NCBI GenBank assembly: GCA_019748195.1
Contig: JAIEPW010000022.1
Coordinates: forward strand, 62,001 to 126,000
DNA from: Bryobacteraceae bacterium
GTDB taxonomy: Bacteria; Acidobacteriota; Terriglobia; Bryobacterales; Bryobacteraceae
Direction: 5' to 3'
DNA length: 64,000 nucleotides
The translations under genes were made by a program, and so were the position numbers. This document shows, piece after piece, positions 1 through 64,000 of the stretch; position 1 is the stretch's first letter; every line of letters begins with the position of its first letter. The notes beneath the pieces were generated by a model that was not told where the DNA came from, did no database searches, and saw nothing but the letters and a program-made list of their open reading frames with translations.

Positions 1-1
1 C

Positions 2-1108
2 GCGCTGAAGTGGGTGGGCTCGGAACCCGGCGGGGCCGGATACCTGGGCGCCTTGAAGGTCGCGCGCGCGAAGGACTGGAAAGAGTTCACCGCCGCCATG
101 TCCACCTACAAGGTGCCGTCGGAGAACATGGTCTACGCCGACACCAAAGGCAACATCGGATGGATCGCCTCCGGACTCGCGCCGGTTCGCCGGAATTGGA
201 ACGGCCTGTTCCCTATCCCCGGTGAGAACGGCGAGTACGAGTGGGACGGGTATCTTCCCGTGGCTAGAATGCCGCAGGAGTTCAATCCCGCGCGCCATTT
301 TATCGCCACCGCGAACCACAAAATTCTGCCCGCCGGCTACAAGGAGCAGCTTTCCTACAGTTGGACGTTGCCGTACCGCTACCAGCGGATTGTGGAGTTG
401 CTTACCGGCTCCGGCAAGCTGAGTGTGGCCGACTTCGAGCGCATCCAGCAGGACATCACGTCGGTTCCCGCGCGGCGATTCCAGGCCGTCCTCCGCAAGT
501 GGCAGCCCCAGCGCAATCGCGAGTTTCATGACGAAATCCTGAAGTGGGACGCGCGCCTGACCACCGATTCCCGCGCCGCGCTCGTCTACGAAATGTGGAT
601 CGCCATGCTGCCGGCGTTCCTGTGGCCGGAAGAATCGCGGAGGAAATATCCCACGCTGGAAGTGACCCTTTCGGAAGTGGAGAAGCGTCCCCACCCCCAC
701 GCGCTCGAGGAATCGCTGGACGCCGCCATCCGCGAACTGCGCCAACGCTTGCCGCGGCCCGAGCAGTGGAAGTGGGGATCGCTGCATCAGATCCGGCTCC
801 GCCACCCGCTGTCCAACCAGTGGGACTTGCCGGCGCTGCCCAGCCCCGGCGACGCCCAGACCGTCCACTCCACCAGCGGCAACGATTTCCGCCATACCAA
901 CGGAGCTTCGTACCGCCAGATCATCGACCTGTCGGACTGGGACAAATCCGTCATGACGAACGTCCCCGGCGAATCCGGCGACCCCGCCAGCAAGCACTAC
1001 CGCGACCTGCTGGAGCCCTGGGCCAAGGGGCAGTATCACCCGATGCCCTTCTCACGAAAGGCAGTGGAAGCAGCCTTGGATGAAAGGATCGTTTTGGAGC
1101 CGCGCTAG
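2..1108 (+). CDS. Penicillin acylase family protein, C-terminal part (5' end outside window)
   Basis: The frame is open from the first bases of the window, so the N-terminal half, including the Ntn catalytic serine, is missing. The 368 visible residues read like the beta chain of penicillin-amidase/acyl-homoserine-lactone-acylase-type Ntn hydrolases: the MVYADTKGNIGW strand, the TANHKILP stretch, and the closing LEPWAKGQYHPMPFSR motif typical of the family's C-terminus. Such enzymes are normally exported and hydrolyse amide bonds of acylated small molecules; the substrate cannot be told from this part. It converges on the histidine kinase gene with a 4-bp overlap of the stop codons. Confidence 0.85.
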   Translation, partial: ALKWVGSEPGGAGYLGALKVARAKDWKEFTAAMSTYKVPSENMVYADTKGNIGWIASGLAPVRRNWNGLFPIPGENGEYEWDGYLPVARMPQEFNPARHFIATANHKILPAGYKEQLSYSWTLPYRYQRIVELLTGSGKLSVADFERIQQDITSVPARRFQAVLRKWQPQRNREFHDEILKWDARLTTDSRAALVYEMWIAMLPAFLWPEESRRKYPTLEVTLSEVEKRPHPHALEESLDAAIRELRQRLPRPEQWKWGSLHQIRLRHPLSNQWDLPALPSPGDAQTVHSTSGNDFRHTNGASYRQIIDLSDWDKSVMTNVPGESGDPASKHYRDLLEPWAKGQYHPMPFSRKAVEAALDERIVLEPR

Positions 1109-3411
1109 TACTTCTTCAGCAAGTGCTGCAGCGTCTCCACGGCGAACGGCTTTTGGATGAAGTCGGGCGCGGGTACCTCCATCCACCGTTCCACCATCCC
1201 CTCCACGTCGCGCCCCGTCATGATCGCCACCGGAAGCTCCGGCCTGATATCCCGGAGCTCGCGCCAGGTCTGGAAGCCGTCTATGCCGGGCATTGCGAAA
1301 TCCAGCAGCACCAGCCGGAAGGCTTGCGGGGCTTGGCGAAGTATCGCCAGTCCTTCGTGGCCGTCCCGCGCCACCACCGGGTCCAGCCCCAGAAACGAAA
1401 CCATTTCCGCCGAGATCTCGCGAACGCTCTTCTCATCGTCGATTATCAGCACTCGTCCGCCGTCCGAGCGTGGCTTCGGCGCCGGATGCCGGTATTCCTG
1501 CGGGAACAGCACGGTGAACGTCGCGCCCTTCCCCGGAGCACTGGTTACGTGTACGGCGCCGCGATGCTCGCGGGCGATTCCCACCACCGACGCAAGACCC
1601 AATCCCCGGCCGTTGATCTTGGTGGTGAAAAACGGGTCGAAGATCTTCCCCGTCGTGTTCGCGTCCATGCCGGGCCCGGTGTCGCGTACCGTGATGCACG
1701 CGTATTCGCCCGGACTTAGGCCGCTGCTGCCGACCGTCTCTGACAGCGCGGCTTCATCCCACCAGCGGAACGAGGTTGAAATCTCGATCTCCCCCTCACG
1801 GTCGCCAATTGCCTCCGACGCGTTGATGGACAGGTTCAGGAGCACCTGGCGAACCTGGCTCGCGTTGGCCTCCACGGCGGGGATGCGGGGATCGAGCGTC
1901 ATCCGCAGCCGGATGCGCCGGCTGACGGTGGCTTCGATGAGCGGCGCCGCCTGTTCCACCGCTCGCGACAGATTGAGCTTCGAAGTGACGGTCTTCGATT
2001 CGCCGGCGTAGGCGAGCATCTGCCGGCACAGTTCGGCCGCGTTCGCCGTGGCGTGTTCAATCCGGGCGACCGGCGCCTGCAGGGCCTCCATATGCGCGAA
2101 TTGCTGCCTCATCAGGCTGGCCGTCCCGGCGATGGTCGTCAACAGGTTGTTGAAGTCGTGCGCGATACCCGCCGCCATCAGCCCCAGGCTCTCCCGCCGC
2201 TGTGTGTCCTGCAGCCGCCGCTCCAACTCAACCGCCTGCCGCTGCGCTTTACGGGCTTCGGTGACATCCTCACCCAGACCCAACAAAGTACCGTCAGAGA
2301 GCCGCAAAACCCGCCATTCGGTTTCGAGCGTCTTCTGATTCTTGGTGATCGCCTTGGCTTCGAAAGGCTGCGAAGACGCCTCCCGCAGGCGGCCCCTGAT
2401 GTACGCGCGATATTCCGGGTCCGGGAAACACAGCTCCATCATGTCTCTCTTCGACGAATCCTCCACGGTGTAGCCGTAGATGTCGCGCAACCGCCGGTTG
2501 GTCATCAGCACCCGGCCGCTGTCATCCATCAGGCAGGCCATCAGCGGCATATGATCCACCATGGTCTTCAGCATCTCGCGGTCCCTGCGCAACCGTTGCG
2601 CCGCTTGGCGCTCTTCCGTGATGTCGAAAATCGTGCCGAACGTGCGAATCACTTTTCCTGTTGCATCGCGCTCCGCCATCGCGAAGCACCGCAAGGTTCG
2701 GGGATTCTCATCGGCACGCCGCACCCGGTACTCCCAAAGGACTTCGCCATGCTCCTCGATCTGCCGGGTGGCCGCCTCCAGCAGCGGCTGATCCTCCGGC
2801 AGGATCCAGGAGAAATAATCGTCCAGCTTTACGGGCGTTCCCGCTTCCATGTCATGGATACGGTACATGCCAGGAGACCAGACCACCTGACCCGTAGCCA
2901 CGTCCTGATACCACGTCCCGAACCCGGATGCGATCTCCGCCGACTCCAGGCGCTTTCGGATCTGCTCCAGCTCCGCCTCGGCGGTTTTGCGGGGCGTGAT
3001 CTGCCTCAGCGATCCGATCGCCCGCAGCGGATCACCGCTTGCGTCGCGGAACAGGCGGGTGCGTTCCGAAAACCACCGGTACTTCCCATCGCGATGCAGC
3101 AGCCGGTAGTCGATTTCAAATTCCGTGCTGACCCCGCCATGGACGTCCTCCATGAGGAGCGCCACCTTCGGCTTATCCTCGGGATGCAGGCGGGACTCCC
3201 AGGAATCCAGGGTGGCGCCGAACTCTTCGGGTGTGTAACCGAGCTGCTCAGTGAATTCGGGAGAGTAATATACCACCCCCGCTTTTACATCCCAATCCCA
3301 AATGCCTAGTTGTGAGACTCGAGATGCCAGTTGCAACCGCGCGAGCGTCAATTCAGCCGCTTGCGAGTCGATGTCAATTCTTGCGGGGAACGGAACAACA
3401 TTGTCGTGCAA
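1105..3411 (-). CDS. Hybrid sensor histidine kinase with three PAS domains and a C-terminal receiver
   Basis: Domain order in the 768-residue protein: PAS about 30-145, PAS about 155-270, PAS about 275-390, HisKA dimerisation domain with phospho-acceptor His418 in GIAHDFNNLL, HATPase about 520-640 (DTGPGMD, GRGLGLA), and a receiver about 655-768 with acidic pocket IIDDEK and phospho-acceptor Asp704 in LLDFAMPG. No membrane segment is visible, so it is probably a cytoplasmic sensor. PAS ligand and output partner are unknown. The called start is TTG at 3411, and a later start is possible. It lies 56 bp downstream of the RND efflux operon on the same strand, so it may be co-transcribed, but a link to metal sensing is only inference. 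Confidence 0.9.
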   Translation of the reverse strand: MHDNVVPFPARIDIDSQAAELTLARLQLASRVSQLGIWDWDVKAGVVYYSPEFTEQLGYTPEEFGATLDSWESRLHPEDKPKVALLMEDVHGGVSTEFEIDYRLLHRDGKYRWFSERTRLFRDASGDPLRAIGSLRQITPRKTAEAELEQIRKRLESAEIASGFGTWYQDVATGQVVWSPGMYRIHDMEAGTPVKLDDYFSWILPEDQPLLEAATRQIEEHGEVLWEYRVRRADENPRTLRCFAMAERDATGKVIRTFGTIFDITEERQAAQRLRRDREMLKTMVDHMPLMACLMDDSGRVLMTNRRLRDIYGYTVEDSSKRDMMELCFPDPEYRAYIRGRLREASSQPFEAKAITKNQKTLETEWRVLRLSDGTLLGLGEDVTEARKAQRQAVELERRLQDTQRRESLGLMAAGIAHDFNNLLTTIAGTASLMRQQFAHMEALQAPVARIEHATANAAELCRQMLAYAGESKTVTSKLNLSRAVEQAAPLIEATVSRRIRLRMTLDPRIPAVEANASQVRQVLLNLSINASEAIGDREGEIEISTSFRWWDEAALSETVGSSGLSPGEYACITVRDTGPGMDANTTGKIFDPFFTTKINGRGLGLASVVGIAREHRGAVHVTSAPGKGATFTVLFPQEYRHPAPKPRSDGGRVLIIDDEKSVREISAEMVSFLGLDPVVARDGHEGLAILRQAPQAFRLVLLDFAMPGIDGFQTWRELRDIRPELPVAIMTGRDVEGMVERWMEVPAPDFIQKPFAVETLQHLLKKY

Positions 3412-3468
3412 ATTTTAGCCTTGGATACAGCCTCCGCTGTACTCAGCGAAATGTCAAGGATAAAATTT
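3410..3468. promoter_or_regulatory. Nested inverted repeat between the RND pump gene and the kinase gene
   Basis: Arms at 3410-3423 and 3455-3468 pair at 13 of 14 positions. Inside lies a perfect 6-bp hairpin (3426-3431 with 3436-3441, 4-nt loop). The structure fills the whole gap and touches both the TAA stop of the pump gene and the TTG start of the kinase gene. It could act as a terminator/attenuator or control kinase translation. It has no clean U-tract, so a simple rho-independent terminator is not certain. Confidence 0.5.
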
Positions 3469-6400
3469 TAATCTTTGGAGAAACGATAGACCACCGGAAG
3501 CACAAACAGCGTCAACAGCGTGGATGTCGAGAGCCCCCCAATCATCACCGTGGCCAGCGGCCGCTGCACCTCGGCTCCGGCGGACGTCGCGGCCGCCATC
3601 GGCAACAAGCCCAGCGCCGCGACCAGCGCGGTCATCAGCACCGGACGCAGCCGCAGCGAGGCCCCCGCCACCACCGCCTCATTCGTCGGCATCCCCTCCC
3701 GACGCAGATGGTTGATCGCGCTCACCAGCACCACCCCGTTCAGAACCGCGACCCCGAACAACGCGATGAATCCGATGGACGCGGACAGGTTCAGGTTCAA
3801 CCCACGCAGCCACAGCGCGGCGATCCCGCCTACCAATGCGAATGGAACGTTCAACAAAATCAGAAGCGCCTGCTTCACCGAGTGGAAGGTGGCGTATAAA
3901 AGGCCGAAGATCAACAGCACGCTGGCCGGAATCACATAGGCGAGCCGCTCCGTGGCCCGCTGCTGATTCTCAAATTGGCCGCCCCAATCCACGGAATAAC
4001 CCGGAGGCAGCGGAAGATTCCTGGCGATCCGCTGCCGTGCCTCCGCCACGAAGCTTCCCAAGTCCGTCCCGCGGACGTTCGCCTGCACCACCACCCGCCG
4101 CTGGCCGCTTTCGCGGCTGATGACTTCCGCCGCACGACCGGTTTCCAATCGCGCCACTCGCGACAGCGGCACGCGTTCGCCTCCCGGCGCCGTCAGGAAC
4201 ACCTGGGTCAGCGCCTCCGGATCGCTGCGATATCGCTCCGGCAGCCGCACCACCACCGCGAATCGCCGCTGCCCTTCAATCAGGTCCGAGACAGGATGCC
4301 CGCCCACCGCCGCGTTCAGCAGGTCCCGCAGGTCGCTGACATTCAGCCCGTAGCGCGCCATCTCCGCCCGATCCACCACGATCCGCGCCTCCGCCGATCC
4401 GGTCGGGATCTCCATCTGTGCGTCCGCCGCGCCCGGCACCCCCGAAAGTATCCGCAACGCCCGTTCCGCCAACTGCTGCAACCGGACCTGATCCTCGCCG
4501 AAAATCTTCAGCGCGACGTCCGCTTTCACTCCGCTCACCACCTCATCCAGCCGCATCGCCATCGGCTGCGTGAAACTGAACGCCACTCCCGGCACCTGCC
4601 GCAGGCTCCCGTCCATCGCCTCGATCAGCTCCGCCTTGGATCCGAACCGCCACTGCGCGGCGGGTTTCAGCAGCACGTACACGTCCGCCTCGTAGACCCC
4701 CATCGCCTCGGTCGCCAGGTCCGGACGCCCGATCTTGGTCACCACCCCGCTCACTTCGGGAAAAGTCTTCAGCCGCTCCTCCACGCGATCGCTGATCGCC
4801 ACCGAATCCGTCAGGGAAATACCCGGCAGCTTCTTCGTCGTGATCAGAATCGATCCCTCATCCAGCCGCGGCATGAACTCCGTTCCCAGGAACCGCGCCG
4901 AATAAAGAGAACCGGCCACCAGCAGCGCCGCCCCCGCCAGCACCGGCGCGCGATGCCGCAACAGAAACTCCAGCACGCCCTGATAGCGCCGCCGCACTGC
5001 CTGGAACCAGTGCGATTCGTGCTCCGCCTTGTGCTTGGCCGCCTGCCGCCGCAGCACCAGCCGCGCGCCCGTGGGCACCAGGGTCAGCGCCAGCCACAGA
5101 CTGCCTAGCAACGCCGCGCAGACCGTGATCGCCATCGGCCGGAACATCCGGCCCTCCAGCCCTTCCAGGAATAGAATCGGGAGGTACACCGCGATGATGA
5201 TGCCGATCCCGAACGCGATCGGCCGCGCCACCTCGTGCGCCGCGGCCCGGACACTCTCCTTTACATCGTCGCCCTCGTGAAAACGGCGAACCGAGTTCTC
5301 CATCATTACCACCGCGCCGTCCACGATCATCCCGAAATCCACCGCGCCCAGGCTCATCAGGTTGGCCGAGATCCCGTAGATCTTCATCCCGATAAAACCG
5401 AACAACATCGAAAACGGAATCACCGACGCCACCACCATGGCCGCCCGTAAATGACCCAGAAACAGCAGCAGCACGATGATCACCAGCGCGCCGCCCTCCA
5501 GCAGGTTGCGCCGCACCGTGGCGATCGTCGAGTCGATCACCGTGGACTGGTCGTAGAACGGCACGATGCGCACGCCTTCCGGCAGCCGCAGCCCGGCGAT
5601 CTTCGCCTTGACTCTTTCAATCACTCGCTTGCCGTTCTCGCCCTTCAGCATGATCGCCATGCCGCTGACCGTTTCGCCCTTGCCGTCGCGATGCACCGCG
5701 CCGTAGCGCTGCATCGCGCCTTCCTTCACTTCCGCCACGTCCCGCAGATAAACAGGCGTGCCGCCCCGCGACGTCAGCACAATGTTGCTCAAGTCCTCAA
5801 TCCCGCGCGCGCGCCCGATCCCGCGCACCGTGTACTGCTCCGAGGCGTGCTCGATGTATCCGCCGCCGAAGTTCTCGTTGTTCTCGCGCACGCGCTCGAA
5901 CACGTCCCGCAGCGTCAGGTCGTAGCGCAGCAGCGACACCGGATCCACCGCGATTTGATACTGCTTGGTCTCGCCTCCCCACGTGTTCACTTCGTTGATG
6001 CCGCGCACCGCCCGGATCTGATTCTTCACCTGCCACTCATGCAGCGTCTTCAAGTCCATCGCGGACCATCCCTCGCCCTCCAGCGTGTACTGGTAAACTT
6101 CGCCGAAAGCGGTGGCGACTGGGCCTAACTGCGGCTCCACGCCCAGCGGGAGCCGCGTCCGCACTTCCGCCATCCGCTCCGTCACGAACTGCCGCATCCG
6201 GTACGTCTCCACGTCGTCCTCAAAAACCACCGTCACCATCGACAGGCCGAGCTTGGATATGGACCGCACTTCCCGCGCCCGCGGCAGGCCCATCAGCACG
6301 GTTTCGATCGGATACGTCACCAGTTGCTCCACTTCCAGGGGAGCCATCGCCGGACACTCCGTGATCACCAGCACTTGGTTGTTCGTCAGATCCGGAAAGG

Positions 6401-6512
6401 CGTCGATCGGGATCTGCAGCATCACCCAGCCGCCGCTCATCACCAGCAGCGCCACGCCGATGAGGACCAGCCAGGGATTGTCGAGATGCACGTCGATCAG
6501 GCGGCGAAGCAT
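3468..6512 (-). CDS. Heavy-metal efflux RND transporter (CzcA/CusA family)
   Basis: 1014-residue inner-membrane pump of the HME-RND class, which drives metal cations out through a tripartite complex using proton influx. The TM4 proton-relay signature DFGMIVDGAVVMMEN is intact, with two Asp and one Glu. The N-terminal MLRRLIDVHLDNPWLV and the periplasmic porter repeats are typical, and the length matches the family (about 1030). It is third in an outer membrane-adaptor-pump operon and starts 2 bp after the adaptor stop. The metal (Co/Zn/Cd versus Cu/Ag) cannot be decided by eye. Confidence 0.95.
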   Translation of the reverse strand: MLRRLIDVHLDNPWLVLIGVALLVMSGGWVMLQIPIDAFPDLTNNQVLVITECPAMAPLEVEQLVTYPIETVLMGLPRAREVRSISKLGLSMVTVVFEDDVETYRMRQFVTERMAEVRTRLPLGVEPQLGPVATAFGEVYQYTLEGEGWSAMDLKTLHEWQVKNQIRAVRGINEVNTWGGETKQYQIAVDPVSLLRYDLTLRDVFERVRENNENFGGGYIEHASEQYTVRGIGRARGIEDLSNIVLTSRGGTPVYLRDVAEVKEGAMQRYGAVHRDGKGETVSGMAIMLKGENGKRVIERVKAKIAGLRLPEGVRIVPFYDQSTVIDSTIATVRRNLLEGGALVIIVLLLFLGHLRAAMVVASVIPFSMLFGFIGMKIYGISANLMSLGAVDFGMIVDGAVVMMENSVRRFHEGDDVKESVRAAAHEVARPIAFGIGIIIAVYLPILFLEGLEGRMFRPMAITVCAALLGSLWLALTLVPTGARLVLRRQAAKHKAEHESHWFQAVRRRYQGVLEFLLRHRAPVLAGAALLVAGSLYSARFLGTEFMPRLDEGSILITTKKLPGISLTDSVAISDRVEERLKTFPEVSGVVTKIGRPDLATEAMGVYEADVYVLLKPAAQWRFGSKAELIEAMDGSLRQVPGVAFSFTQPMAMRLDEVVSGVKADVALKIFGEDQVRLQQLAERALRILSGVPGAADAQMEIPTGSAEARIVVDRAEMARYGLNVSDLRDLLNAAVGGHPVSDLIEGQRRFAVVVRLPERYRSDPEALTQVFLTAPGGERVPLSRVARLETGRAAEVISRESGQRRVVVQANVRGTDLGSFVAEARQRIARNLPLPPGYSVDWGGQFENQQRATERLAYVIPASVLLIFGLLYATFHSVKQALLILLNVPFALVGGIAALWLRGLNLNLSASIGFIALFGVAVLNGVVLVSAINHLRREGMPTNEAVVAGASLRLRPVLMTALVAALGLLPMAAATSAGAEVQRPLATVMIGGLSTSTLLTLFVLPVVYRFSKD

Positions 6513-6514
6513 GA

Positions 6515-7723
6515 CTATTCTTCCGCCAGCGTCCGGATCAAGAGCTGGCTCTTCAACTGGAACGCGCCCTTGGTCACTACCCGCGCGCCTTCCGCCAACC
6601 CCTGCTCGATCTCGGTCCAGCCCTCATGGCGCCGTCCGGTCTTTACCGGCTGCACCTCGAACACCGTGCCCGACTTCTGAACAAATACCACCGGCTGCCC
6701 GTTCAGATCCTGAATCGAGGCATCCGGCGTCAGCAGCAACGCTGCTCCTGCGCCGCCGGCTTCGATCAGCGCGGTGGCGTACATCTCGGGTTTCAGCTTC
6801 GCCTCGCGGTTCGCCAGCTCGATCCGCGCGCGAACGGTCCGCGTCGCCGCGTCGAACTCGTCTCCCAGGCGCGTAATCCTGCCCGTGAATTTCTGCTCGG
6901 GGTAAGCCTGCACGCTGACGCGGACCGCCGTCCCCACGCGGAGTTTCGAGAGATGCTGCTCATTCACCTGCGCCAGCATCCAGACCGTGGACAGGTCGCT
7001 TACCGTGAACATCGGAGCTCCCGCCGTCACCACCGAGCCGACGCTCACTTCTCGCGACACGATGGTTCCCGCCGCGGGCGATTTCACCGGGATCAGATCT
7101 TCTTCATGATCGCTGTCGCCCGGGTTATGCTCGGGATGTTCTTCGAGCGGCACTTGAAGGAACTCCACCAGGTGCAGGCGCGACCGGTTCACATCGGCAT
7201 TCGCCGCCGACAAATCGCTTTGCGCGGCCCGTACCATCGCTTCCGTGTGCTCCACGTCCGCCAGCGATCCGGCCTTCAGCTCATACAGTCTTCGAGCCCG
7301 GTCCCGAGCCCGCTGCGCCGTCTCCAGCGCCGAGCGGCGATGCTCCAGTTCGGCGGCGGCCTTGCGGTACTGCGCGCGAGACTCGTGGATGTCATGACTG
7401 TGCATCCCTGCCAGCACCTTGCCCGCTTGGACCCGGTCGCCGGCGTTGACGTGCACCCGGCGGACGCGAGCCTCCGTTACCGCGCCCACGCGCCAGGTCC
7501 GCTCCTCGTTCATCGTGATCCGGCCTTCGGCGCGAATCGCCTCCGTGACGCGGCGGCGCTCCACCGTTTGCGTTTGGAGTCCGATCTCCCGCTGGACCTT
7601 CTCCTCCACGCGGACTTCGGATGCCGAGGACGCCTCCTTGGACGGTTCCGACCCCGCCTCCACCGGCGCTTGCCGCGCGCAGCCCAACAGGGCGATCCCG
7701 CAGATCCACAGCGCCCACTTCAT
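6515..7723 (-). CDS. Efflux RND periplasmic adaptor subunit (CzcB/CusB family), lipoprotein
   Basis: 402-residue membrane-fusion protein bridging the RND pump and the outer-membrane channel. The N-terminus has a lipoprotein signal with lipobox LLGC at residues 12-18. It is followed by a barrel-sandwich half (VRRVHVNAGDRVQAGKVLA), a long alpha-hairpin (about 110-170) and the second lipoyl half (KSPAAGTIVSREVSVGSVV). It overlaps the upstream outer-membrane gene by 4 bp, which indicates translational coupling. Confidence 0.92.
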   Translation of the reverse strand: MKWALWICGIALLGCARQAPVEAGSEPSKEASSASEVRVEEKVQREIGLQTQTVERRRVTEAIRAEGRITMNEERTWRVGAVTEARVRRVHVNAGDRVQAGKVLAGMHSHDIHESRAQYRKAAAELEHRRSALETAQRARDRARRLYELKAGSLADVEHTEAMVRAAQSDLSAANADVNRSRLHLVEFLQVPLEEHPEHNPGDSDHEEDLIPVKSPAAGTIVSREVSVGSVVTAGAPMFTVSDLSTVWMLAQVNEQHLSKLRVGTAVRVSVQAYPEQKFTGRITRLGDEFDAATRTVRARIELANREAKLKPEMYATALIEAGGAGAALLLTPDASIQDLNGQPVVFVQKSGTVFEVQPVKTGRRHEGWTEIEQGLAEGARVVTKGAFQLKSQLLIRTLAEE

Positions 7724-8961
7724 GGAAACACCCCCATCGCGATCTCCAGCGCGATCACCGCCTGGTGATATTCAGCCCACGTCCGGAAGTACAAACCCTC
7801 CGCGTCCAGGCGAACCCGCTCCGCGTCCAGCAGCCGCAACAGGTCTGTGCCGCCTTCCCGATAAGCGGCCTGCGCGATGCGCGAGGACTCCGCCGCGCGC
7901 GCCCGCAGCGGACCCAGGGAATCGCGGATCTGGCGCAGCCTCGCGTTCACTTCCGACTCCGCCAGCTTCAACTCCGCCCGAATCACCGCTTCCTGCACCT
8001 CGCGGTATCGTTGCGCTGCGCGCACGCCCGCCTCCGCCGCCGCGATCGCCCCCTGGTTGCGATTCAGAAACGGAAGGTCCACCTGCACTCCGGCGATCAG
8101 CGTGTCCAATGGTCCGCTTCGCTTATATCCGCCCAGCACCTCCAGGTTCGGCCGGGCGGCCGCCTGCTGCAAGCGTACGTTGGACCGCGCGGCCATCTCC
8201 TCCTGCCGTACCGCCTCCATCTCGAGACGGTTCGCCATCGCCCGGCTGATGTCGGCGGCCGGCGGCGCCGCGCCCGCTTCCTCCACCGGTTCCGACAGCG
8301 TGTCCGTTCCGATCTCGCTTTGTCCCATCTCCCGGTACAGCGCAATGCGCGACCGCTCCGCCTCCAGGCGCGCCGCAATCGCCTGGATGGACAGCCGCTC
8401 CCGCTCCACCTGCACGCGGATCAGATCCACCTCCGCCATCGCGCCTTCCCGCACCCGAGCTTCGTGAAACTTCACCACCTGCTCGAAGTTGGCAACCGCC
8501 TCCTCCCAAACGGGGAGCAACCGTTGCGCCGCCGCCGCCGCCCAGTACGCGGCCTTTACCCGAGCCGCGATCTGGCGCCGCAGCAACTCCCGCTCCAGGT
8601 CCCCGCGCCGCCGGTTGGCTTCCGCGAGTTCCGTGCGCCGCTCCCGCTTGCCCGCCGTCTCCAAGGTCTGCTGGAGGTAAGCGAACGTGTCCGTCTGCGT
8701 CCCGAAGCGGAACTCCGGGCTTTGCCACGCGCGCAAATTCTCAGTCTGAAAAATAAACCGTGGATTCAGCCGCAATGCCGCCTGCTGGCGTAATCCCTCC
8801 AGTGAGGCGACACGTTCCGCCGCTACTCCCAGCGCCGGATGCGACGCGAGCGCGCGTTCCACGGCCTCCCGCACGCTCAGTGTGCCGGCCGCCAGCGGCA
8901 GCGCGCACACAAGGCTGATGGTCCAGATTTTCAAAGCACAGTGTAACAATTGAAGACGCAC
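7720..8961 (-). CDS. TolC/CzcC-family outer-membrane efflux protein
   Basis: 413 residues with an N-terminal signal segment (TISLVCALPLAAG) and the two-fold repeated coiled-coil/barrel architecture of outer membrane efflux proteins. Recognisable pieces are SVREAVERALASHPALGVA near the start and a second repeat from about residue 190. It is the first gene of the three-gene metal efflux operon and starts 21 bp after the homoserine dehydrogenase stop, so read-through from that gene is possible. Confidence 0.9.
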   Translation of the reverse strand: MRLQLLHCALKIWTISLVCALPLAAGTLSVREAVERALASHPALGVAAERVASLEGLRQQAALRLNPRFIFQTENLRAWQSPEFRFGTQTDTFAYLQQTLETAGKRERRTELAEANRRRGDLERELLRRQIAARVKAAYWAAAAAQRLLPVWEEAVANFEQVVKFHEARVREGAMAEVDLIRVQVERERLSIQAIAARLEAERSRIALYREMGQSEIGTDTLSEPVEEAGAAPPAADISRAMANRLEMEAVRQEEMAARSNVRLQQAAARPNLEVLGGYKRSGPLDTLIAGVQVDLPFLNRNQGAIAAAEAGVRAAQRYREVQEAVIRAELKLAESEVNARLRQIRDSLGPLRARAAESSRIAQAAYREGGTDLLRLLDAERVRLDAEGLYFRTWAEYHQAVIALEIAMGVFP

Positions 8962-8982
8962 TCGCCGCCCGAAGGTAACCGC

Positions 8983-9984
8983 CTACAGGCCCGTTACCCT
9001 CGCGATTTCCATCAAGTCGCTGTACAAGCCGTAAGCCGTCTGCTCCACTCCGGGCGTGATCTCCATCATGCCTATGGTGCCCATCAGGTCCGTGTCAAGC
9101 AACAGCAGATTCGATGTTCCGGGCAGCGCCGCGAAGGGGTCGCGCTCGTCCAGGACTTCCGCGCGCACCCGCAACTTCCACCCTCCCGGACCCCGATGCG
9201 CCCGGCTCACCAGCGCCACCGTCTTACGGTTGGCCTTCAACTCCAATACCTTATCCGTCGTAAGTCGGCTGATCCCCTTGCGATCGATGTCCATGGGCGT
9301 TACACCCGCATCCAGCAAAACATTGGCCAGCGCCGCGGTCTTCGCCGCCGCATCCCAACCCTCGATATCGTAGCTCGCGTCGGCTTCCGTGATCCCCAGC
9401 CGCCGCGCCTGCTCCACGCCTTCTTCCATCGGAAACCCCCGCCGCATGCATTCGATCACCACCTGGCTGGTGGAGTTCAGAACGCCGCTGAAGCCCAGGA
9501 TCTTTACTCCGGGAAGCGTGTGCCGCGCCAGGTTGAATACCGGCGCGCCGTCCATCACCGCCGCTTCGCACCGAAACTCCACTCCGGCACGCTCCGCCTC
9601 CTCGCGCAACGCGCGATAGGCATGTGCGATGGGTCCCTTATTGGCGGTGACGACATGCTTGTTCCGCTCGAAAGCCGCCCGGATGTGCGAGATCGCCGGC
9701 TCGCCCGACGCCGGCTGCAACGTGGTGATCTCCACCACGGCGTCCGCCCGCGCCCGATCCAGGAATTCGCCAATAGGCGTCACGGCGGGTCCAAACTGGG
9801 GCTCTCCCTCGATCCCGCGCTGGTCGAACGCCGACCCGTGCCGCGCCGTGGTGATCGCCGTGATCCGGAAATTGTGAGAGTCACGCGTGCGCCGCAGCAA
9901 ATTCGCGAATGCCCGGCCCACGTTGCCGTATCCGATCAGAGCGAGTCGCAAGAGTTGAGTGTACCGCTTCTTCTTCCCAGCCAC
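8983..9984 (-). CDS. hom: Homoserine dehydrogenase
   Basis: Catalyses NAD(P)H-dependent reduction of aspartate semialdehyde to homoserine, the branch point to threonine and methionine. The nucleotide-binding motif LALIGYGNVGRAFANLL is at the N-terminus, followed by VVTANKGPIAHAY and the catalytic-domain segment GFSGVLNSTSQVVIECM. At 333 residues it matches the short form without a C-terminal ACT domain. The listed start is GTG at 9984; TTG at 9951 would give an N-terminus more like homologues. There is no thrB/thrC neighbour; the gene instead sits just upstream of the metal efflux operon. Confidence 0.9.
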   Translation of the reverse strand: MAGKKKRYTQLLRLALIGYGNVGRAFANLLRRTRDSHNFRITAITTARHGSAFDQRGIEGEPQFGPAVTPIGEFLDRARADAVVEITTLQPASGEPAISHIRAAFERNKHVVTANKGPIAHAYRALREEAERAGVEFRCEAAVMDGAPVFNLARHTLPGVKILGFSGVLNSTSQVVIECMRRGFPMEEGVEQARRLGITEADASYDIEGWDAAAKTAALANVLLDAGVTPMDIDRKGISRLTTDKVLELKANRKTVALVSRAHRGPGGWKLRVRAEVLDERDPFAALPGTSNLLLLDTDLMGTIGMMEITPGVEQTAYGLYSDLMEIARVTGL

Positions 9985-10077
9985 CGCCCGCGCGGTGGCG
10001 CGTCCCTACTCCCCCTTTCCCCGGTCGGAACATCGGCTCACCGCGACATACACCGATGCCCGGTTATATTGGGATCA

Positions 10078-11805
10078 ATGGGTTTGCGATTGGTGGTGAC
10101 GGCTTTGGCCATCTGCTGGGCCGCGGTCGCCGAATGCCGCGATGTTCCCGCCTGGACCGCTTGCGATGTCATCATCGAGCTGACTCCCGACGAAGCCCGG
10201 GCTCACCCCAACCCCTGGCAAACCGTCGAAATCAAGGCCGAGCTTCGGTCTCCCGAATTCAAGACGTTCCTGATTCAAGCCTTCTGGGACGGTGGCCCGA
10301 AAATGGTGCTGCGCATGGCGCCCACCCAGCCGGGCGAATGGACTTACCGCGTTACCAGCAATTTGAAACGGGTGGACGGCTCCGCCGGATCGTTCACGGC
10401 CGCCTCCTCCGATCGCGCCGGCTTCATCCAGCCGGCCAATGTCCATCATTGGAAGCACGCCACCGGCAACAAGCCTCACCTGTGGATGGGGCAAACGCTG
10501 GAAGGCCCGTTTACCACCGGTTCCCGCGCCGGTTTCGAGGCCATGATCGACGCGCTGGCGGCTGCCCGGTTCACCCACGTCGCCGCCATCGTCGATCCCG
10601 ACCCGAGGCCGGACGCGCCGGCTCTCGCGCTGTTCCAGGAACTCGATCACCGCATCCGCTACGTGAACGCGAAGGGCCTCATCGCGGACCTGATTCTCGC
10701 CCCCGGCAACAACCGGCTCGCCTCCGCGCTGCCTTCCGGGCAACTGCGCGCCCGTTACCTCCGCTACGTTGTCTCCCGCTACTCGGCATTCGACATCACC
10801 TGGCTGGGGCTCGAGAACTGGGAAGAGTACACGGATGCTCGTGCCTTCCTCAAAGAAATTGGCACGCTCATAAAGGACCACGACAGCTACGGGCACCCCC
10901 GGTCCACGCACTCCAAGGTCACTGCCGCGCCCCTGCTGGGTGACGGCTGGTTGAACTTCTTGACGTACGGCACGCTCGATGCGGCCATCGGCTCCGTGGA
11001 GCACCAGTTGTACCCGCTGCCTGCGGTCAACGTCGCTCCCTACGCCGGACCGCGGTCTTTGTGGAACGCCGGGATGAACGGCCACTATCCGGCGCTGCGC
11101 AAGAGCGATCCGGCGGCCGCGAAAATCTGGTTCGAGTTCTTCGAGAAAACGCGCTTTTGGGAGCTGGAACCCTACTTCGACGGCGACGGCGGCCGCGCCG
11201 TGGCCCTGGACCGCGTGTCCCCCGACGATCGGGATGGCGTCGAATACATCTTCATGGTGGAGCGAGCCGGTCCCGTGGAAATCGGCGTCGACCGCCGCGG
11301 CTACGATACCCGCTGGATCAACATCGATACCGGTGAAATCACCCTGCTCAAGGACTTCAAAGGGGAGCGATTTACCGGCGAGCCCCCCGCCAAAGGCAAC
11401 TTCGTCCTCCACCTGTCGCGGGAAGGCCACAAACAAAGCATGGGACGGTCCTACCGCTTCGAATCCCGAACCATTCTCCAACAGGAAGTCGAGACCTCGC
11501 CCAAGCTGACGCCCTTCGATATCGCCGCTCCGGGCGATGCCATGCCCGCCTTTCTTCCCGCGCCTTTCGCCGTGAAGATGCGGCGCGAAACGCGAGCTAC
11601 ACGCCAGATGCTGTTCCTGTGGCAGGGTGAGGTCGCCGTGGACGGACAAGGGTATCGCGTGCTGGCAACCGGACGCGAGGGCCAGTTCCAGGCGCCACGC
11701 GAGCTCATCAAGCGCATGCCCGCCGTTCTCAGCCTTCGCCTCTACGGCATGAACGCTTACGGTAAGGTCTACATGGTTGATCGCGTCGTGAGGCTCACGC
11801 CTTGA
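10078..11805 (+). CDS. Secreted DUF5060/DUF4038-like glycoside hydrolase
   Basis: 575 residues from the ATG at 10078. Upstream in-frame sequence is antisense to hom and is excluded. The signal peptide is about residues 1-20 (VVTALAICWAAVAECRD). Residues about 25-125 form an N-terminal beta-sandwich of the DUF5060 kind (FWDGGPKMVLRMAPTQPGEW), followed by a TIM-barrel-like region (WMGQTLEGPFTTGSRAGF, WLGLENWEEYTDARAF). This architecture is seen in putative polysaccharide-degrading enzymes; the substrate is unknown. The classic DUF4038 active-site residues were not located with certainty. Its stop overlaps the TTG start of tsaB by 4 bp. Confidence 0.7.
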   Translation: MGLRLVVTALAICWAAVAECRDVPAWTACDVIIELTPDEARAHPNPWQTVEIKAELRSPEFKTFLIQAFWDGGPKMVLRMAPTQPGEWTYRVTSNLKRVDGSAGSFTAASSDRAGFIQPANVHHWKHATGNKPHLWMGQTLEGPFTTGSRAGFEAMIDALAAARFTHVAAIVDPDPRPDAPALALFQELDHRIRYVNAKGLIADLILAPGNNRLASALPSGQLRARYLRYVVSRYSAFDITWLGLENWEEYTDARAFLKEIGTLIKDHDSYGHPRSTHSKVTAAPLLGDGWLNFLTYGTLDAAIGSVEHQLYPLPAVNVAPYAGPRSLWNAGMNGHYPALRKSDPAAAKIWFEFFEKTRFWELEPYFDGDGGRAVALDRVSPDDRDGVEYIFMVERAGPVEIGVDRRGYDTRWINIDTGEITLLKDFKGERFTGEPPAKGNFVLHLSREGHKQSMGRSYRFESRTILQQEVETSPKLTPFDIAAPGDAMPAFLPAPFAVKMRRETRATRQMLFLWQGEVAVDGQGYRVLATGREGQFQAPRELIKRMPAVLSLRLYGMNAYGKVYMVDRVVRLTP

Positions 11806-12446
11806 CCGGCCGCATCCTTGCTGTTGATACCACCTCGGAAAACGGAAGCATCGCACTGTGGGAAGGCGGCCGCTTGCGGGAGGAGCACGCGATTCACGCT
11901 CCAGGCGGTTTCGGCCACATTCTCCTCTCCGAAATTGCCGCCTTGCTGAAGCGGCACGCGCTGTGGCTGCCGCACATCGATTGTTGGGCGATCGCGGCGG
12001 GACCCGGCTCCTTCACCGGAATCCGTGTCGGCATCGCCGCCGTGAAGGGATTCGCGGAAGCGGCTTCGCGGCCCGTGGTCCCGGTTTCGAACCTGCAAGC
12101 CATCGCATACTTCGGTGAGGGCGATCTCCGCGCCTCCCTTTTCGACGCCCGCCGCGGGGAGATCTACTGCGGTTGGTACGACGCGAACCTTCGCCCCGTC
12201 CGCCCCGAAGGCGTCATGACCGTCGAGGCATGGCGCGCCATGCTCCCCGCCGGAGCGGTGGTCGTTACTCCCTCGCCGGAGCTCGCTTCCGGCCTTCCTC
12301 GCGTGATGCAGTCGCCCCTGTCGCTGGCGGGCGCCGTTGCCGCCATCGCTTGGCCGCGTTTTCTGGCTGGCGAAACGCTCCACCCTGCCCTCATCGATGC
12401 CAATTACGTTCGGAAGTCGGATGCCGAACTGCACTGGCGCGAGTGA
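11802..12446 (+). CDS. tsaB: tRNA threonylcarbamoyladenosine biosynthesis protein TsaB
   Basis: 214 residues of the ASKHA fold. TsaB is the scaffold partner of TsaD and TsaE in making t6A at position 37 of ANN-decoding tRNAs. The motifs ILAVDTTSENGSIAL at the N-terminus and AAGPGSFTGIRVGIAAVKG around residue 65 are diagnostic, and the length is close to the family norm (about 230). The start codon is TTG, overlapping the previous stop, so it is probably translationally coupled. The often-adjacent RimI acetyltransferase is absent here. Confidence 0.93.
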   Translation: MTGRILAVDTTSENGSIALWEGGRLREEHAIHAPGGFGHILLSEIAALLKRHALWLPHIDCWAIAAGPGSFTGIRVGIAAVKGFAEAASRPVVPVSNLQAIAYFGEGDLRASLFDARRGEIYCGWYDANLRPVRPEGVMTVEAWRAMLPAGAVVVTPSPELASGLPRVMQSPLSLAGAVAAIAWPRFLAGETLHPALIDANYVRKSDAELHWRE

Positions 12447-12452
12447 TCAGAA

Positions 12453-12543
12453 ACGCACACGCTCCATCCTCGGGACATGTTACTGTAAAGGGAAGCAGGT
12501 AGCTCCTGGAGCCCGTCCAAAGGGGAGCAAGGAGCGTGTGCGT
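12453..12543 (+). ncRNA. Possible structured RNA between tsaB and pdp
   Basis: A perfect 13-bp inverted repeat (12453-12465 with 12531-12543) encloses 65 nt. Inside, a GTTACTG/CAGGTAGC pairing at about 12479-12502, or alternatively a CAGG/CCUG hairpin, can form. The outer stem is GC-rich and unlikely by chance. It begins 6 nt after the tsaB stop and ends 65 nt before the pdp ATG. It may be a small RNA or a cis-regulatory leader of pdp. I could not fit it to the SRP, 6S, cobalamin or other known classes. The strand is assumed from the flanking genes. Confidence 0.45.
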
Positions 12544-12608
12544 CCTTACATGCACATCAGTAGTACCTTTGGATTCAAAGAGATAAAGTTGGCTGACCGA
12601 GGGTTTTG

Positions 12609-13913
12609 ATGCGAACTGTTGATCTGATCCACCGCAAACGGGACGGCGAAGAGCTCTCCGCCGCGGAAATCGCTTTCCTGGTGGAAGGCTACACCCGCGG
12701 GGAGATCCCCGAGTATCAAATGTCGGCCTTCCTGATGGCCACGTTCTTCGCCGGCATGAGCGATCGTGAAGTCAGCGCCCTTACCGAATCCATGATCCGG
12801 TCCGGCGAAAGCGTCGATCTCTCTGAAATTCCCGGTGTGAAGGTGGACAAGCACTCCACCGGCGGCGTGGGCGACAAGACCAGCCTGATCTCAGCTCCGC
12901 TGGCGGCCGCGGCCGGTGTGGTGGTTCCCATGATGTCCGGCCGCGCGCTGGGTCACACCGGCGGCACGCTCGATAAGCTCGAGTCGATCCCGGGTTTCCG
13001 CACGGATCTTACCGTTGACGAAATGAAGACCCAATTGGCCAAGACCAATCTGGCGTTCATCGGGCAATCCCCGGAAGTCGCCCCTGCCGACGGGCGCATG
13101 TACTCTCTCCGCGATTCCACGGCTACGGTCGAATCCATCCCGCTCATCGCTTCTTCCATCATGTCGAAGAAGATCGCCGAGGGCGTGGATGCCGTGGTTC
13201 TCGATGTAAAGGTCGGTTCCGGCGCGTTCATGAAGAAGCAGGTGGAAGCCAGGCGCCTGGCCCAGATGATGGTCGGCATCGGGCGCCGCGTCGACAAACG
13301 CGTTCAGGCCCTGATCACCGACATGAACCAGCCCCTCGGGTATGCCATCGGCAACGCCCTGGAAGTCATGGAAGTCTCGCAGACCCTGCAGAATGCCGGT
13401 CCGTCGGACTTGACGCGCTTGTCGCTGGAACTCGCCGCGCGCATGATCTTCCTGGGCCGCATCACCAAGACGCTCGATGAAGCTCGCGAGGTGGCGCAAC
13501 AGAAGCTGCTCGACGGTTCCGGCTACCGCAAGCTGAAGGAAGTGATCGCCGCGCAGGGCGGCAATCCGCAGGTGCTCGATCGGTTCGATATGCTCCCCAA
13601 TGCCACCGGCGCGAGGGAAATCGCTTCTCCCCGCGGCGGCTACATCAGCGCCATCGAAGCCGAGTCCATCGGTAACGCCTCGCAGATGATCGGCGCGGGC
13701 CGCGACATCAAGGAAGACGCCATCGACCCCGCCGTCGGCGTGATTCTGGAAGTAAAGGTCGGCCAGAAGATCGAAGCCGGCTCCGTTCTTTGCCGCCTGT
13801 ACTACACCAATGAGGAGCGGTTGGAAGAAGCCGCCGACATGGTGGAGGACGCATTCCGCATCTCCCAATCGGCGCCCGAGGAGCGCGAGTTGATTCTCGA
13901 AGTCGTGGGCTGA
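12609..13913 (+). CDS. pdp: Pyrimidine-nucleoside phosphorylase
   Basis: 434 residues. It cleaves uridine/thymidine/deoxyuridine with phosphate to free base and (deoxy)ribose-1-phosphate. The family signature is intact: phosphate-binding VDKHSTGGVGDKTSL, then MMSGRALGHTGGTLDKLES and DVKVGSGAFMK. The C-terminal swivelling barrel (VGVILEVKVGQKIEAGS) is complete. The ATG at 12609 is preferred over a TTG one codon upstream. A nucleoside transporter follows 16 bp downstream, giving an uptake-and-salvage unit. Confidence 0.95.
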   Translation: MRTVDLIHRKRDGEELSAAEIAFLVEGYTRGEIPEYQMSAFLMATFFAGMSDREVSALTESMIRSGESVDLSEIPGVKVDKHSTGGVGDKTSLISAPLAAAAGVVVPMMSGRALGHTGGTLDKLESIPGFRTDLTVDEMKTQLAKTNLAFIGQSPEVAPADGRMYSLRDSTATVESIPLIASSIMSKKIAEGVDAVVLDVKVGSGAFMKKQVEARRLAQMMVGIGRRVDKRVQALITDMNQPLGYAIGNALEVMEVSQTLQNAGPSDLTRLSLELAARMIFLGRITKTLDEAREVAQQKLLDGSGYRKLKEVIAAQGGNPQVLDRFDMLPNATGAREIASPRGGYISAIEAESIGNASQMIGAGRDIKEDAIDPAVGVILEVKVGQKIEAGSVLCRLYYTNEERLEEAADMVEDAFRISQSAPEERELILEVVG

Positions 13914-13929
13914 TAGACTCACCCACTTC

Positions 13930-15150
13930 ATGGAGCGATTCACCGGCCTGCTTGGTCTTCTCGCGATTCTGGCTGCTGCCTGGATCTTCTCCACCAATCG
14001 AAAGGCCATCCAGCCGCGCGTGCTCGCCTGGGGACTGGGACTCCAGTTCGCCTTCGCGTTCCTCGTTCTGAAAACCGATTTCGGCCTGGTCTTTCACGCC
14101 GCCAGCGGCGCCGTCAACGCGATCTTCCAGTTCGCCGCCGAGGGCGCGAAATTCGTCTTCGGCGACCGTCTCGGTGCGCGCAGCGACGAGTTTGGCGTCA
14201 TCTTCGCCTTCCAGGTGATGCCCATCGTCATCTTCATCGCATCCCTGTTTTCCATCCTCTACTACCTGGGCGTGATGCAGTGGTTTGTTCGCCTGATGGC
14301 GGTGGCGATGCTGCGCGTTTTCGGAACTTCCGGCGCCGAGTCGACGAACGTCGCGGCCAGCATCTTCATGGGCCAGACAGAAGCGCCGCTCACGATCCGC
14401 CCGTTTCTCCCCACCCTGACGCAAAGCGAACTCTTTACCGTCATGGTCAGCGGCATGGCTCACGTTTCCGGAGCCGTCATGGGCGCTTACGTCATGCTCG
14501 CCGGTGTCGAGATCCGCCACCTGCTCACCGCCGTGATCATGACTGCGCCCGCAACCATCCTGCTCGCCAAAATGTTCGTCCCGGAGACCGGGGAGCCCGC
14601 CACCAAGGGCAACGTCAAGATCGAGGTGGAGAAGCCCGGCGTCAATCTGGTGGATGCCGCCGCCCGCGGTGCAGCCGACGGCACCATCCTCGTAATCAAC
14701 ATAATTGGCATGATAATCGCGTTTTTGGCCCTGATAGCGATGGTTAACGGCCTTTTTGGGTGGGTTCATTCGCTCGCGGCCTGGTTTCCCGCATCCCTGC
14801 AAGTGCTTCTGGGCTGGGTATTTGCGCCGGTGGCCTGGCTGCTCGGCGTCCCCTGGAAGGATTCCCAGAGCATCGGAAATCTCCTGGGTACTCGACTGAT
14901 TCTAAACGAGTTCGTGGCGTTCATTGACTTGGGCAAGATTCGCGGCGTTCTAGACCCCAAAAGTTTCACCATTGCCACTTATGCGCTGTGCGGATTCGCC
15001 AATTTGAGCAGTATCGCCATCCAAATCGGCGGCATTGGCGCGCTCGCGCCCAGCCGGAAATCGGACTTGGCGCGGCTCGGCTTCCGTAGCGTAGCGGCTG
15101 GCACGCTGGCCAACTTCATGTCCGCCTGTATCGCCGGAATTCTTCTGTAG
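13930..15150 (+). CDS. Concentrative nucleoside transporter (NupC/CNT family)
   Basis: 406-residue inner-membrane protein with many hydrophobic segments. CNT landmarks are VFGDRLGARSDEFGVIFAFQVMPIVIF, the FMGQTEAPLTI helix-hairpin that binds the nucleoside base, and the NEFVAFIDLG and ALCGFANLSSIAIQIGG motifs. It imports nucleosides with H+ or Na+. Coupled by position to the phosphorylase just upstream. Confidence 0.95.
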   Translation: MERFTGLLGLLAILAAAWIFSTNRKAIQPRVLAWGLGLQFAFAFLVLKTDFGLVFHAASGAVNAIFQFAAEGAKFVFGDRLGARSDEFGVIFAFQVMPIVIFIASLFSILYYLGVMQWFVRLMAVAMLRVFGTSGAESTNVAASIFMGQTEAPLTIRPFLPTLTQSELFTVMVSGMAHVSGAVMGAYVMLAGVEIRHLLTAVIMTAPATILLAKMFVPETGEPATKGNVKIEVEKPGVNLVDAAARGAADGTILVINIIGMIIAFLALIAMVNGLFGWVHSLAAWFPASLQVLLGWVFAPVAWLLGVPWKDSQSIGNLLGTRLILNEFVAFIDLGKIRGVLDPKSFTIATYALCGFANLSSIAIQIGGIGALAPSRKSDLARLGFRSVAAGTLANFMSACIAGILL

Positions 15151-15211
15151 ATGCGGGCGGTTGTCAACCTTTTCGCCGAACTTTCGTTTGAGGAAGTGGA
15201 GCGAAATACGA

Positions 15212-17074
15212 ATGACACGGCCCCGTCTGCTGGTTCCCGCGATTGCGATCTTGGCCCTGGCGGCCACCGCGGCGAAGGACCCATTTCAAGTTCCACTGCC
15301 GGCTGAAGTTAAGATCGCTCACGGACTCGAACGTTTGACTTTCGGAGCGCGTCCCGGCGATGTCGAGGCGGTCCGGAAGCTGGGCTGGAAGCGCTGGCTG
15401 GACCAGCAGCTTCACCCGGAAAAGATCCAGGAGAGCGCCGCGCTGGAGGCGAAGCTGAAACCGCTTGACGCCATCGCCATGCCGCAGGCGGAACTGATCA
15501 GCAGGTATCCGCCGCCGCAGATGATCCGCGCCGTGGCGGAAGGCCGCGCGCCCATGCCGCGCGATCCGCAAACGAAGGCCATGATGGAACGGCTGGTGGA
15601 GCGTTACAAGACACGTCAGGCGGGCGCGGAAGCGGAACCTCCCATGGAGGCGCGAGAGCCGCGGATACCCTTGACCGATGTGGTCTCTAAAGAGGAACTG
15701 CGGGTGCTGCGTAACGGCAGCGACGACGAAAAGAAGGCCTTGCTGGCGTCCTTAGACGAGTCCCGTTTCGAAAAACTCGCCGAGGCCGCGCCGCGCGGAA
15801 TGCGGGCGCAACTGCTCGCGCACGCCGCTCCCGAACAGCGCCGCCGGCTGATGGCTGTCAACGCTCCTCAGCAGGTGATTGGCGCGCAACTGACCGAAGC
15901 CAAGCTATACCGCGCCATTTACAGCGAACGTCAGCTTCTGGAAGTGATGTCGGACTTCTGGTACAACCACTTCAACGTCTTTCTGGACAAGGGCGCGGAT
16001 CGCTTCCTGGTTCCCGCTTATGAGCGGGACGCGATTCGCCCCCATGCGCTGGGCAAGTTCCGCGACCTGCTGCAGGCGACTGCCCAGCATCCGGCGATGC
16101 TCTTCTATCTGGACAACTGGCAAAGCGTCTCGGCCGATTTCGGCAAGCGGGCCGAACGCATGATGGCGCGGCGCGGGCAGTTGAACGCCAACGGCAAGGT
16201 TCCCAAGGCGCCGGTCCGCGGCTTGAACGAGAACTACGCGCGGGAGCTGATGGAGCTGCATACGCTCGGCGTCGACGGCGGCTACACCCAGAAGGACGTA
16301 ACCGAAGTCGCCCGCTGCTTTACGGGTTGGACCATTCGCGATCCTCGCACCGACGGCACGTTCTTCTACGATGACCGGCGTCACGACAAGGGTGAGAAGG
16401 TGGTGCTCGGCGTTACGATCCCCGCCGGCGGGGGCAAGGAAGATGCGGAGAAGGTGTTGGACATCCTGGCGCGGCATCCCTCCACCGCAAAGTTCGTGGC
16501 GCGCAAGCTTGCACAGCGATTTGTGGCAGACCAACCTCCGCCGGCTTTGGTGGAGCGGATGGCGAAAACGTTCCGCGAATCGGACGGCGATATCCCCGCG
16601 GTGCTGAAAGCGATGATTGATTCGCCGGAATTCTTCTCGCAGGGAGCACACCGGGCCAAGATCAAGACGCCGCTGGAGATGATCGCGAGCGCGGTCCGCT
16701 CCACGGGCGCGGAGGTCAGCTTTGCTGCTCCGCTGGGACAGCAGTTGGCGCAATTAGGTCAGCCGCTGTACCGCAAGCAAGAGCCGACCGGCTATTCGTC
16801 GCTGGCGGCGGATTGGGTGAACTCAGCGGCGCTGCTGTCGCGGATGAATTTCGCGCTGGCGCTTGCTCAGAACCGCATTCCAGGGGTGAAGGTGGATCCG
16901 TCGCGCTTCGGAAGCGAAGCCGATCCCAAGGCGATCGGGCGCCTGCTGACGGGGCGCGACATCTCGGAGCAAACGCAAGCGGCGATTCAGGCGAAGATGG
17001 CCGAGCAAAAGGACGTCACGCCGGCCCTGGTCGCCGGGTTGGTGATGGGCTCGCCCGAATTTCAGCGGAGGTAA
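15212..17074 (+). CDS. Exported DUF1800 domain-containing protein
   Basis: 620 residues from the ATG at 15212, which has an AGGAAGTGGAG ribosome-binding site about 10 nt upstream. The signal peptide is about residues 1-22. DUF1800 landmarks: AHGLERLTFGARPGDVEAV near the N-terminus, FWYNHFNVF, RGLNENYARELMELHTLGV, YTQKDVTEVARCFTGWT and KFVARKLAQRF. Residues about 110-200 are a charged, variable insert. Function is unknown. The family nearly always occurs with a DUF1501 protein, as here (7 bp downstream), suggesting a secreted two-protein system in Acidobacteria and Planctomycetes. Confidence 0.92.
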   Translation: MTRPRLLVPAIAILALAATAAKDPFQVPLPAEVKIAHGLERLTFGARPGDVEAVRKLGWKRWLDQQLHPEKIQESAALEAKLKPLDAIAMPQAELISRYPPPQMIRAVAEGRAPMPRDPQTKAMMERLVERYKTRQAGAEAEPPMEAREPRIPLTDVVSKEELRVLRNGSDDEKKALLASLDESRFEKLAEAAPRGMRAQLLAHAAPEQRRRLMAVNAPQQVIGAQLTEAKLYRAIYSERQLLEVMSDFWYNHFNVFLDKGADRFLVPAYERDAIRPHALGKFRDLLQATAQHPAMLFYLDNWQSVSADFGKRAERMMARRGQLNANGKVPKAPVRGLNENYARELMELHTLGVDGGYTQKDVTEVARCFTGWTIRDPRTDGTFFYDDRRHDKGEKVVLGVTIPAGGGKEDAEKVLDILARHPSTAKFVARKLAQRFVADQPPPALVERMAKTFRESDGDIPAVLKAMIDSPEFFSQGAHRAKIKTPLEMIASAVRSTGAEVSFAAPLGQQLAQLGQPLYRKQEPTGYSSLAADWVNSAALLSRMNFALALAQNRIPGVKVDPSRFGSEADPKAIGRLLTGRDISEQTQAAIQAKMAEQKDVTPALVAGLVMGSPEFQRR

Positions 17075-17081
17075 AAGCATC

Positions 17082-18281
17082 ATGAATCGAAGACTGTTCC
17101 TGAAAAGCTCCGCAGTGGCGATGTTCGGCACTGGCCTTGCGCCGCGCTGGCTGGAGCGTGCTCTGTATGCGGCCGATGCGCCCAGCCCGCGCAAGAAGAT
17201 CCTGGTGACAATCTTTCAGCGTGGCGCGATGGACGGCTTGAATGCGGTGATCCCGTTCGGCGAAAAGAAGTATCGCGAACTGCGGCCCTCGCTGGCCATC
17301 CCGCAGGGCGACATCCTGGACCTCGACGGTTTCTTCGGCCTGCATCCGTCGCTCGCTTCATTGGCGCCGCTGTACCGGAGCGGGGAACTGGCGATCGTGC
17401 AGGCGGCGGGCTCGCCCGACCCCACCAGGTCGCACTTCGACGCGCAGGATTATATGGAGAGCGGCACGCCGGGCCGGAAATCGACTCCAGACGGCTGGAT
17501 GAACCGTTCGCTGGCGCCGTTGAAATCCGTTTCGCCGGTCCGGGCGGTGGCGTTGGGTACGGCGCTGCCGCGTTCGCTGCGCGGCCGCAACGAAGCGGTG
17601 GCCATCGCAAACCTGAACGACTTCCAGATCCGCGATGCCCGCGGCGCGGCGAGTTTCGAGGAGATGTACACCGTGACGCTCGACAAGGCGTTGAGCAACA
17701 CCGGACGCGATACGTTCGATGCGGTGAAGCTGGTGGAGAAGATCCGGAATCAGAACACCGAACCGGCCAACGGCGCGGCGTATCCGAACGGCCGCTTCGG
17801 CGATTCCCTGCGCCAGATCGCGCGGCTGATCAAGGCGAACGCGGGTTTAGAAGTGGCGTTTACCGATATGGGCGGCTGGGACACGCATGTGAACCAGGGG
17901 CCGCAGTTGCAGAACCTGCTGCGGCAACTCGCGCAGGGCCTCACCGCATTCCGGCAGGACCTCGGGGATCGCATGGCCGATGTGGCGGTAGTGACGATGA
18001 GCGAGTTCGGGCGGACGGCTCGCGAGAATGGCAACCGCGGCACCGATCACGGCCACGCCAACGTCATGTTCGCGATGGGTGGTTCCGTAAACGGCGGCAA
18101 GGTCTACGGGGACTGGCCGGGAATGGAGCCGGAGCAGTTGAACGAAGGCCGCGATCTCGCGGTGACCACGGATTTCCGCGACGTGCTGGGCGAGTTTGTG
18201 GTGAAGCAGCTCGGCAACGAGAAGATCGCGGACGTGTTTCCGGGGCACGCGGCGAAGTTCCGCGGCATTCTAAAGGGGTAG
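17082..18281 (+). CDS. DUF1501 domain-containing protein, Tat-exported
   Basis: 399 residues. The N-terminus NRRLFLKSSA is a good twin-arginine signal, predicting export of a folded protein. The fold is alkaline-phosphatase/sulfatase-like: ILVTIFQRGAMDGLNAVIPF, SHFDAQDYMESGTPG, DMGGWDTHVNQG, VVTMSEFGRTARENGNRGTDHGHA and DFRDVLGEF with candidate metal ligands. The biochemical role is not established. It forms an operon with the DUF1800 gene; a GGAGG ribosome-binding site lies inside the preceding 3' end. Confidence 0.93.
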   Translation: MNRRLFLKSSAVAMFGTGLAPRWLERALYAADAPSPRKKILVTIFQRGAMDGLNAVIPFGEKKYRELRPSLAIPQGDILDLDGFFGLHPSLASLAPLYRSGELAIVQAAGSPDPTRSHFDAQDYMESGTPGRKSTPDGWMNRSLAPLKSVSPVRAVALGTALPRSLRGRNEAVAIANLNDFQIRDARGAASFEEMYTVTLDKALSNTGRDTFDAVKLVEKIRNQNTEPANGAAYPNGRFGDSLRQIARLIKANAGLEVAFTDMGGWDTHVNQGPQLQNLLRQLAQGLTAFRQDLGDRMADVAVVTMSEFGRTARENGNRGTDHGHANVMFAMGGSVNGGKVYGDWPGMEPEQLNEGRDLAVTTDFRDVLGEFVVKQLGNEKIADVFPGHAAKFRGILKG

Positions 18282-18337
18282 CGAGGCTCGCGTTCCTCCC
18301 ACTACATTGCTTCCTCGCATCGGTACATCGGTGCCTG

Positions 18338-18368
18338 CATCGGTGCCTGGTGGTGCCAGGCACCGATG
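18338..18368. repeat. REP palindrome, left side of RAYT unit
   Basis: Perfect 13-bp inverted repeat (18338-18350 with 18356-18368) with loop TGGTG and core CATCGGTGCCTGG. A partial direct duplicate of the left arm lies just upstream at about 18327-18338. It is followed by the tail GTGGGAGGTTGGA, also found beside the copy at 20997. Confidence 0.88.
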
Positions 18369-18407
18369 TGGGAGGTTGGACGCGCTATCCAGCTTTCCTG
18401 CAGTAGC

Positions 18408-19121
18408 TTAGGCTGTGGAAAAAAGATCCGCGAAAAGTGACCCCAGTTGCTTCTGGGCCACTTTTCGATCCGCGCGTTTGGGCCGTGGAAACGCGACTCC
18501 GAAACGCTCCTCCAACTCCGCCACGAAGCGCGCGGAGCCGAGCGGGATGCCGTGGCGGGTGGCCTTGCGGATCGCGGCGAGCTCGCGGCGCGGCTGCTTC
18601 GCGCCCAGCGCGAGCCTCCAGTAGTCCAAATCAAAGCGGCTCTCAAATGTTTGCGTGTCCAGCCACGGCGGCGCCTTCTTCAATCCCAAATGCACCGCCG
18701 CCGTGGACCAGCGATACTCCTCGGCGCGCGCGGTGATGCGCGCCCGAACCGGGTTCAGCTCCACGTAGCGAAGCGCGCAGGCGAAGTGTTTTTCATCCAA
18801 AACACAGGCAAAATAGCGGTCTTTCCACAAATGCCCGCTTCGCCGCAGGCGGCTGTTGAGGAACTTCGCGTACTCGCCGGCGAGGCGCTCCATCATGTTC
18901 GAGAGAGCGTCTTCCTCGTCGGGAATCACGATGAGGTGGCTGTGGTTGGACATCAGGCACCAGGCGATGACGCGCACGTTGTGCTCCTCGGAATGGCGCG
19001 CGAGGAGGTTCAGGTAATGGAGACGATCGGCGTCGGTGAAGAAGGTGCGTTGTCCAAAGTTGCCGCGCTGGGTGACGTGGAGGGCGAGGCCGGGAGGTGC
19101 GAATCGGGGTCGGCGAGGCAT
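18408..19121 (-). CDS. REP-associated tyrosine transposase (RAYT, Y1 family)
   Basis: 237 residues starting at the ATG at 19121. Residues about 1-15 (MPRRPRFAPPGLALHVTQRG) begin the Y1_Tnp fold. The HUH motif is in CLMSNHSHLIVIP, the candidate nucleophilic Tyr in GEYAKFLNSR, and YVELNPVRARI is strongly conserved in IS200-like/RAYT proteins. RAYTs nick and mobilise REP palindromes in their host genome. Here the gene lies between two REP palindromes (18338-18368 and 19261-19287). A truncated sibling copy lies at 21067-21192. Confidence 0.93.
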   Translation of the reverse strand: MPRRPRFAPPGLALHVTQRGNFGQRTFFTDADRLHYLNLLARHSEEHNVRVIAWCLMSNHSHLIVIPDEEDALSNMMERLAGEYAKFLNSRLRRSGHLWKDRYFACVLDEKHFACALRYVELNPVRARITARAEEYRWSTAAVHLGLKKAPPWLDTQTFESRFDLDYWRLALGAKQPRRELAAIRKATRHGIPLGSARFVAELEERFGVAFPRPKRADRKVAQKQLGSLFADLFSTA

Positions 19122-19260
19122 GTTGAAACAGTAGTGATGGGAGTGGGGATAAGTTCTCGCGGAAAGTGGGGGGAGGCGCGGGTGGGGCGGTTTTTGGAGG
19201 GCCGGAAAATGGCTGCAAGGGGCTGAGGGGGCGAGGCTTAGCCTCGAAATCGCCGGCGGA

Positions 19261-19287
19261 TCGGCGCCAGGTGGTGCCTGGCACCGA
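19261..19287. repeat. REP palindrome, right side of RAYT unit
   Basis: Inverted repeat 19261-19271 with 19277-19287 (10 of 11 pairs), loop TGGTG, followed by TGGGAGGGG. It shares its preceding bases (GCCGGCGGATCGGCGCC) with the palindrome at 21199, which places it as the matching outer end of the two units. Confidence 0.85.
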
Positions 19288-19337
19288 TGGGAGGGGAATG
19301 TGAGGCGCCGATGTAGCAAAGCGCAAAGCGAATACGA

Positions 19338-20696
19338 TCAAACGGCCCCGACAGCTACCAGGCTGGATGTGGTTCGGAAGTACATCTTGCCCGTGCCGAT
19401 TGCCGGTGTCGCGAAACATGGTCCATCGAGCGAGTTCGCGGCGAGGAGGTTGAACTCCGGCCCCGCCTGTACGACGTAAACGGTACCGTCCTCAGAAGGA
19501 CAGAAGATCTTGCCGTCGCCCGCGGTCAACGAGGCATAGATCGACGCCCCCGGTGCGAGCCGTTCCTCGTAGATCTTCTCGCCGGTTCGTGAATTGAAAC
19601 AACGGAGCACGCCGTTAGTGCCGCCCAGATAGATGTGCCCGCGATAGACAACCGGCGTCGATATGTAGGAGCCGCCCTGTTCCGTGCTCCATGCGATGAA
19701 TTTTCCGGATGCGTTTGGCGCAGGTGAAATGTCTCCCGAGGCTTCGGGCCGGACGGCGAAGACCGGCGATTTTCCGCCGTGTGCATTTGTAATGAAGATA
19801 AGTCCCTCGGCTTCAAATGGCGTCGGGATCGGATTGTCTCCTCCGCCCTTCAGGCGCCAGAGCTCACGGCCGGTCTCGAGATCGTAGCTAAGAATCCAGG
19901 GCCAGCCGTTCACGACGACCTGAGTGCGCGTCGGCGACGCATGAATGAAGGGGGTGCCCCAACTTCGCTCGCACAGACCCTTGCGCGACACGCGCCAGAG
20001 TTCCTTTCCATCCGAGAGGCGGAACGCGGCGATGTAGGGCTGATCCGGCGCGTCACACAGCAACACGATGGTGTTGCCGTGCAGCGCGGGCGAACTGCCG
20101 TAACCCCATCCGATGTCATACTTCGAAACGTTGATCCGGCCGAGATCCCGCGTCCATTGCAACCGGCCAGTCATGTCATAGCAATGCAGGCCCTCGGATC
20201 CGAAGAAGGCCACAAGAACGCTTCCGTTGGTTGAGACCGTGGTGTTCGCTTGTGTCGCCTTCACGTGCCGGGTGGCCCTGGGTACGCCTTTCCACGCAGT
20301 GCGCCGCCACCGCTCCTTGCCCGTCTCGCCATCGAAGCAAAGCACCAGCCATTCATGAGGTACGGCCTCTTCGGCTGGGGTCGGTTCTCCGGTTGCTCCC
20401 AGTTTGACAGTCTGTTTGGTTCCATAGGCCACGGCAGTGGTGACGAAGATGTTTCGGCCCCAAAGAACAGGACTGGAATGGCCGAGCCCCGGAATCGCTG
20501 TTCTCCAACGGACACCACGCAGCTCGCCTTTGGCGGGATCGGCATTCCAGGTGACCGGCAAGGCGCGTTGATCCGAAACAGCTTCGGCGGACCCGCCCCG
20601 GAAGGCCGGCCAATTCTGGCCCCGTGCCATATGCGGGCAAAGTCCTCCGGTGACTGCTTGAAGGAAGAGACGCCGCGGCAACCGCATGGTGCGCAT
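19338..20696 (-). CDS. Exported PQQ-type beta-propeller protein
   Basis: 452 residues with an N-terminal PRRLFLQAV twin-arginine-like signal. The rest is a repeated beta-propeller of the PQQ/BamB kind: blades such as [40 protein letters not shown] and [10 protein letters not shown]. Such proteins in this phylum are usually annotated outer membrane protein assembly factor BamB-like or pyrrolo-quinoline quinone repeat proteins. No catalytic ligands of a true quinoprotein dehydrogenase were recognised, so a binding or scaffolding role is more likely. There is no operon partner; it is flanked by REP units. Confidence 0.85.
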
Positions 20697-20830
20697 GGGG
20701 GGAATATATCACGCACAATTCAAGGGCTGATCGTCAGGGTTCGGCCTGGCGCCGGCCGAGGAAGGTGAAGGGAGGCCAAACAGCCGCAAGGGAGTCGACA
20801 AACCCCGCGTAGAAGGCGGTGCGCCGAACG

Positions 20831-20990
20831 CGCCAGACCGTGGGCGAGAGCATCATCCGGGGCCTGAATGAGGCGATCGCGGGACCGGAGAAAACACGAA
20901 TGTCCGGTGACAATGGTCCATATCCCCGAGATTGATGTAAGACAGCTTCGGGCGAAGATGGGGCTGAGCCATTCGGAGTTCGCTACTTAA
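20831..20990 (+). pseudogene. Broken XRE-family antitoxin-type regulator
   Basis: One frame reads VGESIIRGLNEAIAG from 20840. After a frameshift near 20915 another reads VHIPEIDVRQLRAKMGLSHSEFAT and stops at 20988-20990. Together these match the conserved N-terminal and HTH parts of HigA/NadS-type XRE regulators. The second half of the HTH and the C-terminus are missing. The break coincides with a REP palindrome beginning 6 bp downstream. No toxin gene is adjacent. Confidence 0.65.
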
Positions 20991-20996
20991 GGTCAG

Positions 20997-21025
20997 ATCG
21001 GCGCCTGGTGGCGCCAGGCACCGAT
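20997..21025. repeat. REP palindrome, left side of deleted RAYT unit
   Basis: Perfect 12-bp inverted repeat 20997-21008 with 21014-21025, loop TGGCG. The following GTGGGGGGTTGGA matches the tail of the palindrome at 18338. It abuts the end of the broken antitoxin gene. Confidence 0.85.
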
Positions 21026-21066
21026 GTGGGGGGTTGGAATGAGCTAACCTGCTTTTGTGCAGTAGC

Positions 21067-21192
21067 TTAGGCTGTGGAAAAAAGATCCTCCAAAAGTGAC
21101 CCCAGTTGCTTCTGGGCCATTTTTCGATCCGCGCGTTTGAGCCGTGGAAACACGACGCCGAAACGCTCTTCGAGCTCCGCCACGAAGTGCGC
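21067..21192 (-). pseudogene. C-terminal remnant of a RAYT transposase gene
   Basis: 41 codons plus stop are collinear with the C-terminus of the transposase at 18408-19121 and differ at only 6 residues (shared: VAELEERFGV, KQLGS, DLFSTA). Sequence homology continues beyond the stop through the tail to the left REP. Upstream, the coding sequence jumps directly to the right REP at 21199. It is therefore an internal-deletion derivative that kept both REP ends. Confidence 0.9.
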
Positions 21193-21198
21193 CGGCGG

Positions 21199-21227
21199 AT
21201 CGGCGCCAGGTGGCGCCTGGCACCGAT
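21199..21227. repeat. REP palindrome, right side of deleted RAYT unit
   Basis: Perfect 12-bp inverted repeat 21199-21210 with 21216-21227, loop TGGCG. With its preceding bases GCCGGCGG it matches the palindrome at 19261. Confidence 0.85.
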
Positions 21228-21239
21228 GTGAGGGCAGTC

Positions 21240-21953
21240 CTAGAACGTTCCTTCGGGTGCGCGGTTTTGCCCGGTGAGACGGAAAAACTCTGAGCGAAAC
21301 CCTGCACCCTCAAGAATCTCCTGCGCTTCGGCGACGGTCCACTTCCGCCAATCCGGGTCGGCATGACGTCCATACCATCCGTGAGCAAGAGCAGCCGTCT
21401 GTGCCAGCGAAACCACCTCACCCAAAGGCAGCCGATGCCGCACGGTCCAGTCGTGCACATCCTGCGGCATGCGGAAAGGCAGCAGGAGTGCGCAGTGAGC
21501 ATGAACATTGTTCCACGCCTCGGATGGCCGAATGGCGAAGTGAACACAACATTGGTTCGCATCAGTTGGATACCCGTCTCGCACGGCAATCACGACCGGC
21601 TCGGCTTCACCGCCGAGGCGGCTGTGAATGCGCACGGCGCCGGTGGCGAGCGTTGCTATACCAAAAGCGCACCAAAGGCAGGGCGCCCACCAGCCGCGTC
21701 CGCCGGCTTCCACCCACGTGGCGGTGGGCGTCAAGGAAAACGGATGAATGATCCAAGGCGCGGCCCGATCCGGGTGAAGCACGATCCCGTGAACCGCTTC
21801 CAGTTCCCTGAAGGCGCTCTCCAGGCCGGCTTCGCTTAGGTGTAGGGACTGCTGAAGATCCGCATGGGAAGGGCACCGGCCGGTATCTAGAAGAGACCTA
21901 ATGATCTGATAGTGCAGTTGTGAGCTTGCGGCGATTGTATTCACTCTTCTCAC
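21240..21953 (-). CDS. Alkylmercury lyase (MerB)-like protein
   Basis: 237 residues. The N-terminal 70 residues look like the winged-helix-like part of MerB. Then HPFSLTPTATWVE and PCLWCAFGIATLA align with the region of MerB Cys96. A C-terminal DVHDWTVRH...LAHGWYGRHADPDWRKWT stretch is typical of MerB-family homologues. The Cys equivalent to Cys96 is present, but the position of catalytic Asp99 is Gly. Further cysteines occur in NQCCVHF and NVHAHC. Whether it cleaves carbon-mercury bonds is doubtful. No merA/merT neighbours are present. The stop is 12 bp from a REP palindrome. Confidence 0.7.
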   Translation of the reverse strand: MRRVNTIAASSQLHYQIIRSLLDTGRCPSHADLQQSLHLSEAGLESAFRELEAVHGIVLHPDRAAPWIIHPFSLTPTATWVEAGGRGWWAPCLWCAFGIATLATGAVRIHSRLGGEAEPVVIAVRDGYPTDANQCCVHFAIRPSEAWNNVHAHCALLLPFRMPQDVHDWTVRHRLPLGEVVSLAQTAALAHGWYGRHADPDWRKWTVAEAQEILEGAGFRSEFFRLTGQNRAPEGTF

Positions 21954-22022
21954 GATTGTTTTCTATTTCGGCCGCCGCCGGGCGAGCGGGGTTGGAGGCG
22001 CCCTGGCGCCGATGCGAAGACT

Positions 22023-24461
22023 CTACTCGCTTCGCAGCGCCTCCGACGGGGCGATGCGCAACGCCCAGCGAGCCGGCAATAGGGACGCCGCCACCGCCGC
22101 GCCCAGAATCAGGCCCGCGCCCGCGGCATAGCTTGCCGGATCCGCCGGGCTGGTCCGGAACAGCATCGACTCCAGCAAGCGGGCGCATCCCGCGGCCGCC
22201 GGCACGCCCGCCAGCAACCCGAACAGGACCGGCTGCAGCGACTGGCGCAACAGCGTGCCCGAGATGTGGGCCGGCCCGGCTCCCAAGGCCATGCGAATCC
22301 CGATCTCGCGGGTGCGCCGCGCGAGCGCATATGCGAGCAGACCGTAAATCCCAAAAGCCGCGAGCAGTGTCGCCGTCAAGGCGAAAGCGCCCAGCAGCGT
22401 CGCCGAAAAGCGAGAATCGGCGGTAGCCGAGGAAATCCTCTCCGTCATGGTCTTGATATTGTGCAGCGGCAGCGAGGGGTCCACCCGGCGAACTGCTTCG
22501 CGCAGGGCCGGGACCAGCGCCCGCGGATCCCCCGCCGCTCGCACGTGAAGAAAGAGAGCGGCGCGAAGGGTCTGCAGGTGCGGAACATACACGTCGGAGC
22601 CGGCCTGCTGCCGTTGGCTGCGATACAAAACGTCGCCCACGACGCCGACGACCTCCGCGCCCGCGTGGAAGCCTCCCTGTCCGATTCCCAGGCGCTTGCC
22701 CACGGGATCTTCGCCGGGAAACAGTTGGCGCGCCGCGGTCTCGCTGAGAATCATTACCCTGGGCCGGCCGCTGGTGTCCGCATCGGTGAACATGCGGCCG
22801 GCGATCAGCGGGATTTCGAGAGCGCGGAAGTAGGAGGCCGAGATGAAGTGGGTTGCCACGCGAGGCTCGCCGCCTCGCGGCGGGTTTTCGCGATCGAAGT
22901 AGTAAGCAATCGTCTGGCTGCAGCCACCGGCCAGGGGGTGACAACTGCCGAGGCCCGCGGCCAGCACGCCGGGTAGCGCCGCCGCGCCGCGTTCGACGCG
23001 CTGGAATGCTGCCGCGGTCACCTCGGGCTGGATCGAACCGAATGGGTAGGAGACCCGCGCGGTCAGCACGTTGCGGGTCTGCGCTCCCAGCCGGGTGTCG
23101 ATGAGGGCGGACAAGCTGCGGGTAGTGAGGGTTGCGGCCACCAGCAGCACGACCGCCAAGGCGACCTGCCCGGCGATCAGCATCTGGCGAAGGCGCAACG
23201 CGGGAGATTGCCCGCCCCGGACAACGTTCCTGGTACCGTGCAGCGCAGGAGCGAAGCCGCAGAGGAAGACCGTGATCGCGGCGATGGCGATGGTGAATCC
23301 GAGAACGCGGCCGTCCAGCGCCAGATTCTGGAAGGCAAGCGCCGTGAGCCCGGACACGGGGCGTCCCAGCCACGCGCCGCTGGTGGGGTCAACGAGACGG
23401 ATCAGGCGAACCCCGGCCGCGGCGAGGGCGATGCCGAGCATCGCGCCGCCGCCCGCGAGCAGGGCGCTTTCGACAAAGAGCTGGCGGGCAAGCCGGGCTC
23501 GAGTGGCGCCGAGGGAACGGCGGGTGGCGAATTCGGCCTGCCGCGATGCCGCGCGAGCCAGCAGCAACCCAGCCACGTTGCCGCAGGCGATCAGCAGAAC
23601 CAGGGAAACCGCGCCAAACAAAATCAGGACGGTGCGGCGGAAGAACGGATCCGCGCGGCGTTCTTCCAGGGGTTTCGCGGATGCGCCCCATCCGCTGACC
23701 CCCAGCGGGTCCGGATACGCATCGGCGATCCGCTTACCGATTGCCGCCACCTCGGCCTCAGCCTCGCTCGAGGAGACCCCGGTACGGAGGCGGCCGATCA
23801 TCAGGGGGTTGTGGGAATGGGGCTGGTGGAACTCGCGATGATCGAGAGGGGCGAGTGGGAGCCAGAGTTCGGCCGCGGCGGAAAGCCCGTTGAATCGCGG
23901 CGGCATCACGCCGATTACGGTAACCGGCAGGTTGTCGATTTCCAGGCGACGCCCGATGACAGCGGGATCCCCGGCGAACAGACGCTGCCACAAGGCATGA
24001 GAGAGAACCGTGCGGACGGGTTGGCCGGGCGCGTCCTCCCGATCCGTGAAGGTCCGGCCCAGGGCGGGAGCGATTCCCAAGAGAGGGAAATAGGAGGCCT
24101 GCACCGCTTCGGCCGGGATCTTGGCGGCCGGCGTTCCCATCATTACCAGGGTGACTTCCGCCGCCCGGTGCAGCGCGATGGCCGAAAACGAGGTTTGCGA
24201 AGCCGTCAGCAGGCGGGCCTTCGGATAGGACCAGTTTGGAAGGAAGTTGGAGGGCAGCGAGGCCCGTTGCGGAGTCACCAGGGAGAGCTGCATCAATTCA
24301 CCAGGGTGGGGGAACGGCAGGGGGCGGAGCAGAGTGGCGTCGACGACGCTGAAAATGGCGGTTGCGGCTCCGATGCCGAGGGCGAGGGTCAGGATCGCCA
24401 ACAACGTGAATCCGGGTTGGCGCCGCAGGGCGCGCAAGGAGTAGCGGAGGTCGAGGTTCAC
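22023..24461 (-). CDS. ADOP-type FtsX/MacB-like permease
   Basis: 812 residues. The N-terminus [35 protein letters not shown] is the hallmark of acidobacterial duplicated orphan permeases. There is a first TM, a MacB-type periplasmic domain (about 45-260), a three-TM FtsX block (about 280-400), a second periplasmic region, and a closing FtsX block with [17 protein letters not shown] near residue 720. Members resemble antibiotic/lipoprotein ABC permeases, but no ATP-binding subunit gene is nearby, as usual for this group. Substrate unknown. Confidence 0.92.
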
Positions 24462-24509
24462 GCAATAGTGGACGCCCGACCGGCGGTATAGTTGGCCGCG
24501 AGGAGTGGT

Positions 24510-24983
24510 TTAGAACGGCACGTCGTCGTCGGTGACCCCTCCGCCCATGCCCTCATCCATGGCTGGGGAGGCAGGGGAGGCCTGGCGGGGGCGATTCGCG
24601 GACCGGGGCTGGGAAACGAACCCGCCCTCTTCGCCTCCGCCTGAGTCACCGCGGCCGCCCAACAAAATGACGTCGTCGGCAACTACTTCAGTCATATAGA
24701 CTTTCTTGCCGTCCTTGTCCTCGTAATCGCGGGTTTGGAGGCGGCCTTCGACGTACACCTGCTTGCCCTTGGTGAGATAGTTAGCCAGGTTCTCGGATCG
24801 CCAGAGGACCACGTTGGCCCAGTCGGTCTGTTCCTTCCACTCGCCGGTCTGCTGGTCCTTCCAGCGGCGGTTGGTGGCGACGGAGAAGCGGGTCATCGCG
24901 ACCTGGGAAGGCGTGAACTTGGTTTCGGCGTCGCGCCCCAGGTGGCCGATGAGGATAACTTTATTGACGCTGCGGCTGGCCAT
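24510..24983 (-). CDS. ssb: Single-stranded DNA-binding protein
   Basis: 157 residues with an N-terminal OB fold (SVNKVILIGHLGRDAETKF, FSVATNRRW, DWANVVLW, GKQVYVEGRLQTR), a glycine/serine/proline-rich linker from about residue 112, and the acidic C-terminal tip DDDVPF that recruits replication and repair proteins. It coats single-stranded DNA as a tetramer. It is monocistronic here, not next to rpsF/rpsR. Confidence 0.97.
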   Translation of the reverse strand: MASRSVNKVILIGHLGRDAETKFTPSQVAMTRFSVATNRRWKDQQTGEWKEQTDWANVVLWRSENLANYLTKGKQVYVEGRLQTRDYEDKDGKKVYMTEVVADDVILLGGRGDSGGGEEGGFVSQPRSANRPRQASPASPAMDEGMGGGVTDDDVPF

Positions 24984-25173
24984 GATTCAAGCAATGTAGC
25001 ACAGCGGCACGCAGCGGAGGGACGAAATGGACAAACGGAGTATTGCACTCGGCGGCGAAAGGCGCATAATATCGGATACCCGCTCCGCCGATGGTTTGCC
25101 AAGGACCGGCGGAAGCTGCTTTGGATCCGGAAAGGTGGTTCAGGCGAGATCGCCTGGGCTGGATGGAACAGGC

Positions 25174-26421
25174 ATGGAAGTAGACCGAGTGCTTCCGGTT
25201 GCACACCTCTCGCTGGTGGTGCGCATGGCGCTGGCGGTCATAACCTGCGCCGGGGCCTTGAACGCGCAGTACGTTCTGGGCGGATCGAGCACCGCGACGC
25301 GTCTGGTTGGAAGCGACACGGCGGTGTTTGAAGCGGGAGAGACCCGCAAGGACCTGGACTGCGAAGTTCTCCCCCTGAAAACGGTACTGGGCTTCGATCT
25401 CCGCTTCCATACCGGCTACGCGGTGAGCGTCCCGATGCGGGAACTGGCCGGCCACGAGAATCTGCTCAACATTCTGTTCCGGGTGACCGCGCAAAACCGC
25501 CCGGGGGAGCCGATGTACTTCGCACAGCGCCTGCGGGTTCCGAAAATCGAGGAAGACGCCAAGGGCGAAGCGATGATCGAAGGCGGATTCGACCTGGGCG
25601 AGGGCAAGTATAAGGTGGAATGGTTGATGCGCGACCGCGCCGAACGCGTCTGCTCCCATTTTTGGGAAGTGGAAGCGGAGCTGCCGCCGCGCGACAAGCA
25701 GCTCGCGTTGGACCTGGGGGCGGGTGAAATCCGGGCGATGCAGCCGGAGCAGTTCACCGATGAGCCCCCGGTAGTCCGTTTGCGGGAGCAGCGGCCGCTG
25801 GTGGTGAAGCTGCTGGTGAACTTCGCGCCGCAGAACCCGCGATCGGTGATGTTGCGGCCGCAGGACACCTCGGCGCTGGTGCAGATTCTACGGGCCTTGT
25901 CGCGCGAGCCGCGGATCGAGAAGTTCTCGCTGGTGGCGTTCAACATTCAGGAGCGCCGGGTGATTTACCGGCAGGAATCCGCCGACCGGATCGACTTCCC
26001 GGCGCTGGGCAAGGCAGTGCAATCGATCCAGCCGGGGACGGTGGACCTGAAGCGGCTGAGCAACAAGCACGGGGACACGGAATTCCTGAGCGAATTGATC
26101 CGCAAGGAGATGTCGGGCGCGGAGCATCCGGACGCCATCGTGTTCGCCGGGCCGAAGGTATGGCTGGATGAGGACGTACCCGAAGAATCGCTGAAGGAAT
26201 GCGAAATCGAGTCGCCGGTGTTCTATATGAACTACAACCTGTATCCCCAGGCGATGCCCTGGCGGGACTCGATCAGCCGTACGATCCGGTACTTCAAGGG
26301 CACCGAGTACACCATCAGCAGGCCCCGGGACCTTTGGTTTTCGGTGAACGAGATGGTCTCCCGCATAGTAAAATCAAAGAGTGGGAAGTTGGCGGCGATC
26401 CCCGCCGTGAACTCTCAGTGA
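25174..26421 (+). CDS. Conserved exported protein of unknown function
   Basis: 415 residues from the ATG at 25174; another start at 25225 would begin right at the signal peptide. Signal peptide VVRMALAVITCAGALNAQ ends in the A-Q site common in this genome. The middle (about 60-165) looks like a beta-sandwich. The second half (about 200-390) alternates strands and helices in a way that recalls a degenerate von Willebrand A fold (MLRPQDTSALVQILRAL, PDAIVFAGPKVW), but a MIDAS motif was not found. It precedes an exported methyltransferase and a hydrolase on the same strand. Confidence 0.6.
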   Translation: MEVDRVLPVAHLSLVVRMALAVITCAGALNAQYVLGGSSTATRLVGSDTAVFEAGETRKDLDCEVLPLKTVLGFDLRFHTGYAVSVPMRELAGHENLLNILFRVTAQNRPGEPMYFAQRLRVPKIEEDAKGEAMIEGGFDLGEGKYKVEWLMRDRAERVCSHFWEVEAELPPRDKQLALDLGAGEIRAMQPEQFTDEPPVVRLREQRPLVVKLLVNFAPQNPRSVMLRPQDTSALVQILRALSREPRIEKFSLVAFNIQERRVIYRQESADRIDFPALGKAVQSIQPGTVDLKRLSNKHGDTEFLSELIRKEMSGAEHPDAIVFAGPKVWLDEDVPEESLKECEIESPVFYMNYNLYPQAMPWRDSISRTIRYFKGTEYTISRPRDLWFSVNEMVSRIVKSKSGKLAAIPAVNSQ

Positions 26422-26443
26422 CTCCTTCGCTTCGGGAGACGAC

Positions 26444-27013
26444 ATGCAGGGTTTGAACTTCTATTGCCAGGCGGCGGTGTGTACGGCGCTGCTGACCTCG
26501 CTGGCTCCGGGTCTCTGCGCGCAGGATTCCACCTACGCCAAGAAGCTGGCTCCCTATGTGGCCTCGCCGCAGCGTGTTGTGGATCGCATGCTGGAGATGG
26601 CGAATCTGAAGCCGGGCGAGACGGTCTACGACCTGGGTTGCGGCGACGGCCGGATCCTGATCACGGCGGTGCAGCGATACAAGGCAAAAGCGGTGGGAGT
26701 GGAGATCGCGGACAAGCTGGTGGCCGAAGCGAACCGAAATCTGGCTCGCGCGGCGGTAGGCGACATGGCCCGAATCCTGCACGGCGATCTGATGGAAGTG
26801 GATTTGTCGCCGGCGGATGTGGTCACCATCTACCTGATGACCCAGGCCAACGAGAAGCTGCGGCCGAAGCTGGAGAAGAGCCTGAAGCCGGGGGCTCGCG
26901 TCGTTTCACTGGATTACTCCGTCCCGGGCTGGAAACCGTTGAAGGTCGACAAGTCCGAAGAAAGCCGCGGGCATCTGATCTACCTTTACGAAATTCCCGC
27001 GAACCGGAAGTAG
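26444..27013 (+). CDS. Exported class I SAM-dependent methyltransferase
   Basis: 189 residues. A signal peptide (about 1-26, ending GLCAQ) precedes a Rossmann methyltransferase with motif I VYDLGCGDGRI at about residue 60, the acidic loop VGVEIADKL, and the segment ILHGDLMEVDLSPADVV. The C-terminal substrate region is short. The layout resembles small DOT1-like/PrmA-like methyltransferases seen with signal peptides in several phyla. An SAM enzyme outside the cytoplasm is odd; the signal may instead be a membrane anchor. It starts 22 bp after the previous gene. Confidence 0.8.
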   Translation: MQGLNFYCQAAVCTALLTSLAPGLCAQDSTYAKKLAPYVASPQRVVDRMLEMANLKPGETVYDLGCGDGRILITAVQRYKAKAVGVEIADKLVAEANRNLARAAVGDMARILHGDLMEVDLSPADVVTIYLMTQANEKLRPKLEKSLKPGARVVSLDYSVPGWKPLKVDKSEESRGHLIYLYEIPANRK

Positions 27014-27019
27014 CAACTG

Positions 27020-28747
27020 ATGCGCCGGTGGGCGACGCTTTTGCTGGTGGCGTTCGCGGCGGAAGGCCAGACCGCGCCGCGATTGACCCTGACCGAGCGG
27101 TTGCGTCCCAAGAACCTGGAGGCGGTACGGCAGCAGCGGATCCGCTGGATTGAGACGCGCGTGGACGGAGTTCCGCGCGGCATTTATCGCGACTTCCGGA
27201 CGCTGATCGGCATGGACCGTGAAGCGGAGCCGGAGATCGCGCGGCGGGCGCTGGAAGCGGGTTTCGACGTGCTTCTGCTGGCTTCACCCGATCAGTTGCG
27301 GCGTCCCGTCGAAGGCGACGTCACGCTGCTTCCCGGCTCGATTCAAGGGCAGTCCTTGCGGTTTGCGTACCGCAATCGAGACGTCCGTCTGGCGCTGCCC
27401 GGGCAGGAAATCGGAAGCACGGCATCCGGGGTGGCGATCCACCGCTCAGACACGGACGTGGGTCTGCGGGCCGCCCGTTTTCCCAACCATCCCATTGAAG
27501 CGATCGGCGCGACGGTGGATCGCGTGGATGCGGCCGTGGAAGCGTGGGCTGCGACGGCGGCCGCGCGGGCGCTGGCGGCGGTGGCGGTTACGGATATCCG
27601 GCCGAAGGCGACGGTCCAGTCCCTGCGCGCCACGTCGACACACATTCTGGCGCGCAGCGACCGGCCGCTGGATGTTCTCGATTCGCTGCGTCTGGGGCGA
27701 ACCTATGTGGCGCACGAGTGGCTCAGCGAAACGGGCAACTTCTGGTTTCGCGCGTTCAACGGGCTGGGGATCTACGAAATCGGCGATCTGATGCCGCTCG
27801 CCTCCGGCAGCCAGTTGCGGGTGACACTACCGGTGAGCGGCAGGGTTAAGTTCTTTCGCGACAACAAGGAGATCGCCCAGGCAGTAGGCAAGGAGCTGAC
27901 GCAGCCGGTCACCGCGGCGGGGGCCTACCGGATCGAGGTGACGTTGCCGGCGGGCGGCGAGGATCGGCCATGGATTTACACGAGTCACATTTATGCGGGC
28001 GCGGCGCCGGCGGGCCTGATTGCCGAGGTCCCGGCGGCGGTACCGGACGATATCGGCTTCCAGGGAGATGTGGCGTACGGGAAGGAAGATCGCGAGAAGC
28101 TGGATCTGTACACGCCTCGCGCGACCAGCAATTTCCCGCTGCTGGTATTCTTCCACGGGGGCAACTGGAAGGGCGGCGATAAGAGCCGGGTGCGGGCGCT
28201 GGGGATTGCGCTGGCGCGGCTGGGCATTGGCGTGGCGGCGCCGAATTATCCGCTGGACGCACCCGAGGCGCAGTTGAATGCGGCGCGGGCGGCGATCGCC
28301 TGGGCGCGGGAGTTTGGAGTAAAGGCGGGCGCGGATTCGGAACGGATCTTCCTGGGCGGCCATTCGGCGGGGGCGCAACTGGCGGCGCTGGCCGCGCTGG
28401 AGGGGCTGACCAAGCAGGAGATCCGGGGCGTGGTGCTGGCGAGCGGCATTTACGACGTGCGCGGGATCGAGTTCTTCGGGAGCACGGAGATGCAATGGTC
28501 ACGCTTCTCGCCGATTTTTCGCGACGCGAAGGATGCGTCGCGATTCCTGATTTTGTTCGCGCAGCATGACCTGGAGGGTTTCGCGTTGCAGGGCCAGGCG
28601 TTTTACGAGAAGCTGCGGCGGGCATTTACGCCGGTGGATCTGGAATTATTGCCGGGCGAGACGCATGTGGGAGTGATTCTGAACGCGTCGGGCGAGAATG
28701 CGGCGCTGGTAAGGGCGATCCAGCGGTTTGTACGCAAGCACGATTAG
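27020..28747 (+). CDS. Exported fusion of a degenerate PHP-like domain and an alpha/beta hydrolase
   Basis: 575 residues. Signal peptide about 1-17. Residues about 20-330 resemble the CehA/McbA-type PHP phosphoesterase fold (LDVLDSLRLGRTYVAHEW, NFWFRAFNGLGIYEIGDLM, RPWIYTSHIYA), but the histidine/aspartate metal ligands of active PHP enzymes are largely missing. Residues about 345-575 are an alpha/beta hydrolase of the BD-FAE/esterase kind: oxyanion HGGNW, nucleophile elbow GGHSAGA, Asp in LFAQHDLEGF and His in GETHVGVI. It is likely a secreted esterase with a carbohydrate-binding-like N-terminal module. It starts 6 bp after the methyltransferase gene. Confidence 0.75.
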   Translation: MRRWATLLLVAFAAEGQTAPRLTLTERLRPKNLEAVRQQRIRWIETRVDGVPRGIYRDFRTLIGMDREAEPEIARRALEAGFDVLLLASPDQLRRPVEGDVTLLPGSIQGQSLRFAYRNRDVRLALPGQEIGSTASGVAIHRSDTDVGLRAARFPNHPIEAIGATVDRVDAAVEAWAATAAARALAAVAVTDIRPKATVQSLRATSTHILARSDRPLDVLDSLRLGRTYVAHEWLSETGNFWFRAFNGLGIYEIGDLMPLASGSQLRVTLPVSGRVKFFRDNKEIAQAVGKELTQPVTAAGAYRIEVTLPAGGEDRPWIYTSHIYAGAAPAGLIAEVPAAVPDDIGFQGDVAYGKEDREKLDLYTPRATSNFPLLVFFHGGNWKGGDKSRVRALGIALARLGIGVAAPNYPLDAPEAQLNAARAAIAWAREFGVKAGADSERIFLGGHSAGAQLAALAALEGLTKQEIRGVVLASGIYDVRGIEFFGSTEMQWSRFSPIFRDAKDASRFLILFAQHDLEGFALQGQAFYEKLRRAFTPVDLELLPGETHVGVILNASGENAALVRAIQRFVRKHD

Positions 28748-28759
28748 AGTTGGTGTAGG

Positions 28760-29308
28760 ATGGCAGACAACATGAAGCGCCGAGATTTGTTCAAAGTAAC
28801 CGCGGCGGCCGCGGCCGCGCCCGGGGCGGCGCTGGGGCAGCAGCCGGCCACGGTGACCGCGGCTCCGGCGACGGCGGCCGCAGCCTGGAAGCCGGCGTTG
28901 CTGGACGCGCACGAGAACAGTACCGTGATCGCGCTGTGCGAGCTGATCATCCCGGCCACCGACACTCCGGGAGCAAAAGAAGCCAACGTGAATCGCTACG
29001 TCGATCTGTTCCTGAAGGACGGCGATGCGGAACGCCGGCAGGCGTTCTTCGACGGGTTGCACTGGACCGACGCGCAAGCGATGAGGAAGCACGGCAAGCC
29101 GTTCGCGCGCTGCACGCCGGATCAGCAGACGGCGATGCTTACGGAGATGTCGGCGACGCCGGGTCCGGGGCAGGACTTTTTCCGGCTGGCGAAGGCGATG
29201 ATCGTGGATATCTATTACAAGACCCCCGCCGGATTTCGCGAGCTGAACAAGGGTGGGCGGGCGCCCCAGTCTTTCGGCTGCACGCATAACGGCAAACACC
29301 CCGGATGA
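28760..29308 (+). CDS. Gluconate 2-dehydrogenase subunit 3 family protein
   Basis: 182 residues with a twin-arginine signal MKRRDLFKV and an alanine-rich h-region; the better start may be the ATG at 28772. The core STVIALCELIIPATDTPGAKEANVNRYVDLFL and the C-terminal KAMIVDIYYKTPAGFRELN are typical of the small subunit that accompanies FAD-dependent GMC-type sugar/alcohol dehydrogenases and helps export them. The large GMC subunit is not adjacent; a permease gene overlaps its end by 4 bp. Confidence 0.88.
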   Translation: MADNMKRRDLFKVTAAAAAAPGAALGQQPATVTAAPATAAAAWKPALLDAHENSTVIALCELIIPATDTPGAKEANVNRYVDLFLKDGDAERRQAFFDGLHWTDAQAMRKHGKPFARCTPDQQTAMLTEMSATPGPGQDFFRLAKAMIVDIYYKTPAGFRELNKGGRAPQSFGCTHNGKHPG

Positions 29309-30624
29309 GCGGCGGCCTGCGGCGCGAGCTCGGGCTGCGGGACGTGATTCTGTTCAGCATGGCGTGCGTCATCGGCACGCGATGGCTGGGCGCGGCTGCC
29401 CATTCGGGGGCCGAGACGGTTCCCCTGTGGATCGGCGCGGCGGCACTGTTCCTGGTGCCGTATGCCTTGGCGATCGGCACGTTATCGGAACGCGATCCAC
29501 GGGCGGGCGGCTTCTATCACTGGATCAAGGCCGACTTCGGAGAGTGGCCGGCGTTCCTCTGCTTCTGGCTGTACTGGACCGGAATCGCCTGCTGGTTTCC
29601 CAACGCGGCAATGTCATACATGAGCACCATCCTGTACACACTGGGTGGCGATTCTCGCGCCATGGCGAACTCGCAGGGGGTTGTAGTGGGTCTTTCGCTG
29701 GCGGTGATCTGGCTGGCGTTGTTGACCAACGTGGTGGGCATGAAGGTAGGGAAGTGGACCGAGAATCTGGGCGCGATGGCGGTGTACGCGTTGTGGGCGG
29801 TGCTGGTTATGGCGGCGTACGTGGCATGGCGGTCGCGCGGGGTGGCCGCGCCGCTGGATTTTCGCGTCACGCCGGACCTGGGAACCATCGCATTGTGGTC
29901 ACAGATCGCGTTTGCGTTGTCCGGGCTGGAGTTGACATCGCTGATGGGCGGGGAGATCAAGGATCCCAAGCGAACGATTCCGATCGCGGGCGGGGTGGCG
30001 GCGGGCGCGGCGGCCCTGTTCTACGCGGCGGGCACGCTGGCGATGCTGGTGCTGCTGCGGCCGGCGGACGTGAACGAGATCAACGGGGTTGGCCAGGCCG
30101 CGGCGGAGGCAGGCACGATCTTCGGCGCGCCGTGGATGCCGCCGGCGATCGCGCTGATGGTTCTGATGAACGCAGCCGGGCAATTCGGAGGGCTCGCGTC
30201 GGGAACCGCGCGGCTGCCGTTCGCCGTGGGAGCGGACAAGCGGCTGCCGGCGGCGTTCGCGCGCATTCATCCCAGGTGGGGCACGCCGCACGTTTCGATG
30301 TTATTTTTCGGGACGGTCTGCTCCTTCTTTCTGCTGGCGATGCAACTTGGCGACACCATGCGCACGGCGTATCAGGAGCTGGTTTCGATGATGGTGCTGA
30401 CCACGTTCGTGCCCACGGGAGCGATCTTCCTGTGTGCGTGGAAAGCGGGGCGGCGCTGGAGCGCGGCTTGCGGGGCGGGGGTAACGGCGCTGGCAATGCT
30501 CCTGTCCCTGGCTCCACCGGAAGGCGCATCGCCGCTGGTATACGAAGCGAAGATACTGGGTGGAACCGGCATCATTGTACTGACAGGTAGACTGCTTTAT
30601 AGGCGTTCTTCCGCCCCGCGATGA
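29305..30624 (+). CDS. APC-family amino-acid/polyamine permease
   Basis: 439 residues with about 12 hydrophobic segments. TM1 carries the APC signature region (LRDVILFSMACVIGTRWLG), TM6 is in IALWSQIAFALSGLELTSLMGGEIKDPKRTIP, and a conserved helix reads FGGLASGTARLPFAVGADKRLP. Probable inner-membrane amino-acid transporter; substrate not evident. ATG overlaps the previous stop, and its own stop overlaps folC by 4 bp. Confidence 0.9.
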   Translation: MSGGLRRELGLRDVILFSMACVIGTRWLGAAAHSGAETVPLWIGAAALFLVPYALAIGTLSERDPRAGGFYHWIKADFGEWPAFLCFWLYWTGIACWFPNAAMSYMSTILYTLGGDSRAMANSQGVVVGLSLAVIWLALLTNVVGMKVGKWTENLGAMAVYALWAVLVMAAYVAWRSRGVAAPLDFRVTPDLGTIALWSQIAFALSGLELTSLMGGEIKDPKRTIPIAGGVAAGAAALFYAAGTLAMLVLLRPADVNEINGVGQAAAEAGTIFGAPWMPPAIALMVLMNAAGQFGGLASGTARLPFAVGADKRLPAAFARIHPRWGTPHVSMLFFGTVCSFFLLAMQLGDTMRTAYQELVSMMVLTTFVPTGAIFLCAWKAGRRWSAACGAGVTALAMLLSLAPPEGASPLVYEAKILGGTGIIVLTGRLLYRRSSAPR

Positions 30625-31880
30625 ACTACCCGGAATCGGTTCAATTTCTCTATTCTCTCGGCAATGAGTTGAAGACGGTGAAGCTCGGCCTGCAACGCAT
30701 TCAGGCGGTGCTGGACGCGCTGGGCAACCCGGAACGGCGGATGCGAATCGTGCATGTCGCCGGGACAAACGGCAAGGGTTCCACGTGCGCGATGATCGAA
30801 GCCGCGATGCGCGCCGCGGGCAGGCGCACCGGGCTGTTCACTTCGCCGCACCTGGTGGAGCCCGCGGAGCGGATTCAGATCGGCGGGGCGCCGGTAAGCC
30901 GCGCCGATTTCAGCCGCGCGTTCGACGCGGTTCACGCCGCCGTGGATGCGTTGATCGAGCGCGGCGCCATCGACGGGCACACCAGCTACTTCGAGACGAT
31001 CACCGCGATGGGGTTCTGGCTCTTTCGCGAGGCGGCGATCGAGTGGCTGGTGCTCGAAGTGGGCTTGGGTGGACGATTGGACGCGACCAACTGCGTGACG
31101 CCGGAGCTATGCGTGATCACGCCGGTGGACTTCGATCACGAACAGTACCTGGGCGGAACGCTGGAGAGCATCGCCTTCGAGAAAGCCGGGATTTTGAAAG
31201 CAGGCGTGCCGGCGGTGATCGCGCCGCAACACGCCGAGGCGATGGCCGTGATCGAGGCTCGAGCGCGGGAGCTGGGTGTGGAACCGTGGCGCGCGGCGGA
31301 GTGGACGGTGCGGGACCTGGAGATGAACGCGCGAGGCTGCCGGTACCGGGCGGAGAACGCGGAGGGTGCGCTGGAAGTCCGCTGTCCGCTCGCGGGCGAG
31401 CACCAGGTGCAGAACTCGCTCACCGCGGCTCTGGCGCTTTCGCGCCTGGGGGTGGATCTCGCAGGCATGTCGGACGCAGTCTGGCCGGGCCGGCTGGAGC
31501 GCGTGTCGGAGCAGCCGGAGGTGATTCTGGATGGGGCGCACAACCCGGCGGGGGCTCGCGCGCTGGCTGCGTACATCAAGAGGTTCTACGGCGGGCGGCG
31601 GGTGCGGATGATCTACGGGACCATGCGTGACAAGGCGATTGAGGAGATCGCCGAGGTGCTGCTTCCTCTGGCGCAGGATCTGGTCCTGACCGCGCCCGAT
31701 TCTCCGCGCGCCCTGCGTCCCGCGGTGATTCGCGACTTTCTGGACAGGCCTGGAGCGCGCATCGCGGAAAACGTCGCGCAGGCGATCGAGATGATGCAGC
31801 CGGCGCAGGAGAACGATGTCCTGTTTATCACCGGGTCGCTGTTTCTGGTGGGCGAAGCGCGGGCGCTGCTCGTAAAATGA
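30621..31880 (+). CDS. folC: Bifunctional folylpolyglutamate/dihydrofolate synthase
   Basis: 419 residues of the Mur-ligase superfamily. P-loop HVAGTNGKGSTCAMIEAA at about residue 45, then TSPHLVEPAERIQIGG, HTSYFETITAMGFWLF, the Mg-binding LVLEVGLGGRLDATN, and the C-terminal domain starting VILDGAHNPAGARAL. It adds glutamate to dihydropteroate and folates. Usually paired with accD; here it is followed by plsC with a 4-bp overlap. Confidence 0.95.
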   Translation: MNYPESVQFLYSLGNELKTVKLGLQRIQAVLDALGNPERRMRIVHVAGTNGKGSTCAMIEAAMRAAGRRTGLFTSPHLVEPAERIQIGGAPVSRADFSRAFDAVHAAVDALIERGAIDGHTSYFETITAMGFWLFREAAIEWLVLEVGLGGRLDATNCVTPELCVITPVDFDHEQYLGGTLESIAFEKAGILKAGVPAVIAPQHAEAMAVIEARARELGVEPWRAAEWTVRDLEMNARGCRYRAENAEGALEVRCPLAGEHQVQNSLTAALALSRLGVDLAGMSDAVWPGRLERVSEQPEVILDGAHNPAGARALAAYIKRFYGGRRVRMIYGTMRDKAIEEIAEVLLPLAQDLVLTAPDSPRALRPAVIRDFLDRPGARIAENVAQAIEMMQPAQENDVLFITGSLFLVGEARALLVK

Positions 31881-32602
31881 TCGGAATGCGCAAGCTTGTA
31901 TCGCTGCTGGTGCGCGACCCGCTGGTCGTGATTCTGACGGCGGCCTACGGCACGGCGGGCATTCTGGTCTCGCTGGTGGATCGCGACGGGCGGAAGCAGA
32001 CCAAAGTGGCGCGGCGCTGGGCGCGCAACCTGCTGCGGGTGGCGGGCGCGGCGGTTCGAGTCGAGGGCATCGAGCGGATCGACCCGCAGGCGAACTATGT
32101 GTTCGCATCCAATCACGCCAGCTACATGGATACTCCGCTGATTGTCGGCTATGTTCCGGCGGAGTTCCGGTTTCTGGCGAAGAAGAGCCTGTTCAAGCTG
32201 CCGTTCATCGGCAATCACCTCACGCTGGCCGGCCACATACCGGTGGAACGCGAGGATCCGCGCGCGGCAGTGAAGACGATGTCGCTGGCGGCGGAGACGA
32301 TTCGCGGGCGCAACGTGTCGCTGATCGTGTTCCCGGAGGGCGGGCGGTCCATGGACGGGAGCTTGAAGACGTTCAAAGAGGGGGCGGCGCTGATCGCGAT
32401 CAAGGCGGGAGTGCCGGTGGTTCCGCTGGCGCTGCAGGGGACCCATCATTTGTTGCCGATGCACGGGCGGATCGTGAATCCGGGTCCGGTGAAGCTGATG
32501 GTTGGTGAGCCGATCCCGACTGTGGGCTTGACGCTGAAGGATCGCGACAAGCTGACGGACCGGACGCGGCAGGCGATCGCGGCGATGCTGGGCGAGATAT
32601 AG
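31877..32602 (+). CDS. plsC: 1-acyl-sn-glycerol-3-phosphate acyltransferase
   Basis: 241 residues. Makes phosphatidic acid from lysophosphatidic acid at the inner membrane. Catalytic NHASYMDTP (HX4D) at about residue 75, the EFRFLAKKSLFKLPFIG block, and the phosphate-binding VFPEGGRSMDG are all present, plus VPVVPLALQGTHHLLP. One N-terminal hydrophobic segment (about 12-27). Its ATG overlaps the folC stop. Confidence 0.93.
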   Translation: MIGMRKLVSLLVRDPLVVILTAAYGTAGILVSLVDRDGRKQTKVARRWARNLLRVAGAAVRVEGIERIDPQANYVFASNHASYMDTPLIVGYVPAEFRFLAKKSLFKLPFIGNHLTLAGHIPVEREDPRAAVKTMSLAAETIRGRNVSLIVFPEGGRSMDGSLKTFKEGAALIAIKAGVPVVPLALQGTHHLLPMHGRIVNPGPVKLMVGEPIPTVGLTLKDRDKLTDRTRQAIAAMLGEI

Positions 32603-32612
32603 CTTGCCGCGG

Positions 32613-32999
32613 CTACCAGATCACCCGAACCGGATACTGGGCCAGGGTTTCATCCGGCGAGAGGATGGCCATGTCGTGCAGGATCGCCTGCGAGATCAGC
32701 AGGCGATCGAACGGATCGGAGTGGAGCTGGATCAATTGAGCCGCGTGTAGTACCTCGCGCTCGTCCACCGGCAGAGGTTCGATGCCGCTCTCTTCCCGCA
32801 GCCGGGGAATGTAATACATCGGCGATTTGGGCAGGGGCAGCTTTCCGCGCGAGTACTTGATGCCGATCTCCCAGGCGGAAGCGGCGCTCAGGTAGCGGGA
32901 GTTGGAGGCGTCGAGGAACGCCGTCCGGGCAGCCTCACTCAGCTTGTCCGGATCCGCCACTGCCCACAAGAAGACGCAGGTATCCAGCAGAAGCTTCAT
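32613..32999 (-). CDS. vapC: PIN-domain toxin (VapC family)
   Basis: 128 residues; a small Mg-dependent endoribonuclease. Acidic active-site residues are visible in LLLDTCVFLWA (Asp6), the ASAWEIGIK helix (Glu), DPFDRLLISQA and the final SPDETLAQYPV. It is encoded directly after its antitoxin gene with a 4-bp overlap, the usual antitoxin-first order. Confidence 0.93.
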   Translation of the reverse strand: MKLLLDTCVFLWAVADPDKLSEAARTAFLDASNSRYLSAASAWEIGIKYSRGKLPLPKSPMYYIPRLREESGIEPLPVDEREVLHAAQLIQLHSDPFDRLLISQAILHDMAILSPDETLAQYPVRVIW

Positions 33000-33238
33000 T
33001 CGCCCTGAAACGCTTTCAGTAGGTCCTCCGGAAGGGGCTCGAAGAACGAGTCGGGGAGTTGGAACTCGCCTTTGGCGACACCCAGCTTCGGCGGCCTGGA
33101 CGAGGGCTGGCTAACGGCGCGCAGTTCCGCGACGGGGTGGTTGTGGTTGCAGATCATGACGGACTCCCCGGGTTTGAGCTCGGCCAGGTAGCGAGACAAA
33201 TATGTCTTGACTTCATTGATGTTCGCCTGCTTAGCCAT
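32996..33238 (-). CDS. Phd/YefM-type antitoxin
   Basis: 80 residues. The N-terminal AKQANINEVKTYLSRYLAELKPGESVMICNHN is the Phd/YefM DNA-binding and dimerisation fold. The C-terminal stretch after about residue 45 is variable, with a FELPDSF-like toxin-binding tail. It should neutralise the PIN toxin and repress the operon. Confidence 0.92.
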   Translation of the reverse strand: MAKQANINEVKTYLSRYLAELKPGESVMICNHNHPVAELRAVSQPSSRPPKLGVAKGEFQLPDSFFEPLPEDLLKAFQGE

Positions 33239-33262
33239 CTTGGTTGCTACACCCGTGAGTCT

Positions 33263-33291
33263 ATTGTGACTTTATTGGGGATCGATGTCAA
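33263..33291 (-). promoter_or_regulatory. Promoter of the toxin-antitoxin operon
   Basis: On the minus strand a perfect -35 box TTGACA (33286-33291) is followed, after exactly 17 bp, by CACAAT (33263-33268) as a -10 box, about 25 bp before the antitoxin ATG. An inverted GTGAGTC/GACT repeat overlaps the -10 region (about 33255-33271) and is a candidate autorepression operator. Confidence 0.65.
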
Positions 33292-33297
33292 GACTTA

Positions 33298-35268
33298 CTA
33301 GTGAGTCAAGGTGTTGACCTTCTCACCCCAGATCCACCGGCTGAACCAATCGTAGTTGTGCTCCATGGCGGCCTTTTGCTCCTTGGGCTTATCGACGCCA
33401 TGACCGAATCCTTTGTAAACAATCAACTTAACTGGCACGTTACGGTCCTGGAGCCCGCGGTAGAGCTCGTACGCGTTGGGAATGGGAACGCGTTTGTCGA
33501 ACTCGCCGTGCTGAATCAAAGTGGGCGTCTTCGCGTTATTGATGTAGGACATCGGCGAGGTCTTGCGATAGATCTCGGGGTCCTCCCAGGGGGTGGCTTT
33601 GAGGTACTGGCGGGTGAATGGATCGATGTCGGTATTGACGTAGTATGTTCGCCAATCGGAGATCCCGGCGCCGACCGATATGGCCTTGAATCTGGTTGAG
33701 AATGTAGTCAGAAACGCGGATATGTAACCGCCTTGGCTCCAGCCCATCGCTCCCACACGTTCGGGGTCGATGTAGCCCTTGGCGATCAGGAAATCGACGC
33801 CGCTTACGACGTCATCGTGGTCGCCGAGTCCCAGGTTGCGGACGTTCAGCGAGCGGAACTTCTCGCCGTATCCGGCCGAGCCGCGGTAGTTCGGCCTCAG
33901 AATCACGGCGCCTTTCGCCGCGAAACGCTCGATCGGGTAGGTGCGATCGGGGTTAACGGCTGGCAGATCGATGCCGGCGGGACCGCCGTGGATGATTACC
34001 AGCAGGGGGTATTTTTTCGACGGATCGAAGTCATGGGGCTTGATCAGGATACCTTCAATGAGCGCCCCGTCCTTCGATTTCCACTCCACCACGTCGCGCG
34101 TGGCAAGCTGGAACGGTTTCAACTGCTCGGCGAATGAGGTAATGGGACGGGCGGCGAAGCCGGCCAGCGTGGAAGTGCAGATCTCAGCCATGCGATTCGG
34201 GAAGGAACAGGTGAACGCCGCCTTCGCGAAATCCCGGGTAAAGCTCGCCGAGCCGAAGAGACCCTCCGCGGGTGCGCTGAGCTTTTGGAAGTCGCCGGTG
34301 GCGGGGTTCAGCCGGAACAGGTGCTGTGTGGTTTTCTGAAAGCCGCTGAAGTAGATCCCCTCGGGACCCCAGTCGATCAGGCTGGCGTTCTCGTCGAACT
34401 TACCCGAGACCACTCGCACCGGGCCGCCATCCGCGGGGGCGATTCCGATCCGGCGGTTGGTGAAGAAGTAGTAGGGATCTCCATTGGCGGTCTGGAAAGC
34501 GATTTGCGCGCCGTCGGGGGACCAGACGGGGCTGGTGTCGGGGCCGTCGACCGAAACCACTTTCCGAAGGCCCTTGTCGGACAGCCGGACGATGTAAATG
34601 TCCGATGTCCCGGAGCTCGCGATGTCGGGGTCGCGGGCAGCGCTGAAAGCGATGCGCTGGGAGTCGGGGGACCAGGCGAGCTCGCCCACGCTGAATTCTG
34701 CTCCCCCGGTGAGAGGTGTGGGCTTCGCCTTGGCGGGCGGCGTGGCTACCTCCACGGTCCAGATGTGGTTCATGTTGTGGTCGCCCCTGAAGACCTCGAA
34801 GGCGCCGAACTTTTCCTCGCGCTCCTTGCGGGCCTTGGAGGGCGGCCCGGAGGAGACGAAGGCGATTTTCTTTCCGTCCGGCGACCATTGGAACGCGCCG
34901 GCGTTTCCGTCGAAGTCGGTGAGCGGAGTGGCTTCGCCGCCGGTGGGCGAAATCAGGTAAATCTGCGTCTTGCCGTCGCGCGAACTGGAGAATGCGAGCT
35001 TTTTCGAATCGGGGGACCACTGCGGGCTCGAGCTCGACTTCTTGGCGTGGGTAAGCTGGTATCTTTCGCCGGTGGTGGAATCGTAAATCCAGATCTGTGT
35101 CCGGAAGGCGTTCTCCTCCCAGTCGGCTTCAGTGACGGTATAGGCGATCAGGCGGCCGTCAGGGGAAATCCGAGGGGATCCGCCGGTCTTCATGCTGAGC
35201 GACTGGTCGGCGGTGGGCGTCTGCGCCCACAGAGCCGCGGACAGGAGAAACATTACGATCCGGTGCAT
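33298..35268 (-). CDS. S9-family prolyl oligopeptidase-like peptidase, exported
   Basis: 656 residues from the ATG at 35268; the longer upstream frame is antisense to the next gene. Signal peptide VMFLLSAALWAQ. Residues about 25-390 form a TolB/WD40-like propeller with repeats such as SPQWSPDSKKLAF, AFQWSPDGKKIAF and SPVWSPDGAQIAF. Residues about 400-656 are the peptidase S9 domain with nucleophile in MGWSQGGYISAF and catalytic His in KGFGHGVDKPKEQ. It probably degrades peptides in the periplasm. Start codon is only 9 bp from that of the divergent gene. Confidence 0.93.
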   Translation of the reverse strand: MHRIVMFLLSAALWAQTPTADQSLSMKTGGSPRISPDGRLIAYTVTEADWEENAFRTQIWIYDSTTGERYQLTHAKKSSSSPQWSPDSKKLAFSSSRDGKTQIYLISPTGGEATPLTDFDGNAGAFQWSPDGKKIAFVSSGPPSKARKEREEKFGAFEVFRGDHNMNHIWTVEVATPPAKAKPTPLTGGAEFSVGELAWSPDSQRIAFSAARDPDIASSGTSDIYIVRLSDKGLRKVVSVDGPDTSPVWSPDGAQIAFQTANGDPYYFFTNRRIGIAPADGGPVRVVSGKFDENASLIDWGPEGIYFSGFQKTTQHLFRLNPATGDFQKLSAPAEGLFGSASFTRDFAKAAFTCSFPNRMAEICTSTLAGFAARPITSFAEQLKPFQLATRDVVEWKSKDGALIEGILIKPHDFDPSKKYPLLVIIHGGPAGIDLPAVNPDRTYPIERFAAKGAVILRPNYRGSAGYGEKFRSLNVRNLGLGDHDDVVSGVDFLIAKGYIDPERVGAMGWSQGGYISAFLTTFSTRFKAISVGAGISDWRTYYVNTDIDPFTRQYLKATPWEDPEIYRKTSPMSYINNAKTPTLIQHGEFDKRVPIPNAYELYRGLQDRNVPVKLIVYKGFGHGVDKPKEQKAAMEHNYDWFSRWIWGEKVNTLTH

Positions 35269-35277
35269 GCAACTATT

Positions 35278-36396
35278 ATGGAATCGATGTCCACCCTTGT
35301 CAGCCGCCTGATCCAGAACCGGCACGCCGAGGAAGACGCGCCCTATAGCGACGCGGAACGCGCGGTGATCAGCCTGGCGGGTTATGAAGAGGCACGGCGG
35401 GAGATCTGCCAGTGGGACGGCTACGAGCCGACGCCGCTGCGGGAACTGAAGGTGGACTCGGCCAAGGTCTTCTTCAAGGACGAAGGGGAACGGTTCGGGC
35501 TGGGCAGTTTCAAGGCGCTGGGCGGGGCCTACGCGCTGGCGAAGCTGGTTGCGAAGCTTGGGCCGGGGATCACCGTGTGCTGCGCAACGGACGGCAATCA
35601 CGGCCGCAGCGTGGCATGGGGCGCGCGGATGTTCGGCTGCCGCTGCGTGATTTTCCTGCACGAGCGGGTGAGCCAGGGCCGGGAAGCCGCCATCAAGGCC
35701 TTCGGCGCGGAAATCATCCGCACGCCGGGCACGTACGACGAGTCGGTGCGGTCCGCGGATGCGAGCGCGAAGGCGAACGGCTGGTTCGTGGTTTCCGACA
35801 CGTCCTATCCCGGCTACTGCGACATTCCGGTGGATGTGATGCACGGTTACACGGTGATGGCGGGGGAGGTTCTGAAGCAGATCGGCGAACCGCCCACGCA
35901 CGTCTTTCTGCAGGGCGGCGTGGGTGGGATGGCGGCGGCGGTGGTGGGACACTTCGTGGAATCAGGGCTTCGGCCGGTGTTCGTAATCGTCGAGCCGGAG
36001 AAAGCGAACTGCCTGCAGGCGAGCGCCGATGCCGGAGAACCGCGCACGGTGGGCGGCGATCATGACACGGTGATGGCTTGCCTGGCGTGCGGCGAGGTTT
36101 CGCTGGCTGCATGGCCGATTCTGCGGAATCGCGTGCGGTTCTTCCAGTCGATTCCGGACAGGCCGGCGATGGAGGCGATGCGCATCCTGGCGAGGCAGGG
36201 AATCGTGGCGGGGGAGTCGGGGGTAGCGGGGCTGGCGGGGCTGATGTCGCTTTCGGGGGAGAACCGGGCGCGGGTTGGGCTGACGTCGGGGTCGCGGGTG
36301 CTGGTGATCGGGACGGAGGGGGCGACGGATCCGGAGATTTACCGGCGGATCGTGGGCGAGTTAAGCTCACCAGTTCGCGAACAGGACCTCTCGTAG
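35278..36396 (+). CDS. dpaL: Diaminopropionate ammonia-lyase
   Basis: 372 residues; a PLP enzyme of fold type II that converts 2,3-diaminopropionate to pyruvate and ammonia. The PLP lysine is in FGLGSFKALGGAYA, preceded by FFKDEGERF. TDGNHGRSVAWGA and the phosphate-binding LQGGVGGMAAAV are typical of YgeX. It is slightly shorter than E. coli YgeX (about 398). An alternative ATG is three codons downstream. It diverges from the S9 peptidase, perhaps pointing to a peptide/amino-acid catabolic pair. Confidence 0.9.
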   Translation: MESMSTLVSRLIQNRHAEEDAPYSDAERAVISLAGYEEARREICQWDGYEPTPLRELKVDSAKVFFKDEGERFGLGSFKALGGAYALAKLVAKLGPGITVCCATDGNHGRSVAWGARMFGCRCVIFLHERVSQGREAAIKAFGAEIIRTPGTYDESVRSADASAKANGWFVVSDTSYPGYCDIPVDVMHGYTVMAGEVLKQIGEPPTHVFLQGGVGGMAAAVVGHFVESGLRPVFVIVEPEKANCLQASADAGEPRTVGGDHDTVMACLACGEVSLAAWPILRNRVRFFQSIPDRPAMEAMRILARQGIVAGESGVAGLAGLMSLSGENRARVGLTSGSRVLVIGTEGATDPEIYRRIVGELSSPVREQDLS

Positions 36397-37328
36397 CTTC
36401 TTAACCGGTCCTTCCATCTGCCCACGTCAGCCACATCTTCCATAAGACTTTCAGTGAATATCTTGCGAAGTGTTGCGGTCAAAACGAATAGCCCAGCTTC
36501 CTCCATGAGCTCCGCGTAGTCGTACGGGCCACTATTGATGCGATCGCCGTCTGTGCTCAGAAGGTCATGTCTTTGCCGATAGGGACGGGCGGGAATTTCC
36601 TGCCCGTGGGCGACTATACTCCGAAAAGCGTAGAGATGGCGCAGGACATCAGAGACTTTTGTCTCGGGCTGACAACCGAGGATCGAATCGCGCGGAAATA
36701 CCCACGAGTCGAGGCCAAGGAACCCGCCCAGACGGAGATTGAACCTCTTGGCACCCCCAGCCATCAGAAGCACATCGAGCCCCATCACAAACATGAGTGC
36801 GCCCAGGTTCTTGTTACCGACTTGCATGCCGTGTTCAAGTAGTTGGATGGGGTTCACCACGCGAATGATTGACTTTGCGAATGCCGTTTTGACGCCCTCG
36901 TAAATCACGTCAAATCGATCAAGGCCCTGGTCCTCCAACCGCGCGACTCGCCCAACAAGTGTGCTGCAGAGATTCTTGCCGATGTTCGTCCCGGTGTTAT
37001 CCCAGCCTTCAGAAGTCCGTACGAACTTCAGGAAGATCTGCTTGGCTCCAGTTGGACAGATGACTTGAAGGGCCATGGCCGCTTGGTAGATTCTCCTAAA
37101 ATGATCGTCGTCAGCGTTGCCCTCGACGTGATCGGATTCCACCGCTACGCAGAGCCAGAGCTCGGTAAGCGCTAAAGCCTCTTGATCTTCCTCGGAAACC
37201 CAACGCTTAGCATTCGCGAAGTCCCAGGAAATTGGGCTGAGCGCTCGAATCGAGATCCCGTTGTTGAATTCGCGTGGCCCCGAAACTGATGTGTTCTTTA
37301 GCGGAGTCGCGAAAAGTACCTCGGACAT
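36339..37328 (-). CDS. Hypothetical protein with a HEPN-like motif, lower GC
   Basis: 329 residues with no recognised full-length family. The segment VSDVLRHLYAFRSIVAHGQEIP, about residues 225-246, has the R-x4-H arrangement of HEPN RNases within a helix-rich context (similar to ApeA-like HEPN proteins). The coding sequence is visibly less GC-rich than its neighbours. The last about 19 codons overlap the 3' end of dpaL by 58 bp, so the C-terminal tail (SCSRTGELNSPTIRR) may be acquired by insertion. These traits suggest horizontal arrival, possibly as a defence or stress gene; this is inference. Confidence 0.55.
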   Translation of the reverse strand: MSEVLFATPLKNTSVSGPREFNNGISIRALSPISWDFANAKRWVSEEDQEALALTELWLCVAVESDHVEGNADDDHFRRIYQAAMALQVICPTGAKQIFLKFVRTSEGWDNTGTNIGKNLCSTLVGRVARLEDQGLDRFDVIYEGVKTAFAKSIIRVVNPIQLLEHGMQVGNKNLGALMFVMGLDVLLMAGGAKRFNLRLGGFLGLDSWVFPRDSILGCQPETKVSDVLRHLYAFRSIVAHGQEIPARPYRQRHDLLSTDGDRINSGPYDYAELMEEAGLFVLTATLRKIFTESLMEDVADVGRWKDRLRSYERSCSRTGELNSPTIRR

Positions 37329-37411
37329 AACAACCAGCCTATCGAAAAAGCCTGGATAGATTCCGGGAGCACTGAATCAGTAACGTAAGGTATGGGGAAA
37401 GGAGGAACATG

Positions 37412-38005
37412 CTAAAGCACCAGCAGGTAGCCGGGTTTGCCGACGTTCATCGCGCGGGTTTGGCCGATTCGCTCCACCACGCCTTCGGCTTCATGGATGT
37501 GGCCGCAAAAGACATGCTCTGGCTGATATTGCTCAATGAATTGGCGGATTGACTGCGATCCGCCGTGCAGTCCCTCGCGGATGCGATCGAGACCCGTGCC
37601 GCGCGGGGGTGCGTGGCAGATCAACACCAGCGGCTTCAGGCTCGCGAACGGCTGCAGGCGGCGGGCGAGTTCCTCTTCCGAGTATTCACCGGGGGTGTTA
37701 AACGGGGTGGGACTGGAGTAGCCGAGCCCGGCGATGTGATGGCCGGCTAATTCCAGGGTTTGGCCGTGGAAATCGTGAAGCCCGAAGTCGCGGCAGAAGG
37801 TCGCGATGTTTTCCTCCGATTCGTGATTTCCCGGCAGGACGTACATCCGGTCCGCGCGGCGGGCCAGAATGGGGCCGACGCGTTCGAAGCCGTGCGCGAA
37901 GGAAACGACGTCGCCGGCGCAGAAATAGTAGTCGGCTTCGGTCTCCACCAATTTCTCCAGCGCGCGGACGTCGCTGTGGATGTCGGAGAAGATGAGCAGC
38001 TTCAT
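37412..38005 (-). CDS. Calcineurin-like metallophosphoesterase
   Basis: 197 residues with the full metal-site series: DIH in LLIFSDIHSDVRAL, GD in FCAGDVVSF, GNHE in LPGNHESEE, an isolated His in LICHAPPRGTG, and GHIHE near the C-terminus. Short YfcE/MJ0936-like phosphodiesterase or phosphatase, substrate unknown. Overlaps the isocitrate dehydrogenase-like gene by 4 bp. Confidence 0.9.
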   Translation of the reverse strand: MKLLIFSDIHSDVRALEKLVETEADYYFCAGDVVSFAHGFERVGPILARRADRMYVLPGNHESEENIATFCRDFGLHDFHGQTLELAGHHIAGLGYSSPTPFNTPGEYSEEELARRLQPFASLKPLVLICHAPPRGTGLDRIREGLHGGSQSIRQFIEQYQPEHVFCGHIHEAEGVVERIGQTRAMNVGKPGYLLVL

Positions 38006-39012
38006 GACTTCAGCTTAGCGATCACGGCATCGGTGAATTCGCGAGTACCGGAAGTGCCGCCGACATCGCGAGTCAGGTGTTTGCCTTCGGCGTAGACGGC
38101 GCGGATGGCGCCTTCGAAACGATCCGCCGCCTCGGTCTCGCCCAGGTGGCGAAGCATCATACCGGCGGAGAGCATCAGCGCTGTGGGATTCGCGACGCCC
38201 TTCCCCGCGATGTCTGGCGCGGAGCCGTGCACAGCCTCGAAAACCGCATGATCGGTGCCCATGTTGGCGCCCGACGCAAGCCCCAGGCCGCCGACCAGCC
38301 CGGAGGCAAGATCCGAAATGATGTCGCCGTAGAGATTGGGCAGAAGCAGCAGGTCAAACGTTTCAGGACGGATGACGAGCTGCAGGCAGGCGTTATCCAC
38401 GATCAGCTCCTCGTAGCGGACCTCCGGGTAATCGGCCGCGACTTCGCGGCAGCAGCGAAGAAACAGGCCGTCGGCCTGCTTGAGGATGTTGGCCTTGTGA
38501 ATGGCGGTGACTTTCTTGCGCCGGTGGGCGCGCGCGTACTCGAAGGTGTAGCGGGCGATGCGCGTGGAGGCGGTCCGCGTGATCACTTTCAGGCTGGTGA
38601 CGACATCCTTGACGATTTCGTGTTCCAGGCCGGAATAGAGGTCCTCGGTGTTCTCGCGGAAGATCACCATGTCGATCTTCACATCGCTGAAGCGTGTTTT
38701 CACGCCGGGCATGGAGCAGATGGGGCGGACGTTGGCGAACAGGTCCAGGCGCTTGCGCAGCGCGACGTTGACGCTGGGGAATCCGCCGCCGACGGGAGTG
38801 GTTACGGGACCTTTCAACCCGACGCGAGTCCGGTTGAGGGACTCAATCAAGGACGGAGGCAGCACGGTGCCGCTCTTCTGGATCACGTCCGCATTCAAGG
38901 TGCCGGAATCCCATTCGAAGGAAACGCCAGTTGCTTCCAAAGCGCGAATGGTGGCGTCAGCCACTTCGGGTCCGATGCCGTCGCCGGGGATCACGGTTAC
39001 TGGATAAGCCAC
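38002..39012 (-). CDS. Isocitrate/isopropylmalate family dehydrogenase, probably NAD-dependent isocitrate dehydrogenase
   Basis: 336 residues. Beta-decarboxylating dehydrogenase fold: VIPGDGIGPEVADA, the substrate loop LKGPVTTPVGGGFPSVNVALRK, RENTEDLYSGLEHE, KANILKQADGLF and the Mg-binding LLLPNLYGDIISDLASG. The GGGFPSVNVALRKRLDLFANVRP region is typical of the mitochondrial-type NAD-IDH and of homoisocitrate enzymes, not of LeuB, and no leu genes are near. It would convert isocitrate to 2-oxoglutarate, feeding the oxoglutarate dehydrogenase at 50787. Confidence 0.85.
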   Translation of the reverse strand: MAYPVTVIPGDGIGPEVADATIRALEATGVSFEWDSGTLNADVIQKSGTVLPPSLIESLNRTRVGLKGPVTTPVGGGFPSVNVALRKRLDLFANVRPICSMPGVKTRFSDVKIDMVIFRENTEDLYSGLEHEIVKDVVTSLKVITRTASTRIARYTFEYARAHRRKKVTAIHKANILKQADGLFLRCCREVAADYPEVRYEELIVDNACLQLVIRPETFDLLLLPNLYGDIISDLASGLVGGLGLASGANMGTDHAVFEAVHGSAPDIAGKGVANPTALMLSAGMMLRHLGETEAADRFEGAIRAVYAEGKHLTRDVGGTSGTREFTDAVIAKLKS

Positions 39013-39046
39013 AGAACTATTGTAGGGAAGCGAAGGATGGGGGAGG

Positions 39047-39826
39047 ATGGAACGAGTGATGAAGATCGGAATCCTGGGCGCCGCGTTCGACGCGCACTCT
39101 TCTTACCTGAGGGGTCCCGCGCAGGGTCCCTCCGAGATCCGCAGGGCGTTTCACTCGCCTTCGGCGAACTACTGGTCGGAGTCCGGAATGGACCTGGGAC
39201 AGGACGGCCTGTTCGCGGACTCGGGGGATGTCGCGGAGTACGAGGCGATTCGCCCCGCTGTTACACGCATTCTGGAATGCGGCGACAAGCCGCTGGTGCT
39301 GGGGGGCGATCACTCCATCACGTATCCGGTGTTGCAGGCCGTGGCCGCCAAGCACCGCAACCTGACGATCTTGCATATCGACGCGCACGCCGACTTGTAT
39401 GACGAGTTCGAAGGCAGCCGGCTTTCGCATGCCTGTCCGTTCGCGCGGATCCTGGAAGAGGGTCTCGCCGCGCGGCTGGTGCAGATGGGAATCCGAACAT
39501 TGAGCCGTCACCAGCGGGAGCAGGCAGAGCGATTTGGAGTGGAGGTTCATGAAATGCGGGACGGCGTTCCGCGCATCGATGTGAGCGGCCCGACCTATCT
39601 TTCGCTGGATTTGGACGCGCTGGACCCCGCGTTCGCTCCCGGGGTTTCGCATCATGAGCCGGGCGGATTCTCGACGCGCCAGGTGATCGAGTTGATCCAG
39701 CAGGGCGGCGGGGAATGGATCGGAGCGGACATCGTGGAGCTGAACCCGGCGCGGGACGTGAACGGGGTCACGGCGATGACGGCGGCAAAACTATTCAAGG
39801 AAATCGCCGCGAAGCTGCTAGCTTGA
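39047..39826 (+). CDS. speB: Agmatinase/arginase family ureohydrolase
   Basis: 259 residues of the ureohydrolase fold with the binuclear Mn site: LGGDHSITYPVLQ, ILHIDAHADLYDEF and LSLDLDALDPAFAPG (Asp-x-Asp), then HHEPGGFSTRQ. The length and the GVSHHEPGG loop favour agmatinase (agmatine to putrescine and urea), though other guanidino substrates are possible. An ATG at 39059 is equally plausible as start, as GGGAGG at 39041-39046 would serve it better. Converges with manA, 9-bp overlap. Confidence 0.85.
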   Translation: MERVMKIGILGAAFDAHSSYLRGPAQGPSEIRRAFHSPSANYWSESGMDLGQDGLFADSGDVAEYEAIRPAVTRILECGDKPLVLGGDHSITYPVLQAVAAKHRNLTILHIDAHADLYDEFEGSRLSHACPFARILEEGLAARLVQMGIRTLSRHQREQAERFGVEVHEMRDGVPRIDVSGPTYLSLDLDALDPAFAPGVSHHEPGGFSTRQVIELIQQGGGEWIGADIVELNPARDVNGVTAMTAAKLFKEIAAKLLA

Positions 39827-40609
39827 GGGCGCCCAGGCCCGCAGGACGGTGATGCCGCCGCGAAGCTCGATTTCGGGTCCCGCCCCGAGAACGATGCGAG
39901 CTTCGCCGGCGCGCCACGGCTCGCCGTCCAACTGGCCCGCGCCTTCAATAGCGATCAGAAGCTCGTCCGGCTTCGGAGCGATGCGCGCGGAACCCTCCAC
40001 GCGGAGGCGATCGACGCGGAAGTGTCCGCACTCGGCCAGCGTTTGGCCGCGCGGAAGCTGCACGCCAGGGTGGCAGCCGCAATCGGCGGCCTCCACCGCT
40101 TTGTCCAGGTGCAGTTCGCGGGGCCGCCCGTAGTCGTAGAGGCGGTAAGTGATGTCGGAGCGTTGCTGGATTTCGCACAGCACCAGGCCCGCGCCGATGG
40201 CGTGAACCGTGCCGGCGGGCACGAAAACCGTATCGCCGGGCTTCACGGAAATCCAATTGAGCAGGCTTTCGATCTCGCCGCTCACGGCGGCGGCCTTGAG
40301 TGTCTCCGGGCTGATGGGGCGGCGGAAGCCGACGGCGACACAGGCATCGGGCCCGGCGCGCAGCACGTGCCACATCTCCGTCTTGCCGCGGCTGTTTTCG
40401 CGCGCGGCGCGAGCGTCATCGGGATGAACCTGGACGGAGAGCTTGTCCGTAGTGAAGAGAAACTTCACCAGCAGCGGAAACCGGGGTCCGGCGTCCAGCC
40501 AGACCTCGCCGATCTTGCCGCCGGGAGCGGGAAACCACGGCGCGAGATCGGCGGAACCCCAGATTTTCTCGTGATACACCGGGGTGAGAACAGACAAGCG
40601 AGAGGGCAT
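39818..40609 (-). CDS. manA: Mannose-6-phosphate isomerase, class I
   Basis: 263 residues, a compact cupin-type PMI. It interconverts fructose-6-phosphate and mannose-6-phosphate. Zn-ligand regions KLSVQVHPDD and the FVPAGTVHAIGAGLVLCEIQQRSDITYRLYDYGR block are clear; KTEMWHVL supplies another ligand. Shorter than E. coli ManA, like Bacillus and Acidobacteria forms. Confidence 0.92.
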   Translation of the reverse strand: MPSRLSVLTPVYHEKIWGSADLAPWFPAPGGKIGEVWLDAGPRFPLLVKFLFTTDKLSVQVHPDDARAARENSRGKTEMWHVLRAGPDACVAVGFRRPISPETLKAAAVSGEIESLLNWISVKPGDTVFVPAGTVHAIGAGLVLCEIQQRSDITYRLYDYGRPRELHLDKAVEAADCGCHPGVQLPRGQTLAECGHFRVDRLRVEGSARIAPKPDELLIAIEGAGQLDGEPWRAGEARIVLGAGPEIELRGGITVLRAWAPSS

Positions 40610-40660
40610 TCGATAGAGGGGCCGTCTTTCTGATTCTACCGCTACAAGCGAAAAGAAGCC

Positions 40661-42016
40661 TCATTTTCGCTTTGCCGCGAGCACGTCCAGAGTGCCGCCG
40701 GCAAGGCGGACCGCCAGCGGTTCGCCCGGCTTCACCATCCGCGGCGACTTCACCAGTTCGCCCGAAGTCTTTTGCACGATCGCGTAGCCGCGCTCCAGGA
40801 CGCGGAGCGGGCTGAGCTGGGTCAGGTGCGCCTCCAGGGGTGCAAAGGCCGACTTCGATGCCGTCAGCCGGGACTGGACACAGCGGGCGAGCGCCGCGCC
40901 GGCGGCGTCGAGCCGCCGATGCGCCTGCTGGAACTTCACCCGGACATCGCAGGAGAGGAGGCGGTTCTGCAGTCCGGCGAGGGCGCGCCGCCGCCCCTCG
41001 ATCTCCTCCCGGGAGCGGACGCGCAGCCGGTACTCGGCGTCGTCCACGCGCTGCAGGGATCGCCCAATGCGGCGGTGCATCAGCGTGGATGCCTTCTCGA
41101 TTCCCTGCTGGTGCAGGCGGCGCAAGCGATACGCCAGCGTCAGGCGAGCCCCCTGCAAGAGCTTGCGCTCGCAGCCGCCGATGCGGTCTTCCAGCGATTC
41201 GCGGGTGGGCACGACGAGCTCGGCGGCGGCCGAGGGAGTGGGTGCGCGAAGGTCGGCCACGAAGTCGGCGATGGTGAAGTCGGTCTCGTGTCCGACGGCG
41301 GAAATCACCGGCACCGGGCAGCCGGCGATGGCGCGCGCCACCGACTCGTCGTTGAAGCTCCAGAGATCTTCCAGCGATCCGCCGCCGCGGGCCACGATTA
41401 CCGCCTGGGCCCAGGCGGATTTCGAAAAGTGCTGGATTCCACGAACGATCTGCTCCACCGAGCCCTCGCCCTGCACCAGCGCGGGGTACAGGCGAATGTG
41501 AATCCCGGGAAAGCGGCGAAGCAGGATGTTCAGCATGTCCTGGATCACCGCGCCCTGGGGCGAGGTTACGATGCCGATCCGCGCGGGGAGCGGGGGTAAC
41601 GGCCGCTTGCGCGCGGCGTCAAACAGGCCTTCTTCGGCCAGCTTCTTCTTCAATTGCTCGAAGGCAAGCTGCAGCGCTCCGAATCCCCGCGGCTCCAGGA
41701 CCTCCACGATGAGCTGATACTGCCCACGCTGGTCGTAAACATCGACGCGCCCGCGGGCGAGCACGGCCACGCCGTCCCGCGGCTTAAACTTCAGGAAACG
41801 CGCGGTTCCGCGATACACCACGCAGTCGATTTTCGCCTCCTGGTCCTTCAGGCTGAAGTAGAAGTGCCCGCTGGAGGCCTGCTTCGCGCCGGAGATCTCG
41901 CCGGAGACCCAGATGTCCTGGTAGGCGTCGTTCAGCAGCGCCCGGATCTCCGCCGTGAGTTCGCCGACAGTGTACGTGCGGCGTTGGGGAAGCCAGTCTA
42001 GGGGGAGTTGCTGCAC
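40661..42016 (-). CDS. xseA: Exodeoxyribonuclease VII large subunit
   Basis: 451 residues. N-terminal OB fold (IWVSGEISGAKQASSGHFYFSLKD), catalytic domain with RIGIVTSPQGAVIQDML, ARGGGSLEDLWSFNDE and SAVGHETDFTIADFVADLRAPTPSAAAE, then a long coiled coil (about 260-390) and a C-terminal tail. It degrades single-stranded DNA with XseB; no xseB gene is adjacent. Confidence 0.95.
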   Translation of the reverse strand: MQQLPLDWLPQRRTYTVGELTAEIRALLNDAYQDIWVSGEISGAKQASSGHFYFSLKDQEAKIDCVVYRGTARFLKFKPRDGVAVLARGRVDVYDQRGQYQLIVEVLEPRGFGALQLAFEQLKKKLAEEGLFDAARKRPLPPLPARIGIVTSPQGAVIQDMLNILLRRFPGIHIRLYPALVQGEGSVEQIVRGIQHFSKSAWAQAVIVARGGGSLEDLWSFNDESVARAIAGCPVPVISAVGHETDFTIADFVADLRAPTPSAAAELVVPTRESLEDRIGGCERKLLQGARLTLAYRLRRLHQQGIEKASTLMHRRIGRSLQRVDDAEYRLRVRSREEIEGRRRALAGLQNRLLSCDVRVKFQQAHRRLDAAGAALARCVQSRLTASKSAFAPLEAHLTQLSPLRVLERGYAIVQKTSGELVKSPRMVKPGEPLAVRLAGGTLDVLAAKRK

Positions 42017-42058
42017 TAGTTGGATTATCGCGGATCGGGACCGGCCGGCGTTCCGCCT

Positions 42059-42466
42059 TCAGGCGGTTTCGCCGGGACCCTCCAGGCGCAGCGCGGCCTC
42101 CGCCATGCGCGCGCATTCCGCCCAGTCCGGGCATTGGCAGGCGGAGACGCGGTGAACCAGATCGCGCATCGCCTCCAGTTGTGCGATGCGACCGTCCAGT
42201 TCCGCCTCCTTCAGCGCCGCGAACCGCTGCCAGCGCTTGGAGGGAGGGGCTTTGGCAGTGAAGCCGTTCAACAATAGGGCGGTTTCCTCCAGGGTAAATC
42301 CGCAGCCCTGCGCCAGTCGGACCAGAAACACACGTTGCTCCGCTCCCTTGGGGTAGCGGCGCTGTCCGCCGATCCGGAGGGCCTGGGGCAGGACGCCCAC
42401 GCGCTCCCAGAAGCGGATCGTGGAGGCGGGGACACCGGTTCGTTGGGAAAGGCCGCCGATGGTCAT
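42059..42466 (-). CDS. MerR-family metal-responsive regulator
   Basis: 135 residues from the ATG at 42466; the longer upstream frame runs antisense through the divergent gene. N-terminal winged HTH MTIGGLSQRTGVPASTIRFWERVGVLP, a helix region with QGCGFTLEETALLL, and a C-terminal cluster CQCPDWAEC (three Cys) that could bind a metal or sense redox, as in MerR/SoxR relatives. It is divergent from a small Cys-Cys protein gene, with a palindrome in between that is its probable operator. Confidence 0.88.
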   Translation of the reverse strand: MTIGGLSQRTGVPASTIRFWERVGVLPQALRIGGQRRYPKGAEQRVFLVRLAQGCGFTLEETALLLNGFTAKAPPSKRWQRFAALKEAELDGRIAQLEAMRDLVHRVSACQCPDWAECARMAEAALRLEGPGETA

Positions 42467-42473
42467 TTTTTTC

Positions 42474-42505
42474 CTTGACTTGAAGTCAAGTTTAAGTCTT
42501 AGGCT
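42474..42505 (+). promoter_or_regulatory. MerR-type operator/promoter with 19-bp spacer
   Basis: A 17-nt perfect palindrome CTTGACTTGAAGTCAAG occupies 42474-42490. It overlaps -35 TTGACT (42475-42480). A weak -10 TAGGCT lies at 42500-42505, leaving a 19-bp spacer, the over-long spacing that MerR activators correct by twisting DNA. The ATG of the downstream gene at 42512 would be at or next to the transcription start, so the mRNA is probably leaderless. Confidence 0.8.
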
Positions 42506-42511
42506 AGGGCC

Positions 42512-42865
42512 ATGACAATCCTTATGACTTTGCTTGGATTTCTGGCGTGGGGCGGGGAGGTTCCCGTGGCGTGCAATTTGAAGGCGATTTCCGAGGCGGA
42601 CCGGCCGCGGCATGCCGACCTGGGAAAACGGCTTCGCGAATCGGTAGTAAGCAAGCGGAGCGTGCGTGGCGGGTACGAAATGGAACTGGACGGGAGCCGG
42701 ATCGGGATCGCGGAAACGGCGGAGTGGATAGCCATGGAGAGGCTGTGCTGCCCGTTCCTGCGATTTCAGCTCGCCACGGGAATCGCCGGCGCGCGGTGGA
42801 CTCTGCAGGTGGTTGGTCCCAGATCCGCCAAGCCGATTCTCGACGCCGCGTTCCGAGCCCAGTAG
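42512..42865 (+). CDS. Small Cys-Cys protein controlled by the MerR-type promoter
   Basis: 117 residues. A short hydrophobic N-terminus (ILMTLLGFLAWGG) may be a signal or anchor. The rest is soluble, with VACNLKAISEADRPRH and the striking ERLCCPFLRFQL motif. The vicinal Cys pair plus an N-terminal Cys suggests soft-metal or thiol chemistry, and the adjacent MerR regulator supports induction by a metal. I do not recognise a characterised function. Confidence 0.7.
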   Translation: MTILMTLLGFLAWGGEVPVACNLKAISEADRPRHADLGKRLRESVVSKRSVRGGYEMELDGSRIGIAETAEWIAMERLCCPFLRFQLATGIAGARWTLQVVGPRSAKPILDAAFRAQ

Positions 42866-42949
42866 GCGGTTATCCACTGGATAAATTCTTTCGATTTCCG
42901 TCCGCGCGGGGCGAAACCTTACAATCGAATCACTTCAGACATCCCAAAG

Positions 42950-42990
42950 TCACCGGACGGGCGGGGGTTCACCGACTCCCGCCCGGCCCT
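42950..42990 (+). promoter_or_regulatory. GC-rich hairpin in the glnA leader
   Basis: An 8-bp stem CGGGCGGG/CCCGCCCG with a 12-nt loop lies at about 42957-42986, some 150 nt before the glnA ATG. It has no U-tract. It may terminate the preceding small gene or shape the glnA leader. A shorter palindrome TTATCC-ACT-GGATAA is at 42870-42884. Confidence 0.4.
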
Positions 42991-43135
42991 ATCAGGAATC
43001 TCAATCGCGGCTATACAGATTTTCGATTAGGGGCCCGGGCTTGCGGCTTCTAGAATGAAGCATCAGGCATTGGGAGACACGTCCCCGGGTCTACCGGTCC
43101 GCCGGACGCAACGATTGAGTGACGTAAGGAGACAA

Positions 43136-44545
43136 ATGACACCGAAAGAAGTGTTGGAGTTCGCCAAGAAGCACGATGCCCGGCAGGTGGACCTGAGATT
43201 CACGGATCTGCCCGGCCTGTGGCATCACATTTCCTATCCCATCAGCCAGTTGGAAGAAGACTCGTTCGAGAACGGCTACGGCATTGACGGATCGAGCATC
43301 CGCGGCTGGGCGGCGATCAACGAAAGCGACATGCTGCTGATTCCGGACGCGAGCACGGCGTTCCTGGACCCGTTCGCCGAGATCCGCACGCTGGTGATGA
43401 CCGGCAACGTGCTGGATCCGATCACACGGCAACATTACGAGCGGGATCCGCGCTGGATCGCGAAAAAAGCGGAGATGTACCTGAAGAACAGCGGCCTGGC
43501 GGACACGGCGTTTTTCGGCGCGGAAGCGGAGTTCTTCATCTTCGACAACGTGCGTTTCGATCAGAACGCGCATTCCGGCTTCTACTTCATTGACGCGGAA
43601 GAAGGCCGCTGGAACACGGGACGCGAGGAGAATAACCTCGGGTATCGCCCGCGTTACAAGGAAGGCTACTTCCCGGTTCCGCCGACCGATCATTACCAGG
43701 ATCTGCGCAGCGAGATGGTGCAGACGATGATTGGCTGCGGGCTGCACGTGGAATGTCACCACCACGAGGTGGCGACCGGCGGGCAGTGCGAGATCGATCA
43801 GCGCTTCGACACGATGGTGAAGTCGGCCGACAACATGATGTTGTACAAGTACATCGTGCGCAACGTCGCGTACCAGTACGGCAAATCGGTGACGTTCATG
43901 CCGAAGCCCCTGTTCGGCGATAACGGGAGCGGGATGCACGTGCATCAGTCACTGTGGAAAGACGGCAAGCCTTTGTTCGCGGGCGACCTGTACGCGGGCT
44001 TGTCGCAGATGGCGTTGTGGTATATCGGCGGCCTGCTGAAGCACGCCCGGGCGCTGTCGGCGATCATTGCGCCGACAACGAACTCGTATAAGCGGCTGGT
44101 GCCAGGCTATGAGGCGCCGGTGAACCTGGCGTACTCGCGGCGCAACCGTTCGGCCGCGGTGCGAATTCCGATGTACTCGGCGTCGCCGAAGGCGAAGCGC
44201 ATCGAGTTCCGGCCGCCGGATCCGTCGGCGAATCCGTACCTGGCGTTCGCGGCGCAGATGATGGCGGGGTTGGACGGCGTGCTGAACAAGATCGATCCCG
44301 GCGAGTCACTGGACAAGGATATCTACGATCTGTCGCCGGAGGAGATGAAGAGCGTGCCTTCGATGCCGGCATCGCTCGACGAGGCGCTGAACTGCCTGGA
44401 GGAGGATCACGGTTTCCTGCTGAAGGGCGACGTGTTCACCGAGGAGCTGATCGAGACGTTTATCGGCTACAAGCGGAAGGCGGAGGCGGATGCGGTGCGC
44501 CTGCGGCCGCATCCGTACGAGTTCGCGCTGTACTACGACATTTAA
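43136..44545 (+). CDS. glnA: Glutamine synthetase type I
   Basis: 469 residues from the ATG at 43136, preceded by TAAGGAGA; the frame is open further upstream but without a ribosome-binding site. Signatures: [31 protein letters not shown], catalytic [20 protein letters not shown], and the ATP/Mg region [16 protein letters not shown]. The [10 protein letters not shown] segment carries the tyrosine that is adenylylated in GSI-beta enzymes. Makes glutamine from glutamate, ammonia and ATP. A 200-nt leader with hairpins precedes it. Confidence 0.97.
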
Positions 44546-44564
44546 GCGAGGGAGCAGGTGTCGC

Positions 44565-44602
44565 GGGCGGGGACTGCGGTCCCCGCCCTTCTTTGTTCTT
44601 GG
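44565..44602 (+). terminator. Rho-independent terminator of glnA
   Basis: Perfect 10-bp GC-rich stem (44565-44574 with 44579-44588), loop TGCG, followed by TTCTTTGTTCTT. It lies 20 nt after the glnA stop. Confidence 0.88.
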
Positions 44603-44673
44603 GGATCTTTGGAGTTCGGGGACTTCGACGTAAGATCTTTGAATTCGTGGGAGATCCAGTGGGCTGGCGGCAG

Positions 44674-44702
44674 ATCGCGGCCTGGTGGCGGCAGGCACCG
44701 AT
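44674..44702. repeat. Isolated, decayed REP palindrome
   Basis: 29-nt sequence matching the palindrome at 20997-21025 at 26 of 29 positions, with loop TGGCG retained and arms partly mismatched. It lies 23 kb from the transposase unit, in the intergenic region after glnA. Confidence 0.7.
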
Positions 44703-44903
44703 TTGGACGGGAAGTAGTGAAGACGGGTTCGATTCGCTGCGGAAACGGAGTGGGCAAAGATCTCGCCGCGGAAACGGCGAAGGAGCGTTCTCGGCCCCTG
44801 GAGGCTTGCGAACAAACCGGCGCTTCAGTTCGGGCTGCTCAATGCTTTCTTTCGGCTCGCCCGGAATTCCTAGATTGACCGGCGGCCAATAGCTCAACTT
44901 ACC

Positions 44904-44980
44904 GAGCCGCCGTTACGGACCCGTACGCCCGGTATTGTCGACAGGGTAAGCGGGCGATCACCTACCTATGTTGATTGCGG
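44904..44980 (+). mobile_element. Group II intron-like 3' end (domains V-VI) remnant
   Basis: The segment starting GAGCCGCCGTTACGG, followed by a hairpin closed by ACGGACCCGT and a 3' strand CCCGGTATTG, resembles group II intron domain V. The next stem with GGGCGA loop and CTACCTA before the end resembles domain VI with its bulged A. No reverse transcriptase ORF is present, and the 3' strand of domain V deviates from consensus, so it is a fragment. The last 31 nt recur at 48869-48899. Confidence 0.5.
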
Positions 44981-45009
44981 CGCGAACCGCCAATGGTACA
45001 GTTGCCATA

Positions 45010-46197
45010 ATGCCGTTACACCCGCTGCGCTGGGTGGCGATTTTCGTCTTCATTCTCGCCTCCACCCTGAACTACCTGGATCGACAGTTGCTTGCGGCGC
45101 TGGCGCCGGTTCTCAAGCAGGAGTTTTCACTCACCAATCAGGACTATGGGTTGATCCTGACCTCGTTCTCGATCATCTACGCGATCTCGGCTCCCTTCGC
45201 CGGGTTGTTCCTGGACCGGGTGGGCCTGAACATCGGGACCACGGTGGCGGTGGCGGTCTGGTCTCTGGCCAGCGCCGGTCACGCGCTGGTGGCGGGTTTC
45301 CGCGGGCTGCTGGGGTTCCGGGCGCTGCTGGGGGTGGCCGAGGCCGCGGGGATTCCATCCACTGGCAAGGTAACCAGCATGTACCTGGCCCCCAACGAAC
45401 TGGCGATGGGAACGGCGTTCAGCCAGTTGGGCATCAGCCTGGGAAGCATGGCGGCGCCCATCCTGGTGGCGTTTCTGGCGCCGCGCTACGGGTGGCAATC
45501 GCCGTTCCTGGTCAGCGGCGTTCTGGGGTTTCTGTGGATTCCGCTGTGGCTGATGACGTCGCGCCTGATTCCGGCCAGGCCCAGCGATGTCCACGCGTCG
45601 AAGAGCGTTCCGCTGGCGGACATGATCCGTGACACGCGCCTGTGGGGATTGATGGTCGGCAACGTGTTCTACATGGTTCTGTATTCCCTGTGGACGAACT
45701 GGACCACCCTGTACTTCGTGTCGGCGCGCGGGCTGACGCAGGAACAGGCAAATCAACAGTTCGCGTGGATTCCGCCGGTATTCGCGACGCTGGGGGCGTT
45801 CGCCGGGGGCAGCCTGGCGATGCGCATGATCCGCGGCGGTTCCGGCGTAATTCAGGCCCGGCTGCGCATTCTGCTGCTGGCTTCGATTTGCGCGGCAGTC
45901 GCGGCGGCGGTGCCGTTCGTGCCGTCGAGCCTGCTGGCGGCGGCCTGCATCTCCGCCAGTTATTTCTTCATCAGCCTGGGCAGCACCAACCTGTATTCAA
46001 TGCCCATCGACATCTTCGGCTCGGCTCGCGCGGGATTCGGCGTAGCCGCTCTGACGATGGCCTACGGCCTGATGCAGGCGTTCTTTTCGCCGGTGATCGG
46101 CAGGTTGGTGGACACCGTGGGATTCACGGCGGTGTGCACGGGCGCCGCCGCCATGCCTATTCTGGCCTGGTTTATCTTGAAACTCACGGTCAAGTGA
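45010..46197 (+). CDS. MFS transporter, anion:cation symporter-like
   Basis: 395 residues from the ATG at 45010; an upstream in-frame start at 44968 lies in the intron-like remnant. About 12 TM segments. STLNYLDRQLLAALAPVLKQEF in TM1 and FLDRVGLNIG in loop 2-3 match ACS-type MFS carriers (hexuronate, phthalate and similar organic anions). The substrate is unknown. Its TGA overlaps the GTG start of the next gene. Confidence 0.9.
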   Translation: MPLHPLRWVAIFVFILASTLNYLDRQLLAALAPVLKQEFSLTNQDYGLILTSFSIIYAISAPFAGLFLDRVGLNIGTTVAVAVWSLASAGHALVAGFRGLLGFRALLGVAEAAGIPSTGKVTSMYLAPNELAMGTAFSQLGISLGSMAAPILVAFLAPRYGWQSPFLVSGVLGFLWIPLWLMTSRLIPARPSDVHASKSVPLADMIRDTRLWGLMVGNVFYMVLYSLWTNWTTLYFVSARGLTQEQANQQFAWIPPVFATLGAFAGGSLAMRMIRGGSGVIQARLRILLLASICAAVAAAVPFVPSSLLAAACISASYFFISLGSTNLYSMPIDIFGSARAGFGVAALTMAYGLMQAFFSPVIGRLVDTVGFTAVCTGAAAMPILAWFILKLTVK

Positions 46198-48245
46198 AGG
46201 CGCTGCTGAAGAAAATCTGGGTGCGGCTGAGCGGCAAGGAGCCGGAGGCGGTGATCGTATCGGTGCTCTCCGGCGGCAAGGCGGCGGACATGGCGGCGGA
46301 AGTCCGCGGCCTGACGCCCGGCCGCCGGCACTTCGAAGCCCAGCCGGAGGCCGGCTCCGCCTGGCATCTCTATCGCAAATGGCGGCGTGAGTTCGGGCGA
46401 TACCGCATCGCGCTGATGCCGGTCTTGTTCGACGGGGATCGGCGGTATCGGCCGATGCGCCTGGCGGCGTTCCTGCTGGCGCCTCTCGGAATCCTGGCCT
46501 TCAACGCGCGCGGCGAACGGCATCACCTGAAGCTATCGCAACCCATCGCGTCGTTTTTGTTCTGGCGAGGTGTGCCGCTGGATAGGATTTGGCTGCGTCC
46601 CTGGTGGTTGTGGCCTTGGCGGCGGGACCGTACGGAACGTTCGGAGCGGTACCGGGTTTTCGAAGGGCGGCGCACCGCGGTGGAGCGCCGGAGGATCGCG
46701 GTGCTTACGCCCTACTTCCCGTACCCCCTGGCGCACGGGGGCGCGGTCCGGATTTATCACCTGCTACGGGAGATGGCGCCGGAGTTCGATCTCTGGCTGC
46801 TGTCGTTTTCCGAGGAGAACGAAAGCGAGTCTGACCTGGCGGTGATGAGGGAGCTTTGCGCGCAACTGATCCTGGTGGCCAAGCCGCGATATCGCGAGCC
46901 ACGCTGGTCGACGCTGCAGCCGCCCGAAGCTAGGGAATTCGACTCGCCCATCATGCATCGGCTTCTGGAGCGCGTCCGGCGCGAGAACTCGATCGAGGCG
47001 GCGCAGGTGGAATACACATACCTTGCGCCATATGGCGGCGATGTCCTGGTGGAGCATGACGTCACGTTCGACCTGTTCGAGCAGGTGGCGCGCAAGGAGC
47101 GGACGCTCGCCGCGCGCTGGGACGCATGGCGCTGGAAGCGGTTTGAGACGGACGCGGTGCGGCGATTCCCGCGCGTTGCCGTGATGTCGGAGAAAGATCG
47201 CCAGTTGCTAGATATCGAACACGCGCGCGTGATTCCGAATGGCGTGGATCTGTCGCGCTTCCAGCCCGCCCCGGAGCCCGTGGGCGAGCGGCTGCTGTTC
47301 ATCGGCAGCTTCCGGCACTTCCCGAACATCGTCGCTTTCCGCTTCTTCGTGGAGCAGGTATGGCCGCTGCTGCGGGAGCGCTGTCCGCGACTGGAAGTCT
47401 CCGTGGTGGCGGGTCCCGATCCGGCGTTGTACTGGCGGGAGTTCGCGGGAGGCGATCTTCCCCGCGATCCGCGAATCGATCTGGCGGGTTTCGTGCGAGA
47501 CGTGAAACCCTTGTACGAGACCTGCAACCTGGTCTTGGTTCCGACGCTGGTGTCGGCGGGAACCAACCTGAAGGTGCTGGAAGCGCTGGCAATGGAGCGC
47601 GCGGTGATTTCCACATCGTCGGGATGCGCGGGGCTGCGGCTGGAGCACGGAGTCACGGTGTGGATCGCGGACGAGCCGGGGGATATGGCGGATGCGATCG
47701 CACGCCTGATGGCCGATGCCGCGCGGCGGCGGGAGATCGCCGCGGCGGGACGCCGCCACGCCGAGCTTCATTTCGACTGGACGCGTATCGGCGAAACGCA
47801 GCGCGCGCTGGTCCGCGAGCTGCTGCCCGATCCGGTCCGGTTCCGACCCGCCACGGCGACGGACCTTCCAGCGATTCAACAGATCCAGGCGTCCGCGCCC
47901 AAGGCATCACAGTGGGAGCCCGAGGATTACTTGGGTCATGATTGCGAAGTCGCGTCGTGGCACGGAACAGTGGCAGGGTTCCTCGTTTCACGACGGATCG
48001 CGGAACGCGAATACGAGATTCTGAACGTCGCTGTGGATCCGCGATTCCGGCGGCGCGGGTTGGCCCAACGCCTGATTCGAAATCATCAAAACAAGTTCCC
48101 TGGAATTTGTTTTCTTGAGGTGCGCCAAAGCAACCAAGCGGCCCGCAACTTATACTTAACACTCGGCTTCGAGGAAGCAGGAGTCCGCCCCGGGTACTAC
48201 GATCACCCGCCCGAGGCGGCTATTGTCATGCGCCGGCTTTCATGA
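46194..48245 (+). CDS. Fusion protein: unknown N-terminal domain, GT4 glycosyltransferase and GNAT acetyltransferase
   Basis: 683 residues from GTG at 46194. Residues 1-140 are an uncharacterised domain (EAVIVSVLSGGKAADMAAEV, SQPIASFLFWRGVPLDRIWLRPWW). Residues about 160-535 are a GT-B glycosyltransferase: IAVLTPYFPYPLAHGGAVRIYHLLREM, RVIPNGVDLSRFQP, LLFIGSFRHFPN, and the donor-binding LVPTLVSAGTNLKVLEALAMERAVIST. Residues about 540-683 are a GNAT domain close to RimI (FRPATATDLPAIQQIQ, ILNVAVDPRFRRRGLAQRLI, EVRQSNQAARNLYLTLGFEEAG). It may glycosylate and acetylate cell-surface sugars, or the RimI part may act on ribosomal S18; both are inference. Coupled to the MFS gene. Confidence 0.88.
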   Translation: MKALLKKIWVRLSGKEPEAVIVSVLSGGKAADMAAEVRGLTPGRRHFEAQPEAGSAWHLYRKWRREFGRYRIALMPVLFDGDRRYRPMRLAAFLLAPLGILAFNARGERHHLKLSQPIASFLFWRGVPLDRIWLRPWWLWPWRRDRTERSERYRVFEGRRTAVERRRIAVLTPYFPYPLAHGGAVRIYHLLREMAPEFDLWLLSFSEENESESDLAVMRELCAQLILVAKPRYREPRWSTLQPPEAREFDSPIMHRLLERVRRENSIEAAQVEYTYLAPYGGDVLVEHDVTFDLFEQVARKERTLAARWDAWRWKRFETDAVRRFPRVAVMSEKDRQLLDIEHARVIPNGVDLSRFQPAPEPVGERLLFIGSFRHFPNIVAFRFFVEQVWPLLRERCPRLEVSVVAGPDPALYWREFAGGDLPRDPRIDLAGFVRDVKPLYETCNLVLVPTLVSAGTNLKVLEALAMERAVISTSSGCAGLRLEHGVTVWIADEPGDMADAIARLMADAARRREIAAAGRRHAELHFDWTRIGETQRALVRELLPDPVRFRPATATDLPAIQQIQASAPKASQWEPEDYLGHDCEVASWHGTVAGFLVSRRIAEREYEILNVAVDPRFRRRGLAQRLIRNHQNKFPGICFLEVRQSNQAARNLYLTLGFEEAGVRPGYYDHPPEAAIVMRRLS

Positions 48246-48377
48246 TATTTTCATGATGCAGACCGGCCCTCGGTGACCGGCTGTGGAATGGTAAATGACC
48301 ACCATCACCCACCGAGCCAACCAGGAAACCAACCTACTCGACTCGGCGTGGCGATCTCACAAAAAGGAGAACCCTTG

Positions 48378-48611
48378 ATGGAGAAGAACACGCAAGATGA
48401 ATTGAAAGCGCATCTGATAGCGACCAGCGAGGAATTCCGCAGTCTGGCAGAGCAACATGCTCAGTACGATCACCTGCTGCAGGACCTCGAAGCGAAGACC
48501 CACCTTTCGGAACAGGAGCAATTAGAAGAAACGCGACTGAAGAAGCTGAAGCTCCACCTGAAGGATCAGATGAACGACATTTTACATCGCCACCGCACGC
48601 AAGTGGCGTAA
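48378..48611 (+). CDS. DUF465 (YdcH-like) small protein
   Basis: 77 residues from the ATG at 48378, with AAGGAGA 7 nt upstream. Two charged helices predicted: [32 protein letters not shown] and [25 protein letters not shown], matching the DUF465 helical hairpin. Function is unknown. Monocistronic, with a strong terminator 50 nt downstream. Confidence 0.88.
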
Positions 48612-48660
48612 GTTGTCAGATGCGCTGTAACTAACACGCAGGATCGAAAGCGAACAGGGA

Positions 48661-48689
48661 CCCGGCCGGAGCAAGCGGCCGGGTTTTCT
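48661..48689 (+). terminator. Rho-independent terminator after the DUF465 gene
   Basis: Perfect 8-bp stem CCCGGCCG/CGGCCGGG (48661-48668 with 48676-48683), 7-nt loop, followed by TTTTCT. Confidence 0.9.
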
Positions 48690-48900
48690 GCTGTGTACCG
48701 AGCAGGTTCGACAGCTCGGGGGGAAGTCCCCTTGACAACCTGATGGAGGTGAAGTCCTAGCGAAGCGCAAGGGCATTCCCGTGACCGGGGACTGCGAAAG
48801 AGATGCGAGCCGATGTGCAAGAACCGGATCAGAGGCATACGGTGACGCGTTTGGTGTCGCCACGGAAGGCGGGCGAACGCCTACCTACGTTGATTGCGGG
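48690..48900 (+). mobile_element. Structured non-coding stretch, probable group II intron remnant
   Basis: Starts immediately after the terminator and holds several hairpins (CCGAGC/GCTCGG at about 48699-48718, GGGG/CCCC at about 48719-48733, CCCG/CGGG at about 48778-48789, AGGCG/CGCCT at about 48867-48881). The terminal 31 nt (48869-48899) match 44950-44980 at 28 positions, i.e. the domain VI-like end. No reverse transcriptase is encoded. Assignment to a group II intron is tentative, since a clear domain V was not identified here. Confidence 0.35.
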
Positions 48901-48948
48901 TGTAGTTGGCGGCGTCCCAGCCTCCCGGCGGTCTACGATGGAATCGGA

Positions 48949-49368
48949 ATGAAAAGCTATCGTGAAGAACTCTGGTTTGAGATCCCCTCCCGCCGCGGTT
49001 TCGTCAACATCACACCGGAAGTGGATCGCTGCCTGCGCGCGAGCGGTGTTCGCGAAGGTCTGGTGCTGGTGAACGCGATGCACATCACCGCATCCGTCTT
49101 CATCAACGATGACGAGAGCGGGCTGCACCACGACTTCGAAAAGTGGCTGGAGGGGCTAGCGCCGCACGAACCCGTCGCCGGCTATCATCACAACCGGACC
49201 GGCGAGGATAACGCGGATGCGCATTTGAAGCGGCAGGTGATGGGACGCGAAGTGGTGGTGGCCATCACCAACGGCAAGCTCGATTTCGGACCCTGGGAGC
49301 AGATCTTCTACGGCGAGTTCGACGGCCGGCGCCGCAAACGGGTGCTGGTGAAGATCATCGGAGAGTAG
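48949..49368 (+). CDS. YjbQ/UPF0047 family protein
   Basis: 139 residues from the ATG at 48949. Complete YjbQ fold: [68 protein letters not shown] and a C-terminal [24 protein letters not shown]. Conserved His residues form a metal-like site. E. coli YjbQ has weak thiamine-phosphate synthase activity, but the physiological role is unsettled. The CAP-domain gene follows after 4 bp. Confidence 0.93.
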
Positions 49369-49372
49369 GGGC

Positions 49373-49954
49373 ATGATCGCGAGCGCCGCATTCCTGGTGG
49401 CGATGGCCGCGGCGCAGCCCGCGGAGATCCTGCGGGAGCTGAACCAGTTGCGCGCGGATCCGCCGCGTTATGCGAGCAAGCTGGAGCAGCGACGCAAGCA
49501 CTTCCGCGGCCTCACGCTGGACCTGCCGGGCAAGGTCCCGCTGCGAACCCAGGAGGGACCAAGGGCGGTGGAGGAAGCGATCCGTGTGCTGCGGAAAACG
49601 CGGCCGCTGCCGGAACTGGCCGGCTCCGATGCGTTGCGGGATGCGGCCCGGCGTCACGCCGCGGACCTGGGCAAGGCGGGCTCGCTGTCGCACCAGGGCA
49701 GCGACGGGAGCACGCCCGCGCAGCGCATCCGCTGGCAGTTGCCGGGCGCCGGCATCGCCGGAGAAGTGATCAGCTTCGGGCCGGACGAGGCGGATCAGAT
49801 CGTGATGGATCTGCTGGTGGACGACGGAATCCGGGACCGCGGCCACCGCAAGCTCCTGCTGGATCCGCGATTCCGCATTGCCGGAGCAGCGTGCGCGGCG
49901 CATGCCCGCTATCGTACGGTTTGCGTGATCGATCTGACCGCGCTTACAGAATAA
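49373..49954 (+). CDS. Exported CAP-domain (SCP-like) protein
   Basis: 193 residues. Short signal peptide (IASAAFLVAMAAAQ). CAP features: EILRELNQLRADPPRYASKL, LPELAGSDALRDAARRHAADL, GSLSHQGSDGSTPAQRI, GEVISFGPDEADQIVMDLLVDDGIRDRGHRKLLLDPRF with the conserved His/Glu pairs. Role of bacterial CAP proteins is unknown. Its end overlaps the convergent SDR gene by 11 bp. Confidence 0.9.
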   Translation: MIASAAFLVAMAAAQPAEILRELNQLRADPPRYASKLEQRRKHFRGLTLDLPGKVPLRTQEGPRAVEEAIRVLRKTRPLPELAGSDALRDAARRHAADLGKAGSLSHQGSDGSTPAQRIRWQLPGAGIAGEVISFGPDEADQIVMDLLVDDGIRDRGHRKLLLDPRFRIAGAACAAHARYRTVCVIDLTALTE

Positions 49955-50723
49955 TGCCGCCGTCCAAGGGAATCACCGCGCCGTTCACATACGCTCCGGC
50001 GCGCGAGGCGAGGAAGATGGCGAGCCCGGCCATGTCGCTGGGCGATCCGATGCGTCCCAGCGGGCAGCTCTTTTCGATTTCCGCGCGCATATTGGAGAGC
50101 ATCCATTCGGTCATCTTCGATTCGAACGGCCCCGGTGCGATCGCGTTGACGGTGATGTTCTTGCGCCCCAGCTCCTTGGCCAGGTGCGCGGTCAACTGGT
50201 GCACCGCCGCCTTGCTGGCGGAGTAGGCGTAGTTCGGCATGCCGGGGACGCGGAGGCCGTTAATGGAGCCGATGTTGATCACGCGGGCCGGGGCCGCCGC
50301 CGAGGCGGCGTTCTCCAGCAGCTTCAGCATCTCGGCCGTGAGATAGAAAATTCCCTTGACGTTGGTGTCCATCACCTTGTCCCACCCGCTCTCGGGATAT
50401 TCGGTCATGGGCGCGCCCCAGGAGGCCCCGGCGTTGTTCACCAGAACGTCGAGTTTCGATTCCAGGGCGGCGATGCGGGCGGCAAGCTGCTTCGCTCCGT
50501 CCGCCGTGGATACGTCCGCCGGAATCGCGATGCAGGGTCCGATCTTGGACAATTCCTGCGCGGCTTCCTCGCAAGCCTGCACCTTCCGGGCGGAGATATA
50601 AACCTTGGCGCCGGATTCCAGAAATCCGCGCGCGATCATCTCGCCGATGCCGCGGGACCCGCCGGTGACCAGCGCGGTCTTTCCCTTCAGCGAAAAAAGA
50701 CTTGAAACGTCAATGGCGTCCAA
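49944..50723 (-). CDS. Short-chain dehydrogenase/reductase
   Basis: 259 residues of the classical SDR fold. Cofactor motif ALVTGGSRGIGEMIA (TGxxxGxG), NNAG in VLVNNAGASWGAP, catalytic Ser in INIGSIN and Tyr-Lys in YAYSASKAAV, and IAPGPFESKM. FabG-like, probably NADPH-dependent oxidoreductase, substrate unknown. It lies 63 bp downstream of the oxoglutarate dehydrogenase gene on the same strand. Confidence 0.9.
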   Translation of the reverse strand: MDAIDVSSLFSLKGKTALVTGGSRGIGEMIARGFLESGAKVYISARKVQACEEAAQELSKIGPCIAIPADVSTADGAKQLAARIAALESKLDVLVNNAGASWGAPMTEYPESGWDKVMDTNVKGIFYLTAEMLKLLENAASAAAPARVINIGSINGLRVPGMPNYAYSASKAAVHQLTAHLAKELGRKNITVNAIAPGPFESKMTEWMLSNMRAEIEKSCPLGRIGSPSDMAGLAIFLASRAGAYVNGAVIPLDGGIIL

Positions 50724-50786
50724 TGCAGTTCTCCTTGGTTTGAAGGTGCGAGTGTAACACGCCCGGCCAGGAGAACTGGCGCGCTG

Positions 50787-53700
50787 TCAAGCTTTCCTGC
50801 GGCGGACCAACTTGGTGCGCTGGCGCTTGGGGAGCGGGAACGTGAAGCAATCCTCCACGATCCCCGCCTGCTCGCGCTGGTGCCGTTTCAGGGAACCCGC
50901 GGCGGGTGAGGCGGCGCTGAAGCGGCCCACGTAACTCAGGCGGCGCTTGTTGCGGTCCAGGATGCGGCGGATGGGGCCCTTCACCGACATCCAGGCGCCC
51001 ATGTTCTTGGGTTCCTCCTGGACCCATAGCACTTCGGCGTCCTCGGGATACCGCGCCAGGATCTCGGCGAGCATGGTCTCACGGAACGGATAGAGCTGTT
51101 CCGCGCGGACGATGGCCACGTTGTCCGCCTTCTTTTGCTCACGGCCGCCGAGCAGATCGTAGAAGATCTTGCCGGAGCACAGCAGAACGCGATTCACGCG
51201 GGAGCGATCGGTGAGGAACGGATCGTCGAGGATTTCGTGGAAACGCCCGCCCGCCAGATCGTCGAGCGTGGACACGGCCTTGGGGTGCCGCAGGATGGAC
51301 TTCGGCGTGAAGAGGATCAGCGGCTTGCGCATGCCCCGGTTGTCGGCGCCGCCGCGCATCTGGCGGCGAAGAATATGGAAGTACTGCGCCGGTGTCGTGC
51401 AGTTGGCAACCTGCATGTTGCCTTCGGCCGAAAGCTGCAGGAAGCGCTCGATTCGCGCGCTGGAATGCTCCGGACCCTGGCCCTCGTAGCCGTGGGGAAG
51501 CAGCAGCACCAGACCGCTGGGCTGGCCCCACTTCGACTCCGCGGCCGCCAGGAACTGGTCGATGATGATCTGCGCCCCGTTGGCGAAATCGCCGAATTGA
51601 CCTTCCCACAGCACCAGCGACAAGGGATCGGCCACGGAGTACCCGAACTCGAAGCCCATCACCGCGAACTCGCTCAGCGCGGAGTCATAGACCTCAAACG
51701 AACCCTGATTGGGGGCGAGATTCGCCAGCGGCCGGTACTCGCGCCCGGTTTCGATATCCACATAGTTGGCGTGACGCTGGGAAAAGGTGCCGCGTCCGGA
51801 ATCCTGACCGCTGAGGCGCACCGGCGTGCCTTCCAGCGCCAGCGTGCCGAAAGCCAAAGCTTCCCCCGTGGCCCAATCCAGGGTGGCTCCGGGCTGCAGC
51901 GCCTCGCGGCGCTTCTCGATGAACGGCTTCAACTTGGGATGCAGGTGGAAATCCGGGGGGAACGTCGTGATGCCCTGCAGCACGCGCTGCAGGACGCCGC
52001 GATCCACCGCGGTGCTGGCGCTGGAGGAAGACTCGATCTGGGAGTCCGCGAGGGCGCTCAACTCCTGAATCTCGTACTGCTGCTTCAACTGCTGGGCGCG
52101 GTCATAAACTTCGTTCAACCGCTGGCGGATGCCGCGCCGCATCTCCTCGACCTCCCCGGAGGTCACCACGTTTTCGGCAAGCAGGCGATCGGCATACAAC
52201 GCCGCCACCGGCTTGTGGGCGGCGATCTTCGCATACATCTGCGGCTGCGTGTAGCTGGGGTCGTCGGTTTCATTGTGGCCGTGCTTGCGATAGCACACCA
52301 TGTCGATGACCACGTCCTTCCGGAAGGCCTGGCGGTAATCGAAGGCGAGTTGGGCCACGCGAATGCACGCTTCCGGGTCGTCGCCGTTGACATGGAACAC
52401 GGGCGCCTGGATCATCAGCGCGACATCGGAGCTGTAGGTGGTGGAGCGAACTTCGTAGGGATTCGCGGTGAAGCCAAGCTGGTTGTTGATGATGATATGG
52501 AGCGTGCCGCCGGTCTCATAGCCGGGGATCTGCGAAAGGTTCAGCGTCTCCATCACCACGCCCTGCCCGGCGAACGCGGAGTCGCCGTGGATCAGGATGG
52601 GGATCACGCGTTCGCGTTTCGTATCGCCCATGCGATCCTGCCGCGGGCGGGTAAGTCCTTCCACCACGGGATTCACAGCTTCGAGATGCGAAGGATTGAA
52701 CGCGACCGACACGCCCACTTCCTTGCCCTGGGTGGAGCGGAACCGTCCCTGCGCGCCGAGGTGATACTTGACATCGCCGGAGCCGCCGATCGAATCGGGG
52801 TCGATATCGCCGTCGAATTCGCCGAACAACTGCTCCATGCTCTTGCCGACCACGTTGGCCAGCACGGTCAGGCGTCCGCGATGCGCCATGCCCATCACGG
52901 ATTCCTGGACGCCGGTGTTCGCCGCGCGCTCCAGGATTTCGTCCAGCATCGCCAGGACAGCTTCGCCGCCCTCGGCGGAGAAGCGCTTGTGCCCCATGAA
53001 TCGAGTGTGCAGGAAGACTTCGAAGCCTTCGGCGTCCACCAGCTTGTTGAGAATGCGCTTGCGCGTCGCGACATCCAAAGCCCAGCGATTTTCCGCGGCT
53101 TCCATGCGGGTTCGCAGCCACTCGCGCTCCGCGGCGTCCTCAATGTGCATGTATTGCACGCCGATGGTGGAGCAATAGGTGCGCTCCAGCCGGGCGATGA
53201 GCTCGCGCAGGGAGACGGCGCTTCCGTCCACGAGGAACGTACGATCCAGGTCCCAAACCGAAAGCCCGTGCGCGCCGGGATCGAGAGACGCGGGCGGCGG
53301 CGGAGCCGGATTCAGGGGATCGAGATGCGCGGCGAGATGGCCGCGAACCCGGTATTCGTTGATGAGCCGCTCCACGGCCGCGGCCTTCGCCGGGTCGGTT
53401 TCCACGCGCGGCATAGCGGCGGACTCGGCGCCCCACGATGCGGGCCGGACACCGATCCCCAGGTCGCGGAAGATGCTCTCGTAAAAGCCGTGTTCGCCTT
53501 CCAGAAGTTCCTGCAGCCGGCCCAGGAACATGCCGCTTTCGGCGCCCTGAATCACGCGATGGTCATAGGTGCAGGTGACCATCATCACCTTGCCGATTCC
53601 CATTTCCACCAGCTTGTTTTCGGTAACCCCGCGGAACTCGGGCGGATAGTCGATCGCGCCGGTGGCGATGATCGCTCCCTGACCCGGCATCAGCCGCGGA

Positions 53701-54434
53701 ATGGAGCCGACGGTGCCGACCGTGCCCGGATTGGTGAGCGAAATCGTGGTGCCCTCAAAATCCGGCACCTGCAGCTTGTTGGATCGGGCGCGTTGCACCA
53801 GGTCGTCGTAAGCAGCCAGGAACTGGGCGAAGTCCATCGACTCCGCCGCTTTGATATTCGGCACTTTCAATGACCGTGTGCCATCCTTGCCGGCGACATC
53901 CACCGCCACGCCGAGGTTCACATGATTGCGAACCAGGCGGAACGCCTCGCCTTCGCTTTCCGCATAGGCATTGTTCACCACGGGCATCGACTCCAGCGCG
54001 CGGACGATGGCCCAGGCTACCAGGTGGGTAAACGAAGTCTTGCCCTGCGCGTTGCGGGCGCGCCATTCATTGATCCGGCGGCGGTTTTCCTCCAGCAGCT
54101 TCACCGGCAGCAGCCGTTGCGACGTGGCCGTCGGAATGGTCAGGCTGCTGGTCATGTTCTCGGCGATCCGCGCCGCGGGACCGCGCAACGGCGTCAGTTG
54201 ATCGCCGGGAAGCGGATTCACCACGGGAGCGGGCGCCAGGGCAGGAGCGGGCGCGGGCGCGGCCAGCACCTTGTAAGCGGCGCCATTGGCGCCCTGGGCG
54301 GCCGGGGCCGGATGGCCGTTGCCTTCAAAAACCTGCTGCCAGCTCGGATCGACCGTGCCGCGATCATGCTGATACTGCTGGTAGAGCTCGTCTTCCAACC
54401 AGCTATTGACGTTGAGCTTCGATTCTTCAGACAT
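50787..54434 (-). CDS. kgd: Multifunctional 2-oxoglutarate dehydrogenase E1/E2 (Kgd-type)
   Basis: 1215 residues. N-terminal E1 helix (NSWLEDELYQQYQHD), a Pro/Ala linker (about 50-85), an E2 succinyltransferase core (about 85-325) ending in the YDHRVIQGAESG variant of the HxxxDG motif, then ThDP-dependent E1 (about 370-1215) with RFMGHKRFSAEGGE, GMAHRGRLTVLANV, IHGDSAFAGQGVV and the transketolase half. No lipoyl domain is present, as in mycobacterial/actinobacterial Kgd, so a lipoyl carrier must come from another protein. It catalyses the oxidative decarboxylation of 2-oxoglutarate in the TCA cycle. Confidence 0.95.
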   Translation of the reverse strand: MSEESKLNVNSWLEDELYQQYQHDRGTVDPSWQQVFEGNGHPAPAAQGANGAAYKVLAAPAPAPALAPAPVVNPLPGDQLTPLRGPAARIAENMTSSLTIPTATSQRLLPVKLLEENRRRINEWRARNAQGKTSFTHLVAWAIVRALESMPVVNNAYAESEGEAFRLVRNHVNLGVAVDVAGKDGTRSLKVPNIKAAESMDFAQFLAAYDDLVQRARSNKLQVPDFEGTTISLTNPGTVGTVGSIPRLMPGQGAIIATGAIDYPPEFRGVTENKLVEMGIGKVMMVTCTYDHRVIQGAESGMFLGRLQELLEGEHGFYESIFRDLGIGVRPASWGAESAAMPRVETDPAKAAAVERLINEYRVRGHLAAHLDPLNPAPPPPASLDPGAHGLSVWDLDRTFLVDGSAVSLRELIARLERTYCSTIGVQYMHIEDAAEREWLRTRMEAAENRWALDVATRKRILNKLVDAEGFEVFLHTRFMGHKRFSAEGGEAVLAMLDEILERAANTGVQESVMGMAHRGRLTVLANVVGKSMEQLFGEFDGDIDPDSIGGSGDVKYHLGAQGRFRSTQGKEVGVSVAFNPSHLEAVNPVVEGLTRPRQDRMGDTKRERVIPILIHGDSAFAGQGVVMETLNLSQIPGYETGGTLHIIINNQLGFTANPYEVRSTTYSSDVALMIQAPVFHVNGDDPEACIRVAQLAFDYRQAFRKDVVIDMVCYRKHGHNETDDPSYTQPQMYAKIAAHKPVAALYADRLLAENVVTSGEVEEMRRGIRQRLNEVYDRAQQLKQQYEIQELSALADSQIESSSSASTAVDRGVLQRVLQGITTFPPDFHLHPKLKPFIEKRREALQPGATLDWATGEALAFGTLALEGTPVRLSGQDSGRGTFSQRHANYVDIETGREYRPLANLAPNQGSFEVYDSALSEFAVMGFEFGYSVADPLSLVLWEGQFGDFANGAQIIIDQFLAAAESKWGQPSGLVLLLPHGYEGQGPEHSSARIERFLQLSAEGNMQVANCTTPAQYFHILRRQMRGGADNRGMRKPLILFTPKSILRHPKAVSTLDDLAGGRFHEILDDPFLTDRSRVNRVLLCSGKIFYDLLGGREQKKADNVAIVRAEQLYPFRETMLAEILARYPEDAEVLWVQEEPKNMGAWMSVKGPIRRILDRNKRRLSYVGRFSAASPAAGSLKRHQREQAGIVEDCFTFPLPKRQRTKLVRRRKA

Positions 54435-54565
54435 TTGGAAAGTCTTGCGAGGGTCTGCTCCTATTCTAGCGCCTTGCTCCCAGTCAGGCGCGGTGCCGCT
54501 CTAGCGTGTTTCCCGCTGGAAATAGACCGCCGCGCCGAAGGAAGAATCCACTGCCTGAAGCAAAA

Positions 54566-54898
54566 CTATCTCAGCTTGGAATAAGTGGATTCATCGAATC
54601 CCAGCAACAGTTCCGATCCGTGAATCAGGATCGGCCTGCGAATGAGATTGGGATTGCTGGACATCAACTCGAGCGCCTCGCCGCGGGATGGCGGATGGTT
54701 CTTCATGTCGCGTTCCCGGTAGAGCTCATTGCGGGTATTCAGGAATTCACGATAGTCGCGCTTGCCAATCAATCGATCGAGCTCGGCGGGAGTCAGGCCT
54801 TTGCTCAGGTCCACCTCCTCGAACCGCACGTCTTTATCGCGCAGGAAACTCCTGGCTTTGCGGCAGGTGGTTCAAGTGGGTTTCAGATACAGCTTCAT
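54566..54898 (-). CDS. ArsC/Spx-family protein with in-frame TGA at the active-site cysteine (candidate selenoprotein)
   Basis: Read from the ATG at 54898, the frame gives MKLYLKPT, then TGA (54872-54874), then TTCRKARSFLRDKDVRFEEVD and continues to the stop at 54566; 110 residues if the TGA is decoded. The family normally has CxxC here (as in Spx), so the TGA replaces the first Cys and leaves a UxxC motif. The rest is intact: NPNLIRRPILIHGSELLLGF matches the conserved ArsC/Spx C-terminus, and the total length is right. Without read-through only a headless 87-residue product from a GTG at 54829 is possible. The gene is 4 nt downstream of a rhodanese gene. Function: thiol/selenol redox enzyme, arsenate reductase-like. 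Confidence 0.75.
54842..54854 (-). promoter_or_regulatory. Candidate bacterial SECIS hairpin
   Basis: On the mRNA a 5-bp stem CAGGA/UCCUG with loop GUU lies 17 nt after the UGA codon, and can be extended by a GC/GC pair below a one-nt bulge. A short hairpin with a G in the apical loop at this distance fits the loose bacterial SECIS description used by SelB. Supported only by inspection. Confidence 0.5.
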
Positions 54899-54902
54899 GC
54901 GA

Positions 54903-55244
54903 TCAGTATCGCGGAACGGAGGGGTCGATTTCCGCGCTCCAGCGGTCGATGCCGCCGGCCAGGCTCTGGCACTGCGCCACGCCCTGCTCCCGAAGCCAGT
55001 TCACCACCATCATGCTGCGCATCCCGTGGTGGCAAAACACGATCAGCGATCCTTCTTCCGCCTTCCCCTCCAGATTCTGCAGCTCCTGCGGCACCGAGCG
55101 CATCGGGATCAGCTCCGCGCCGGCGATCCGCGTGATGGCATGTTCATTCGGTTCGCGGACGTCCACCAGGAACAGCTTCTCCCCCGCATCCAGGCGTTGC
55201 TTCACCTCAGACGGCGTCGTTTCGAGCGGCAGCATCTCGATCAT
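54903..55244 (-). CDS. Rhodanese-like sulfurtransferase
   Basis: 113 residues, single rhodanese domain. LFLVDVREPNEHAITRIAGAELIPM is the standard N-terminal part; the active-site loop is FCHHGMRS with nucleophilic Cys, and SLAGGIDRWSAEIDP closes the fold. It would move sulfane sulfur (or selenium) between thiols. It directly precedes the ArsC/Spx-like gene by 4 nt, so the two are almost certainly co-expressed. Confidence 0.93.
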   Translation of the reverse strand: MIEMLPLETTPSEVKQRLDAGEKLFLVDVREPNEHAITRIAGAELIPMRSVPQELQNLEGKAEEGSLIVFCHHGMRSMMVVNWLREQGVAQCQSLAGGIDRWSAEIDPSVPRY

Positions 55245-55253
55245 GATCGCACT

Positions 55254-56258
55254 TCAACGGGAGCCGCCGCCGAAAATCGACGCCGCCGAGGACATGCGGA
55301 ACTCGGGATGGCGGACGCGGCCTTGGCGGTCGACAACGCCGCTGATCACGAATGCCGGCGACTCAGGCGGGGCGAAACGCAGATCCATTGCCTCCACGCG
55401 GACGGCGCCTTCCTCGTCCGGTAACGGAGTCAAGCGCCAGAACGGGAACTGCGCGAAATTCAGGTAGCGGCGGAAGTCCGCATCGCGGCGAGCCGCGTCG
55501 ATGGCTGGGGTTGCCTCCGGCTTAAAGTGGAAATCGCCCAGTGTGGGATCGAAGGCCCCGAGCACATCCACGCGATGCAGCCCCACCCCCTGCGCAGTCT
55601 CGGTATAGCCGGTCCAGGTGAACGGCCAGAACGCGTTGGGAAACGCCGCGACGCGCACCGGCGCCTGGCCGTTGTAGATCCGCGAGCTCAGCATTTCGAG
55701 AGCCCGGTCGTGCGAAAGCCATCGCGCCGCGTCGTACAGCCCCACGAACAGCAGCGCCAGAATCGCGGAGCCGCGCCCGCGCGTCTTCGGTGCGCCGATC
55801 TCGGCGCTCACCAGCCGGCTAAGCCAGGGCGCGGCCACCGCGAGACCGAGAGCGAGCAGGATCCAGGCGTCCACTACGTGGGTGATGTCGGCGCGCAGCC
55901 AGCGATCCGAAAACGGAAGCAGCAGCCGGATTGCGTATACGTTCGTCCAGTCCAGCGCAAGATGACTCGCAACCGCCAGCAGCGACAGCGCATAAAGCGG
56001 CAGCCAGCGGAATCCGCCCTTGGCGAACAGCTTCACCATCAGCAGGGGCGGCAGCGCCATCAGCGGCAGAAACGCGATTGCGTGCGTGTGCCCGCGATGG
56101 ATATCGAGATATGTCAGGGTGCCGAAGGCGCCGGAGACTACGTCCAGGTCGGGAATGTTCGCCGCCAGCATCATGACCGGCGCGGCGTAAGGCGAAAAGC
56201 GATCGCCGCCCGCGCGGCTCATCATCAGCCCGATGAGCGTATGCGTGATGTTATCCAT
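55254..56258 (-). CDS. YdjM/DUF457-type membrane-bound metal-dependent hydrolase
   Basis: 334 residues. N-terminus MDNITHTLIGLMMSRAG with the conserved THT, then NIPDLDVVSG and HRGHTHAIAFLPLMA, all candidate metal ligands of the family. Several TM helices in residues 20-185. The C-terminal about 130 residues form a soluble extension. Physiological substrate unknown. Confidence 0.88.
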   Translation of the reverse strand: MDNITHTLIGLMMSRAGGDRFSPYAAPVMMLAANIPDLDVVSGAFGTLTYLDIHRGHTHAIAFLPLMALPPLLMVKLFAKGGFRWLPLYALSLLAVASHLALDWTNVYAIRLLLPFSDRWLRADITHVVDAWILLALGLAVAAPWLSRLVSAEIGAPKTRGRGSAILALLFVGLYDAARWLSHDRALEMLSSRIYNGQAPVRVAAFPNAFWPFTWTGYTETAQGVGLHRVDVLGAFDPTLGDFHFKPEATPAIDAARRDADFRRYLNFAQFPFWRLTPLPDEEGAVRVEAMDLRFAPPESPAFVISGVVDRQGRVRHPEFRMSSAASIFGGGSR

Positions 56259-56269
56259 GCGGCAGGGCG

Positions 56270-59857
<3,588 letters not shown>

Positions 59858-59860
59858 CTC

Positions 59861-60601
59861 TCAGTTCGACAACGTGAATCGGACATCGATGGTCGTGATC
59901 ACTTCCACCGGATGCCCATTCAACAAAGTAGGCTGATACAGCCACTGGCGCACGGCGTCCATCGCCGCCGCGCGCAACAGCGCATGGCCGTCGAGAATTT
60001 GCAGCTCTTGAATAGACCCGTCGCGCGCGATGGTCGCCGCCATCCGCACCGTGCCCTGAATTCTCGCCGCCTTGGCCAGCGCCGGATAGATGGGGATCAC
60101 CCGGCGGATCAACTTCGCCTCCTGTACTCCGCTGGACACGCGAACCGGCGCGCTGCTTACAGGCGCAGGTTTGGGCACTGCCTCCGGCGGCGGCGCGATG
60201 GGCGTCATCCTCTCCCCCGCAAACCCGGACGGCAGCCCCGAGTTCGGAACTCCCGTGCGCGCATCGCCCGCCGGCGCCTCCGGTGCGGCTTCCAGGCGGC
60301 TGAGGTCGGGAATGCCCTTGGGAATCGCCGCCGGCTGCACGAACGGGCGGTACCCCGCGTCCACGGCCGTCCGGGCAACGCTGGGCTGCCGCGGGTTCGG
60401 GCTCGCCGCCACCGGTTCCGGCGCGGCTAGCCGAGGCAGCGGGATCGGGGGCGCATCGAAGAGGAAGTCCGGCAGATGTTCGGTATAGACCAGCGGCAGC
60501 AGCAGCGCGAGTCCCACCATGGCGGTCTGCGCCGTCACGGAAGCCACCATCGGCCAGGGCCTTGCGCGATCGGTTGGGGAGAGGATCGATTGCTCGAACA
60601 T
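59861..60601 (-). CDS. Energy transducer TonB-like protein
   Basis: 246 residues. One N-terminal TM (about 20-40, MVGLALLLPLVYT), a proline-rich periplasmic linker (about 50-150), and a C-terminal TonB domain: LIRRVIPIYPALAKAARIQGTVRMAATIARDGSIQELQILDGH and the closing VRQWLYQPTLLNGHPVEVITTIDVRFTL. It would energise outer-membrane receptors, though no exbB/exbD is adjacent; many acidobacteria have several such free-standing TonBs. Confidence 0.92.
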   Translation of the reverse strand: MFEQSILSPTDRARPWPMVASVTAQTAMVGLALLLPLVYTEHLPDFLFDAPPIPLPRLAAPEPVAASPNPRQPSVARTAVDAGYRPFVQPAAIPKGIPDLSRLEAAPEAPAGDARTGVPNSGLPSGFAGERMTPIAPPPEAVPKPAPVSSAPVRVSSGVQEAKLIRRVIPIYPALAKAARIQGTVRMAATIARDGSIQELQILDGHALLRAAAMDAVRQWLYQPTLLNGHPVEVITTIDVRFTLSN

Positions 60602-60626
60602 GGTGTCTCTCTAGACACCAGGCCGA

Positions 60627-63014
60627 TTACAAAGTTCCCGAGGTTGCTTCCATGGCGGAGCTCGCGGGCCCGGATAGCATCGCCACGATCCGGCCCGCCA
60701 CCTCCTTGCCCCGTTCCCCCACCTCGCCCGCCGGACCCACGCACGATGGGCACCCGGAGTCGCACGGACACGAGGCCAGCAGCCCGGCGGCGCCTTGCAG
60801 CAGGCGCGGCGTCAGGCGGAACAGCGGCGCGGACAAGCCGATGCCCCCGGGATAGTTGTCGAACAGGAAAAGGTTCGGCTCAAACGCCTGCAAGCCGTCG
60901 GCGATATCTTCGGTGATGGTGACGCCCAGGTCGCGCGGATCGCACATCAACAGCAGGCTCGCCACCGTCCGCAGCACGTTGCCCAGGCCCACCAGCCCGT
61001 TCTGCCGCTCCGCGGGCGACAGATCCCGCAGCATCCCCAGAAACGCCGCCGGAAACCGCATCCAGAAGGCGGTGGTGTGCATCTCCTGCTCCGGCATGGA
61101 GAGCTGTCCCGCGCCCACATTCTCGAGCGTGTAGAACTTGATCTTCTTGAACCCCACCACCTGCCAGTTCAGCCGTACATCCCCATGCGCGGACGCCGCG
61201 CCGCCGCCGAGAGGCGCGGATTCGAACTCCTCCAGTTCCTTTACCTGCGTGTAGTCGATCGCGTCGGTGAAGTAATCGCAGTCCACCTTCCGCACGTACG
61301 CCTTGCGGCCGTCGTAATCGAATCTCTCCACCTGATATTGGCGCGCTTCGTGTAGGTAGATCGCTTTTTCATGCAGTGTCGTCATCGCCGCGGTGAACGC
61401 CACCTCCCCGATCACCTTGTGATCGCCGGTGATGTCAATCACCACGAAATTGTCGCTGGAGACGGCGCGCAGGCCCACCGCGTCGGCGGGATAGGTGTCG
61501 CTGGTCCAGTGCCATGCGCCCGCGGAATGGTGCAGCGTGCCCTGGTCCGCCAGAAAACGGCACAACTCCCCAGTGTCGTGCGCCCCGAACTTCTCGCCCT
61601 CGCGGACCGGCAACTCAAACGCCGCGCAGCGGAGATGATTCAGCAGGATCTCCAGGTTGTCGGGATTGACGAACGCATGTTCCGGGGGGCGTTCAAAGAA
61701 GTATTCCGGATGCTCGATGATGTACTGATCGAGCGGCGCCGAAGAAGCCACCAGCACGGTGAGCGAGGTGGACTGCCTTCGGCCCGCGCGGCCCGCGCGC
61801 TGCCATGCCGAAGCGATCGTTCCCGGATATCCGGCCATCACCACCGCGTCCAGGGAGCCGATGTCGATGCCCAGCTCCAGCGCATTCGTCGCCACCACGG
61901 CGCGGATCTCGCCCGCCCGAAGCTTGCGCTCGATCTCGCGCCGCTCCTTCGGCAGGTACCCGCCGCGATAGCCGCGCACCGCTTCCGGACCGTGGGGCAG
62001 CCTTTCCGCCGCGTCCTTCAAATACGTCACCAGCACTTCCGTCGCCAGGCGGTTGTTGGCGAATACCAGCGTCTGCTGACCGTGTTCCAGGAACTCGATC
62101 GCGATCCGCCGCGCCTCGTGCAAGTAACTGCGCCGGATACCCAGTTGTGCGTTCACCACCGGCGGGTTGTAGAACACGAAGTACTTCTCGCCGGAGGGCG
62201 CGCCGTTACGGTCCACCAGGGCGAACTCTTCTCCCGTCAGTGTCTGCGCCAGCTCCCGCGGATTGGCGATGGTGGCCGAACAACAGATGAATTGCGGTTT
62301 CGACCCGTAAAACTCACAGACGCGCTTCAGCCGCCGCAGAACGTTCGCCAGGTGCGACCCGTACACGCCCCGGTAGTAATGCAGCTCGTCAATCACGATG
62401 TAGCGCAGGTTCTCGAAAGCCTTCGCCCACTTGGTGTGGTGCGGAAGAATGCCCGCGTGCATCATGTCGGGATTGGTGAACACCACATTGGCGCGCTCCC
62501 GGATCGCCCGCCGCGCGTCCTGCGGCGTGTCGCCGTCATAGGTCAACGCCCGCAGGTCCGATCCCATTTCGTTCACCTGCGCGTTGAACTCGTGCAATTG
62601 GTCCTCGGCCAAAGCCTTCGTCGGGAACAGATACATGGCGCGCGCGTGGCTGTCGCGAAGCAGGCAGTCCAACACCGGCAGGTTGTAGCAGAGGGTCTTG
62701 CCGCTGGCGGTGGGAGTCACCACCACGACGTTCCGGCCCGCTTGTAACTCCTGGTACGTTTCGCCCTGGTGCGAATACAGCCGGGAGATGCCGCGCCGTT
62801 CCAGACCCGCTCGCAGGCGATCCTCCACCGTATCCGGCATCGGCGCGAATTCGGCTTCCCGCGCGGCTTGATGGCGGATCGCGCGAACCGGCGATAGCGG
62901 GCGAGCGCGCCATTCCTCGAATCGCGCCAGCGCGCCCTCGATGCCGCTGCGCCGCGCCAGCATCCGCTCCTGGGCGGGTTCCGGGAATCCGAACGTCAGG
63001 TTCGTCTGTTCCAT
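60627..63014 (-). CDS. mrfA: MrfA/YprA-type DEAD/DEAH helicase with DUF1998
   Basis: 795 residues. Walker A TPTASGKTLCYNLP at about residue 100, TNPDMMHAGIL, Walker B IVIDELHYYRG, SATIANPRE, second RecA half with NALELGIDIGSLDAVV and GRAGRRQ, and a C-terminal DUF1998 region with a Cys cluster LASCPCDSGCPSCVGP that binds zinc. B. subtilis MrfA takes part in mitomycin-induced crosslink repair with MrfB; no MrfB gene is adjacent. Confidence 0.94.
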   Translation of the reverse strand: MEQTNLTFGFPEPAQERMLARRSGIEGALARFEEWRARPLSPVRAIRHQAAREAEFAPMPDTVEDRLRAGLERRGISRLYSHQGETYQELQAGRNVVVVTPTASGKTLCYNLPVLDCLLRDSHARAMYLFPTKALAEDQLHEFNAQVNEMGSDLRALTYDGDTPQDARRAIRERANVVFTNPDMMHAGILPHHTKWAKAFENLRYIVIDELHYYRGVYGSHLANVLRRLKRVCEFYGSKPQFICCSATIANPRELAQTLTGEEFALVDRNGAPSGEKYFVFYNPPVVNAQLGIRRSYLHEARRIAIEFLEHGQQTLVFANNRLATEVLVTYLKDAAERLPHGPEAVRGYRGGYLPKERREIERKLRAGEIRAVVATNALELGIDIGSLDAVVMAGYPGTIASAWQRAGRAGRRQSTSLTVLVASSAPLDQYIIEHPEYFFERPPEHAFVNPDNLEILLNHLRCAAFELPVREGEKFGAHDTGELCRFLADQGTLHHSAGAWHWTSDTYPADAVGLRAVSSDNFVVIDITGDHKVIGEVAFTAAMTTLHEKAIYLHEARQYQVERFDYDGRKAYVRKVDCDYFTDAIDYTQVKELEEFESAPLGGGAASAHGDVRLNWQVVGFKKIKFYTLENVGAGQLSMPEQEMHTTAFWMRFPAAFLGMLRDLSPAERQNGLVGLGNVLRTVASLLLMCDPRDLGVTITEDIADGLQAFEPNLFLFDNYPGGIGLSAPLFRLTPRLLQGAAGLLASCPCDSGCPSCVGPAGEVGERGKEVAGRIVAMLSGPASSAMEATSGTL

Positions 63015-63086
63015 GCCTTCGCCGTTTCTTTGCTCTCTAGCTTACAACGGCGGCGAGCTTCGGATTTTGCCGGACTTTAATCTCTG

Positions 63087-63446
63087 CTAAACGGCGGCGC
63101 CATTGTGCGCCACTTTCACCGCGCGCACGAACTCGTAGCGCTCCAGGGTGACCGCGAAGTTGGATTCGCCGTCGCGCCGGACCACGGTTCCCATGCAGCG
63201 CAGCCGGACTTCGCCGGAGTCGGCGGTAGCAGGCAGAGTGATGAAGTATTCCACCGGTTCGCCTATCTCCACGGCCCTGCCGGAGCATACCAGCGCACCC
63301 GCGGAACTCAGGTTCAGCGTCTCGCCGTGAAACCCCGCAGGGGCGCTTCCGGCGCGTACGACCTCCACGGGGAGCCGCAATTCGAAACGCTGATTCTTGC
63401 GCTGTTCAATCACTGTCTCATAAGACTGTAAGCGGCAAAACCTCAC
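63087..63446 (-). CDS. PilZ-domain protein
   Basis: 119 residues, one PilZ domain with RKNQRFELRLPVEV (RxxxR) and NLSSAGALVCSG (N/DxSxxG), the c-di-GMP-binding pair, and a C-terminal beta-strand set. Probably a single-domain c-di-GMP receptor. The start may be later, near residue 12 (VIEQRKNQRF). A perfect 7-bp hairpin GGGTTTC/GAAACCC (63455-63476) lies just upstream of the start. Confidence 0.85.
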   Translation of the reverse strand: MRFCRLQSYETVIEQRKNQRFELRLPVEVVRAGSAPAGFHGETLNLSSAGALVCSGRAVEIGEPVEYFITLPATADSGEVRLRCMGTVVRRDGESNFAVTLERYEFVRAVKVAHNGAAV

Positions 63447-63629
63447 GAGGTCAAGGGTTTCCGGCGCTTGAAACCCTGGATTCGTAATGGTACTCGCTCC
63501 TGTTCGGGGCTTTCGATCACACTTGTTGGTAGTGTTTGGAGCCTACTTAACAGTGTTATGCGACGGACTCCGTGCGCGATGGAATCCTGCTTCGTCTCCT
63601 GTTCGCCCAAACTGTTTTTCTGGACCGAA

Positions 63630-64000
63630 CTACAAGCGCGCGTCCAGCGCCAAAGCCTGAATCGCTTTTTTCACCTCGGCTTCGGCCTCTTCCCGCCTCT
63701 TGCGCAGGACCTCGGACTCCTTCTGCAAGGACTGGAGCTTGGTCTCCTGTTCGTTCAATTGCTGGGTGTAGCGTTGCGTGAGCGCTTTTTCTTCCGGCGT
63801 GCCTTTCAGCGACTTCAGATTTTCTCGAAGCCGCTCCTGGTCCTTGAAAATGTCTTCCCGGCGCTCGTCCATCTCGTCCAGCCGATCGGACAGGTCGTTT
63901 GCCGCGGACTGCAACGCGAGAATCTTCCGAAACGCGGCCACGGCTTCGGCCGGAACGCTCTTCTGCCGCAGATACAGCTCGATGCGATCTTCGGTGATCT
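63630..64000 (-). CDS. Coiled-coil protein, C-terminal part (5' end outside window)
   Basis: The frame is open to the window edge. The visible about 123 residues include YLRQKSVPAEAVAAFRKILALQSAANDLSDRLDEM and then a long heptad-like charged coil (DERREDIFKDQERLRENLKSLKG, LNEQETKLQSLQKESEVLRKRREEAEAEVKKAI). It looks like the end of a DUF4139-type or other membrane-associated protein with a C-terminal coiled coil; the family cannot be settled without the rest. Confidence 0.7.
   Translation of the reverse strand, partial: ITEDRIELYLRQKSVPAEAVAAFRKILALQSAANDLSDRLDEMDERREDIFKDQERLRENLKSLKGTPEEKALTQRYTQQLNEQETKLQSLQKESEVLRKRREEAEAEVKKAIQALALDARL

What the first reader, a model, noticed from the sequence alone, without database searches (positions are those of the whole stretch)
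54566..54898. Candidate selenoprotein of the ArsC/Spx family (UxxC), 4 nt after a rhodanese gene
Seen in sequence: from the ATG at 54898 the frame encodes MKLYLKPT, then TGA, then TTCRKAR and a complete ArsC/Spx fold to residue 110. The TGA sits exactly at the first cysteine of the CxxC active site. There is no other lesion: no frameshift or other stop, and the conserved C-terminus is intact, which argues against simple decay. A 5-bp hairpin with loop GUU starts 17 nt after the UGA, at a spacing consistent with a bacterial SECIS. Established: Cys-to-Sec replacement at redox-active thiols is the rule in bacterial selenoproteins, and ArsC-like selenoproteins have been reported from environmental sequence surveys. 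Inference: the pair rhodanese + Sec-ArsC is a small redox/selenium or arsenic unit that standard gene callers will truncate to a headless 87-residue ORF.
Basis: partly seen in the sequence, partly recalled or inferred. Interest (0 to 1): 0.88.

Follow-up and report, generated by a model that had tools for sequence, protein, structure and literature searches.

The report
Soil-bacterial Spx-like selenoprotein beside a rhodanese
A gene that looks broken by a stop codon very probably encodes a small redox protein carrying selenocysteine, kept by many related soil bacteria and often paired with a sulfur-transfer gene; it is a new branch of an already known kind of selenoprotein.

Summary
From ATG 54898 (minus strand) a 110-codon ArsC/Spx-like frame is open except for TGA at codon 9 (54872-54874), the first position of CxxC; a rhodanese gene ends 4 nt upstream. 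The genome has SelA, SelB, tRNA-Sec(UCA) and a SelD gene that itself carries a TGA. A sharply separated ortholog group in 66 of 237 genomes of the family has this codon as TGA (52) or Cys (14), nothing else. A hairpin loop GAGUU sits at a fixed distance after the UGA in 52 of 52 UGA genes and 0 of 14 Cys genes; stems change compensatorily, in two registers. Both sides of the UGA are under purifying selection. In 6 of the 14 Cys genomes neither SelB nor tRNA-Sec was found; in 0 of the 52 UGA genomes are both missing. So this is a selenoprotein, not decay. It is closest in sequence to Spx/MgsR/YffB proteins, not classical arsenate reductase (one of three arginines kept), and not the catalogued family NF041106. 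The rhodanese pair recurs in 31 of 66 loci. Most likely role: UxxC thiol/selenol reductase working with rhodanese-bound sulfur; that part is inference. UxxC ArsC-like selenoproteins were already reported from marine metagenomes, so: new member of a known kind.

The parts
54566..54898 (-). Sec-containing ArsC/Spx-like gene, 110 codons plus stop, UGA at codon 9
54872..54874 (-). UGA codon read as selenocysteine (U9 of the UxxC motif)
   Evidence: TGA in 52 and Cys codon in 14 of 66 orthologs
54839..54856 (-). SECIS hairpin; minimal stem-loop CAGGA-GUU-UCCUG at 54842-54854, loop G-U at 54848-54849
54903..55244 (-). single-domain rhodanese (CHHGMRS active-site loop), ends 4 nt before the selenoprotein start
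   Evidence: Pfam PF00581 3.1e-15; adjacent in 31 of 66 ortholog loci; motif

Best explanation
The gene encodes a selenoprotein of the Spx/MgsR/YffB branch of the ArsC (glutaredoxin-fold) superfamily. SelB with Sec-tRNA(UCA) reads the UGA at codon 9 because a hairpin with a G-U in its apical loop begins 15-17 nt downstream, inside the coding sequence. Sec and Cys12 form a UxxC redox pair at the start of helix 1. Supported by comparison: recoding, SECIS, fold (predicted), exchange with Cys, pairing with rhodanese. Inferred: the protein is a thiol/selenol reductase that takes oxidised or persulfidated substrate, plausibly the sulfane sulfur carried by the neighbouring CX4R rhodanese, and is re-reduced by thioredoxin or a small thiol. 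The confidence below is for the selenoprotein claim; for the rhodanese-linked reductase role I put about 0.45.
For: Own genome (99.67% complete) has SelA 484.9 bits, SelB 361.3, SelD 369 with one TGA, all over cut-off, and tRNA-Sec 72.8 bits, anticodon TCA. Ortholog group in 66 of 237 family genomes at 124 bits or more, next match 39.8 bits; codon 9 TGA 52, TGT/TGC 14. GAGTT at offset 23-27 in 52 of 52 UGA and 0 of 14 Cys genes; G-U at offset 25-26 in 87 of 90 UGA and 4 of 28 Cys genes including distant relatives. Hairpin of 4-8 consecutive pairs in 52 of 52 UGA, 0-3 in 14 of 14 Cys genes; more stable than synonymous recodings at p<0.05 in 41 of 52 UGA versus 1 of 14 Cys genes; Ser codon AGT in 52 of 52 at the loop versus 7 of 164 Ser codons in other sampled parts of these genes. 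dN/dS 0.078 upstream and 0.156 downstream of the UGA over 55 close pairs. Neither SelB over cut-off nor tRNA-Sec in 6 of 14 Cys genomes versus 0 of 52 UGA genomes, p = 3e-5 if counted as independent, but all six lie in one clade. AlphaFold model pLDDT 94.4; best PDB matches ArsC-related, Spx and YffB proteins, Z 15.9-17.
Against: No expression or mass-spectrometry data. RNAalifold on the pooled 52 sequences finds only 2 unrelated pairs, I think because two stem registers are mixed; pair counting shows cells paired and covariation above 500 of 500 shuffles but no more pairs with double changes than shuffles, and each register slid by one is as high because it becomes the other. Five of 52 UGA genomes have no SelB over cut-off (all five have tRNA-Sec). 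One of 52 (L059) has an additional in-frame TAG. 8 of 14 Cys genomes do have SelB over cut-off. Rhodanese is not adjacent in 35 of 66 loci, so the functional link is not obligatory.
Confidence: 0.95

Rival explanations
1. A Spx-type regulator: the protein binds the RNA polymerase alpha C-terminal domain and its UxxC pair is the redox switch.
For: 65 of 65 aligned members match TIGR01617 (Spx/MgsR) at E<=0.001, window member 76.5 bits against cut-off 75.05; Spx chains among the best structural matches, 3ihq Z 16.1; R88 of the RRP motif is invariant, 66 of 66.
Against: Spx models PRK01655/12559/13344 stay far below cut-off (62.5 against 123, 35.7 against 159, 36.5 against 152). At 110 residues it is shorter than most Spx sequences matched (131-132; one of 120). 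Spx, YffB and ArsC-related chains are close in structure score, so fold does not decide. Recurrent pairing with rhodanese suggests sulfur chemistry.
Confidence: 0.2
2. A selenocysteine arsenate reductase for arsenic detoxification.
For: Same superfamily; TIGR00014 matches 65 of 65 members at E<=0.001; Arg94 equivalent kept.
Against: Window member 44.4 bits against cut-off 106.05. In an alignment with two ArsC-like relatives that carry Arg at these places, they become Asn54 (66 of 66) and position 101 (Phe 53 of 66, no Arg in any); only R88 is kept. No arsenic transport or regulator family among the neighbour families shown (first 25 of 34 and of 28 families shown).
Confidence: 0.1
3. A decayed gene or sequencing error at codon 9.
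For: A single in-frame stop is what a first lesion looks like.
Against: 52 genomes share the same TGA, none of the 66 another stop there; purifying selection on both sides; hairpin tied to UGA.
Confidence: 0.01
4. UGA is a true stop and the 87-aa downstream ORF is the product by re-initiation.
For: A GTG at 54829 opens an 87-aa ORF.
Against: Codons 1-8 and 10-23, outside that ORF, are conserved (Y4 and L19 invariant; K6, P7, C12 and R13 in 90% or more of 65), with dN/dS 0.078 for codons 1-8.
Confidence: 0.02

Closest known systems
Arsenate reductase 2, UxxC, cd03032 (42 genes in the Global Ocean Sampling selenoproteome, PMC2398784, passages)
   Same: ArsC-superfamily selenoprotein with UxxC; cd03032 is, from recall, the ArsC_Spx subfamily
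   Different: Marine metagenome genes; no rhodanese pairing stated in the passages read. Sequences could not be compared here, so it may be the same family.
NF041106 ArsC_rel_Se_1, ArsC family (seleno)protein
   Same: UxxC at the same place, also with TGA in the same bacterial family (L121-L126, 6 loci looked at; the two scanned score 139.3 and 124.3 bits)
   Different: Window protein 37.6 bits against cut-off 85; those six are 26-32% identical to it.
Spx / MgsR (TIGR01617)
   Same: Best curated family, just over its cut-off; same fold and CxxC position
   Different: Sec in place of the first Cys; shorter; full Spx models not met.
YffB (PA3664, PDB 1rw1; Bm-YffB 2kok)
   Same: Same fold, Z 15.9 and 12.0; keeps only one of the ArsC arginines, as Bm-YffB does (PMC3169414, passages)
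   Different: Bm-YffB has a single Cys; the present family has UxxC.

Membership tests
Bacterial selenoprotein | In-frame UGA aligned with a redox-active Cys of homologs | tested here: met
   52 TGA and 14 Cys of 66 orthologs
Bacterial selenoprotein | SECIS hairpin just after the UGA with G in the first two loop positions | tested here: met
   single-sequence support for the window weak, pooled consensus fold failed; the loop rule is recalled
Bacterial selenoprotein | SelA, SelB, SelC, SelD in the genome | tested here: met
Bacterial selenoprotein | Selenium incorporation in the protein | not testable with these tools
   needs 75Se or mass spectrometry
Spx/MgsR (TIGR01617) | Score over curated cut-off 75.05 | tested here: met
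   76.5 bits, narrowly
Spx transcription regulator | Score over the cut-off of a full Spx model | tested here: not met
   62.5/123, 35.7/159, 36.5/152
Spx transcription regulator | Binding to RNA polymerase alpha C-terminal domain | not testable with these tools
   no interaction data
Classical glutaredoxin-linked arsenate reductase (TIGR00014) | Score over cut-off 106.05 | tested here: not met
   44.4 bits
Classical glutaredoxin-linked arsenate reductase (TIGR00014) | Arginine triad 60/94/107 (PMC3169414, passages) | tested here: not met
NF041106 ArsC_rel_Se_1 | Score over cut-off 85 | tested here: not met
   37.6 bits
GOS Arsenate reductase 2 (cd03032, UxxC) | Sequence similarity to the GOS genes | not tested
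   those sequences are not held here

The most novel reading that the evidence does not exclude
A selenocysteine-based Spx-type switch: rhodanese-bound persulfide or selenide oxidises the U-C pair, and the oxidised protein acts on RNA polymerase, so that sulfane-sulfur load is sensed through selenium. This would be a transcription regulator with Sec as its sensing residue.
Probability: 0.12. Interest if true: 0.85.

Novelty: new member of a known kind. Interest (0 to 1): 0.5.

Why it matters
A plain ORF search cuts this protein at residue 8 or starts it headless, so a redox protein that is common in one family of soil bacteria is easily mis-annotated. The family gives a natural experiment: about five Cys/Sec exchanges within one bacterial family (fewest changes on a weakly resolved tree), one clade in which six of seven genomes show neither SelB nor tRNA-Sec and all seven have Cys without the hairpin, and a few distant Cys genes that still carry a SECIS-like loop. 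The recurrent rhodanese partner gives a testable lead to a function for Spx/YffB-like proteins.

Tried and rejected
Rejected: pseudogene, sequencing error, re-initiation at GTG 54829, classical arsenate reductase, membership in NF041106 (reasons in the rivals and membership rows). Other neighbours are not conserved: of the window's five other neighbour proteins searched none was found in the other 65 loci except one 29.8% SDR match in L071; Pfam over 62 of 63 downstream ORFs and 53 of 65 upstream ORFs picked gave, apart from rhodanese (16 of 53), families in at most 10 of 62 and 6 of 53 members (ORFs were picked by length, so some are not genes and rhodanese is undercounted there). No sigma-70-like promoter in 54400-55400. 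RNAalifold on the pooled SECIS alignment failed. Structural comparison cannot choose between Spx, YffB and ArsC-related proteins.

Rows dropped: L059 (extra TAG) from alignment A1, the tree and the dN/dS count; L222 (N-terminus out of frame) and L239 (classical ArsC) from the tree and the SECIS count; L233 from the SECIS count only. Of 108 loci examined (L211 and L212, two of the core genes again, were left out), 53 were exact copies of core loci; the remaining 55 may still hold near-duplicates. The tree has few columns (111 kept) and 48 of 115 inner branches open, so 5 (core) and 12 (all) Cys/Sec changes are rough.

Literature, as seen: PMC1794560, PMC4807772, PMC13188914, PMC9312934, PMC1088965, PMC2398784, PMC12013277 and PMC3169414 in passages found by term; all other papers only in listings. 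In these searches I found no report of this subfamily or of the rhodanese pairing; the library lacks most subscription journals, and supplements were not read.

Full report
What is there. On the minus strand, ATG 54898 opens a 110-codon frame with one TGA, codon 9 (54872-54874), and a TAG stop at 54566-54568. The read-through protein matches Pfam ArsC at 2.8e-19 over residues 4-108 and NCBIfam TIGR01617 (Spx/MgsR) at 76.5 bits, cut-off 75.05. The TGA stands at the first position of CxxC (UTTC). A rhodanese gene (54903-55244) ends 4 nt before it.

The genome can insert selenocysteine. In the window's own genome (5.83 Mb, 99.67% complete) SelA (484.9 bits), SelB (361.3) and SelD (369; with its own TGA) exceed their cut-offs and tRNA-Sec scores 72.8 bits with anticodon TCA. 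The other tRNA-Sec matches in that search, 45.4 bits or less, are below the gathering score; the three of them checked with ARAGORN are tRNA-Ser.

Relatives. Of 237 genomes of the same family searched, 66 hold an ortholog at 124 bits or more and 53% identity or more; the next match falls to 39.8 bits. Public records that hold 53 of these genes are titled Bryobacterales, Solibacteraceae, Terriglobia and the like, that is mostly Acidobacteriota (a few titles name other phyla). Codon 9 is TGA in 52 and TGT/TGC in 14 of the 66, never anything else. In an even sample of the phylum, 63 of 396 genomes match the profile at 1e-15, 24 of these 63 with a TGA inside the match; one more distant public record is titled Deltaproteobacteria (L168).

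SECIS. At a fixed place after the UGA all 52 UGA genes carry GAGTT, none of the 14 Cys genes does. The stem exists in two registers: CAGGA-GUU-UCCUG type (28 genes) and GCGAAG-AGUUNG-CUUCGC type (24), with compensating changes such as C-G to G-C and A-U to C-G. UGA genes have 4-8 consecutive pairs, Cys genes 0-3. Against synonymous recoding, 41 of 52 UGA genes but 1 of 14 Cys genes fold better at p<0.05. Most more distant UGA genes keep the loop G-U at the same offset, often as AGGUCU, so that over all sets 87 of 90 UGA and 4 of 28 Cys genes have it. The four are L189, L195, L196 and L229; the first three form one clade among UGA relatives, which suggests a Sec-to-Cys change with a relic hairpin; direction is inferred. 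Against: the pooled alignment gives no consensus fold, the one-base slid control is as high as the structure itself because the two registers are one base apart, and the window's own 46-nt fold is unremarkable (z -0.56).

Selection and loss. dN/dS is 0.078 for codons 1-8 and 0.156 downstream in 55 close UGA pairs. SelB is over cut-off in 54 of 65 other ortholog genomes. Of the 11 without, 6 are Cys genomes and 5 UGA genomes. A tRNA-Sec search of 25 of the 65 genomes found a match of 64.7 bits or more in 18, among them all five of those UGA genomes. The six Cys genomes, and a seventh, G183, have only matches of 42.7-49.6 bits, four of them over the gathering score of 47; ARAGORN reads the best match of each of the seven as tRNA-Ser, while two of the high-scoring ones (G117, G207) are read as tRNA-Sec. 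These seven are exactly one clade of the tree; G183 does have SelB over cut-off and is 89% complete. So this is probably one loss event, and the p value of 3e-5 overstates the independence. The other 7 of 14 Cys genomes have both SelB over cut-off and tRNA-Sec.

Partner. A rhodanese like the window's (54-69% identical in the other core loci) lies directly upstream on the same strand, its match ending within 130 nt of codon 9, in 31 of 66 loci (28 UGA, 3 Cys), in 7 of 55 further loci, and within 300 nt in 3 more. A quick motif scan found a CH-x-G-[VMI]-R-S loop in 38 of these 41 (in two it found nothing and in one an unrelated motif), a CX4R loop as in sulfurtransferases (recalled). The other window neighbours are not conserved.

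Fold and function. AlphaFold2 gives pLDDT 94.4; the best solved structures are an ArsC-related protein (3gkx, Z 17.0), Spx (3ihq, 16.1) and YffB (1rw1, 15.9), nearly tied. Of the ArsC arginine triad only the residue at R88 remains, in 66 of 66; the others are Asn54 (66 of 66) and position 101 (Phe in 53, no Arg). Bm-YffB, which also keeps one, binds glutathione and was proposed to be a glutathione-dependent thiol reductase (PMC3169414, passages). I therefore favour a UxxC thiol/selenol reductase that works with rhodanese-borne sulfur (about 0.45), then an Spx-like regulator (0.2), arsenate reductase (0.1); the rest is open.

What is known. ArsC-like selenoproteins were listed in 2005-2008: UxxS arsenate reductase in the Sargasso Sea (PMC1088965), ArsC-like in Desulfotalea and a distant ArsC homolog in Desulfuromonas (PMC1794560), and in the Global Ocean Sampling set UxxS (77) and UxxC cd03032 (42) forms (PMC2398784) (passages). 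The reviews of 2022 and 2026 list UxxS arsenate reductase and a UxxC arsenate reductase-like protein, NF041106 in the latter (passages). The present family's window member scores far below NF041106 (37.6 against 85 bits), which exists separately in the same bacterial family. It is thus a distinct subfamily, without a model of its own among those that matched in NCBIfam, of a known kind, with a recurrent rhodanese partner.

Noticed in passing
L020 (G000:C106:33487-34392): The SelD gene of this genome carries an in-frame TGA (read through: HVKAAGUASKL), so the genome probably has at least two selenoprotein genes.
   Followed up: partly
L002 (G000:C91:23528-23836): A second ArsC-family gene without any stop; in the matched stretch the CxxC positions are not Cys (NSQATRAA). 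Stop-free matches of about 23-30% identity recur in many genomes of the family; whether they lack Cys too was not checked.
   Followed up: no
L121-L126: Six loci of an ArsC-related family with motif YHR[PN]GUxTC and TGA occur in the same bacterial family; the two scanned belong to the catalogued NF041106.
   Followed up: partly
L189, L195, L196, L229: Cys-codon relatives that still carry a SECIS-like loop (AGGUCU, AAGUCU or AAGUUU), possible relics of Sec-to-Cys change.
   Followed up: partly
L059 (G177:C205) and L232 (G512:C2): UGA members with an additional in-frame TAG: true decay or assembly error.
   Followed up: no
G183: SelB over cut-off but no tRNA-Sec found (89% complete genome) in a Cys-form member of the clade whose other six members show neither.
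   Followed up: partly
G226:C459, G224:C37, G220:C767, G219:C72: A second, stop-free ArsC-like match lies about 40-70 bases downstream of the selenoprotein match in these four genomes of one genus.
   Followed up: no
window 50787-54434 (-): A 1215-aa 2-oxoglutarate dehydrogenase-like ORF, apparently a fused E2-E1 type (by inspection, not searched against a library), follows the selenoprotein gene in the window but not in the other 65 loci.
   Followed up: no
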